A stretch of DNA of 64,000 nucleotides from Paracyclopina nana (taxonomy: Eukaryota; Arthropoda; Copepoda; Cyclopoida; Cyclopettidae). Both the position numbers and the translations under genes were made by a program. The notes under the pieces were generated by a model. It worked only from the letters and a program-made list of their open reading frames with translations. It was not told the origin of the DNA and did no database searches. How positions within the stretch are numbered: the stretch's first letter is position 1; each line of letters begins with the position of its first letter. The stretch spans positions 1,748,501-1,812,500 of the forward strand of contig JAGUCH010000002.1 of the NCBI GenBank assembly GCA_019096065.1. Reading direction: 5' to 3'. Positions 1-64,000 of this stretch are shown here, in pieces.

Positions 1-1023
1 ATGGTTTTTTCCAACTTGGAGCACATGGCTAGACATGACAGCTTGAACTTTGCACGCGGAACTTTGGTCTAAGAAGATCTTGTTAGACTCGGCAGCTTGG
101 GACCGCCAGCAGCTTTCTAGAAAACAAGCTGCGCGCCTCAGCCGCTGCCGCTGCTGCTGTCTCAATGTGCAAGCCTTTTCGCCTCAATCTTACTCATATG
201 AAGAATTCTCATCAAAAGCTTAAAAAGGCAAAGCCTTTCTTAATGGCTTTCTAAAATAAGATAAATAACAGCACGTATAATCGGGGATGACAAATGTTCA
301 AGGGAAACACGCGCACTTACTACAAATTAATGCAAATAATAAAATCCCCAAGCAATTTCAGATGAGCTGGACCTATGGCAATGTAGTCGAAGCTGTATAA
401 CAGGAGGAATTTGCTTTCTCTTTCGCTGCAGCAGCAGCTTCAAAAGCTTTTCAGCATTCTGGGGGTGAATGTTCTGCTATATATGAAAGCTGCCAGCAAC
501 TGGATCAATACAACCCTCTGCTACTGCAGTGAAAGAGCCGGCTTTCTCTTACTTTCATCTTTGCCCAAGGGAAAAAAGTGGAATATTAGAAGAAAAATAT
601 TTCTGCCCATATAGGTAAATTAAGGACATGCTTGGCTTTCAATGTCACGGCATGGCCATGATCTTGCAAAACAAATGACAGATCCATTACCACATTTATA
701 TATACTACTAGTACACTCCCTCCTGCTATTTACAAAAAAGGGGTTGTTACTCCCCCCCAACACACACACCACTATTATATACTGTAGGTGTTTGTTGCCT
801 CCCCTGCTGTAAGGGGAAGAAGATGCACTTGATGGTTTATTATTATAGTTTTGCGCGGAGGGGAAGGATCAATTGTCAATGACTTCGCTTGGCCTTGCTG
901 CAAGGCCAGAAGAATGCAGATTTTGTTGGCCTTGTTGTTTCTCCCCTAGCTCACTTTTCTCCCATAGCAATGCAGGATCCCTTCTTTTTCGGCTCTCCGC
1001 AGTCTAGCCAAGTTTATCATACA

Positions 1024-1087
1024 GGATGCGGCTCCGAAATTGCAACCGCGCTACAGCCAATTTTTCGGCTGTATCGGAGCCGCATTC
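1024..1087. repeat. Two-tier hairpin (inverted repeat)
   Basis: Bases 1024-1037 pair with 1074-1087 (13 Watson-Crick pairs plus one G-T). Stacked directly on the 3' side is an inner 7-bp stem, 1052-1058 with 1067-1073, closing an 8-nt loop. A 14-nt bulge lies on the 5' side. It could be a small RNA precursor, the core of a palindromic transposon remnant, or a DNA cruciform. Confidence 0.6.
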
Positions 1088-2151
1088 TGTTTATTAACAC
1101 TTTGTTTGCTTGCATTTTTTACTAGAAATAAAAGGCTTTGCCGAAAATACCAAAATCAAGCCAAAAGTGGCCATAATTTGAATTTTGAACCTCCCGAGCA
1201 GTTTTTCACATAATTTTCGTAATTAATGTGTGATCAATAAATGTCCATGAAAATGGAGTAAAAAAGGAGGAGGTTTTTGGTGCCGTTGGAGCAAGTTTGT
1301 TTTTGCACCTAATTATCCAGCAAAAAAAAAGCCGAGAAGTAGTACAAGCAATTGCTGAATTTTGGCTTGAATAGCTTGACATTGACAGATTAGCCATATT
1401 ACTTTGTGATTTTGGTAGTTATAGAGCAATATAACATTAACAAGGTGCTTTAAAACTCGACATGCATGCATGAAAGAGACTCAGTGGACCATAGAGATGG
1501 ATGATGCACAGTGGGGCATTCAAACTCTGCGCTTCTCAGCCTGAGATGAGCGTATTTTCAGATGATCACTCCCACAGTGAGGCTGGCATGGTCGGTCACC
1601 TGATTTTTCCTTAGACATTCATTCAAAGCTTCCTAGTTAAGGTCAATAATGCACCGGCAATGACTCAACCGAAATCCGGATGCATGCATTTTACTGCACA
1701 TAATCATGTTTGGATATCGGCTTTGGATTCCTCTTTCAAAGCTAAGCTTACAGTAAAAAATGGTGCGAGAATGACAAATTATGGCAGTGGCAAAAAAGTA
1801 GATCAAATTACTTCATTTGGAGCCTTGCAGGGTAAATAAAGCTAAAATGGCTGCTGGAAAAAATGAGCACATGGAGAGGGCATGTAAAGTCCAGGCTGTT
1901 TTGCTCAATATAATGAAATGCGATACATTCACTATACATATACAGTGTGTCCGATCGAATTTAGCGCCTATCACGAAAACACTTGAGCCACCTTTCAACT
2001 TTGCTATTAGATATATATTTATCCCATATACTTGATTGCATTTGCATATTTTCGAGTTTTTCATTATACTATGAAAAATGTAAACATTGCAAAAATCGGA
2101 TTTTTTTTTAATCACAAAAAAATATAGCAATATTATCAAATCAATTTCAAA

Positions 2152-2409
2152 CTTTTCGAGCAAAAGTTGGCCTACAACAAAAATACTAGGGTACTTTCAG
2201 GCAACACAAAATTGTTTTCATTTTGATAATTTTTCCCAAACTTTTAGAGCAAAGTTGGCTTACAGCAAAAAATACCAGGGTACTTTCAGGCAACACAAAA
2301 TTGTTTTCATTTTGATAATTTTTCCCAAACTTTTAGAGCAAAGTTGGCCTACAACTAAAAATACCAGGGTACTTTCAGGCAACACAAAATTGTTTTTCAT
2401 TTTGATAAC
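2152..2409. repeat. Tandem repeat, 89-bp period, about 2.9 copies
   Basis: Copies start at 2152, 2241 and 2330, each 89 bp apart, and differ at only a few positions. The unit contains the word GGGTACTTTCAGGCAACAC. The open frame that runs through it is a by-product of the repeat and not a gene. Confidence 0.85.
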
Positions 2410-4322
2410 TCAGCTGAAGGCAGCTTTAATTTATCCGTGCAGTGTGCTTTAGTTGACATTTTGCTGATGATGCATCTCGACAAAGCATGGGAAAATTTCC
2501 TGAATTATCGACTAAACATCTGCCCAGCAGGGCCATGATTTTGAGCTTGATTGATGCCACTTTTTTCATCAGCAGCAGCTCAACTAACAGCATCAGCAGC
2601 AGCAGCTAAAAATCTCTGCCCAATTTACCACTTATTCCCTTTTTCAACCCCAATTGTATAATGACCTCCCTCCAGTGTGGCCACACTGTTTTGAACAATA
2701 CCAGTGGCCATAAAAGCCCCAAGAAAAAAAGGTATCTCCTATGGTATGAGCTGCATGTCCTGCTGCTGCATTTATTGCACTCAATTAGAGAAAGAGAGCC
2801 GTAATTAAACTTTATTATACACTATATACTGGCCAATTGGAATTACCAGCAAAACCGACATGCACCAAATCAACATTAAGTTGATGAGACGGAGAGTAAA
2901 AAATTCAGGTATTCTTTTGCAGTTAAAGGTGCTTAATGGCAACCTTTGTTGATGTGTGTTTCAACGGCTCCAAATTGAGCTGCTACTACTGAGTTTAACA
3001 TCTGGCTAGCGAGCCACAAACTCATCTCTCAAATTGCAAGCTGCATGTGCATTTCTCACACACACACACGTTTATATGCTCCCGAGTAGACGCAATTCAC
3101 CTATTTTTTGCTCAAATATCACCTACCTTTCCGCGACCTTTGGCATTACATCACAACGCATAAATTACTACATAAGAAGCCTACAGCTTTGATGCTGCTG
3201 GCGTGGAGAGTGAGGCAAAATTTCTCAAACAACAAAAATAATTAAATTCGGTCATGCATGAGAATTGGCTCATTTTTGGAATTCAAGACTCAAGACTAAT
3301 TAGAGAGTCACATTTCGGGTCATGAATTTCGTCTTGACCTCCAACGTTGACCTCAGCCAGCCCTTTAAAAACAACACATGCGTCAATTTCACGGGTCCCG
3401 CCGGTAAATAGAGAATGTATTTCATATTTGTCCACTTCTTATCATGGCGTGGAAATCGCGGGACTGCTCTGAATGTTTTTCTTAGCAGCTCGTATATTTG
3501 CCATCTTCGAGTTCTGGTTCGAGATAACGCAGCAAATAATACCCGTTTTTTCCGCTCTTTTCCCTCCCACGAAATATTTCAGAAAGGGCAAAAAAGTCGT
3601 CTAGACGCCAAAGCAAACAAGAAAGCCGTGAATAAAATACGATTTCAAATCAACTAATAACGACGTATCATACTAGTGCGATCGATGCTCGTTTCATCGA
3701 TTAAATAAATGAGCTTGAAACGAGCTGACATTTCCTAGCTTTTTTTACAACTCAGTCTCTAGCCTCAGCACCACTCACGCATGTGTCACCTTTTTTTCCC
3801 GTCAAAAAGGGGCCATTTTCACAGTGAGAGCTGTGAGAGAGTCCCAAGAGACTTTTAAAAAAATTCCCAAAAAATTCCCAACAAAAAGTCTTACCCGAAA
3901 CGGAGCCAGGCTGCTTTTGAGCGTTGTAATCACTGCTTTGCCACGCTGCAATTGCGGGATTTTTCGCCTTTTTTTGTGGGCCTCAATAATGTTGTGATGT
4001 CCACCCTTGGCTCTGGTCTGGTGCTCACTGCTTACTGCATGTCTACACACCCCACGTTCGGGCAATGTGTGTATACCAACGAAAAGCTGCTTCCTTCGGT
4101 CCTTCGCTCGCGCTGCGCTTCGCTACGCACCAGCTCAGTTAGCGACCCAACTCCGTGCGCGAGACAGCGAGGCGAGCGCGCACCGTTTCGTACTTGGACC
4201 AGCGAAGCAAAGCAAGCTCATAGCAACGCGCGAATAATGAACGAACGGGGCTGAAAAAGCCGGCGGATCTCGAGAGAGAGAGGAAGCTTCCTCTGTTGAC
4301 TCTCTAGTACGCTTTTCGCCCG

Positions 4323-4340
4323 CCAACAGAGGGCGCCAGC
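4323..4340 (+). promoter_or_regulatory. Candidate CTCF-type site
   Basis: CCAACAGAGGGCGCCAGC fits the long-known CTCF core (CCASYAGRKGGCRS). It lies in the GC-rich patch at 4080-4380. This is motif matching by eye only. Confidence 0.4.
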
Positions 4341-5254
4341 GTCGCCTCGCTTGAAAGCAGCGAAAACTTGCGCTGCTTTTATTTAGCGAAGCAAATGAAA
4401 TGGTGCGGGTTGGAATGCACCTGACAAGATGATCTATAATGTAAGGTGACCCCTTATCTCAGCTGTACTTCTACACTTCATCTGACTATGCTATGGAAGG
4501 GCTTCTGACGAAAAAAGTAGAGTTCTATGAATCGTGAGTTTCACAAAAAAGCTGTCAGATGATAGAAAACGCCATTTTTAAGCAATTCTTGTAGTAAAAA
4601 TTCCTTGTCTGGTAAAGCTGATTAACAGGCTCCTCCCACTCGAGCACTAAAAAATTGGCGCTAAAATCTAAATTTGAATTTCCCGCTTTTTCATTGAAGT
4701 AAGCAGCATAAGCGCCACCGCACAAATGACGAAAGAACTAAAATAAGTTTAGTGAATTAGCTTGCATACTTCCGTCTAGAATAGTCATAGTGGATGGCCC
4801 TGGCACCTGAATTAAGTATGTAAAGTTTGATTCATTTTTTTCTTTGCTGGGAAAGCTTGGCTGGCTTGCGAGCATTTATAACTTCAAATAATACCTATGA
4901 AAATTGTAAAAATTGTTTAAAAATTAAAAAACGTGCAGTGAATTCTATTTTGAAAGTGAATAAAGTTCACTATGAAATCTAGGTTAGAAAGTCTAATCTT
5001 AAGGCCGTTCTCATATTGCTAGAAAAAGAAGAAATATCTAAGCTAAGGAAAAGATAGCTCAGCAAACGCTCAATATTTAAAGCAAAGCAGCTACATTTTG
5101 TGAATTTTGAGTGAAGTTGAAAAGTGAAAACCAGCTATATCGCAAGATTATTGATCATGAGAATGTTTTTTTTCTTGATTTATAAGTCATGATAGACTGA
5201 TCAACAAGCTAATTAATTTTAGTTTGACAAGGAATTATAGTAGTGTGATAAGTT

Positions 5255-6374
5255 ATGCATTTTGTCGTTTTCTCTTTGCTACTCTTCGCTCTGGTTGAGG
5301 CTGAATTAAATGGAACAGAGTTAGAGGCTGGAAAATACCTCTTGGTGGAAGTGGCTGATCATGATTTAGCCCAAATGGTGAGCAAAATCCATGGCAATTC
5401 ACACCATGAAAACCACCATTCCGAAGAGTCCAAGTCTAGTGAGTCCAAGTCCAGTGAGTCCAAGTCCAGTGAATCAAAGTCCAGTGAATCTGATTCCAAT
5501 GAATCTGAAGATGATTCCATTGAATATGCAATTTATGAAAACGATCCCAATGAAATTGTACCATTGCCTGGTATGAAATATTTTAATAATATTGGCTATA
5601 ACACCGCAATAACGACTAAAATTTTTTAGGTGTTAGGCATTTTACAGCCCCCAGCCCTATTGGGAAATTATTGAGAAACATTTTTTTCCAATACCACGAC
5701 GGTAAACAATTTTCTCCATTATTTCTGGAAAGTCTTATTTGCTGTTCATTTTGCAGGTCGTTATGCTCCTCCCAAAAAAGTCATTCATGTGAGGCCAGCC
5801 CAATTGGGTGCAGATGACCTTGAGTATGAAGAATCAGGCAAGTTTGCTACCCTGAAAAACTGCATAAAATCACCATCTCATTCGGATTTTTTAGGTGAAA
5901 ATGGAATTTTTCCTGAGGAAGTTCCAATAATAAGCTCAGAACGAGACTTTGAACCTCCATGTAAGTAGGTAATTTTTCATCTATAATAGATGTTGATAGA
6001 TGTTAGCTGAAAATGAGTATTTTTGGGGGGGATTGTAATTATTTGTAATTCTATCATTTTCAGCTCTCATCACGCAGCAAATTTTTAGAAGTCGCAAGCA
6101 CAGTGAGTGAATCTGTATTCTAAATTATTCATAAGAGAACTAAGGTATATTCTAATAATTTTAAATTACTTTAATTTTTGCAGTGGCTGGTAACAAGCCC
6201 ATTGTTGGTGCAATGCATTTGAATAAAGTGTTGGTGCATGACATGTTTCCTGCACTTGAAGACATTGAATATTGGGTGAGTCACTAATAATTTAAACCTA
6301 AAATAACTCGCAATTCTATCAACTTTTTCCTCAAGGACGGAGCAATCCCAAAAATGGCTGACGAAATGGTTTAA
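5255..6374 (+). CDS. Secreted Ser/Glu/Lys-rich protein, unknown function
   Basis: I do not recognise the family. Proposed exons are 5255-5570, 5757-5837, 5895-5960, 6064-6102, 6184-6275 and 6336-6374, giving 210 residues. The first 16 residues (MHFVVFSLLLFALVEA) form a clear signal peptide. Residues about 50-85 are a low-complexity block with a His-rich start and repeated KSSES units, rich in potential phosphorylation or glycosylation sites. The rest is acidic with no Cys pattern, and ends DEMV. A polyadenylation signal follows at about 6398. The 57-nt intron 5838-5894 has a GC donor (GCAAGT) and is itself in frame without a stop, so a 19-residue longer form is possible. Such composition is common in cuticle, silk or salivary-type proteins, but that is only suggestive. 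Confidence 0.7.
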
Positions 6375-6708
6375 TTAAAATTTTGCTCTTCCTTCATAAA
6401 TAAAATAACAGCCAAAAAAAGAGCTTTTAGATACTATAATATGTGCATACCTTAATGTCATCCTTACAGTAAATGTGGTTTATAGGCAAAAAAGTTAAAA
6501 GTTCATTAATTACCTGGTTTTTTTCTGCTAGATAAATCGTAGTAAAGTTAAAAGAATGGGGACTGTTTAATAGAAAGTGGGCATTTCTAGCTTAATATTT
6601 TTTTGGAGAAAGTTGTAATTTCTGAAGTACTTTAAAGGTGCAAATAACGCAAATCAACATTTGATTTGTTTTTCACTTCACACCGAATTATAGGTAAATT
6701 GCTGACAT

Positions 6709-7859
6709 TTATTTGTTGCCTTCAACTGATTTCCACTTGTGTGCCTTTTCAAATCCATTTCTGCCTTCTTGATAATCTCTTATGGCTTGGGATATTTCTT
6801 GTTGAGTATTCATCACAAAAGGGCCATGCTGAACAATGGGCTCATTGAGTGGCTCTCCTAAAATGTCCTTATGTGAACAAAAGCAGTGGTACAAGAATTG
6901 AAAACAAATGATTTACCAGCAATAAGGACAAATTTAGCCTCACAAGTTTCATTGGGATTTGTAAAGCAAACTTTGTCCCCATCTTTAGCAAAAACTACAG
7001 TGTGGTGAGCTTTCACCAGTTTTTCTTCTGGACCTTTAAAAAAATTCTGAGTCAAATAATCAGGATGAATCAACATGTTTAGCTTTACCAAGGCTGATTT
7101 CCCCTTCTAGGGTATAAATGAAACAAGTCCATCCTTTCGGAATGGTCTGAGTAAATTCTCCTCCAGGTTGAACTAGGAAATCAAGGTAATAAGTGGGTGT
7201 CCTAGTTCTTACAGGTGATTTGATGCTCATTGACTCTCCTGCAATGACTTGCAGAAAAAAATGGCTGTTTAAAAAACCTAAATATTAATCAGCCAAATTC
7301 AGCTACCTTTAACAGTGACTCCATTCTCTTGGCCAATTGGAATATCTTTGGCTTGCAACTCTTGGTATTCAGGCTCCACCATCTTGAACTCTTTTTCAAA
7401 TTCACCCAAATTTAAAATTAAGACAGTTATCTTCAATGGATGTTTTTTTAAAGAATGTAGTATTTGCCTGCAAGCCTCTGGAATCCACAAAACCTGGCAT
7501 TTCCGAATGCACAACTCCTTTTCCAGCTGTCATCCATTGGAGGTCTCCAGGCTTCAAAGTTCCTTTATGGCCGCAAAAATCCTCATGGGTAAATTCGCCC
7601 TGGAAAAAAAAATGCAAAATTAAGCTCAGCTTCGAAGAAAAGCAAGCAGACTTACTTCTAGTAAATAAGAGACTGTTTCAAAGCCTCTGTGTGGATGGTC
7701 AGGAAAACCAGCTCCATCTTTGGCATTTCCAGCAAATTCATCAAGCAGCAAAAAAGGGTCCAAATTTTTTAGTTCAGCTCTTCCAATTGATCTTCTCACT
7801 TTTGCTCCTCTGCCTTCCGATTGCCATTTGCTTTCCACCACTTTTTCGACCTTTTTCAT
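6709..7859 (-). CDS. Pir: Pirin, iron-binding cupin
   Basis: Pirin is a nuclear Fe-dependent bicupin (transcription co-regulator; quercetinase-like in some species). Exons in transcript order are 7859-7656, 7599-7468, 7430-7307, 7247-7089, 7033-6917 and 6857-6709, giving 294 residues against 290 in human. Seen in the translation: the opening [15 protein letters not shown], metal-site segments [10 protein letters not shown] and HSEMP, and the C-terminal [15 protein letters not shown] and NGFEKA. The start at 7859 matches the usual start position in the family. One oddity: after GLQ, where the family has LWVNL, the frame shifts. The only fix I see is a 37-nt intron (7431-7467) with a GC donor, or else a 1-base indel. 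All other exons are intact, so I do not call it a pseudogene. It is divergent from the sulfotransferase gene, with 345 bp between start codons. Confidence 0.9.
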
Positions 7860-8204
7860 GCCTGTTTTTGAAATGCTGCCAACAAAACCAGCTCAAGTAA
7901 TAATTAAGGTATGATTGTGAACATGCTCTAAGCACCTTGCTTACTTTCTGTTTTTCTGCCGTCTCAGGAATACAGCGCAAAATGAGAATTGTTATCTCGC
8001 AACCTTTACTTATTGAGAGCAACAGAGGGAAAAGTATGACCGTAACTGAGGATTTTACTGTAGCAATTCCATGTTTACGTTGAAATGTCATTTTATAAAG
8101 GGAAATGTCGAGATATGATGTTCCTTTTACCCATACATCATCAAGTGTGGTCTTTTTAGAATCGGCAGATGTTACTTGTGGCCTAAAAAAAGTTTGTTTA
8201 TATC

Positions 8205-9412
8205 ATGCGAAAACAGCTAAAATCAATTTTGATGGTTTCACTGCTTTGCATGGCTTTGCTGAAAAGGTTTTTGGTCATGCATCAATGCTTGGGTCAGCTA
8301 GACAACAGGCTCAAAATCCTCTCAGTCAAAAAGCTAGAGCCTTCAGCAAAATCGCCCATGAATGAGTCAATTTTCTTGGAAAGGCGGGAAAAAATTCGCT
8401 CCATTTGTGAGTTGGAAGTGCCCAAGGATAAGGCAGTGCCCAAATTGGACCAGATTTTGGTGCTAAAAAGCCACAAGTTGGCTTGGTGCCCTGTTTTCAA
8501 GGCTGGCTCCAGTACCTGGATTTCAATTCTGCTCAAAATTGCTGACCAGGACCTTGTAAGATTTTTTTAAATTCATATGTTTAAAAAATCATATTTGTTG
8601 TTAAGGTGAAAGAGGCTAGAATGAAGTACGAATATGAGCCCTTAAATCAAGTCAAGCACATTGCACCAAGTTTGCCCCTTGATGAATGGGAAAAGTTGCT
8701 TCCTTTTCTGGACCACATTCTAGAAAGCTTTATCGTGGTCAGACACCCTTTCGACAGATTAGTATCGGCTTTCCGAGACAAATTTGAAAGAGTTCCTGAT
8801 GAAGAAATATCGGAGTTGAGCTACTTCAGGGAAAAATATGGGGCTCAAATTATTTCAGAAAATCGCGAAAAAGCCTTGAAAAAATTCCCTTTACATCCAT
8901 TTGAAGATGAAGTGCCCATCTTTTGGGAGTTTGCTCAATTCATCATAAGACATCACCGTTCAAGATTCTCATTGAGGTACCTACTTTTAAAAGCAAATTA
9001 GCGCTACTTGTTGAGAAATGTTTATATAAGGTCCATGAATGAACACTGGATGCCCATGTACCATTACTGCTCAGTGTGCACTCTAAATTACAAATATGTG
9101 ATAAAAATGGAAAATTTAAGGGAAGAAGCTGCTTTATTTTTACAGCTAGTTTTAGACCAGAGTTACTCCAATGATATCAGCAAATTGGTGATTATTCACG
9201 AAAATGAAAGCAAATCCAGGTGATCAAGACAAGCATTATACCAAGCAGGAAACTGTATTAATTCTGAGTTTAATTTCAGCAACCAAATCACTCAAGAGTA
9301 CTTTGAAATGCTGAGTGAGTCTGACGTGACAAAGTTGTACAATATTTACAAATATGACTTTCTACTGTTTGGCTACTCCTTCACATTTTTAAACATTACT
9401 TTGCCCTCATGA
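8205..9412 (+). CDS. Carbohydrate sulfotransferase, CHST11-14 type
   Basis: A Golgi type II enzyme that moves sulfate from PAPS to a glycan, most likely chondroitin/dermatan or a related GalNAc-containing chain. Exons are 8205-8555, 8606-8976, 9031-9219 and 9280-9412, giving 347 residues. Residues about 7-25 form the signal anchor. The 5'-phosphosulfate loop is FKAGSSTW, the 3'-phosphate site is VVRHPFDRLVSAFRDKF, and family C-terminal motifs are NEHWMPMYHYCSVC and LYNIYKYDFLLFGYS. The short 54-nt intron 8977-9030 is required: reading through it gives a stop. A polyadenylation signal follows at about 9429. The family (Sulfotransfer_2) is secure. The exact acceptor sugar is not, and HNK-1 or chondroitin 4-O activity are both possible. 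Confidence 0.88.
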
Positions 9413-9704
9413 CACAAATGAGGAATTCAATAAAAAAAAACCAAATCCTTTTTTGCATGATTGGCTACATTATCACACTCAATTTTGTAATTCGAGGCTG
9501 ACTCTGACATCAAATGTAAGGCAGCCTTTTTTAATAGGGAGAATAAAGTGAAATTTGACACTTGCACGACAATTCCCATAAGAAAATCCATTAATTTTTT
9601 TTGTTCAACGCATCAAGAACAGAACTTGAACTCGAGAAAAATAAACAGACTTATCCAGTTTTTTCTGTGTGTGTGTGTTTGGCTGGTGGTGGAAAAAGGG
9701 CAAA

Positions 9705-11656
9705 ATGTCGTCTGAGAAAAGTGATCAAATCCTGGATGTCATTGGGGATTTTGGAAAGTGGCAAGCCTTTGCTGTCCTCAACACACTTCCTGTCTACGTC
9801 ATTTTTCAATGGTACATTGTGGCAACTCCATTTTTGTCCTTACAAGGTGATTTCTGGTGCAAATCTGGAGCCAATAACAGAAGCTTCAATTCTCTTGATA
9901 TTTTGAACTCCACATCCTTAAAGGTACTATAATGATTTTCCCACATCTTCAAAAAGAAATGAATTAATTACTTTTGTGCTCTATAGCAAAATGAGTCTCA
10001 AGACAGTTGCTTTTACTATGATCAAGACACAGAATCTGCCTCAAAATGTCAGGAATTCGGCTATGATTTCACCAACTTTGAATCCTCCATTGTCACAGAT
10101 GTAAGATGGAAAATTCATGAAAAAAGCTTGCCCTGTAAATAATGCATAAATCAAAGTTCAATCTAGTCTGTGAAAATGAGTATTTGGTTGCCCTGAGTCA
10201 GTCTATTTACATGCTTGGAGTGTCAGTCGGCTATGTTGGAGCTGGCATTGTGGCAGACAAATTTGGCAGGAAAATCTGCCTCATTGCTTTCATGCTGGCC
10301 AACACAATTTGCAATGGCATCATGGCTTTCTCTCCAGACATTATTACCTACATTATTCTAAGGACTGTGGCTTCCGGATGTCAAACTGCATGTGTGACCA
10401 TCTCCTATGTTTTGGTAATGGAAGTCATTGGTGGGAAATGGAAGGGCCTCTTTGGAGCTGGCACTTATCTCCCTTATGCAGTTGGCTACATGACATTGCC
10501 ACTTTTTTCTTACTTCCTGAGAAACTGGAGGCATCTTCAGCTAGCAATCACACTTGTGCCAGCAATGTTACCTTTCATTTACATTTTTACCCTCAGTGAA
10601 AGCCCGAGATGGCTTCTTTCTCAAGGCAGCATTTCCTCTTAAAAGTAAACCTTTCTTGGTGATGCCAATCCCTGAAATTGCTCAAAATTCAAATCCAGTA
10701 TTAAATAGCAAGTAACTAAATGCATTCCAAGTCATTCATGGGAAAGGTTTACTTTTAAAGTTGCACCCATCAGGAAAAGTTGAAGAGGCTCAAAAAGTGC
10801 TCGAAAAAGCCAATATCACAAATAATAGGAGCAAAAGCGCCACTGACATAACCTTGGAGCCAACTGGTAGCTCAGCTGAGCAAAATGCCTCGTTTCTGGA
10901 TCTCCTGAAAACGCCAAATTTGCGCAAAAACACTCTGGTGCAATTCTTCAATTTTTTCACCTGTGGTTCTGTCTACTACACCCTGACCTTTGACGATGGT
11001 GACCTGATTCCTGGCAATATCTATTTAAATGCTTTGGTCTCTGGAGCCACTGAAATCCCCACATTTTTCCTCTCTTACATAGTGCTTCAATATTTTGGCA
11101 GGAAGAAGCCAGTGGTGGGATTATTTGCTCTTATTGGAGTTGCTTTTATTGCCAGCTTTTTGGTGGAAAATCCAATTGCCAAAATGGCTCTCACTCTCTT
11201 TGGCAAATTCGGAATCAACTGCGCCTATGTTATTGTTGAGATTCAAGCAGCTGAGATTTATCCCACAGTGCTGAGATCCACAGGCTGGGGCGCTTGCTCA
11301 GCTGTGGGCAGCTTTGGCACAATTCTGGCGCCAATTCTCAGCCATCAATTGGTAACTCAGCTCTTCAGCTAAATTTTCTTTGTAATGGCTGAATTATTGT
11401 ACCTTCATAGGCTAAATTGCATCAAAGTGCTATAATTATTGTGTTTGCTTCATTTGCCATCTTGGCTGCATTTTTGTCTCTACTTCTGCCAAATACTGGG
11501 CCAGGTGTCTCAGTACCTGACACCATTGAGGAAGGTGAGACCTTTATCCTATTCAGATTTTAAGTAAGGATGCTAACCATGCTTTTAGGTGAAAATCTTG
11601 GCAAAAATGAAGATTCCTTTGGTTTTCTTGGATGTAAAAGGGGCGCAACGTCTTAA
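9705..11656 (+). CDS. SLC22-type organic ion transporter (MFS)
   Basis: A plasma-membrane transporter of the organic cation/anion/carnitine family. Exons are 9705-9923, 9987-10100, 10157-10625, 10774-11351, 11411-11534 and 11589-11656, giving 523 residues. Typical features: TM1 near residue 20, then a Cys-containing extracellular loop ending VTDFNLVCENEYLVAL. The TM2-3 signature ADKFGRK follows, then SESPRWLL after TM6, the cytosolic KVEEAQKVLEKA helix, and a late YPTVLRSTGWG motif. The junction between exons 3 and 4 is unusual. No GT donor keeps the frame, and the only in-frame solution is a GC-AG intron (10626-10773) that holds a 120-bp palindromic element. If that intron is not removed, the protein stops after TM6. 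Substrate cannot be inferred. Confidence 0.85.
10639..10758. mobile_element. Short palindromic MITE-like element
   Basis: A perfect 17-bp inverted repeat (10639-10655 and 10742-10758) begins and ends with TTAA. The 120-bp size, terminal inverted repeats and TTAA ends resemble a non-autonomous piggyBac-like element, though the inner sequence is not the classic CCC start. It lies wholly inside the non-canonical intron of the SLC22-type gene. Confidence 0.5.
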
Positions 11657-12196
11657 AAAAGCAGAATCATGCATTGTTCTACTTAGGAGGAAACCACATC
11701 TAAGTTGTCTAGGTCTTAAAACAAAGTTGCTTAATAAAACCTTTTGTGTTCCACATTATTAAATCTTAGGTAGAATAGCTATTTTCAAGTGCCATTCCTA
11801 TTATGCAATTTAAACTAGCCTAAAACCAGTATTACTAATTAATTTTACCAATTAATATCCATTAATTGCAAGCATTAAAGGGTGGATAAAATGGTAATTT
11901 GGAGCAATCATAATGAAACTGAAAAAAGTAACTACATTGAGTATTTTTTAATGCAGGATATCAAAAACTGTTACCTTGATTGGCAAATAAAGCTAAACTT
12001 CCGTTTAAAAGATCTTTTAATGAAGTGCGCGTTTTTTAATCTAAAAAACGTGTCATTGCAGTGAAAAGAAGTCAACTCAATTAATATGATCCACCTGTCA
12101 AAGGTAAACATACTACAGCAGTTAATGGGAAAACAGTCTATTTAGAGCATAATATAACATGTCATATTGAATACAATATCCTAGCAAGTGTCAAAG

Positions 12197-13555
12197 TCAA
12201 CCATTGGAAACTGGCGATTTTGTTGGTAGAGCTACCACTTTTTTTGACGAGAATGTGACTTTGGTGTAGATGACACTGCCCACAACACTGATGTTGAGCC
12301 CAATAAAGTTCAGCCAGCTAAATATGTAATCACCCCCAATGATCATGCCCAAGTAGGTGATTAAGATGTTTTTCAAGCATCCCACAATGGTAGTGGTCAA
12401 TGCAGAATTATACTGAGTGCATAACATTGTGGAGTACATCAGGATGAACCCAAAAATGCTGCTGAGCAAAAATTCTGCCAAAAAGTCAAGTGTCCAGCCC
12501 TCAAATTGTGACGAGGCTTTCAAATCACCAGAATAAATTGCTAGCAGCAATGTAGGCAATAACATGAACAAACTATTGTAAAACATGAGACCATATTTTC
12601 CTAAAAAGTAAAAAGGCTTTAAAAACGATATTTTATTATCAGTTATGTTAATTATACCCAAGTCTTTTGCATCCAGTTTTTTCTTGGTCACAACACCATT
12701 AGCTGCTGTGCAAAAGTCATTCAGCAAAACAAATGTGTAGCCCTAGAGAAATTAAGTGAATGTCTACATTTCCAAAGATTAATTTTTTTGGAAATTACCT
12801 TGAGGCTAAATGCAAGGTCGTTGCAAGCAGCAACAATGGCACCAAATATCATCAAGTAGACTGACAGCTGGACTTTTTGTTCTGGATAAACCTTGAGGAT
12901 GTAGAATTCCCCTATCATTGTCATCAGTATAGAAAATCTCCTTAAAACTGTCATCATTGGTAAACTGAGCTCTTGTGTGCCACCCAAGCCAAATAGCATG
13001 TTGCCAATGTAAAAAAGGGGCAGAGGCCAAATTTTTTTGAATGTGTCTTTTGTCACTCCAGGGAATGAAATGATTCTCATCCATTTCCCTATTAACAGCA
13101 CTAAAATAGTAGCTATCATCTGGCCCAGGCCAAGAACCTACAAATAAAAATATTATGGGTCCCTTCTTTTTCAAAAATAAAAAGTTGTTGAAAAAAGTTA
13201 ATCCATTTTTGATGTAAAGTTATGCCAATTTGACTGCAGCAGAAATTGTATGAGAGCGCTTTTAATGCAATTTATAAAAAGTGTCCCAGCCAGCTTTGCT
13301 AAAAAAACCACTACAAAGATAAAGTGTAGAATATGCTCAGAGATTTACCTGAAATGAAGGGAATTTGTGCACTGTGAGGACATGCTTGTTCACAACCATA
13401 ATCATGAATGAAGAAACCCCATAGAACATGGCAGTTCCAGCTCTGGCAAAAAGTTCACTCCGCAAAAAGGGGGATGAGGCACTACTTTCTGTTTGTATCA
13501 CATATTGCTGGTCCTTTTTCAGTGGAATCAGTTTCTCCCGGTCCGGTTCCTCCAT
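12197..13555 (-). CDS. Nucleotide-sugar transporter, SLC35D type
   Basis: An ER/Golgi antiporter of the SLC35D group, which brings UDP-glucuronate and UDP-N-acetylhexosamines into the lumen for glycosaminoglycan synthesis and Notch glycosylation (Drosophila fringe connection is in this group). Exons are 13555-13349, 13137-12799, 12742-12658 and 12600-12197, giving 344 residues. About ten hydrophobic helices are visible. Family motifs include [15 protein letters not shown] in TM1, [13 protein letters not shown] in the central part, [17 protein letters not shown], and [19 protein letters not shown] in the last helix. All four exons join in frame with GT-AG borders. The substrate within the group cannot be fixed from sequence. 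Confidence 0.9.
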
Positions 13556-15920
13556 TTTTTCGGCCTCTGCTAGCTTCTAAAAAGGCAACAGTGTGAAAAG
13601 GTGCAAAGCAATGATGACAACAATCAACAACAGCATCAGCAGTGATGCACCTGTTTTGTTCTCTGTCAGCTGAACTGAGCAGCAAAACTGATTGATTGCT
13701 GACGACTGATTACATTTCATCTTAGAGATTATTGTATACAGTAAGTCCAACTGATTTTTTGCAATTTTCCTTATGAACTTTCCACAACGAAAAAGGTGAA
13801 ATTGATTTTAAAGAATTTTTAGCTTTAATTTTTGCGCTACAACTGGGCATGGTTGCCGCATCAGCGAGGTCGAGGTTGCCGCATCGGAAAGGTCAAGGTC
13901 GCAGGATTGGCGAGGTCGAGGTCACCACTACGGCAAGGTTGAGGTCGCCGCATCGGCGTAGAATTTGTCAATTTTTCAATACAAAAATTGGCCTCAGTTT
14001 AAAATGTCTCCTTTCCCAAGTCAAAGGCCTCGTTTCTCTTCTTCTTGAGTAAAATTGTCAGCTTTTTTCATTGAAAATGAGTCAATTTCAGGAGCCGTGG
14101 CGATGCCTCTTTGATGCAAATTACGGGAAAATTTTCGGCCGAATTCGAGACAATCACTAGGTTATTTTGTTGAGCTTTATGACTTGATTCCAGACTTAAC
14201 AGTGCAGTATGCTCACTTTTGACTTTTTGACTTTGTTTTTTGTTTACGCTCGCACTCATCGACCGCTTTTAATGAGCGCGTTCGCTACGGAATTGACGCA
14301 TGGCAATTTCGCGAGATTTTTAATATAATAAAACAAAGCAAAACTTACGCCGCAAGAGTTTTTATTATTGTTGCAATTTCATCTCTCACACTCCGTTTTA
14401 AGCGTTTCATTATTCAATGACGAAAAGGCCAATTATTGAAATGAGCTTACCTCCTTATTGCGAAGATAAGGCTTATCTTCAGGACTTTTCCAAATGATGA
14501 AATTAATCTCACTTGGTCCAAGATTAAGGCCAAATAGCTAGTGTCTATGCCCATTTGCTGTCATTGCCCAAATAAACATTGTTTTGAATTTTCTACAGAA
14601 TTACCAGATGTCACGCACTGAAAGCGGCCAATGGATGGCTCTAAAAATCCCGATTCCATTAACTTTCTCCTGCGTAAAACTTAAAATTGCAGCCAAAATG
14701 GTAAAGTTGTACCAGTTGAGAAGCTAAAAAAGAGTTTTCAAGCGGTCTTGGCTTTTTTGGCGAGACTTGCTCAAAACCGCCATTTTGGTCACTCTGTACG
14801 CACGTGCAAGGTTTCACAGAAAAGGTTGGGCTGAAACACTCAATCACCTGCCGCTTACCCATCACCTTTCTTATGCAAATAGAAAACTGGAATCACCAGA
14901 TTTGCAATGTGTCAAAGGCAAAAACTTGATTTTTAATCTTGTCTTTCTTAGCTCTTTAAACTCTTCAAGAAATGTAACTAGAATTAATTTATCTGAGATT
15001 TGAAAAGAATACTCTTTACTTTTACTAAATTAATGAAAATAGATTAAGGGAAATATTTTAGGTTTTGATATGAATATTTTCAATACAATAGGAAAGTCAC
15101 TCAACCTCGAGCCTATGTAAAAAGTGGAATTTTGCAAAAAGTTCAATTATTCATAGACCTTGAGAAACTTTTTTAGTCGGTGGTGTGAAATGCCACAAAG
15201 TATCTCACATCAGTGCTTTTCTGCATAACTTTGAAGCTCATATTGAACACCAGCCATATATAACATGAGATATTTATTATGAGACTTTCAGCCATCATAT
15301 TTCATTACTGCATTGATACTCTGCAACATAATCCAATATTTACTTGTAACAGGGAGGAAAAACCATTATTGGTCCACCTGACCAAATATAGGTAGGTATT
15401 GTATTAGCATGGTTGTCTCCCATTTGAAAAGTGAGGCTATTCCTGGGCAAACTTCTTCTATGTAGTCTGTTGCTTCTTCTCCTCGCTCTATGAACATTTG
15501 GGGAATTTTTCCCACCTAAAAAGTTAAAGCCTCAAAAGGAAGTTGCTTATCAGCAAAGGCTCAAGTTTGCAACTGGCTTTCTTTTTAGCTTCAAAGGGTT
15601 GCTGCTAAAATTATTTTCAGCATCTTAAAGTTATTTACATCCTATCTTCTTTACGAGGAGGGCACAAGAGGGCTCTCATCTGAGTCAGACTTATTATGGC
15701 CATGTATGGATCAAGGCCACTTTTAATTGGGAATTGATGGGCTCCTCCGAGCCTTAATAGCATCAGTAGCATATAAGGCCTTTAGGGAGCTCAGAATGTG
15801 ATCAACAATTCTTCCCATTTTGTACCATGCACCACAAGCTGGAATTGCACTCTTTCCATCCATGAATTAAAGGTCTTCAGTTTGAAAGAGCTGACAGAGG
15901 CATTATTTCAAGATCCACCT
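13556..15920. other. Intergenic, no gene seen
   Basis: It contains the likely 5' region of the SLC35D-type gene and a degenerate GC-rich repeat at 13851-13958. The remainder is AT-rich with only short open frames that lack splice or start context. I see no RNA gene. Confidence 0.55.
13851..13958. repeat. Degenerate GC-rich tandem repeat
   Basis: About four imperfect copies of a roughly 24-bp unit built on GCGAGGTCGAGGTTGCCGCA. Copies differ by several substitutions and length changes. Confidence 0.55.
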
Positions 15921-17840
15921 TTATTTAATGCAGTCTTTCAAGCATTCAAAGTAAGTCTTCATGCTCTCCAAAGGATTTTTTGGCTTCTCCATTAGAATTT
16001 GTGAAACAGCATCTTTAAGCAAGGCAAGCAAATCCTCGTCTGTGACTTTGTTCTGAAAAAGCGTGGCTGGAAACTGTCAAATGTCTAAAAAAGTTGAAAA
16101 ATGTCTACTAACTTGGAACCTGAGCAAATTCTCACTGAATTTCTCCTCGAAAATTCTTTTCTTTATCAGCTTGTTGCCTTTCTCTTCTTCGTCCCCATTT
16201 AGCTCCATCAATTCGTGGCAATTACTTTGTTCACTCTTCTATAACAAAGGAGAAAAAGTCTCATTTCCGTTCTTCTCATAGTAAAATATAGATCGATCCC
16301 ATTAAATAAAATAATAAAAAAAAATGATTTTTGGCCCAAATTGGCCGTTATGCTTGTCATATTCAAGAAAAAATGGCTTCTTTTCCGTATCATGTTGAAC
16401 AAAATATTCAGCTGAAGTTAAGCTAGCTTGAGCTTTGATGCGCGTGCGCAGAGAGGCGAGCCGGTGCGTCAACGGCATACTAAGCGCGCGCGTACAACGC
16501 GCACGCGCTACTATTATTTTAACAAAACGGCAATGATCTACATGTGGTTTACTTAAATATAAGCTCAATGTTTAATGGCACCTTTAATTGGTAAACTTTG
16601 TCCTGTGCAGTTTCAATGAATCTCGACTCCAAGGCTCCGTTTTCGCTGTTGTACACGGACGTGGTGGTTCCTTTGTCTACTGGGCTGGATTTCGCAACTT
16701 TGAAGAGTTTTTCATCCTCCTTGGCAACTTTGAGCGTAATAGGAGCACACCAGGCCTTCTTGTCTAACGTCATTAATTTGGCAAACTTCCCTGTCATCTC
16801 CTGAATGGATGACACAAGATAAAACTGATGACGCCGTCTCATATCATCTAGCTTACGAGTTTAGCGAGCAATTTCTCCGCCAAAATGAGGGCTGAGTCTG
16901 ACATCAAGGCAGCCTCGCTCGGTAAATCAATTGGTACATTCATAGGGCAAGAATGGGTAGGGTCAATATGGCCGTTCTTCCGCCTCCATTCAGACACATG
17001 GATGCAGTTTTCTGCATCTGATTTCACGATTGATCGACAAGTCTCAACCTCAACAAACCTTAAAATAGTACACGTACTAAAAACCTTGAATTACAAGTGA
17101 TAATTACTGTATTTACTTTGGAACCAGCTTTCCACCTCTGAATAAAGGCCTGGACTCTTTGATGTCATCAGCGTTATTTCTAAGGATAATCACCCTTCGT
17201 TCTTCAATGACATCCAAATTCCTGTTGACAAAACCTGTGACGTGGCAAATATGGTCAAACCCTGGCTTCCTACTGATGACAGTGGACTAAAAATAAACTG
17301 AATCAGCATTTTACTAGGTGTCCGAAGCAGAGAGCGGTGCTTTCCTGGCTAGGATAATTGGAGCGGAGCATTTTTCACTAGTTGAAGAAATCAGAGTTTG
17401 TTGGTACACTGCGTGACATTTGGGATGTAAAAAGTTTAATCACACAAAAAAATAATTTCGAGCTTAGACAATAAAATATCGAAATTAGCAGAGATGCGAA
17501 CTCGAACTTTTCCCAAAACTCTTAAACAGTTTTGCGAAAAAAAAAATGAATAGGCAGATTTTACATAAACGCTTCGCTTGGCTTCAAAGTTTAGTGCAGT
17601 TTGCTTCGCTCCGCTCAATGTGTTTTTGATTGCATTGAATTTCTTTACCTGGTGCACATAGAAGCACGATTGGCCTCTGATGTTCGACCTCTGAATGTCG
17701 ATTGTCATTGAGCCAATCACATGTTCATGATTGGGGTGCTCAGTGATGGTCAATTCGTCTCTGCCCACCAAAGATGCCCAAATGTCATCAGATATGGGAA
17801 TATGCGAGCTCACCAAAAATGATAGTGCAGCATTGGACAT
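15921..17840 (-). CDS. CATIP-like ciliogenesis protein
   Basis: CATIP binds TTC17 and is needed for actin organisation in ciliogenesis; in insects that would mean sperm and sensory neurons. Exons are 17840-17649, 17286-17117, 17058-16857, 16800-16582, 16238-16113 and 16052-15921, giving 346 residues (human about 387). From memory of the human protein, equivalent segments run in the same order: the FTVEV..CLYVH strand pair (here SMTIDIQRSNIRGQSCFYVHQ split at the intron), the SEAANVLLLRVL helix (here MSDSALILAEKLLAKL), the FLAFD strand (KLMTLDKK), and the closing helical segment (LLKDAVSQILMEKPKN). Every intron phase agrees. The start at 17840 is the first ATG; an upstream coding exon is possible. 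Recognition rests on remote similarity and should be confirmed by profile search. Confidence 0.68.
17313..17384 (-). repeat. Short interspersed repeat, copy 1
   Basis: One of at least five copies in this window of a roughly 70-bp element with the core GACTAGGATAATTTGAGCGGAGC and CTAGT-like ends. This copy sits in the first coding intron of the CATIP-like gene. The others are at 19640, 25226, 27573 and 29700. Confidence 0.75.
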
Positions 17841-18304
17841 GTTGTTGGTGTCTTCTTCTTTTAACAACTATTGATCAATCTGGTTCGGTGATAATAATGA
17901 TACAACAATTCTTACCATGCATGCACGTTGCTTTCTCCCATGTTCATGTAAAAAAAGGAAAGGTGTCATGTCATTAGGGTCAACTATGCAATGTTGTGGC
18001 ATGTTCTACCTGAATCAGGCTTGGGAGTTTGGTTGTGGTCACGAAAACCAGCTAATTACGAGGATAGTTCCAATAATTAGATAGCTTAAACAGATGAATA
18101 AGATCTATATTAGCCATGCCCTAGCACACATTACAATATATATATGGTAATCAATGCAGTAATATACAGAACATGATAAAAATTACAATCTTTGGAGCAG
18201 TTGTACATGTAATTTTCGTCTTTTGTGGAAATTGAAAACTAGGTATTTATGTATGCAGATAGTGGTCACAACAAATTCAATTTTTGGCCTTTATTGGCAC
18301 ATCT

Positions 18305-19267
18305 CTATCCACAAAATTCGCCACACTGTGGGCAGCTGTTGTCTCCGTACGAAATGGCACTTCCCATCTGGATGAGCCTGCAGTTAAGGCAAGGATCTTT
18401 GGTAGTAGACACACTGGCGCCACCTTTCATGGAATTCCCACTTTTACCGCCATTTTCATAGCTCTCGGAATCCACGACAACTTGCTGCATTCCAGCCTCC
18501 GCGGCCATAACTTCATACTGCTGCTGAGGCTGCAATTAATTAATTAATTATTAGCATTTTATTTTCGTGTGCCTACTGCAGAATGTCCCACCATTTTCGG
18601 AGAAAATTCTCACACATCGAAATCTAAGTTATATAAAATGACAACTAATTGGGTGCTTATTTCTATGCCTAAAAATTCTTGGCTCGGTTCAGCTGAAACC
18701 ATAAATACACACAAAATTGCGGGACTCTCTGCATATTGATATTAACCCTAAATAATTCCAAGTCTACGAGGTCTACTCAGTATTTACCAGCATGGCATAA
18801 CGTGAGAGGACTCTTTTGAGCTCCTCCTCTGACAAAACCCTGTATTCCCCCAGAAGCATCTGTACACATGACAAAAAATCTCAATCTATGCTCTGTGTGA
18901 GGCTCTTTACAGAGGCCAAAAAGGTCACATATAGTTACTTGATGTTGTACGATGGCCTGGTGCTGCTGGATTGCAGTATCACAATTGGCTGACCTGGTGT
19001 ATTTTCGCCATAAAAATGCCGCGAGCAAAATAAGCGAAAGGCCACTGCAGAAAATCAATCCCAAAAACAGGTTGAACCTGATTTCGGACTCCTCATCTGA
19101 AACACAACATAGTTATTTGATAGTTTAAATAAGTTGGTATTAAGAGTGCTTTCACCAGTTTCTGACATTTCCTCATCCTCTTCATGCGAGTTAGGTACAG
19201 AAGAGCTTGATTGTGAGTCAAAGTAGCCTGCACGTACAATTGAACCAGGACTGTTGGGATCTGACAT
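18305..19267 (-). CDS. Single-pass membrane protein with C-terminal Cys cluster
   Basis: I do not recognise this gene. Exons are 19267-19156, 19096-18939, 18859-18788 and 18529-18305, giving 188 residues, all GT-AG and in frame. The N-terminal about 45 residues are Ser/Glu-rich without a signal peptide. A strong membrane helix follows (FLGLIFCSGLSLILLAAFLW) with basic residues just after it. Then comes a short amphipathic helix (SEEELKRVLSRYAML), and the last 30 residues carry CLNC, CPQC and a final Cys near the C-terminus. The CxxC pair spacing looks like a zinc ribbon or an acylated, membrane-apposed knuckle. Charge rule suggests N-out/C-in with the Cys cluster in the cytosol. Function unknown. 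Confidence 0.72.
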
Positions 19268-22200
19268 TATTCTGCCTGAAATTTACATAAATTATGCTAG
19301 ATGACAATCGACAGTCAGAGGTCGAACACTAGAGGCCAATCCTGCTTCTATGTGCGCCAGGCAAAGAAATTCAATCAAATCCAAAATACTTTAAGCGTAG
19401 CGAAACAAACTGCAATAGTTATCAAAGTCAAGTGAAGCGTTTTCGTAAAATCTGTCAATTCAATATTTTGCCGAAATGCTAGTCTTGCTTAACTCCCTAA
19501 GAGGTTAGGAAAAGAAGGAGTTCGTAACTCAGCTAATTATGAAGCAATTTTGGCATTTAGATAGTTCTAACTATTTTTGGCAATTAATTTTTTAACGCAC
19601 CAAACGTCCCATGATGAACCTGGAAACACCGATTTCTCCACCTAGTGAAAAGTGCTCTGCTCAAGTTATCCTAGTCAGGAAAGCACCGCACTCTGCCTCG
19701 GACTCCTAACTAGTTGCCATTATCTTAAAATATTGATCACAGCTGCATTAGTTCATCCGTTATGCACATTTTAAGCAAGATTGATGCTACTCAGAAGGAA
19801 ATGAATAATTTCGCAATAATACAAGTATAACCAATAGAAAAGAGATGGACACAAAAGAAGCAAAGCAAACTTTCTGACGCATTTCTTCATATTTCCCAGG
19901 GGCTTCTTCTGTATCCAGACAAACTAAAAAGTGTAATCTCTAGCTAATTTAGAGTCTCAAAAAGACAATACTGCGAGGATATTTTCGCTTCTCTTCTAGG
20001 CATAGAAAAGGGTCTTATGCCAATCGGATTTTAAAAGAGAATTTGGCCTTCTTCCACTCGACTGCATATATGCTATAAGGCCATTTGAGCTGGGTGGAAC
20101 CTTTTCAAAAACGCAGAAAGCTTTGATGTCAGCAGCAGCAGCTGGATGCTGTAGTACCATTTATGGCACAGTGTATGGCAGTTGTTGAAGTTGTTTTTGA
20201 AATCTAAATACGATACAGAAGGAAAGCCTCAGTTAATTAGCTTTTCTGTAAGGGCTCTTCTCATCAATGCACTAGCATTGTATAATACCCTTTTCATCTG
20301 CTCTTTCACTCAATTTGATGGGAAGAGATGTCGATACCGTTTATATTACAGAGATTTTCGTCTATATCAGAAAGAGGTTGGATTTTCAATAAGCCCTTTA
20401 TGATTAGCTGCTAGTGAAAAATACCTCTTTTAGTTGTGAGTGAGTGACAAAATGCAAATTTTCCGCCCAAACCCTTGAGGATATTGGTTTTAACTTTGGG
20501 AGAGCCTGTTGTTATGCATGGAATTTTGAAAGCTACTACAAACAAGGGCACCCAAGTAATATGCGCGCGTTCTGCTAAGGTCAACAAAAGTTGGCCGACG
20601 ACGACGCGATGGAAAACCTTCTGCTTTGTATGCATACATCGCTTGATACAACTCCAACTGATCCGAATGCAACAGAGCCATTTTCCGGCCTGAATACACA
20701 TGTCCAAAGGCCATGGAAAGCTTGAAAAGAATTCAATTTTCTGCATTCGAGAGCAACGGGCAATTTTTACTCTTAGAAATACAGCAGAAAATATCGTTTT
20801 TAATTTCAAGAAAAACTGAATTAACAATTTTTGGCTGATTGTCACTTATGCGCTACAAATAGCAAAAAAGAATTCTTTTGGTACATTATTTGGCTTAGAA
20901 GAGAATTATATTATCATTCGTATTTCAGCATGCTATTAGAGTAAAATATTACAAAAGTAAAAAGAAAGCTTTGATTTTAAAAGAGCTTACAGCCATTTTT
21001 CAAGAGTAATCCAATACAATTGAGTATTTTGCATGTTCATGTAGCCTTTCACATCAAAGAGTGGCTGCAAAAGACTATGCACATACTAAAGTAGGCAAGA
21101 AGTAAACCTCACAATATTTCCACTTTGAGGCTTTGAAAAATGGGAGTTTTTCTCGTACGTGGAAAGTCGGACTTTCCAAAATGCACCTTTTTTTGCAGTA
21201 CACACATGTATTTCTATTACGTAAAGAGAAGCCTTTGGATTGCGAATAACAGGACAGTGTTGCAACCCTTTTTTATGCTCCAACATGAATACAATTATTC
21301 AAACAACGTCTAGACTTTTCATGGGATTTGGGCCCAAAAGAGTTACTACTACATCCCCTGTAGTCTAATTCAATTTAAAGCCACTTTGCAGCTGCAGCAG
21401 GCGGCCGAGGAAGAAACTTTTTTAATTTTCCCCGCGCCAAATACCCCTTACTTTCTTTTATTTGTGCGATTGTAAAAATAGTACCTTAATGTTTGGGTAC
21501 ATCTTCATCACAGAAGCAAAGTTGGCTTTTCACGAGTTGACACTCTTTGAAGTCATTCCAGTTGATTTAAAAGGAACTCACCAGAAGTTCCACTTTGAAA
21601 AAAGTTTCACTTCTTGGCCTCTCTCTAACTTCAGTGCGCAGGCAAGAAGAGATTTATTTCATCTTCTGTGTGAGGCTTTGCTTGAAATTGAAATTGGGCA
21701 CAATTTCTTCCCACACAGCTGTGAAAAACTGAGATTTCCCTCCTCAAATTGAATTAAAGCCGCCATCAGTTGCCAATGGCAATTTGACACACTTCAGCTT
21801 AATTATTGAAATTGGTGAAAAGATCATTGCATCACAACCAGAAGGCAGTTGTACTATTTTTCATGCAGTACATTTGACCTCAATAAAAGCTAATGAGCTT
21901 ATATGCTATAAGTTGCCCAAGGGACAACATCACGAAATTAGGTAGATCAAAGACTTGAAGAAAAAAGTGTAAGGCGCCTTGCTTACCTTGAGCTGTAGAA
22001 TTGTTTTTGTTGGCTATATAATCCTATATATGTTGTAATAAAAAGCTCTTGCTTCGGCTAGAGGAAGCTCATAACAAATGGTTTTGCTCCAGTGAAATGA
22101 ACCATGTGTATGAGAAAAAGGAAGAGACCAAAAGCGGTCCGTATAGAATCTAGGGGAGCAAGAGAAAAGCAGCTCGCGCGCGTTCCAAGGTCAGTAAAAA

Positions 22201-23202
22201 GTGTACCGCACTCGCGCTACTTTTTTTAAAAGCACTTTTGAAATGCTTTAAAATCACTAGTGAGAATCACATATAGAGTCCTTCAAAAATAAATACTCAA
22301 TTATATAATATTTAACTTTTTGAAAGTTGGGCCTTTTAAATTTTGCCCAAGTTTCCTGTGTTATAATGAATTCAGTTTCATAATTATCACTTTTCCAATA
22401 ATAAGCAAAGTTCCATTTTCAGATCTTAAGCCTAAAATGAGAACAATTATGAAGTTGGTTGGATGTCAATTAAAAGTAATTGATTAGGACCGTAGCCAAA
22501 AGCAAAAATGAGAAAGTAGGCCTGATAATGGTTATAACAAAGCTTCATTGTCTCTAAAACTTCGTTCACAAACTTACATTGTATTTTAGTTTTGAAAGGG
22601 CTCCTTTTTGCGCAATTTCCAGGCGGCTCATTTTTGCACTAAGTCATCCCCTTTTAGCAGCTTTACAATGATTGGGGAAATTCCCAGACATGCTTACACT
22701 TCCACTAAAACTGAAGCTGAAACCGACGGCGTCAGCTAACTCGCGAAAAAACTGAGCATAGAACTCAACGGGTGCAAGCAAGAATGTAAACAAAACTCGC
22801 GCGCGAGACGTTGACCGGTATGCTGTTGATTATTCACCAAAATGTAAACAAAGAAGAACTAAGCCACGGAATCCCCAATTTCCATGCATTTCATTATGCG
22901 GACGGAAAATAGTGCTCGCACATATACTTTGCATTATGCTCTACTGTGGGAAAATACGGTCATTCCTGTCTTGCCAGGATATGTATTAATACTTGGTTGT
23001 TATTTATGATTCCCCACCCACCACCATCCAAACTGAAAACAGTAAATATTTTTCGTTTCCTATGCTGTGAATAATTCTACATATTCTGCTCCCTTTTGTT
23101 AGCCTTTTGCGTTCTGCAGCTGAAATGAGAAGCTCCAAAACCAGTTTGAAGATTTGTTTGGTATTCCCCAAACCATTTGCTCATTGTTGTGATCACGTAA
23201 AA
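19268..23202. other. Long intergenic region, no gene seen
   Basis: No convincing gene. It holds a copy of the short interspersed repeat at 19640-19714, and GC-rich motifs near 22170-22215 and 22795-22820. The open frames on both strands around 20411-20845 are the longest here but have no recognisable domain and no matching neighbour exons. Confidence 0.5.
19640..19714 (+). repeat. Short interspersed repeat, copy 2
   Basis: This is the reverse complement of the copy at 17313-17384, with about 75 percent identity by eye over its whole length. It ends in CTAACTAGT and is intergenic. Confidence 0.75.
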
Positions 23203-25691
23203 ATGCAGCTTTTCATCATTTTATTGGCACTTTTGATACGTCATGTGCTTGGTGACTGTTTTGTTATCGAGGAAGCCAGCAAGGTGGAGAAAAAGTGTGT
23301 GTTCCCCTTTGTCCTTACCAATGATGAGGTGACAGTGAGCTACAATTCTTGTGTTACAATTATTGACCCTCAGAAAAGGCCTTGGTGCTCCACAAAGGTA
23401 AACTCATTCATGCTTACTAAATAGCATGCATAACTTTGTCAATATGTGTACAGACTGTCCCCCAGTTATCCGAGTAAATAGAATCAGCAGATCGGGCTCC
23501 AAGTCTAGCTAAGCTAATGCCTTAGAAATATAGGCTCGATTTGCCTCAATGCTCTTGGGTGAAGGTGGGACAACCTGCACTATGTATAATACAAAGGATA
23601 GCATCGAAAATCTTTGCTTGTTGGGATATTCCCTGAGTTGTGGTTTCATCAATTTGTCAGAGCCTTGAGATGGAAGTGATAAATGGTACTTGTAAAAAAG
23701 TTGTGAGAGGAGAAAAGATATTCCACAAAAGGCGAAGAACAACGCAAAACCCAAACCTTTTAGCTGGCTTTCTGCCATTAAAAAAAAGTTTTGCTTCTAA
23801 GCAGGGATTTTTCCACTACAATAGCTTACGTACTATGCTCACAGCTAATCTTTTGCTATATATTGCTCCTCATATGGCTAGGAAGCCTTATAAGCATTGA
23901 ATTATCTAATTAATCATTCTTATAGCGGGATACGCTCCATTAGCATTATTCTCAGTCGCACAATCAGATATTATACGCTTTTGTGCTCAAAAAAAGGGAG
24001 CAAGTTTTTGCTTCACTGGTCTTTTTTCACTCCCATTTCAGACAATCGATGGAACACATCAGAAAGGCCATTGGGGATATTGTGATACTGGAAGAGGGGA
24101 TTGCCCTGGCACGAGCCTTGGAAAGAACATAAACACCATTATAGCTTCTGCCTGTATGCAACGTCCAACTTTCCATATTTTATCTCTTTGAAAAAAAAAA
24201 CCACTTTATTCTCCTTTAGCCCGAGGGAAAAATTGCCCTTGCCTGCCATTGAGCAGTTGTCAGTGGGCCGTCGAATTAACCAACACTTTGACCATTTTGC
24301 CTCCAAATGACTCTGGGAGACGAAAAGCACTGGCCTTTTTGAGGTCTCAAGTTTGCGACTCTGACAGCAAAACACTCAAATGTTGCTCCTCGTTGTTTGA
24401 TGCTGATAGCAGCAACCAAGATATTAAGGTTTTCAGAATTAATGAGCAGAGGTATTTTTTTCAAAGAGGAATGTGACTTTTTTCGTTTCCCGAAAGAAAC
24501 TTGGCATTTGGAAGCCCTCCGAGGCCAAAGGGGAATGTGGATCAAGGCTAATCACTGGAAACATCGTGGGAGGAAAAGTGGCAAAGCTGGGCGAATTTCC
24601 TTTCATGGCTCTTTTGGGATACGAGACAAAAGGGCAAATTTACTACTTATGCGGTGGAAGCATCATCAATGCCAAATACATCCTCACAGCAGCCCATTGC
24701 TCCACTGACGAAAGACCAATCAAGTAATAATGCATAGTATTTTTTAATTACTCAGAGCCAAATTAATTCAGGGAAGTTTTGGTTGGAGAGCACACACTGG
24801 GCCAGGATCCGGATTGCAAGGGCTCATTTTGCCTGCCTCTGCCACAGAAGCTCAGCGTGGAATCTGTGAGAGCACATGAAAGGTGGAACCCTCAGGAATT
24901 CCGGAAGGGATATGATTTGGCTCTGGTTCGAGTCAGGGAAACCATTCAAATGTTTGTATGTGGCTAAACAGCAATTATCACATCAAGCCATTCTAAGTGT
25001 TGTATCAAAGGGGAATAACGATGGGGTAAATGCGTATGTGGCCCCAGTGTGTTTATCCTGGAATGTTGGGCTTCCGGGGAGATCTGCGAAAGTCAATGAT
25101 TCACTCACAGTTACCGGGTGGGGCAGAGTCACCAATGACCAAAAAGAAACCAGCAAGGTGAATGCTTTAACTTTTTATAGTTTATATTAAATAAGCAAAA
25201 CAATTGAAATCCGCCAAAAATTGGCAGTAAAATGCTCCGCTCAAATAATCCGAGTCGGCAACGCACCACTTTTCCGACTCGGACGCCCAACCAGTAATTT
25301 TTTATATTTAATGTTTTAGAGCTACAGGGAATATTCAGCAGCTTCCAGAACTTTGCAGAAAGTTGATATTCCAATAGTCAGTGCTATTACTTGCAAGAAA
25401 ACATATCCTACCTTGACTGAGTCGATTCAAATTTGCGCTGGTGGGAATTCAGGTGCGATCATTCCTTTTTCGAGTTTATTATTGAATGACAAGGTGGTTT
25501 TTTTGTCAGGTCAAGATTCATGTGGAGGAGACTCTGGAGGACCTCTGTCATTTCGAGTGGGTCCTGGAGATTCGTGGTACCAAGTTGGCATAGTGAGCTA
25601 TGGACCCAAATTGTGTGGCAGCGGAGTTCCAGGCGTGTACACCAAAGTCGCAGCCTTCATTGATTGGATTGATGAAAATTTACTGCCTTAA
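23203..25691 (+). CDS. FN2 + CLIP-domain serine protease
   Basis: A secreted trypsin-like zymogen of the type that works in arthropod clotting, melanisation or Toll cascades. Exons are 23203-23397, 24042-24153, 24220-24428, 24497-24723, 24772-24955, 25011-25157, 25320-25452 and 25510-25691, giving 462 residues. Order: signal peptide (QLFIILLALLIRHVLGDC); a fibronectin type II-like module with KCVFPFV, RPWCSTK and HWGYCDTG; a CLIP-like six-Cys module (NCPCLPLSSC, a single Cys, then CC); a linker; and the catalytic domain. Catalytic residues are His in LTAAHC, Asp in YDLALV and Ser in CGGDSGGPL. The mature domain begins IVGG, but the preceding residue is Asn instead of Arg/Lys. The exon 2 donor is my choice between two in-frame options. 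Intron 25453-25509 is in frame and stop-free. Confidence 0.85.
25226..25295 (+). repeat. Short interspersed repeat, copy 3
   Basis: It lies in the protease intron 25158-25319. Its two halves ATCCGAGTCGG and CCGACTCGGA pair as a stem of about 10 bp, the clearest hairpin in the family. Confidence 0.75.
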
Positions 25692-26566
25692 AAAAATGTC
25701 GAACTATTGCACTCTCAAGAAAACGAAATCTGGAGGAAAAAGCCTCAAATAGCAACTTTTTGGGAATTGCGTTACCTTGATGCAATTTCAATCGGTTCAT
25801 TTCGTCAAGAATTTATTATTAAAGTAGACTCGGAGTTTTTGCTCGTAGCGGAAATTCCCAAAATCTCTTCTATGAGGTTTTAATCGAGCGGGGAGCGTGC
25901 AAATTGCCTCAAAAAGGTCGCCATTTCCCGTCATTAACCATCATAAGGCTCAGCCTCTTAGCATTTTTTTAAAATTTCTTAAAATGAATTAAATGCCAAT
26001 TTCAAAAATACTAATCATTTAACTAATTGATTTGATAACATATTAATTTTTAAGTGAAAAATACTTTTTCTGCATAAATTAATTTTCTCATGAAATCTAA
26101 ATAAGAAATTATTTAATTATGGTTCTTAAAAAATTAAAATAATAATCCGGCTAATTTACTAAGCCTCTGTTTCATGCGCGCGCGCAGATAATAAAGTGAG
26201 GAGGGAGGTTGCGTGACTCGAAAGAAATCCTTGCGCTCCAACACTGAGCCCTCATCAGATTGCCTGCAGCGAGTCGTGGTGGTGGTGCTCCATAGGTGAG
26301 CTGAAGAAGATAGCGTCTTTTGGTGCTGCTACCTGTTTGCATCTACATTTACTATCGGCGTCCCTGCCAATCCTGCCCACCAAGGAAACTGCCCCAAAAC
26401 TGCTGCCAAATCTCCGCTAGCTTTGTCTGGCATCAAATCAGCGCAATTTTCAAGCAGCCATGTGACAAAGGCCATAGCCTCACAGCAGTGCCCAAGTGTG
26501 TGCCCAAAATTCAAAATGCCAGTGAAATTTCACCCTAGAAGATAATTGGACGTTCTACCGTAGAAA
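25692..26566. other. Intergenic; probable NKAIN 5' region
   Basis: AT-rich up to about 26160, then a GC-richer stretch with GCGCGCGC near 26176 and a Cys-rich chance open frame at 26320-26538. The latter half is probably the promoter and 5' untranslated region of NKAIN. No TATA box stands out. Confidence 0.45.
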
Positions 26567-29069
26567 ATGCCTTCGTGCAGTGGCCGCAACCTTTTGTATG
26601 GCTTTATGGCCTTGCAGCTGCTTTCTACTCTGGAGCGGCAGGTGTTCGATTTCATGGGCTACATGTGGGTGCCCATACTGGCCAACTTCCTGCACACTGT
26701 GATTGTCATCCTGGGTATCTTTGGGGTGTACCAGTACACCTCAAAGCACCTGATGACCTACCTGAGTTGGAACTTCATTTGGAGCGCCTTCAACGCCTTC
26801 ATCATCTGCTACTACCTCGAGGTGGGCGGCCTTGATACCAAGACTGACCTTTTGGCCTTTGGCACCGGATCCTACTCCTGGTGGATGGTGAATGGCCTTG
26901 GCTGCCAGGCTGAATTTTTCCCAGCCAATGAGACAGCTCTGGACTTGGCCTTTGGCGAGCCCCAGCCCAAAACGTACCGGCCCCTGCGGCCTTCCAAGGT
27001 CGTGGGTTGCCTCATTAGCTTCGAATATGTCGAAGTGATCCATGCTGGCATCCAAATTGGCCTTGCTGTGATGGCCGTGATTTTTGGCGTGCCTTTGGCT
27101 CATTATCTAGTGACTGTTGTAGAGCCCAAGTACCGCAAGGCCAAAAAAGGCCAGAAAAGGCCGCTGGAGAACGGCCACGCCATGTACAGCATTGAGTACA
27201 GCCAGGTGAACGAGACGATCAACAATACGCAAGAAACGGACTTTTATGCCAATGTTGAAGGCCAGGCTGTGGCCAATGGGGAAGTAAGGCCGCATATGAC
27301 CCCGCGAAGGGTGAAAAGGCGCTCGTATACAAGGTCGAGTGCGCGGTCAGCTTCGAAAGCCTTGAAAAAGGAGACATCAACGCATCGGCAAAGTGGTCGG
27401 AGTGTGCGGAGCGCAGCCGGAGCCTTGGGAGCCTCCATGAAGGCCACAGCCAAGGTTGTCAATCCTGTGACAAGGCTGATGCAGGAGACTGACACGCATC
27501 CTGTCATCAACGACTCTTCGACCTCCAATGACGATGGGAGGACCAACGTTGAAAGGTACCAATTAATCTGCGTACTAATTAGGTGTCCAAGTTTGCCGAC
27601 TCGGATCAGTTGAGCAGATTTCACTAGTTGGAAAAATAATAGTTTTATTATGGCAAAAATATCTGAGATTTTCCAGCATTTTGTACATTTTACCATTTTA
27701 CTAAAACGTATCCATAAACAATAATTTTGTGCTTTTTGCAGGTATGGACAGGTTAATCCAGGGTACGTGAGTTCAAGGCCGAATTCGCTGTACAATGGGC
27801 CTCAAAGTATCACTGACTACGAGGCCTCAAGGCCACCCTCCGCCCTCACTTCTTACTCCAATTTTCACGGCCAACGAAGGCCAATGGCAGGAGCCCCTGG
27901 CCCAAATCAGCTGACGCAGGAGTCGTTTAACCAGTACAACAATCATGCCGGAGGCGCAGCCGCCATTGGAGCTACTGCTAATCATCATAACGCGAGCTTT
28001 GATGATGATTTGCCACCTCCACCTCCACCTTTGTCCAGCTCACCTTCTTTTGCACATCGTCAGGTGCAAAACGAGAACGACACTGACAACAACTCCAGCA
28101 TCACCACAGACACCACAGCACAAGTATATTCATCTTTTTAATTAGGCCCATTAATTGTCTGCTAATGTTTAACATGATTTTTACAGATGCCTGTGCCACT
28201 GCAGAGGCAAATACCAAATACGAGGCGTAACGAGTACGTCAATATGCCAGTCAATTCGCATCCAATGATGCCAGCGCAAAAAAATAGCAATAATGGCAAC
28301 CATGACTTACAAAGCCTCTCTTCAGCCAGTCCAGACTTGTCAAATCACATTCCAGCTCACAACTATGCCAACATGCCAGTCAACAAAAACCCCATGCCTC
28401 CACCCAGGAGCGAGGATACTGGCAGAACTAGGCCTCAATTTAGCAAGGCATATCAGCAGCAAGAAGAGCCTCTGGGCTATAATGACACCCAAACGTTACG
28501 AGCTGACCAAAGGCTCTCTTTCCAACAGAACAAGGACATTCTGTTAAGTGATGAAACGGACGCTTCCAAGCCTCAAAATCAGCAGTATAGACAGGTGCAT
28601 CTGGACTATGGCATGATGTCTCAAAGTCAGCCCAAAGCTGAGCCTCAGCAGGCTTCCAGGGTGCCAACAGGCCATATGAGGAGAGACCGAGCTAGTTTGA
28701 GAGCCAAGCATAGGCAAGAGATGGAGCAAGCCAAAAATCAGGTAAAATTTAAAAGACTACCCAAAAGTTGCGGAAACGGCCACCAGGCGAGAAATTGGCG
28801 CTTCTATAGAGCCTCATAGTAAAAGATCTATTTTTTTCGCGCAGAAAATGCAACAACCAATCCGGAGTAACTACGGAAATCCAGAAGAGGACGAATATGG
28901 GTTTTCCAAGGGCGGCGGAGCTGAAGCCTTGCCCAATGGCCACAGTGGGCATAACGGCAACAACGATGACAAGTGGTATTTGCACGACAGCATGCGGCCC
29001 GTGGGCGCGCCCAGCCACGGTGGCAATTGCAAGTGTTACAGATGCCAGAGGAAGCTCACGGCAATTTAG
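26567..29069 (+). CDS. NKAIN: NKAIN, Na,K-ATPase-interacting membrane protein
   Basis: A four-pass membrane protein that binds the beta subunit of the sodium pump and is enriched in the nervous system. Exons are 26567-27555, 27742-28123, 28187-28741 and 28845-29069, giving 716 residues. The conserved core is residues 1-210, with LLSTLERQVFDFMGYMW, PILANFLHTVIVILGIFG and NAFIICYYLEVGGL all visible. A long low-complexity tail follows, with a poly-Pro run, two NMPVN motifs and a C-terminal Cys pair (CKCYRC). Vertebrate NKAINs stop near 210 residues; the long tail is an arthropod trait. The whole four-helix core sits in one exon. A polyadenylation signal lies at 29117-29122, only a few bases from that of the convergent vein-like gene. 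Confidence 0.92.
27573..27630 (-). repeat. Short interspersed repeat, copy 4 (shortened)
   Basis: It lies in NKAIN intron 1. It keeps both ends and the GCCGACTCGGAT core half, but the central part is deleted relative to other copies. Confidence 0.65.
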
Positions 29070-29116
29070 TAGCTATTATAGTAAATGAGGCATTCAGAGC
29101 GATCTCGTGTTACGTC

Positions 29117-29134
29117 AATAAATAGTATTTTATT
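29117..29134. terminator. Opposed polyadenylation signals of NKAIN and vein-like gene
   Basis: AATAAA on + at 29117-29122 (NKAIN) and AATAAA on - at 29134-29129 (vein-like) are 6 bases apart. Stop codons of the two genes are 128 bp apart. Mature 3' ends must overlap by some tens of bases. Confidence 0.75.
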
Positions 29135-29197
29135 AGAGATCATCAATGACGAAATTGATGAGATCATTTCTTCATATAATTACTATAACATTACATT

Positions 29198-32039
29198 CTA
29201 GCAGGGGTAATGAGTGAGACCCAGCACGCATTTCGAGGAGGTGTGACGCCGTAGCAGCACGTTTCGGTGATCCACCCCTTTGTATTCGCACCTCTGACCG
29301 TAGAAGCCGGCTGCGCACCTGCAAGAAATATCAACTTTTTTGATGCTCAGATGTGCAGCAGAAATGGCTTACTCGCAGCTAAGCTCGCCAATGGCTTGGA
29401 AGAAACGACAAGTGCCTCCATTAAGGCAAAACGTGTCCATTGGGCATTGCTGACCGTCCATGATCGAAGATGCTGAATCGGGAGCTGCAAATTGATAAAA
29501 ATTGAAATATGAGCCTAATTAATCTTTTTATGCTTGATTTGAGCGGAGCGAGACGAGCTGATGAAGGCTGTGAAGCTGGGCGAAAATTGCACAATCACTC
29601 ATTTTTTCGGCAAAGCGCAACCCAATGGAATGATATATTTTTTTTTAAATTTCCAAAGTTATTTAATGGAATAGGTTTTTTAGCGCTCCTAGGACAAGTA
29701 ATGAGCTCCGCTCAAATTATCCTAGTCGGCAAAGCTTGGACACCTAAGTAGTACACAAACATATATGGCACCTTTCCAAATCTGCCACGTCCGAAGATTT
29801 GTTCTTTGCCTCATAAACACAGCTATATACTACTTTCTAAGGAGACAGTCAGTCTGCAAACTTACTACACTTCATTTAACGCAAAACTCCATTTTTCTTG
29901 GCACACATTCGCCTAACCTAGATTCCCATGCACGTAGTAAGTACACAGGCGACTAGCTACTGAAAAAAAAGTTTCAGGCCTATCCTAGCTTACTTAATTT
30001 TTTGTAATTATCTCAAAAAATGGCTTGAATCTTGGAAATGTGCTATAGATATGACTTTTGCCCTTTTGCAAAGTGTTTACTCTTGCTGTGGTCCATGGGC
30101 ATTTTGGAGCATGCACACGTATGAAAATGTCCTCGTTTCACGCGATATTCCGGCCGGCTTTCAAATCTGCTTGTGGGTAAAAAATGAGGAAAAGCAGGTC
30201 TAGCTACATACACCATGTGTAAGACTCAAAATTAATGATGCTTACGTTTGAGTTTTCGCCTTTTCGCTAACGTAACAGCATAAGTGGCCAAAGCGTAGCC
30301 TCGCGAATTCCTGCACTCGTACTGGCCAACATCTTCAGGCTGGAAGTGTCTGATTTTGAGCACAGAATTGGACCTGAAATTATGATGATCATAAATTTCC
30401 CAAATGGCCTGTTTACGAGCCCTAATTGAGCCGCAGAGACTTGCATATGGAAAAAGGGCATTTTTTTGCAATTGAAAAAATTGACCTGATTATTGCATGC
30501 TATAAACAGCAATAATTTTGCAGAGTGGCCCAAATTTGGTTGGCAACAAGCTTTACCTTTTGTTCTTGAAGATCGACATATTTGGTGAATTCTGCAACTG
30601 CCGGCCATTTTTGAACCAATAATGCTGGCCAAATTGTGCCTTGGTGTGCGGTCGCCGTTTCTCAGCAGCCGAAATTTGACAATTGAGACGCACCATTTTT
30701 TGCCCGAGCTCCACGGCTCGCCTTCGCACTTGGCTCGAATCTTTACGAAGAGAAATGAGAAAGATGTCAAAGACGCACAAAAGGGCAATTTTTCCCCCTT
30801 CATAATTGAGGAAAAGTCGCGAAAAACCCATAATCATTCCAATAATCTCAGACACTGTGCTCATATTGCGACATGAGATAAAGGCAAGCATGGCAGAGCC
30901 TTGCAATTCACATCGTAAAATCGGCGTTAAGGCTTGCCAACCATTCAGAAATTGCAAGCTGGAAATTTTTGCTCAAAAGAAAACAATTGCTCCATAAAAA
31001 CTTTAAGAGTCGTGCATAAAAAAGATAGGCCTAAATAGGCAAGTTTCCTTTTTCCCCTCAATTCTTCCAAAAACAAAATGCACATGTCCCTATACCATCC
31101 TCAACCACGTACTTTGGAGACATAGCATACGTGAAAAATGCCACAAAAAGCAGGCAAAATGTCACTGCAATAATGTCGCAATTAAACGTCGCACGTGGAC
31201 CAGAGCAGTACATTTAGATGAGAGTACCTCGTTCTCAACAACAGCTGACCTTTTTAGAGAAAAAAAAATCACTAATGTACAGCTCAAACTACAGCTCCGA
31301 TCGGCCCAAAGATTTGAGGCGTTCGTGGTTTCTCGGTAAAATTACCTAACACCAAATAGCATAGCATAATACATCAACATTAGCCTGTTTTGGGGAACTG
31401 AGTTTTGAGAACGTTCTTCTCATCAAAATCTACTGCAGCTGCGAAGTTCCGCCAATCCGGCCGTCGGCCGTGCAGCCCGTGCACGCCAAGACCACTGGCG
31501 CCACCTAGGTCAAAACAGTGAAAACTACCTTGCAGCAGAGATTTCGCATGCTTGTTCTGATGACAATACTGATGTAGCTCTCGACATAGCGCCTTTTTGA
31601 GCGCCTTTTTCGCCCTTCGCGTCCGCCTGAGCGGCGAAACGATGGGCTCAAGGCGGCCAAATGCTTGGCTCTCTGTGACAAAAAGCAAAAAGTGTCTGAT
31701 GCGGCCCAAATTGGCGGGCATCTTCTTGGGGCAGGGCTCACTTTGCTGCGAAATAAAGTCCAGCTTCAAGTAGGAATTATGGATGAGCTGATTGGATTTC
31801 TGGACATCTTCTTCGCTCGTCTTCCACACTTTGCGCACTTTGAAGGTCACGTGGAAGGTTGGGCCGAGGTCGATTTGGCTGTGCGAGACCACCGTGGCCT
31901 CCACAATGGTGGGAGAAAGGTGCACGAGGTCCCGAAGCGACCACTGTGGACACGAAGATGCGGCAGTCGCGAAAATTATTTGCACCGCCATCAAAAGTGC
32001 GAGCGCACTTGAATAATGATGCAAAGTTTGGCTCGGCAT
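29198..32039 (-). CDS. vn: Vein/neuregulin-like EGF receptor ligand
   Basis: A secreted EGFR ligand with one Ig and one EGF domain, the defining layout of Drosophila vein. Exons are 32039-31529, 30740-30557, 30373-30246, 29484-29373 and 29318-29198, giving 351 residues (Drosophila vein 623). Residues 1-27 form a signal peptide. An N-terminal conserved region with TIVEATVVS and FHVTFKVRKVWK follows. The I-set Ig domain spans exons 2-3: Cys in VRLNCQI, Trp in HYWFKNGRQL, and the closing DVGQYECRN. The EGF domain spans the exon 4-5 junction: CPMDTFCLNGGTC, then CECAAGFYGQRCE, with all six Cys present. There is no membrane helix after the EGF, so it is constitutively secreted as in vein. The short Cys-containing C-terminus has no counterpart I recognise. 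Confidence 0.9.
29700..29752 (+). repeat. Short interspersed repeat, copy 5
   Basis: It lies in the vein-like intron 29485-30245. A half copy with the TTTGAGCGGAGC core lies about 160 bp away near 29537 in the opposite orientation, so the pair could fold together. Confidence 0.7.
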
Positions 32040-32654
32040 CTTGGGCTCTATCCCATGTTCTCATATTTTTTCCGATACACTTTGGGAAAAAGCACGTGTG
32101 CGCACCTCTTCGAACCTGGTAAAAGATAGCAGTAGGCCACTACTATATTATACACATTATATACGTTGTGTGTGCATGCGCAACTCGACGTACAAAATGC
32201 GCTCTCGCCAAAATCATGACAAAAGCTCGTACACTGTGGTGACGCGACACGCGCAATTTTCTTCGACTGCTCCGATTTGAAGATGCGCGAAAAAGCACTC
32301 AATATTTAGGTGACTTTTGTGGATACACGTCATTAAGGAGATAAGAAATCATGAATGTATCGAAGAATTCGCACCTGAAAGTGGGACAACTACAGCGTTG
32401 CGAAATAGCGATAAAAACGATTTTTACTGCGCGTTCTCAGAATTCGCAGGGGGATTAGAAGAAGCAATTTTCCTTGTAGGTCACTCATTGCTAATTGCCA
32501 TAGATTTAGCCCTAAAAATTGAATTCGTCTTTTTCGCATTCAAATCGTTGTAAATATGGCCAAAAATGGATGAAAACCAAGCTGATTGTGATATTTTAGG
32601 GAAGATTCATTCTTAGTGTAGAGATGGAAACGTTTTATTGTGAGCTTGTCTCGG

Positions 32655-33027
32655 CAGAGGGCGCGCGCGAACGCTTTTTAAAATTAGGAAAAACTCATGC
32701 CTAATTTGCTTCTCTGAAAGAATGCAGTTCATTTATTACCTTTGAATGGATGATACAATACATTGCATTTATCCAAATTTACTAAAGAATGCCATCTTCT
32801 TTGCTCAAAAATGCGTTATATACATTTGCTAAGGTTTTTACTCTATTTTGAATTCAAAGGACTTTTAAGATGCAATCATTGCAATTTTTGTAAATACTTT
32901 GTAGTATAGCTATCATTCTCTTGGCATTCCTACAGATCATATTAATCTTTCGCCTTTTACTAAAGATTACTGTGTAAGAGTGCATCAACATGAGGTACAT
33001 AGATTTATGTTGCTTTCTCTTGAAAGC
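32655..33027 (+). ncRNA. Structured RNA-like unit, copy 1 of 4
   Basis: It starts at a CAGAGGGCG box (32655) and ends at a small hairpin. Helix A pairs 32924-32934 (GCATTCCTACA) with 32973-32983 (TGTAAGAGTGC), with one mismatch. Inside it an 8-bp helix B (32943-32950 with 32962-32969) closes the invariant 11-nt loop CGCCTTTTACT. Helix C pairs 33012-33017 with 33022-33027. Sequence outside these islands is not conserved between copies. I do not recognise the family. Transcription is not shown by the sequence. Confidence 0.6.
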
Positions 33028-33060
33028 TTTATTCAAAATTAAAGCGTTAAGCGTTATCCT

Positions 33061-33784
33061 TATACAGTCTGTCCTGTAGATTTCTTTACACTTTGAAATC
33101 AATAGTTTGTGTTACAAATTCGGGAAATATTAGACACAATGGATATCATTGGAAAGCTCGAATCTTTTGCCATCTTTGTTTGCTTCAATGGATAAAAGAA
33201 ATTAAAAGTAAAAAAATGAGAAAACTTAATTTTCCTGAGGTACCCTTAATTTTTCTCCCAAAAAAGAAAATTTGCCAAAACCGGCTATAATTGACCAAAT
33301 TTTCAGCTAAGCTAATCCTGGCTATTTTTTTGACATTTTTTCATGAAAAAAAATCTTGCAGCATTGTGCTGGCTCATCAGAAAGGTGGATGATTGGAAAG
33401 GATATTTTTCAGTAAAAAAAAAGACAATAAGGCCACTGACTACTAAAAAAGTTTCAAAATTAGTTTTTTAAACTGGAGCACTGGATTTTTTGTTTTTGAA
33501 GATCAAATGTTTAACCAATTTTATGTGAAATTAAAAAAATAATTTTTTGTGAATGTGACTTTTCATCAAAAAAATCAGTGAAAATGGGCGTGAATTTGGA
33601 GTAACTATCAATTTTGTGGTCTAAATCAGAATTTGAATTAATACTTTTTATAAATCTCAAAACTAAAAAAGATGGCTTAAGTTTCAAGCTTTCCAACAGT
33701 ATCCATTGCGTCGAGTGTTTCCAGAAGTTTTAACACAAAATTTTGATTTCAAAGTGTACAGAAATCTACGGGACAGACTGTATA
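33061..33784. mobile_element. Foldback element with long terminal inverted repeats (Tc1-like ends)
   Basis: The ends are TATACAGTCTGTCC and its complement. Arms of about 200 bp are alignable: 33061-33100 against 33745-33784 is nearly perfect, and similarity continues inward through the word AATGGAT and beyond. CAGT ends flanked by TA suggest a Tc1/mariner-derived non-autonomous element. No transposase frame is present. Confidence 0.75.
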
Positions 33785-33910
33785 GTAATAGTTTAAAGTG
33801 TTTACTATTAAATTGATATTTGTAGGCGTATTACGGCCAATGCAAGTATTTAGAAGCAATAGATAATTTTTGAATTTTTGATTACACATTTAGGTGATCG
33901 CAAGTTCGCA

Positions 33911-34443
33911 ACCCTAACCTAAATGAATTCTACCACCCCAACATGTATATATTTTCTGAAAGGCCTTTCATGATGGTTTCAGAGGTGCAAATGCCTAATT
34001 CAATTTCAGGTGCACTAAATAAGAATTTGAAAAACTGCTGCCCCTTCACCAGCTCATTTTTTTGAGAAAAATTGTGCAAAATAGATCAACCCTAAAATTC
34101 GAAACTGCAGAAAAAATCCACTGTTCATGCGATACCTGTTAATTTTGGTATTAACTAGGTGACATCACTCTACTATACTTTTTGCAACATTTTTTATCTT
34201 GTTACACAATGTATGAAGTGAATTTTTGCCAAAAAATTGCTTGGTCCCTTTGAACTTTCAATTTTTTAAGGGGTCATTGAAGTAACATATTTCAAAATAA
34301 CTGAAGGTTTAGGCAGGAGTTGTTTTATTTAAATCTTATGTAGTGATAGACGCCGGAAATTGATTTAACAATTTTATGTATCCTTAGAGGTTTCAAAAAA
34401 ATATTAGTGGTTGGGGTGGTCGAATTCATCTCTGTTAGGGTGG
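33911..34443. mobile_element. Foldback element 2
   Basis: Inverted arms ACCCTAAC..ATGAATTC.ACCACCCCAAC at 33911-33944 and its complement at about 34410-34443, with weaker similarity outside. Element borders are uncertain. No coding capacity. Confidence 0.55.
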
Positions 34444-34628
34444 CTACCACCACATGCATATTGTGTGTTATAATAGCAAAAAGTAAAAAGTTCATCAATA
34501 CTAGAAATATAATGTATACTCAAATTTTGCCAATTGCAATTTAATTGACTCTGGGTGAGTACTGAGTTGAGTAAGGTTGTTGGATGTCTTTAAAACAAAT
34601 CGAAACGATTTTTGCGAGTCAATCTTGA

Positions 34629-34988
34629 CAGAGGGCGTGCGCGACAATTTTATTGGAGATTGCTGAAATTCAGAGCAAAGTTAAATCAAAAAGTAAAAAC
34701 TTTGCTTAACTATGAAGAACTTAAATCGCCAGAAAGTAAACATTATTTCAACATTGAATATTTAAAGTCCCCATCTACAATGAAAGTTTTTTCACGAAAA
34801 AAAACTTTCTTTTTCTTCAAAAGCTTTTTGGAATGCTGTAAGCGAACAATCACCTAAGTTTGAAATTATCTCTTATAATCAGAGCATTCTTACAAAAACA
34901 TATAAATCTTTCGCCTTTTACTAAAGATTTCTGTGTAAGAGTGTACTATCATGAATTAAGTAATTTATTCGGCTCCTTTCTTCGGAGC
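34629..34988 (+). ncRNA. Structured RNA-like unit, copy 2 of 4
   Basis: The CAGAGGGCG box is at 34629. Helix A is 34884-34894 with 34934-34944 (complete, with two G-U pairs). Helix B is 34904-34911 with 34923-34930 around the invariant loop. Helix C is 34972-34976 with 34984-34988 (GCTCC/GGAGC). The distance from helix B to helix C is 42 nt, as in the other copies. Confidence 0.6.
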
Positions 34989-35246
34989 TTTAAGCCAATT
35001 TCCCTAGTAACACATCGAATGTTTGTATATACACAACTCTCATTTAACAATGTTAACTGTATTAAATGAAATTGTACATAAAATTCAGATTAATGCAATA
35101 AATGCATAAATGGCAAATAAAGACGATCTAAAAGACTAGACATGGTTCACATGCTTATAATATCTGATATTTTGTCAAAATATCAGAGCGAAATACTGAG
35201 AAACTGAGAATTTAGATTCTGTTATTGGATGGCTTTTGGTACCAAA

Positions 35247-35875
35247 ACACAGTGGGGTCATCTCTTTGCGAAAAGTGGCGTTTGGCGGCAAAGTGAAAAA
35301 GTCTAGTGCTAAATTCCCTAGGCCTTTCAAACGTAGATTAAAGGCCTAGTTTTAAATTTTTTGGCTTGAATTGGTGATTTTTCATTGTAAAGTGCTTTAA
35401 AACACGGTTTTGGCAGCTATTACTGAGTTTGTTATTGTTTTGAAAATTCAAAAAGGGCCACTGAAGCCGGGAAAATGGGCTCAGTGAAAACTGTGATATC
35501 TCAAAATGGCGCCAAAATGTGCAAATAAAACTTTGTCATAATGATTTCAGGTAATCAACTGAATGTTTCATGCAAAAATTGTTGAGGAATTTTGAGGAGT
35601 AACGAGCAAATCAATATTTGAAAATGATCAAAAATAGCTTAACTTCAGGATCCCATTTTCGCGGAAAAATTGAGCGAATCGCAAATTTCCATTTATAGTA
35701 ATCATAATTTGTAATGTTACCAAAATTTAATTCTAATCCCACAATCATGATTGAATTGTTTTCGGCCTCGAAATTTCCAATTTTAAACAACCGCGTTTTC
35801 AGAGAGTTTGAATGATGCTGCCATTTCGCGAGATTTCCAAACGCCACTTTTTGCAACGGGATGTCCCCACTGTGC
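35247..35875. mobile_element. Foldback element 3
   Basis: Ends read CACAGTGGGG and CCCCACTGTG. Inverted arms of about 45 bp include AAAGTGGCGTTTGG, and weaker similarity runs further in. It lies between RNA-like units 2 and 3. Confidence 0.65.
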
Positions 35876-36857
35876 AAAAGACCGAATCCGAAGAAAAATT
35901 CAACAAAATTATTTTTGAAGTACCTGATATTTGCAAATATCTGCATAATATCGCTCAATATTTTGATCATAATATCGCAGGTGAACCAGGCCCTGCTTAT
36001 AATCACCCATATTTTCAAGCTTTTCACTGTAGAAACATAAATCATTCTGGTGGTCAATTTAATCAATTGCCGCTGCCCGTAGTCACGTGACAAGTTTCGC
36101 GCGAGAGTTTTTCCACAAATAATCGCGCCATCTAAGGAAAAAGTTCACCCCTTTATTGGTTTATTACACCTATGACAGCGGCTTTACATGAAAAGTGTCG
36201 CTTGGGCTCACGATGAGTCAATAATTCAAAACCCATTCAGTATAGGGAACAGCAGTTAGAATTGTGAATTATAGAGGGCGCTAGCATCGGCTAGTAAGCT
36301 CGCCGAATTCATCGCGCTCGTGTTCTTTCCCGCTCATTGATTGGCTGAAAACAGATTAAAAAAGTGCTTTAAAGTAACTCTGGGATTTTTCCCTACACAA
36401 TTATGATTTATGAAAAACTTAAGAAAAGAAAAAGTATGAAGAAAGAACTGATTAATTTTTGACGTTTTGGAAGTAAATTCTTAGTTCTACCATAAACTAA
36501 GTATAGGGTACGCAGACCGGAAAATACTAGACAAAATTGCTTACAGAGGGTGCAGCGATGGATTATCCCCCTTATTGTTATTCCCCTAATAACTTCAATT
36601 AAAATTGTGATTAGAAAATTGAATTTTAACCCAACTATTTTTGCATTTTTAGAGTTTTATTTTACGATAATATAACTCATAAAATTCTAGCCTGGCATTT
36701 GGTAAGCTTGAGCCCCAATTTAAAATTTGCAAGAAAGGGTATACCATTTCTAATTTCTTTAAGCGATCATGCTTGTTAGCTCATATTCTCACGAATCATA
36801 AGTGAAATTCAATTAATCAAAACGTTTTACTAGCGGTTTCGTGCAAAGTTTTCTTGA

Positions 36858-37216
36858 CAGAGGGCGTGCTGAGCCAGATTGGTGTGTTTACCATCAAGTT
36901 TGAGACAAATTAAGAAAGTAAGTTGCAGTTAGTTATTCTTTTCGGGATTAAACAATTTCTATGAAAATAGCCATTGATCATAATGGGTGCCTTAAAAGGC
37001 CTCAACTCTATTAGCAGACTTTTATGGAGTCAAAGTCAGTTTCTTATCAAAAATTAATTAAAAAAATACCTTGTAAAATATTTCACAATTCGAAATATTT
37101 TATTATCATCATGGCATTCTGACATAACAAATATATCTTTCGCCTTTTACTAAAGATATCTGTGTTAGAGTGCGTCTTCATGAATTGGTGTATTTTTACA
37201 GCTTCAAAGTGGAAGC
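36858..37216 (+). ncRNA. Structured RNA-like unit, copy 3 of 4
   Basis: The CAGAGGGCG box is at 36858. Helix A is 37114-37124 (GCATTCTGACA) with 37163-37173 (TGTTAGAGTGC): a T-A pair of other copies is here G-U. Helix B is 37133-37140 with 37152-37159 (ATATCTTT/AAAGATAT): an A-T pair is here T-A, a compensatory change. The loop is unchanged. Helix C is GCTTC/GAAGC at 37201-37205 and 37212-37216. Confidence 0.6.
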
Positions 37217-37351
37217 ATTTATTAATGAAACTATACTCTATTGATTCTTTTGTATATTTGGTTAGAATCATGGTGATATCATTGACAATTGACAACCATT
37301 TTACTTAAAAATATCCCAATATTGTTTTCTTTTTATCGATTGAAACGGTCT

Positions 37352-38062
37352 CAGGGCAAAGGTCCCCAAGGGCAAATGTCCCCGAGGGCAAAAGTCCCCA
37401 AGGGCAAAAGTCCCCAAGGGCAACAGTCCCCGAGGGCAAAAGTCCCCAAGGGCAAAAGTCCCTAGGGGCAAAAGTCCCTAAGGGCAAAAGTCCTTGGGGG
37501 CAAAAGTCCCCAAGGGCAAAAGTCCCTAGGGGCAAAAGTCCCTAAGGGCAAAAGTCCTTGGGGGCAAAAGTCCCCAAGGGCAAAAGTCCCCAAGGGCAAA
37601 AGTCCCCAAGGGCAAAAGTCCCCAAGGGCAAAAGTCCCCAAGGGCAAAAGTCCCCAAGGGCAAAAGTCCCCAAGGGCAAAAGTCCCCAAGGGCAAAAGTC
37701 CCCAAGGGCAAAAGTCCCCAAGGGCAAAAGTCCCCAAGGGCAAAAGTCCCCAAGGGCAAAAGTCCCCAAGGGCAAAAGTCCCCAAGGGCAAAAGTCCCCA
37801 AGGGCAAAAGTCCCCAAGGGCAAAAGTCCCCAAGGGCAAAAGTCCCCAAGGGCAAAAGTCCCCAAGGGCAAAAGTCCCCAAGGGCAAAAGTCCCCAAGGG
37901 CAATAGTCCTCAAGGGCAAAAGTCCTAAGGGCAAAAGTATCTAAGGGCAAAAGTGTCCATGGGCAAAAGTTTCAAGGGCAAAAGTCTCCATGGGCAAAAG
38001 TTCAATGGGCAAAAGTACCAAGGGCAAACGGCCAAGGGCAAACAGCCAAGGGCAAAAGGGAC
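37352..38062. repeat. 16-bp minisatellite, about 44 copies
   Basis: The unit is CAAGGGCAAAAGTCCC. The centre (about 37567-37890) is some twenty near-identical copies, and both edges are degenerate. On the left a 64-bp set of four variant units is duplicated (37441-37566). Long open frames on both strands through the array are artefacts of its repeat length. Similar sequence (CGATTGAAAC.GT.CTC) flanks the array on both sides. Confidence 0.95.
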
Positions 38063-38562
38063 GCAGCCGATTGAAACAGTTCTCGATTTGATGAGTTGTG
38101 TATGTATTACTTAAGAAAGAGATATTACGAGGAATTTAGATGACACAAACCTTTTAATGGAATTGCTTCGATTTTTGGCTATAATTTCCTAGTGTCTTCT
38201 TAAAACTGAAGATTTCTTAGCTTAAAACATGAGTAATTTGCTATCATTGGAAGACATTCATGAAACCTGGCAGATGTAAGAGAACTTTTTGCCACAAACT
38301 TAGAAGTTCATTTTTAATTTGGAGTTGCGCGTAGAACATGTAGGTGATTTTGAAATCAAAATTACTTATGGCTTTATTTTTATCATTTTTGCAAATACTG
38401 CCAAGTTTTCAGGAAAAATGCGAAAAACGCGATTCCCCTCAGCTACGCCGCTGCGTTGAGACTGGCTCACTTTTCACAATAGGGGGCGCTGGTTACCCTC
38501 GACGACAGGCACTATAAACCTTAGCGCCAACAAAATAAACGTTTTTTGAGAGCCTGCCTTCG

Positions 38563-38910
38563 CAGAGGGCGTGCGCGTCAAATTATTTTAATAATTTACA
38601 ATCATTAGGAGTAAAATCAATTTTAATTGCAACCTTATCTCAACTAAGGAAAGAGTAAATTGTCATTAAAAAAGCTAGCAAATCCTATTTCATGCCCTTG
38701 TCATCTAAATACTAACACTTACTATGGCATACAAATTTGTTTTTCAAAGGCTTTTTAAATTATCGTTATCTTTGAAATCCTAAATTAAAATTTACGTCTC
38801 ATATCAATGCATTCTTACTTAACATTTAAATCTTTCGCCTTTTACTAAAGATTTCTGAGTGTGAGTGCTGAAGTGATGTAATTTTATTTCTGCAGCTCCT
38901 TCATGGAGCT
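38563..38910 (+). ncRNA. Structured RNA-like unit, copy 4 of 4
   Basis: The CAGAGGGCG box is at 38563. Helix A is 38809-38819 (GCATTCTTACT) with 38858-38868 (AGTGTGAGTGC). Its terminal A-T pair in other copies is here T-A, a compensatory change, and there is one T-T mismatch. Helix B is 38828-38835 with 38847-38854 around the invariant loop. Helix C is AGCTCC/GGAGCT at 38894-38899 and 38905-38910. Confidence 0.6.
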
Positions 38911-39560
38911 TTATAAAATAGTTTTTTAACTTTTGTTGTTTAAATAATTCTAATGATTTATAAGTTTAAGTCCTACGAATTAAATTATAATAAGAATCGA
39001 TAATGAAAAAAGTTCTTTGAAATTATTATCAGTTATGTAGTAAATGTCTTACTAGTTTGTTGACTGAGTCAATATATGATTACTTCAAAATTGGGCACAT
39101 AGCAGAGTAACAGTAAAAAGCAACCTTGAAATCTTACACCTATGGTAATCAGGATCGCGTTTTAGCTCGACAATTCACAAGGCCAAACCGGCTTCGACCT
39201 GTTTTTCAGGTGGGCAGAGAATCCTGAGGGCGATCATTAAGCGATCCAGGAAGACTACAACCATCACCCTCGGGCCAGGAATTAAGGTTGTTGCTACCAA
39301 ACCAGGAAGTAATGAGACCATTGGCGATTTAGAAATGATTTTGGACTGTTTTATTATTCTTTTTTTCCTTTGTAGCAGGACGTCTGGAAACTATCAAACA
39401 CTTCCAAATGTCTACCTCGTTTTTTGCGTGGGTTTTTTCCATAAGAGAAAATAGGTTTAAAGACATACAAGACATAAAAAAGCCAGGCTTAAAGCATGAA
39501 TCACAATTCTGGCATAAAGGGTGCCAGATTTCAACAATACGTGCAGATACTGCATGCATT

Positions 39561-40082
39561 CTACTGCTTGAGCAGAGTGCTCAAGGAGTCAGCGGGGTAT
39601 GGGCATCTGAGGTATTGCTGGACGCACACTTCGGGCTTCTTGTAGGATCCGGACTGGGCAGCCAATTGGTATTGGGCCTGGGCGTGGAGGGGGTCGACCT
39701 TGCCGTTGAAGCTCTTGAAGAGGTTGACGATCCTGGCCTCATCCTTGGTGAGCTCAGCCTCGGGCTTGGCGTGGACGTTGCAGACGAGGAGCTTGCCGCA
39801 GTCGGCGATGTCCACGGCGGCAATGGCGTCAAAAATGGGGCTCATGTCCAGGGTGGCAACCTCGGCTTCGCGGCGGCCTCGGCGGACTTGCTGGCGGTTG
39901 ATTTCGGCGATGGCAAGGGCCTCCTTGGCAATGGCGAGGGCGGCGAGGGCTCCGGCGGCGACGGCGACTTGGGATCCGGAGGCGACGAAGGCCGTCGTTC
40001 CCACGGTCAAGGTGATGGGGTCAAAGGCAAAGACGGCTGCGGCGCAGGCGACAATGGCGATGGCAATGGTGATCTTGTACAT
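39561..40082 (-). CDS. Secreted four-Cys protein, unknown function
   Basis: The whole coding sequence is one exon of 173 residues. It has a signal peptide (MYKITIAIAIVACAAAVFA), then a hydrophobic Ala-rich helix (residues 35-55). A basic patch (RRGRRE) comes next, which could be a processing site. The C-terminal domain has four Cys: DCGKLLVCNVHAK, then VCVQQYLRCPYP. I recall similar DCGKxLVC...C..CP proteins as uncharacterised, arthropod-restricted secreted proteins, but cannot name a family. A non-coding first exon is probable: TATAAATA at 40434-40427 (minus), a donor at 40327 and an acceptor at 40107 give a 221-bp 5'-UTR intron. That intron carries a CTCF-like motif at 40298-40317. Confidence 0.8.
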   Translation of the reverse strand: MYKITIAIAIVACAAAVFAFDPITLTVGTTAFVASGSQVAVAAGALAALAIAKEALAIAEINRQQVRRGRREAEVATLDMSPIFDAIAAVDIADCGKLLVCNVHAKPEAELTKDEARIVNLFKSFNGKVDPLHAQAQYQLAAQSGSYKKPEVCVQQYLRCPYPADSLSTLLKQ

Positions 40083-40426
40083 CTTGAGGGATGAGGTTTG
40101 CTTTTTCTACAAAAGTAACAACTGTTATTAGCATTGTTGTGGCTGAAATGGGGTTGTTTTCTTCGTTTTGGCGGAAAAAGCGCGAGCTGCCAGGCTTGAA
40201 GAAAGTAAATCGGCCGGTTGCTCGGCGAAAACGCCTAAATGCTGCAGTAGCGTAAAAAGCCACATCTGGGAAAGTGGCAGTTCGGCAACGCTGCACAGTG
40301 GCGCCATCTAATAGTGGTTTATAGTACCTTTCGAGAAGAAGTAGAGGGCTTTGAATTGGCTTCCAAGTGATGGAACTCCGAACGAGGGTAGACTTGAATT
40401 GATGCTGGATGGTCAGGAGCCCGGCT

Positions 40427-40434
40427 TATTTATA
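40427..40434 (-). promoter_or_regulatory. TATA box of the four-Cys secreted protein gene
   Basis: TATAAATA on the minus strand. Transcription would start near 40403, give a first exon ending at 40328, and splice to 40106, 24 bases before the ATG. Confidence 0.55.
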
Positions 40435-42591
40435 CGTTTTCCAGGAAGATCACCTTGCGCGCGCACAACCTTCGGGCGATTTTGCGTCAGGCCGAACCGC
40501 GAGCAGCAACAGTGACGCAGAAAAGGAAGCTGAACGTACGCGCGTACACACAACAAAGCATTTCTGGTCTGTTACCTAAACTAGAGCTGTATCGATTATT
40601 CAACCATTTTATGGCTTCTGCATAATTACATTTATTTAGTGTAGCATATAATTTTAAAATTAACTTATAGGCTATTTTGGCTAATATAATGTCTAGTTTT
40701 TAACCAAATTCTTTTTTTGTATGAATTCTCAAGATTTTTCAGGTACGCATAAAAATCCAAATTTTTAGCCATGTTCAATTTTGAGTTATTTTGTCATTCA
40801 TTAATGTAAGTCGTAATTCTCAGTCTATGACTATTGTTTCATACAAAACCATTTCTTGGTCTGGGGGAGCCTACAACTGGCATGAATGGAGAGTTGAAGG
40901 TTGGTCAATTATTTTTTCAGAACGCAATTTCAAGCACCGTTACAAGATTGCCCCCTCAAACCATCGCCAATGATTTCAGCCAAAAATTGCCTTTTTTCCT
41001 TGTTGCCTTGAAATATGAAGCAAGAGCAAATTATGGATAACAACGAGAAGATTGATTAGCAATGTCAGCCACAACGACCGCAAGCGTAGCTTGGATAAAG
41101 ACAAAAAATCGTGTTTGCTGAAGCAAATTAAAATACGCTATAGCTACACATTTCAACTTTTGTTAAGGACAAATCTCAAGGTATTCAAGTCTTGGGATCT
41201 GATTAGCTGGCCAAAACCTAATGTTTAAGATAAAACTAATCTTTGAAAAATGCGTCATCCGTTTTGAAATATTTATCTATTATATCCAAATTACTGAAGA
41301 AAAAATTGGGTTTTTTGTGTCAATGTACTTTTGACTCTTTGGGTCACAAAGGAAAAAAGCAGGAAGACAAACCGTCGAAAATCTGGTCTGGTCAATCTGC
41401 TAAGCTCCACCCCTGCGCCCTTCAATAATTCCAACGTTTGGGGGTCGTTTGCTTCTGAACAGGTTTTTGCCTTTGTGCCATAACTGTAGCAAATGATGTG
41501 GACCCAAAATTCCCTCCAAATTCCATTTGGAAGGACAAAAACATGAAGCCATATTGCCGGACATTGCAACTTGCATGATTTAGAGAACTTGCTATATTTT
41601 ATGGCTTTGCTACGAGAATTTGCATACCACTGTTGCCATAATGAATGCACTTGTTGAACCTAAGTAATTCAAGATAAATGAGACCTGCATTTATGTTTCA
41701 GGTTTTGCGTTATTGAGCCTAGAATATTAAAAAAAATAACTTTTAATAATAACACGTCCATACCAAGCTCCAAAAGATTTTTTCGGGCCAAATAGGTTTC
41801 ATAAACTTCCTTGGTCCCTCTTTAAAAAGCCTTAATATAAAAATTACCCTTTTTTTTAGTTTTTGTTATTGTAAATCACATCTATGATTTCATTTCCTAA
41901 AATGAAGTATGTTATATTCTAGCCAATTTTTCCTATCTTTGCTATGCATCACCTTTTTTATGCACTTCCCTATTTTGGGTAACATTTTATGATTTTTGCT
42001 TTGACAGCTCGAACCAATTTAACTAATGAACAAAAAGACCCACCAACAATTGGCTTTCAAATGCTCAAATGACAAAAGCCCAAATAAAATTAACTGCTTT
42101 TGTGCATTTCAAGTTCCGAAGTCAAGCTGTCGATCTACTTTCGACCTTTTTTCGCGCCCCCCAAGATGCCTAGGAGAAAAAAGTCTCATTATGTGCAGAC
42201 GCCAGTATATCACGATGGGGCGAATCTCGATCATGTTAAAAATGCGCATGCGAGCACTTTGTCCAGTTTCTGGCCCAGTGTGATATGTGAGAGAAGAGCT
42301 GCAGCAGCAGCTACTAAGGTGGGTGGCCTAATAACAATTTTGATGGCTTTCTTTTCACTCTTCTGAGTAAGAACGGCGCGAGAGCTTTCCGAAAAGCTAA
42401 CTAAATGTAAAAAAGAGTGCATTATTCGGCTCTCCTGCTGAGACATGTTCAATATAGTATAAATACTGTATTTTTCTACGAAATGTACATAATGTACACA
42501 CATCAACTCTTTATGTAGAGAGTGAGAGACAACGAGCGCGTTTGTTGTTCACAAGTCGGATGAAAGGGGGGCAAGACTGATTAATGCCATT
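40435..42591. other. Intergenic, no gene called
   Basis: AT-rich. The best candidate is a basic open frame from an ATG at 42163 (MPRRKKSHYVQ...) ending at a possible donor near 42318, but no following exon is visible, so I do not call it. Confidence 0.5.
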
Positions 42592-45067
42592 TCACGACAT
42601 AATTTTCAGCTCTCTCTTCTTGAGTGGCCTCTTGCTCATGTACTTGTGCAAAATGTCTGAAACTCGAGATTTGTGCTCGAAAAGCTCCAGAGCGTGATCC
42701 TTGGATTCCTTGATTTGATCCTGAAATATGAATGCGAAAAGATATGAGTCAAAGTACGAATATCGCATTTTTCACTTCCCTCCTCACCTGAATCACTTTG
42801 CTCCGTTGAAGGTTGGCTTTGATTAGTTCGTGAATTTTGCCCACGTCCTTGGTGAGCTCATGCAGCGAGTGCTTGTCCAGCCTTTTTTGGAGGCCAGACA
42901 GCCGAGAGGTCAGCTCAGTCTCCACGTCAATTATGTCCTCCATTTGGGATGTCAGGTGGTAAATTTTCCAGCCATTGATTTTCTGAAATCACCCTGGGGA
43001 AATATTCGAAATTTGGACAGAAGAAGGCAGGTGTTTACCTGGTTTATATGCTTTTGGTTGGCTAGCTCGTTTACTGTCGGCCTTTGCTCCTCGCGAGGCC
43101 GCACATCGGAATGGCGAAGGAAGTGGTTGTGCCTCGACTTCCACGTGTGCCTATAGCTGTTCAGCAGGGACATGTGCGGCATGTCTTTGATGTAGTTCGA
43201 TTTGGGAGGCGAATCAGGCAAGTTGAGCTCCGCCGCGGCCGCATGCAACGGGAGTTGAGGCTTGGCCGTCTTGCGTTTCAGCTCCTTTTGCTGGTCTTCC
43301 CACTGCTGATCCGAGCCCGGTCGCACAGAGGTCGAAGTGAGCGTTTGCTTACGAGGCTTTTTCCGAGGACTGGGCTGCAGGTTGCTCTGCTCTTCTCCAC
43401 CTGACAAGTTGGCTCGATCCGCTGCCATTCCAGGGGAAGATGTGGCAGACAGCGTAGTGGATCCGGATGAGGAGCTGCCAGCATCGTCATTTCGACTGTC
43501 AGGTCGAGGAGGTGGCGTCTCTGAAATGGCAATGGATGCAACTATCTCATTTTTATCATATCAAGTTTACCTGGCATATTGACATCCCGATCCCCTTCAC
43601 GTCTCCTCAAAATACTGGGACGACTGGGAGAGCTGATCTTGTCATCGAGGCTTTGTGGAATAGGCTGGGGAATGCTGACGATCCTGGCCGATCCTTGGCC
43701 CCCAATCGACAAGGTCTTGGGAGCTGACGAGGAAGGGCCCAAAAGAGGGGCTTTAGTCAGATTGAGAGAGGACACCGGGCTGGACAAGTTGATGGCAACC
43801 GATTGGGTGGAAGGTGGAGGCCTGGCCAGATAGACAGGCACCGAGGTGTTGATGGCAGATCCCACAGTGGTCGTGATGGTGACCACGTTCTGCTGCGGAC
43901 ATACCCTTGCCACAGGAATAGCCTGGCTTGCAGGCTTGGCGGCGCTCGAGATGGGCGGGGCCGTTCCGTATGGCAAGGAAATGGATCGTTGCGACGAGTT
44001 GACAGGAATGGAAGTCTTTTGGATCGTCACTCCCTGAATATTGGTCGAGGGAGGGCCGGATGTGGCCGACCCAGGAACGCTGATGAGTTTACCTCCGCCT
44101 GTGATTGCTCGGGCTCCCATGGGGGCCAATGGCACATTGATTGAGCCCTGCGTGGTGAGCTGGAGAGGAGCGGGCAACACGGTCATCCTGGACGTAGCGG
44201 GCATCCCTCCACTTATCCGCATCGAGGGCTGGCCGCCAAGCGTGGGCTTCATTTGGTTGGAGGTGTTGATGGTGACCTGCTTGTAAATGCTGGGCTGGGC
44301 CGAGGATGAGGTAATGGGCAGAGGATTGCCCCCTACTTTCGGGCTTGAGCCGGGAGACTGCACCAGAGTCACTCGAACCGCGTCGGAGAAGGCTGTTGTC
44401 GTTCCGCTGGAAGAGGGGCGAAATGTCGCTGTGGCGGGACGAGTTGTCGCGCCTGAAGGGCCCCGAATTGTTGCCGAGGACATGGGCACCAGCTGAACAG
44501 GACCCGACTGGCCTGGATTGGCACCCGTTGTCAGCCTTGAGATATTCAGTAATATTTATATTTTATGAATATATATAATAGCAGTTGTTGTTACCTGATA
44601 CTTCCGCCTGGCGTCAGGGAAGGCCCGGTGCCGACAATTCCAGTTGTCGTCTTTATGTTTAGCGGGTAAGAGGTGGGAGGCCGAATAATTGTGGTGGCCG
44701 TGGCTCTCGGCATATTTCCGGGGAGAGGCGTGGCCTTGGAAGGCGGGTTGGATGTCAAAACGGTGACCTTGTTCATTACCGCTAGGTTCACTTGCTGGCC
44801 AACAGACGAGGCTTTAGGCACTGCCAAAAGGGGTGGCCGGCTGGGGCCCCTGATTTGAACAGGATTAGTGCTGAGAATGGCCACGCCTCCTGGCCGTGGT
44901 TGGTTGAGCGATGAGGGCCTCACGCTTGGGATGCGAAGAGGCTGTTTGGCTAAATCAACCGGCTGACTTTGCTCGTGCACATTCGAAACCTGAGAGTTGG
45001 TGGGCGTGGCCCCAGACGTGGACATGTTGATGGGCGTGCCGCCCGATCCTGGGAGGTTGGAGGCCAT
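42592..45067 (-). CDS. SAP130: SAP130, Sin3A-associated protein
   Basis: A subunit of the Sin3/HDAC co-repressor complex in the nucleus. Exons are 45067-44595, 44535-43571, 43520-43039, 42982-42788 and 42720-42592, giving 747 residues (human 1048). The first about 500 residues are low-complexity Ser/Thr/Pro/Val-rich sequence. The conserved C-terminal domain is clear: SPRKKPRKQ, then SLLNSYRHTWKSRHNHFLRH, RPTVNELANQKHINQKINGW, KIYHLTSQMEDIIDVE, and LIKANLQRSKVIQDQIKES. This region binds Sin3A and mediates repression. It starts 340 bp from the divergent ATXN7L3 gene, so the two chromatin genes probably share a promoter. Confidence 0.92.
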
Positions 45068-45407
45068 CCTTCACTTTTTCCGCACACTCGGATTCAGAAC
45101 TTGGCTTCTTTTTTATTTTGTGAGAATGATCGGAAAAAAGAACGGATCTTTAATTCAAATTATTCAACTTGGTACATTACAAACAAACATAAGTATGATC
45201 GTGGTTTTTGCAATATTCCTTTGATATTGTTTTTTTGTTTTAAAAATGAGGAAAAATTAATTGACTTCCCTGATTTATTTACTTGATATTTTTTGAGGCG
45301 TCGCTGAGACGATGCCTCAGATTGTGCTAACCGCTTACAATAAGTCCTTGATGTTTATTTGTCGTTATTTGGTATCAAAACAAATTCCGTAAAACTCGCG
45401 AAAACAG
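45068..45407. promoter_or_regulatory. Shared promoter region between SAP130 and ATXN7L3
   Basis: 340 bp separate the two start codons. It is AT-rich in the middle, with no TATA box in a fitting place for either gene and a CTCGCGAAAA motif near 45394. This fits a bidirectional housekeeping promoter. Confidence 0.5.
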
Positions 45408-46520
45408 ATGGAGAAACGAAGGCGGTCGGGTGGTGCGTCCGTTGCAATGACAAATCACGAGATGGAGACTTTAAGCAAACAAATCTACGAGGATTGCTTG
45501 GATGAGCTCATTCTCGGCGTCGCCTTTGATGTGCACAGATCAGTGAAAACGGGACTGTTTGCGGTTTTGGAGGTTGACTCCCCATCATTCAAGGACCAAG
45601 AATCGTCGTCAGCACTGACTCAAAACTTGGGCGTGGATGTGTTCGGCCAAGTCATATCGACAATGTTGGGCGTCCCAGCTCTGAAGAAACAGCCAGAATG
45701 CGTGTGCCCGAATTGTCAACGTAACTTGGCAGCATCCAGATTTGCTCCTCACTTGGAAAAGTGCATGGGCATGGGTCGCAATTCCAGCAGACTGGCCAGC
45801 CGAAGGTTGGCCACGAGCGGCAAAGAGGCCAACTACAGAGAGTCGGGCATGGACGAGGACGAGGATGATGAGGAGTGGATCGAACCTACCAAAGTGGCAT
45901 TGTCTAACAGGAGGAGGCATCGCGACAAAAATTCCCCCAGAAGAACCAAGACTTCCTCTCAAGTCGCCAAGTTGGGCTACACCAGCAAAAATGGAGGAGA
46001 CATATTTTTGGTGACAGCTTCAGATGGCTCGATTACTCCTCCTGCAAGCTATGACGTGCTGAGCATTGACGAGCGGTCTAATTTATTGGCATCCATTTGC
46101 GGCGTGATCACATCAGCTTCGAAAAAGATTTGTACACGGACCACGAGGTGTCCCATGCACACTGATGCACAACGAAGAGAGGTCCGCATTAGGTGGCTCT
46201 CGAACGAAGAAGAAACTCATGTAGACATAGACAGGTATATTTTTTCATAGAAGAAATCTCATTATTTCAAGCTATAACTCAATATGTATTTTGGCAGCTT
46301 TACTGAGGGAGACACAGCTGCCCTTCGAGAAAGCCTTGCTCAATTGTCAGGAGCTAGTTCCCCTGCGGAGTCGGTTGTGTCGACTAGTTCGAATCCCAGC
46401 GCAACATCTTCAATCAGAGGTGGCAGAAGGGAAAAATCACGTCGAGGCAAAAAGAAGGGCCATTCGGGGTCCTCTAAGAGCGCCAGTCGTGGTTCGACTC
46501 CTCCCTTAATGGCAGACTGA
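45408..46520 (+). CDS. ATXN7L3: ATXN7L3/Sgf11, SAGA deubiquitinase module subunit
   Basis: This subunit activates the Nonstop/USP22 deubiquitinase that removes ubiquitin from H2B. Exons are 45408-46234 and 46298-46520, giving 349 residues, close to human ATXN7L3 (about 350). Seen: an N-terminal helix (IYEDCLDELILGVAFDVHRS) that anchors to the module; the Sgf11 zinc finger CVCPNCQRNLAASRFAPHLE, followed by KCMGMGRNSSR, at about residues 100-128; an acidic linker; and an SCA7 domain with CGVITSASKKICTR and RCPMHTDAQRR near residues 225-260. The C-terminus is Ser-rich and basic. Its stop codon is only 20 bp from that of the convergent chitin-binding gene. Its polyadenylation signal (46608-46613) lies inside the other gene's coding exon. 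Confidence 0.93.
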
Positions 46521-46540
46521 AATGCATACCGCCTCATTTT

Positions 46541-47203
46541 TTAAGGGGTATCCGAGGAGAGGCTTGTGACGTTGCTTCGCGTGAATACTTTCAGTGATGA
46601 AATATCAAATAAACCGTTTGAGTTCAGAAAAGCCCTTTTTCTTTGTGGCTTGTGTGGTGGATTTTTAAGCAAAGAGCTTCTTTTTGCTGTTTTGACCTCG
46701 ATTTGATTGTCCACTGGCTTTATGTAGATGATCTTGGGATTTGCACTTTTTTCATCATTCTTTGCGATGAAGGAAGTAGTAGTTGGAGCAACAGTAGTCG
46801 TTGTTTTAACTTCCTTCAGAGCAACTTTCTTTGGCAGCAATTCTGCTATGTGAAATGGGCTGCAAGTTGGCCTCACATGGATCACAATTGAGGGCCAATC
46901 GCAAACCTTTGTAATTGGGTTGAACATCAAAAATGGCCCGCAATGTTTGAGCGATACTCTAAAATGCCCCCAACAATGGAAGAAAGTGTGACAGTTGCTT
47001 GGATCCGGTATATGATCATGCCCACTAAAACAGATGGGTCTTTGCTCCCACATTGCAAACTTGCATCTTACACAATCTAAAAAAATATACGACAGGATGC
47101 TTTTCACGCCTTTAAACTCCAAAAGAAAAGTGAACATTAATTATCTTGTTTGCTCACCTTTAATTAAATAAACAATCAGAGCGAACAGTTGTGCGCACCT
47201 CAT
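46541..47203 (-). CDS. Secreted protein with one chitin-binding type 2 domain
   Basis: A peritrophin-A (CBM14) protein, likely extracellular in cuticle or gut lining. Exons are 47203-47158 and 47076-46541, giving 193 residues. A short hydrophobic start (MRCAQLFALIVYLIKG) serves as signal peptide. One domain follows with the six-Cys spacing ICFSGHDHIPDPSNCHTFFH, CWGHFRVSLKHCG, F-N-P-x-x-x-VCDW and a final Cys. The remaining about 110 residues are Thr-rich then basic, without Cys. The single domain plus tail differs from multi-domain peritrophins. The exon 1 model rests on phase and signal-peptide logic. Confidence 0.8.
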
Positions 47204-47990
47204 TTTGGGATCATCCAAACCTCGACAATATTTATGCACATCGTAATGCCAACTGACTATATTTGCAATTCGTGATTCCTTCAATCTTGTCGGGTGAATT
47301 TCTCACGTGAGAATGACAAGAGCTTTGGAATGGCACGTGTCCGCCTAATTATGATCACTTTTACTTCTTGCTATAAATCATTACTACTCAAAATGTGCTA
47401 TATTCCGTTGATGTGTTCTGTTCACACGATGACAAGCTGATGGCAGTTCCTCTTCCAAGTGGACCAACAAGTAGCCATTCGATAATCGTCTCTACTAATG
47501 ATGCCTTCTCCATTAAAGAGACCAACGAGCACTGAATTGCTCTGAATTGCGTGGATTTTGAAATGCCACTACATTACGTGCACTCTTTTTGAGATGAAGA
47601 TTGATACAGTTTTTTTTTATATACATCGAGCGTCATGCTTATTTGCCACCAAGCAAACCAACCAAAATTGAAAATACTATCCACGGTTGCCAATATGCTT
47701 ACAAAATAATTAGCCAGACAATTTGGGATTTCGACAACACGATTTCCCCTGTAGGGAAGGCAGGCCTACTGCCAAACTTGTATCTAGCTTGATATCGGCA
47801 AAATTACTTTACGCTTGATAGTAGGTGCAATTTTCACCTTTATTATTGCATGAGAATCCGGGTTTTCAGTCATCTGCATGCACGAACTTTTTTTCCACCT
47901 TCTATTTTCATGCGGGATTTTCAATTGATTCTCAAGAAAGAAAAGTGGTATTCTACAAATATATTCAAGGAAGCATCAAACCGGATGACA
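47204..47990. other. Intergenic gap
   Basis: It contains the promoter of the chitin-binding gene and the 3' flank of SPT6. I see no further gene or repeat. Confidence 0.5.
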
Positions 47991-50900
47991 TTATTCATCA
48001 TACAATGGCGTAGAATCAAATTGACCCCGTGGAGTGCGACGTGGAGTCCGCTGACCTCCAGGAGTATTTTGAGCAGATTGCGGAGTGTTGCGGGCCGATC
48101 CGTGCTGCTGCTGGGGAGTCGAGCTTCCCATATAACCTTGGGTACCAAAGGCAATTTAGAAAGAATGCCAAAAATTAATTAAATCGTTATTTACCTCTGG
48201 GTGTCTGTCCACCTTGATCAGCTCGCGGAGCCGTCCGTTTTGCTCGGCCTCCAGCCCAACCGTCAATCATCACATTTTGCCAGGCATCACCGCCCTCATG
48301 ACGAGGCCGGCCTCCAGCAGGACTCCGGCCATATCCTCCAGGACTTGGTTGAGGCGGAGGGTAAGATCTTCTGCCCTGCATTCCTCCGGAAGAAGGCACA
48401 GGTGGTGGGCCCATGTGAGCTCTTGGCGTACTGGAAGGCCCCGGGGTGTTGTAGGGGGTCAAAATGGGCGTCTGCCCACTGGGTGTGTAGGGAGTGTTGA
48501 TATTGTAGCCTCCTCCAGGTGTGACACCGCCTCCATAAGGAGTGGCAGCGGCAGCCACGCTCATCGCCCCTGGAGTGATTCCGCCTGGAGTGGGCGTGGC
48601 CCCCAAGAAAGGCGTGCGCTGCGAAGAGCTGTTCCGGGGAGTGACGGGTGTGCCTGGAATGGGGTCTCTGAAATGCTCTTTGAACCACTTGAAGAGGCTT
48701 GACAAGTTGTCGAAGGTCTGCTGGCGGAACCGAAAGCCCTCGGGGAGGACAGTGATGAACTCGTGCCTGGCCTTCGTTCTGGGCATGTAGGAAAGCATGA
48801 ACTTTCCGGGCAAGTCTTTGGAGGCGGAGACGAAGTAGTGGATCTTTCCGGGATGAGCACGTTTCTCTTCTCGTAGTAGGTTTTCAGCAATGTCTCGCTT
48901 GCCACCTTGAGTGTCCCTGATAAAATATTCCATTTAAAACTGAATTTTAAATTTGTATTCTTTTAAAAACACTTACTTGTAATACTTAAAGTTCAAGATG
49001 TCTCGTGCGTGACTCGCCATGGGATTGATGTGCCTGGCGATGATCTCGTCGAGATCCTCAAACTCCTCATTGCCAATCCACAAAGACTGGCCAAGGCTGA
49101 AGGCGTTCACCTTTTTCTTCTCGAGGACATTGATGTGCTGGTGAATGCCTTCCCAGGCCACCTTCCAGGTCACCGTTAAATGGTCTGGTCCCTTGGACGA
49201 GGGCCGGATAATGACATCGCCTTGCTGGTACTCATTGTCCATGGGGTCGGATTTGTCCTTTTCAACGTTGTCCAGCAGCTTCTCAGCCCTGTGGTAGTCA
49301 ATGTTCTTGAAGTTGGGGTGAACGATGACACGTTTGACATAGGACTGCTTGGCCTGGGCCTTTTTCCTTTCAGAGTCATGGATGCGCTTGTCTTCGGCCT
49401 CCAAGTCGTGGTCGTAAAAGGCATCTTTGCGAGGCTTCCATTCGTTATCTTTGTCATCCAAAGCGGAGCTCTTGCAAATGGCTTCCACTGAAAATCTCTC
49501 GGGGTTGATTTTGACAATCCTGCAGTAAATGGACTGGTTCCTGTGAACTCGCTCCTCCGGGTTGATGACAGCCGAGTCTGACAAATTCTTGATGGGAATA
49601 AACCCGGACACTCCGTTGTCCAGCCGGATCTTCACACCCACAGCTTTGCCAGGACAGGTGCCTAAACATCAAAATTCAAATAACACAATTAAAAAAACCA
49701 TTTGATATTTAGAGCTGCCTTTTTAATACCTGCATCAAAGTGATTCCACACTTCAGTCAATTCCGGGAAGTCATCTTGGCCACAAAAAGGGCACTGCCAA
49801 GCATTGCCTTCGCCTCCTTTGCGAAGGGGAGCAGCCTTGTCCAACTCCTCGCCTTGAGGCTTCTTGTAGGCAAACCCAGTCACTGAGGCCATGACGAGCT
49901 TGCCCACGTAGAACGTTTGGGGCGTTTCTTTGGTGATCATGTTGAAGATTTCCTCTGCGGAGGGATCGACAAAAGGCTCCCTAAAGTCCTTGTACATGTC
50001 CATGAGCTCAGATCGAATGTCGTACAAGGTGTTGAGCCGCTTGCCATATCCTTGCCTTTCCAGCTCGGTGGCAAATGCCTCGAGGTCAAGCTCGCCCAGT
50101 TTCTCCGGCTCCTGGAGAATCTCCTCCAGAGCATTGGCAGGATTGCCCTCATCCTCGTCAAGCTCGAGAGCGTCCACAGCCATCTTCTTGGCCCAGTCGT
50201 AGGCCTCATAATGGATCCTGGAGCCATCCAGGACCTCCACGTACACCTCGGAATCGCCCAGGGCCGCAGTGTTGATCTTGATGAAGCCGGAGCAATTGAC
50301 CAGGACTTTGGAGCCCATGTGACAAGCGATGACCAGCTGAGATCGGTTTTCCAGTCGTTGGCTCGACTTCATTTGCCGGAGTGTTTTCAGCAGAGCTGCT
50401 CCTTTGCGAGGACCAAGACCGCCAATAAATTGCACAAGGTTGGACATGTGGCCGTGCGCCACACATTCATTGATGTCCACGCCCACCTCGCACACCCTGT
50501 TGATGAACTCGAGATTGAGGCCTTCGAGGAGTTCGTCCTCGCTTAGTAAATCTTGCAGTGGGTTGTACCGAAGGCACAGAATCTCCTTTTCTGGCCCGGT
50601 GAGCTGGGAGAATTCTATGAGAGGGTCTTGCATCCGACGAGCTAGCGACACAGCTTGCCTCAAAACTGGTGGGAAATCGCTGAAATCCTGCTGAGCCCTC
50701 GTGGAATTGGCATACACGCGTGCCAAGTTGTCATTCAAAAACGTCACTTTGATCTAAAAAAAGAAAAAACCTTCCAGTAAGGAAAATTTAAGGGATTTTG
50801 CAAATTTCACCTTGGGAAATTGCTCCTCGTTGATCAGGTCGGTGACAATGACCTCGACGTCCTCCTTGATGGCCAGAGCTGCCCTGTCACCGGTGCCAAT

Positions 50901-53900
50901 GACAATACAATGCGGCCTCTTCTTCGAGATGAACCCCTTGAGCAGCTCCATGTCCGACTCCTTCTCCTCGCGCTCAGTTTCATTCCAAGAGTTTTTCCGC
51001 TTGAGAATGTGCCTCAATGTGATGTAGCCGGACACCTCGCCCTCGGGGGAAATGATGACAGCATAGGCAGCCACGTTGAGGTCGTTCTCGTACATAATGG
51101 CCATAATTCGGCAGCCTTCTTTGCTGCCCCAATCGTCCTCGTCCTCTTCCTCGAAATCCACGGTGTATTTCCCAATTTTCAGCCAGTCATACAGGGTGGA
51201 TCGACAGGCCATGATCACGCCGTCCTTGGCCTCACGAGTGAGCCTATTTTTCAGCTCCGTTCTCAGCATCGGGTAGAGAATCTTGTTGAATGCAATCTCC
51301 AGACACTCCTTGTGCAAGTTGTTCCACTCTTGCGCCACTTTGTGGTAGGCATCGTAGGTGTAGTAACGGAGGGCGTCCTGCAAAAAGGTCTTGCCTTTGG
51401 GAAACGTTCCGATCTCCTTGGCGATCTCAATGTCGAGCAACTTCTGCTCCTCGGCTTGAGTCAACTTCAGCCATTGGTCTCCAGAGAGGGAAGAGATGGG
51501 CTTGTCGGTGACATATTTCAAGGGATAGCAGTCGTGAGACTCGTCGATCTCCTTCAACCCTTTCTTCGTGGGCCTGATATTGATTGTGGCCCTTTCGTAC
51601 ACTGCTTCCCTGACCACGGATCGCACCTGAAATGCACAAAAATTCACAAATTCTTGCAATGACACGTGACTATTAGCATATCAATCAAAAATGTACATTT
51701 TCCTTTGTGCTACATTTTCAAGACCAGAACCTTGCAAAGAAACACTAAATTATCTCAATTTTAGTTTGATTGCTCAAAATTGTCGTTCATAAAAAAACCA
51801 TGATGGCGAAAATGCACAGAGAGAGGGTTTCTCGAGATAAGTCTAGATTAGGTCGGATTGAGCAGAAGTAAAAAACCCACGAGGCAGTACAAAGTACGCA
51901 TCAATCTGTGCATGGAACAAAATACCCGGTGCTCAATCAGAGTCGTACCCAACTCCCAACCAAGTTTCCAGAAGACCCTGTAGACGTTGTAAAATGCATG
52001 CAAGAATTGAAACCAAGATTGAACCAAGGAAGTCTAGTGCGAACCAGAACGCGCGCCGCACAACTATAAAGCTTTTTGCTTTTGCCCTCAATCCCTCAGA
52101 TCTACTCACGAAGCCACCAGAGAAAGGTACATCATAAAAAACAAACACTTCCTTTTCAAGCTTATAATTAGACTGTTTTCTCTTAGAAAATGAAGTTCCT
52201 CGCAGTGCTGATGGCAATCTTTGCCATAATCGCCGTCATGGCCTCCCAAGTTGCCGAGGCCAGACCAGGCTCCACCTATGTGCACAAGCCTAACAAAGGA
52301 TTGAAGAATCTCAGAAAGCACCTGACCAAGCCAAGACAAGGTGGAGCACCAGAATGACTAAGATCAAGGCTACAATAAATGCTTTGTCTTGCCCTAATTA
52401 TACCCATTAAAAACTATTGATATTCCACACAAAAAGTCACCAACAACAATCCCAAAGAAACCTGCTCAATAAAAGAAAAATCGAACGTACCTTCGGGTCA
52501 TGCGCAATTTCGTAGGCCACCAAGCGTTTCACGTGGTCAAGGACCAAGGACGCCGACTCTGCTCCAAGTTTGGGATTCTTCTCGGCATATTCCTCAGCGA
52601 GCTTCAACGGTTCCTTGTCGTCCTTGTCGATCCTCTTCAAATCGATCTTTTGGTAGCCATCTTGGAGATTCTCTCCAAATTCCCAAGGCTTCAGGCCGAA
52701 TTCATCAGCCATGCCTTAAAAACCCGAAAAGGATTGAATAGATGCACACTTTGCAAATATAATTTTTTCAGTCACCTGCGATGCCTAGACGCTTGCAAAA
52801 AGATACTGGATCGTTACGATTGGCATGCTTGAGGATTTCCTCGTCAATATCCTCCTCTTCCTCCTCCTCATCCTCCTCTTCGTCCTCATTATCTTCCTCG
52901 GCCTCGTCGTCATCCTCGGCCTCGTGATCGGTCACTTCGACCTCCTCACCTTCGTCGTTGGTGACAATTTTCGTCTTCTTCTTCTTGGCCGACTTCTTGG
53001 CAATCTTTTTCAGCAGCTTTTTCGTTTCCCGCTCCTCTTTGCGTTTCTTCACGAGCATCGTTTTGATGGCGTCTCGGTCACGGCTGTAGTAGAGCTTGAA
53101 CAGCTGCTCCATATCTTTCAGCTCCTCGAAATTGGTGACAGCATCGATTCTTTCGAGGTCACGGGCCTCGACCAGCCTCACGTCCTTTGGAATGTCCGCA
53201 TTGATGTTGGAGCAAATCGTCTCTTCTTGGTAAGACTTGCAGTGCTCGTACAGCTTTCGCAAGGACTTTTTGCGAGCCTGCAACTTGCACCACTCCTCGT
53301 CAAAGTAGTAGACGCGCCACAAATCGTTGATTTTGAGCTCGGGCTGCACATACTCCTTGCGGTAAAAGTTGATGAAGGGCACCTCAAAGAACTCGCAGCG
53401 GATGTTGTAGAGGGCATTGCGAATCTTCTCCACCACAGCCTCTTTCTTGGAGGTCCACGAGGCGATTTCACGGTCACTGTACAAATCTTGCTTCGAAATT
53501 GTGGGCTACAGAATGGTAAGTGTTATTTTAATCGGATTTTGCCTAATAAAGCCTCACCTTGGTGAATTTGTTGAAAATCCACTCGGCTTCCCGGTCGAGT
53601 TCCTCTTGGTCATTTTCATCGGGCTTCGTCACTGGGAAGTTTCGTAATTGCATCCGCTCAGGAATGTCAGTGTTTCGGATCTCGTTGTCGTGATCGGTGA
53701 AATGTCGCATTTCAAGCTCGGACGGCTCATAGAGCTCAAAAATGGTCTTTGCCCGTTTCTTCTTCTTCTTTTTGAACTTGGCAGCCTCCTCGTCATCCTC
53801 ATCCTCTTCCTCATAATCCTCCTCGGCCTCGTCGTCATCATACTGCTCAAACTCGCCATAGTCGAATTTCACGCCGAAAATGTCCTCGGCGAGCTGACGC

Positions 53901-54533
53901 TCTTCATCGGCGAATAAATGCTTCTTCTTCTTTTTCTTCTCGCTCCTGATCGGCCGACCATCAGCGCCCACAATGAAATCGTCAGACTCGTTGCCGGATT
54001 CGCCGCCTTCGCCCTCCAAATCGGGAATCTCGTCGCCCCTGTTGTCGTTCTCGTTGTCGGAGCTCTCGTCTTCCGAGCCCGATTCCATACGGATGCGCTT
54101 ACGCTTCTTTTGGATGGTGATGCCAAGATTCTCCTTGAGGAGTTCGCGATCTTCATCGTCAATGTCCTCCTCGTCTGACCTGGATTTCGACCTAGATCTC
54201 GACCTCGATCGACGCTTCTTTTTCTTGCGTCGCACAGCCTCGCCGTCCGAGTCGTCATCATTATTCGCATCGTCTTCATCCTCATCCTTAAATAAACATA
54301 AATAAAGACAGAACTTTAAATCAGAGCAGGAAAAAACTTACGGCGATGAATCCCTTCATTTCCTCGCGAGCCTTCTCCTCGTCATCGTCCTCCTCTTCGT
54401 CCTCGTCAGAGCTAATTGCCCTCGGCCTTTTCTTTTTGGCCGCAGAAGAGTTGGAGTTTTCGCTCGCTTCCATTGGCTCCTCATCTTCGCTAGTTGATCC
54501 GACCTCGGCCTCGTCATCGACAAAGTCCGCCAT
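47991..54533 (-). CDS. Spt6: SPT6, histone chaperone and elongation factor
   Basis: SPT6 travels with RNA polymerase II and reassembles nucleosomes. Exons are 54533-54342, 54286-53558, 53505-52776, 52714-52491, 51626-50811, 50753-49730, 49661-48977, 48916-48195 and 48136-47991. All phases fit, giving 1755 residues (human 1726). Order: an acidic, KKKR-rich N-terminus (1-300) with the Iws1-binding segment; helix-turn-helix region with [13 protein letters not shown]; YqgF-like domain (about 770-890); helix-hairpin-helix with [18 protein letters not shown]; death-like region; S1 domain ([19 protein letters not shown]); and tandem SH2 with [20 protein letters not shown] and LPGKFMLSY. The tail is Gly/Pro-rich with TPxG repeats, ending STPLYDE. 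Intron 51627-52490 hosts a small gene on the other strand. Confidence 0.96.
52065..52070 (+). promoter_or_regulatory. TATA box of nested peptide gene
   Basis: TATAAA, with an initiator-like CTCAGATC about 31 bases downstream (start near 52097). A GATAAG motif lies upstream at 51836-51841. A 60-bp 5'-UTR intron (52127-52186, GT-AG) follows, ending 3 bases before the ATG. Confidence 0.65.
52190..52357 (+). CDS. Small secreted cationic peptide nested in SPT6 intron
   Basis: Predicted product of 55 residues. [20 protein letters not shown] starts a strong signal peptide cut after AEA. The mature peptide is about 31 residues, begins [10 protein letters not shown], has a possible amphipathic stretch GLKNLRKHL, and has net charge about +7 with no Cys. 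It has its own TATA box, 5'-UTR intron and AATAAA (52374-52379), so it is a complete gene, transcribed against SPT6 inside the intron 51627-52490. Size, charge and signal resemble linear antimicrobial peptides or small arthropod secreted peptides, but I recognise no family. A neuropeptide is less likely because there is no dibasic/amidation site. Confidence 0.8.
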   Translation: MKFLAVLMAIFAIIAVMASQVAEARPGSTYVHKPNKGLKNLRKHLTKPRQGGAPE

Positions 54534-55205
54534 ATTGCCTTGCTACAAGCCGCTGGCCTCCACTTGATCGGCTTTCGTTTAAGTCTACCGAGTTTCAAGC
54601 TCCTTCAGATTAAAGTCTAGACTCTAGAAGCAGCGTTGAAAATTGAAATTTGTTTACAAAATGGACCGAAAAAAAGAGTCGAGCCTTGAAATGCATTGTG
54701 CAATGCTGTTATAATAAAACTCATTCGTTCATTTTTTACCAATTCAGTCATCAAAATGTAATATCTAAGGATTTGAAGCAGTAGTTCAATTTCGCTTCAA
54801 CCTCTCTTTTATTATTATAACTAACTTTTTTAAACCATATTTGCCCTATAAAAGTCCATTCAGTTTAACAGAAAAATTATTTTGAAGCGCAATATGTTGT
54901 TGATCGGCTTCAAAGCAAAAAATTTGCCAAACGTTGCAGGAAAAAGCCTGTTTTGACATGAATTTCCATTTAGATATCCAGCCACGAAATAAATACTGTT
55001 ATTTCACGTCAAATCGACGTGAGTGAAAAGTGGGCTTGACGTCGGCCTACCAAGAGCCGGAATATGTTGGTTTGCTCCAGGTAAAGAAAGGGAAAGCATC
55101 AAAATTACGCCAAAAAAGTCCATCTTGGACTCTCCTGGCCGTGGCGATCGACGCGCCTATCGGTTCAATTTGCTCAATTACTTTCGTCCCAGAAGACCAG
55201 CCACA
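54534..55205. promoter_or_regulatory. Divergent SPT6 / UXS1 intergenic region
   Basis: 672 bp between the two start codons. It probably holds both promoters. The UXS1 leader lies in the last about 180 bp, where a stop-free frame without an in-frame ATG precedes the start. No TATA box stands out. Confidence 0.5.
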
Positions 55206-56891
55206 ATGTTATTAAGGTAACAGCAACTTTTGACAGATGCCTTGTGCAGCTTTCTTGATTAACCCTAGACATTAAAGGAAAGTGTAACGTGAGCTAAAAT
55301 GGCCAATTTTGCTGCAGAGTTGTAAGTACAGTGGTTGATTTTTCCGTGTGGTTTTCATGTTCAGAGGGGCGTGACATTTCTCTGCTTCACTGCGTTGGTG
55401 GCTGTCAAATTGTGCGCAACAAAAATAGAATTGATCTCCTGATTACACTTGTTTTACAGGACCACCGTATCTGTGATATTGATCAGTGCTTTGCTGCTCT
55501 ACAAGGCTCTGGAAGCTCAACAAGATGACGAAGAGAATAAAGCTGACAGCCTCAGAATCCAAAGATTGGAGCAACGGGTCATGGAGCTGGAAGAGGCTCT
55601 GCAAAGCCACACAAAAAGGCCGAACCTTCACCCCACTAAAAACATGGCTGCTCAACATCCCATTGACGTAGCTTTCCTCAACTACAAGGACCGAAAGCGG
55701 ATTTTGATCACTGGAGGCGCCGGATTTGTGGGCAGCCACTTGACTGACAAGCTCATGTTGGCTGGCCATGAGGTGATTGTGGCTGACAACATGTTCACGG
55801 GTCGTAAACGCAACGTGGAGCATTGGATAGGTCATCCCAACTTTGACCTGGTCAACCATGACATTGTCAACCCGCTGTATATCGAAGTGGACGAGATTTA
55901 CCATTTGGCCAGCCCAGCCAGTCCTCCTCACTATATGTACAACCCTGTCAAAACCATCAAGACCAACACCGTTGGCACTGTCAATGCGCTCGGCCTTGCA
56001 AAGCGAGTGAACGCCAAGATTCTCATCGCTTCAACATCAGAGGTGATAAATATGGCAATCATCATTCATTTTTAAAACTGACTATAATTCAAAGGTGTAC
56101 GGAGATCCGGAAGTTCATCCACAGAGTGAAAGTTATTGGGGCCATGTCAATCCCATTGGGCCGAGAGCTTGCTATGACGAGGGCAAAAGAGTTGCAGAAA
56201 CTCTGGCCTATGCCTATGCAAAGCAGTCCAAAGTGGACGTCAGAGTTGCACGAATTTTCAACACGTACGGACCTAGAATGCATATGAACGACGGCCGAGT
56301 GGTTTCCAACTTTGTGCTGCAAGCCCTTCAAGGAGAACCAATTACGGTATATATTTAGGGGCTTAGCTAAAGAGGATCTTTTCTAATACGAGCGCTATTT
56401 TTAGATTTATGGCGACGGCTCGCAGACTCGGTCGTTTCAGTACGTCTCGGATCTGGTTGATGGCCTCGTGGCACTGATGAATTCCAATTACACAAGCCCA
56501 GTCAATATTGGCAATCCCATTGAGCACACGATCGAAGGTGAGCTTCTGCTGTGCTGACACAATGATTTTCTCTTAATTTCTTTGTGCGCTCTTCCTGCAT
56601 TCAGAGTTTGCGACGTTGATCAAAGAAGAAGTTGGTGCCACCTCAAGCCCCATCATCCACAAAGAGGCTGTGGAGGACGATCCTCGACGACGCAGGCCAG
56701 ACATAAGTCTCGCCAAAAAGGTGCTTGGCTGGGAGCCAAGGGTCAGCCTTAAGCAGGGCCTTGCCAAAACGATTGACTACTTCCGAAAAGAGCTCAGTCG
56801 GAAGCATTATTCGGATGGCATCGGTGCACATCCGAGCATATTCCAAGTTACTCACGATGAAGTGAAAGAAGAAGATAACTTGGTATCATAG
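55206..56891 (+). CDS. Uxs: UDP-glucuronate decarboxylase (UDP-xylose synthase)
   Basis: A Golgi type II enzyme that turns UDP-glucuronate into UDP-xylose, the first sugar of the proteoglycan linker. Exons are 55206-55216, 55460-56042, 56095-56346, 56405-56537 and 56605-56891, giving 421 residues (human 420). Seen: a signal anchor at about residues 5-20, a short coiled stem, the NAD-binding [14 protein letters not shown], then [12 protein letters not shown], the catalytic RACYDEGKR (Tyr/Lys), [20 protein letters not shown] and [13 protein letters not shown]. The first coding exon encodes only three codons plus two bases; the ATG at 55206 is the first in frame. Polyadenylation signal at 56904-56909. 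Confidence 0.95.
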
Positions 56892-57390
56892 CAATTCCCG
56901 TCCAATAAACTAGATACAATCGATGGCGATTTCTAAATCACAGATATAATATGTTCTTTTTTATTGACTACAAATGATCGAAATTTCTTAGCATGTTATT
57001 TTAGTAATTTTAGGTTTAGTGGTGGTGGTTTTCGTGTAGGATTTCTTTTATTTTCTGCGTTAGGTAGGACGACAACGCCAATAGAATAGTATAGTAGTTA
57101 TTTCTTTTTTCTCCTCCGGAAGAAAAGTAAAATGATGCGAAAAGGAAACAAACAAGAATTTTTGCCTCTATTTGGAAGTGCGATTTTTTCTTTAGAAAAA
57201 CGGAAGAAAATACTGAGTGATGTATATAATGGTAATTAAGTTAAGAAACAAACTCTAACAGTAGTAGAAGTATGATGATAAAATGCTCAAATGCATTTTG
57301 AACGTGGTAATCATATAATAAGAATAGAAGAAGCAATAATAATTATGTAGTACATGATGATGCGTCATGATGCGTTTTATCGCCTGGTGC
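56892..57390. other. 3' flanks of UXS1 and JNK
   Basis: A 499-bp gap between convergent stop codons. AT-rich, with a GT-rich patch near 57014-57032. It most likely consists of the two 3' untranslated regions. Confidence 0.5.

Positions 57391-64000
<6,610 letters not shown>

Follow-up and report, generated by a model that had tools for sequence, protein, structure and literature searches.

Four U5 spliceosomal snRNA genes lie in one orientation in the window (the whole stretch of 64,000 nucleotides that was analysed), and each is preceded by the upstream elements listed in Table 1. The RNA itself is ordinary. The Rfam covariance model RF00020 covers all four units full length on the + strand, at 58.1-75.3 bits against a gathering score of 40, and the E-values (4.8e-7 to 5.7e-11) mean that these matches are not due to chance. 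The units resemble U5 in length, loop I (CGCCUUUUACU, on an 8-bp stem in 4/4), stem I, Sm-like site, 3' stem-loop and membership of a multi-gene family. Loop I and the AUUUNU Sm-like site are retained in every copy, as is a GC-ended 3' hairpin of at least 5 bp.

Table 1. Positions of the U5 genes and of their upstream elements in the window; distances are from the gene start.
Feature	Position	Strand	Remarks
U5 snRNA gene, copy 1	32917..33028	+	RF00020 75.3 bits, model 1-117
Helix A, copy 1	32924-32934/32973-32983	+	
Loop I, copy 1	32951-32961	+	
U5 snRNA gene, copy 2	34877..34990	+	RF00020 73.1 bits; loop I 34912-34922
U5 snRNA gene, copy 3	37107..37218	+	RF00020 71.4 bits; loop I 37141-37151
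U5 snRNA gene, copy 4	38802..38911	+	RF00020 58.1 bits; loop I 38836-38846
PSE-like element, copy 1	32852..32861	+	ATTCAAAGGA, -65
PSE-like element, copy 2	34815..34824	+	CTTCAAAAGC, -62
PSE-like element, copy 3	37045..37054	+	TATCAAAAAT, -62
PSE-like element, copy 4	38742..38751	+	TTTCAAAGGC, -60
CTCF-like distal element, copy 1	32655..32663	+	CAGAGGGCG; core AGAGGGCGC at -261
CTCF-like distal element, copy 2	34629..34637	+	core at -247
CTCF-like distal element, copy 3	36858..36866	+	core at -248
CTCF-like distal element, copy 4	38563..38571	+	core at -238
Second CTCF-like core, copy 4	38481..38489	+	AGGGGGCGC, -321
AACGTTT box, copy 1	32629..32635	+	
AACGATT box, copy 2	34604..34610	+	
AACGTTT box, copy 3	36821..36827	+	
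AACGTTT box, copy 4	38538..38544	+	

Structure and relatives of the U5 genes

The initial annotation had described the four loci as structured RNA units on the + strand, each opening with the box CAGAGGGCG, and both the placement of that box and the strand were borne out. Helix A starts 269, 255, 256 and 246 nt after CAGAGGGCG in copies 1-4, and the loop CGCCTTTTACT is identical in all four, as had been reported. Two-sided changes were likewise found in helix B (T-A/A-T at both the outermost and the second pair), at one pair of helix A (T-A/G-T/T-G) and in the 3' hairpin (T-A/C-G); the terminal pair of helix A, A-T in copies 1-3 and T-A in copy 4, was read directly from the sequences, the aligner having placed a gap there. 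The description of helix A as an 11-bp helix needs amending, since copies 1 (C.A) and 4 (T.T) form no base pair at position 7, and the 3' hairpin lies ~24-28 nt beyond the end of the helix A 3' arm, not 41-43 nt. The units were also said to share only short islands. This understates the RNA, over which the four are 70-76% identical as aligned (115-119 nt), and omits the AACGTTT and TCAAAG boxes upstream. The view of the units as old paralogues under selection for structure was right, the helices being maintained by two-sided changes.

One genome, that of an animal (92 Mb), was searched, and it holds at least 11 U5 genes. Loop I is present in 11/11, the stem of L030 having one C.A mismatch, and L031 has no recognisable 3' hairpin. 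Judged by the letters that follow the loop I stem, the window's four genes are assigned to a divergent subtype: 7/11 genes, these four included, have CUG there, whereas the Rfam U5 consensus and the other 4/11 have CCG. The U5 loop word had 0 matches in viral contigs. Searches of the genome for U12, U4atac and U6atac gave no match, but the controls of the same search gave none either, so this does not establish absence.

A family of distinguishable U5 paralogues is also found in flies. In the part of the Drosophila work cited here, U5 is described as the most diverse fly snRNA, having seven distinguishable paralogues, a conserved 3' stem-loop structure and developmental switching between isoforms (PMC4291461). 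The U5 genes of this genome are similar in having multiple distinguishable paralogues and a conserved 3' stem-loop, and are known from the genes alone.

That the four copies are pseudogenes, or a repeat family carried with mobile DNA, is very improbable. Their RF00020 scores (58-75 bits) do fall below those of the top three genomic copies (83-91 bits), and they are spaced 1.7-2.2 kb apart; against this, two-sided changes preserve the helices, all four have an intact loop I and AUUUNU site, the genome yielded as few as 11 matches (a minimum count), and the promoter boxes are retained in upstream sequence that is otherwise dissimilar (no window pair exceeds 50% ungapped identity). The first reading of the units, as a new family of structured RNA with a layout matching no known one, can be dismissed: the structure and its two-sided changes are genuine, but the Rfam search then recommended returned RF00020 full length and above the gathering score in 4/4 units, and its invariant loop is loop I of U5.

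Elements upstream of the snRNA genes

The box CAGAGGGCG had been taken as a segment of the RNA. Its first base lies 239-262 nt upstream of the 5' end of the U5 model, and variants of it also precede genes for U1, U2, U3 and U4, none of them a paralogue of U5; it is therefore not part of the RNA. Rather, CAGAGGGCG is the form taken in the U5 cluster by a motif of approximate sequence CCGCNAGRKGGCGC. Most of the Pol II snRNA genes found have this motif near -240, in a single orientation. De novo discovery over -330..-5 of 30 genes gave cCGcnAGAtGGCGC as its best 14-mer, with an LLR of 181.6; six control regions of these loci reached 57.2-61.4, and two letter shuffles 44.9 and 48.8. The near-duplicate U5_L030 was omitted from motif discovery (30/31 genes) and retained in the slot counts (31/31).

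With up to one mismatch, the core AGRKGGCGC occurs on the + strand of the slot -262..-228 in 24/31 U1, U2, U4 and U5 genes against 48/4030 control slots, and with up to two in 29/31 against 274/4030; for these 31 genes the slot was fixed after their positions had been seen. The three U3 genes, sought once motif and slot were fixed, form the only held-out set, and carry the core in 2/3 (up to one mismatch) and 3/3 (up to two), against 5/372 and 20/372 control slots, although L041 and L043 have an equally good core elsewhere in -420..-10. Across all 34 genes the counts are 26/34 and 32/34; six genes (five of the 31 and one U3) fit the core only at two mismatches, and U1_L014 and U2_L024 have no core in the slot. 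The core start averages -240.6 (SD 5.8, 32 slot matches), a spread bounded by the slot itself. A better core lies outside the slot in 5/31 genes (L004, L030, L032, U2_L018 and U1_L014). The - strand of the slot also gives matches above control (3/31 genes with up to one mismatch, 7/31 with up to two), in part because GGCGCC is a palindrome. No such core stands upstream of the single U6 gene found.

Within the U5 genes the element has its own features. The exact 15-mer CAGAGGGCGTGCGCG occurs four times in the genome, each time ahead of a U5 gene, copies 2 and 4 being two of these. The last core base is T instead of C in 5/6 U5 genes carrying CAGAGGGCG, and a second site like that before copy 4 is found at -328 in L004 and L030. 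One intergenic stretch is common to U5_L003 and U2_L017.

Genome-wide, AGRKGGCGC occurs 5502 times against 549 for the reversed pattern; the whole counts for the two strands are 2725 and 2777, and an apparent run of + strand sites among the matches listed is probably an artefact of the listing. Repeats inflate the count, the matches listed including a run of sites ~312 bp apart on C1. Two sites of this type in the window, at 58106 and 62100, have alike flanks.

The second, proximal element is TCAAAG, at about -60 before the snRNA genes. Its LLR was 52.4 against 28.9-42.2 in 13 other slots (300 random starts in the target slot, 200 in control slots, U5_L030 omitted), with the best site at -62..-59 in 25/30 genes. 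Further upstream, AACGWTT occurs at -330..-230 in 14/31 genes. Its helical phasing with the CTCF-like core gave a Rayleigh p of ~0.02 (14 genes) and of 0.33 without the four U5 genes that share a 26-nt spacing, and is thus unsupported.

The human distal sequence element, of the enhancer type, is described in the source cited as an octamer bound by POU2F1 together with a ZNF143 site (PMC3499247). Like the motif read from the sequence here, it lies upstream of the PSE and before several snRNA classes. Unlike it, the distal element here is CTCF-like: the octamer is exact in 0/34 genes (controls 0-2) and present with one mismatch in 7/34 (controls 3-14), and a ZNF143-like motif in 1/34 (controls 0-5). 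Octamer, ZNF143 and E-box, tried as the distal element, are all unenriched upstream of the 34 genes. The bare word ACTACA is an exception, found in 8/34 genes against 0-4 in controls.

Candidate factors for the distal element

CTCF is known for its roles in chromatin architecture and insulation, and is the main architectural protein of bilaterians. The human consensus, printed as CCASYAGRKGGCRS (PMC6746451), is fitted by the class-level de novo consensus cCGcnAGAtGGCGC. The four U4 sites fit 12-13/14 positions; in the window, YAGRKGGCR is present in 4/4 sites, but these fit the CCAS half poorly and copies 2-4 have T as the last base, copy 1 being the only site to score 12/14. A CTCF orthologue is encoded at G000:C3:4997170-4997949 (269.7 bits, with 56% identity across query residues 46-289; the next C2H2 match scores 155.9), and its recognition-helix stretches in what we take to be fingers 3-5 differ little from the human ones. 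From motif and orthologue together, CTCF is probably the distal-element factor of the snRNA promoters here, and we treat it as the putative one.

Binding by another factor with a similar motif, such as YY1 or one of the genome's many C2H2 proteins, seems unlikely. The YY1 motif is AANATGGCG, and YY1 needs AT at the two variable positions, which 8/32 slot matches have, giving ATGGC or nearly so; many C2H2 genes also lie on C5, and a GAGGTTGCG-like variant occurs at U1_L012, U1_L014, U1_L015 and U6. However, 24/32 matches have AG, GT, GA or GG at these positions, and in 22 of these 24 the two bases agree with the R-K variation in the CTCF consensus. The CCGC half recovered by the de novo motif and the conservation of the finger 3-5 stretches also favour CTCF.

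A rival reading, in which the CTCF-like sites would insulate or terminate neighbouring units instead of acting in the promoter, seems doubtful to us. In the human U2 repeats, the cited passages place CTCF at the termination region, downstream of U2 (PMC4802788, PMC5493778), and in the tandem U5 cluster every site is intergenic as well. Both systems associate snRNA genes with CTCF, here through a CTCF-like motif; but the site here is upstream, near -240, and before several gene classes. Its distance is fixed from the downstream start, whereas the end of the upstream gene is a variable 1.3-1.9 kb away in the window, and the site is also present at genes for which no neighbouring snRNA gene is listed.

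A proposed two-part promoter and its meaning

With CTCF as the putative distal factor, the four tandem U5 genes of the divergent subtype would each be transcribed by RNA polymerase II from a two-part snRNA promoter. SNAPc would read the proximal TCAAAG element at about -60, and CTCF the distal element near -240, where vertebrates use Oct-1 and ZNF143. Standing ~180 bp from the proximal element, CTCF would hold one nucleosome between both elements; it would also make the promoter accessible and might insulate each gene from those around it. The binding of CTCF and SNAPc, the nucleosome step and transcription itself are all predicted.

Outside vertebrates, to our knowledge, little is known of the factors that activate snRNA genes, and our literature search found no report of CTCF binding as the distal-element factor of an snRNA promoter. 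We lean slightly towards a broader reading, in which CTCF is a putative general activator of the Pol II snRNA promoters (U1-U5) in this lineage, acting from the position that Oct-1 and ZNF143 occupy in vertebrates, with its distance and orientation held constant. The unusual part of the locus is the promoter, not the RNA. If this reading is true, a CTCF-type site at a fixed distance before most Pol II snRNA genes links the main architectural protein of bilaterians to how the splicing machinery is supplied. It would also suggest that animal evolution swapped the distal-element factors while retaining their position.

Identity and genomic setting of the four U5 genes

The initial annotation took the four units for an unrecognised RNA family, but all four are U5 spliceosomal RNA and match Rfam RF00020 (gathering score 40 bits) over its full length. 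The finding as stated is an RNA already known; the unexpected part is the promoter, reached through the first island in that annotation. The invariant CGCCTTTTACT loop is U5 loop I with helix B as its stem, helix A is lower stem I, and the final hairpin, which is preceded by an Sm-like block (AUUUNU), is the U5 3' stem-loop. The two-sided base-pair changes described earlier are correct in the window copies, except that two cells of helix A are unpaired. Pairwise identity of the four RNAs is 70-76%. Open reading frames in the window match NKAIN, SPT6, Sgf11, SAP130, CBM_14 and a sugar transporter, and the DNA is therefore that of an animal, probably an invertebrate. Between U5 copies 3 and 4, the 16-bp unit AGGGCAAAAGTCCCCA is repeated about 45 times in an array.

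Positions of the U5 genes and other features (window positions unless a contig is named)
Feature	Position	Strand	Basis
U5 snRNA copy 1	32917-33028	+	RF00020, 75.3 bits
U5 snRNA copy 2	34877-34990	+	RF00020, 73.1 bits
U5 snRNA copy 3	37107-37218	+	RF00020, 71.4 bits
U5 snRNA copy 4	38802-38911	+	RF00020, 58.1 bits
16-bp array	37353-38058		
NKAIN ORF	26567-27613		ORF match
SAP130 C-terminus ORF	42952-43428	-	domain match
Sgf11 ORF	45408-46250	+	ORF match; SCA7 match just below cut-off
CBM_14 ORF	46541-47137	-	domain match
SPT6-domain ORFs	48187-53484	-	domain match
U5 locus L031	G000:C5:4452452-4452567		
CTCF-like zinc-finger gene	C3:4997170-4997949		56% identity to human CTCF fingers, query residues 46-289

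The window corresponds to G000:C2:1748501-1812500. In the 92 Mb searched (10 contigs), where snRNA gene counts are lower bounds, there were matches to at least 11 U5 (over the cut-off), 7 U1, 9 U2, 4 U4, 1 U6 and 3 U3. Mixed clusters occur on contig C2 near 9.13 Mb (U2-U5-U1) and on C8 near 1.895 Mb (U5-U2-U5-U4), and U5_L003 and U2_L017 are divergent neighbours with one common intergenic stretch. After the loop I stem, four of the 11 U5 genes have CCG, like the Rfam consensus, and group together with a support of 0.995 (FastTree); seven have CUG, including the window's four, which form no single well-supported group in the tree. Such diversity is usual for U5 paralogues, described in PMC4291461 as the most diverse snRNAs of Drosophila, with developmental switching. 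The U5 copy L031 has no recognisable 3' stem-loop and an aberrant core (AGATGGAGA), and is possibly a decaying gene. U12, U4atac and U6atac had no match in this genome or in the control genomes of the search, so that a lost minor spliceosome is no more than a lead.

A shared element near -240

The CAGAGGGCG box, initially described as part of the structured units, begins 239-262 nt upstream of the modelled 5' end of U5 and so lies outside the RNA. A longer word, CAGAGGGCGTGCGCG, has four exact copies in the genome, all of them upstream of U5 genes (at 248, 239, 246 and 246 nt); at up to two mismatches it is not commoner genome-wide than its reversed control (156 vs 273).

A de novo search of -330 to -5 in 30 U1, U2, U4 and U5 genes, made with no prior motif, gave cCGcnAGAtGGCGC with an LLR of 181.6, compared with 57.2-61.4 in six control regions at those loci and 44.9 and 48.8 in two letter shuffles. 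Its core, AGRKGGCGC, occurs on the + strand at -262 to -228 in 24 of 31 genes with at most one mismatch (48 of 4030 control slots) and in 29 with at most two (274 of 4030), the misses being U1_L014 and U2_L024. On the - strand of this slot the counts are 3/31 and 7/31, respectively; some core sites contain the palindrome GGCGCC. A better core lies outside the slot in five genes (L004, L030, L032, U2_L018 and U1_L014). Because the slot was fixed after inspecting positions in the 31 genes, the U3 genes, used to define neither motif nor slot, were taken as a test. Two of the three have the core in the slot at up to one mismatch (controls 5/372) and all three at up to two (controls 20/372), with an equally good core elsewhere in -420 to -10 for two of them. 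Overall, the core is in the slot in 26 of 34 genes at the stricter threshold and in 32 at the looser. The motif is not accounted for by shared ancestry of the flanking DNA, since U1, U2, U3, U4 and U5 are mutually non-homologous and, in same-strand comparisons of the 31 upstream regions, only the U5 pair L004/L030 (0.91) exceeds 50% ungapped identity.

Other upstream elements

A TCAAAG-type element is found at about -60 (LLR 52.4 vs 28.9-42.2 in 13 other slots), with its best site at -62 to -59 in 25 of 30 genes, although several score low; the U3 genes also have TCAAAG or CCAAAG there. We take this to be the expected place of the PSE read by SNAPc, and the element to be a putative PSE. AACGWTT occurs at -330 to -230 in 14/31 genes, against 0-2/31 in each of 21 control bins, and in none of the three U3 genes. 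Neither the octamer nor the ZNF143 motif is enriched upstream of the snRNA genes. ACTACA is present on either strand at -320 to -180 in eight of 34 genes (0-4 in control bins), namely U5_L002, U5_L003, U5_L031, U2_L017, U2_L024, U4_L026, U3_L042 and U3_L043, with the stretch of U5_L003 and U2_L017 being shared. The word GAGGTTGCG, perhaps a variant element, lies upstream of three U1 genes (L012, L014 and L015) and of the U6 gene L029 (near -70).

Likeness to CTCF and a possible role

The human CTCF consensus, printed as CCASYAGRKGGCRS in PMC6746451, shares its core with the snRNA-upstream motif and varies at the same two positions (A/G at the first, G/T at the second), and the de novo motif also has a CCGC half. 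U4 sites match the consensus at 12-13 of 14 positions; the window's own U5 sites match its YAGRKGGCR part and little of CCAS. Among 181 matches to the CTCF fingers, the CTCF-like zinc-finger gene on C3 scores 269.7 bits and the next 155.9. In this gene, the stretches that we take for recognition helices in fingers 3-5 show few differences from the human protein. Many C2H2 zinc-finger genes, crowded at G000:C5:6.8-7.6 Mb, are among the matches listed. AGRKGGCGC occurs 5502 times genome-wide, some ten times as often as its reversed control (549). Repeats contribute to this count; among the matches listed, one series of sites is spaced at about 312 bp. The window holds ten cores of this type, five of which extend to GGCGCCASTG or nearly; those at 58106 and 62100 have similar flanks.

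At human U2, according to PMC4802788 (also PMC9138887 and PMC3874203), CTCF acts downstream, at termination, whereas the CTCF-like site of P. nana is upstream of the snRNA genes; the pairing of CTCF with snRNA genes is therefore known, but this arrangement is not. No report of such a promoter element was found by title or abstract among the matches listed, a scope with most subscription literature outside it. The CTCF-like core lies about 180 bp from the PSE-like element, which would leave room for one nucleosome. Since nucleosome positioning is among the activities of CTCF cited in PMC5493778, we infer from this spacing in the sequence that CTCF probably replaces the vertebrate distal factors at these snRNA promoters.
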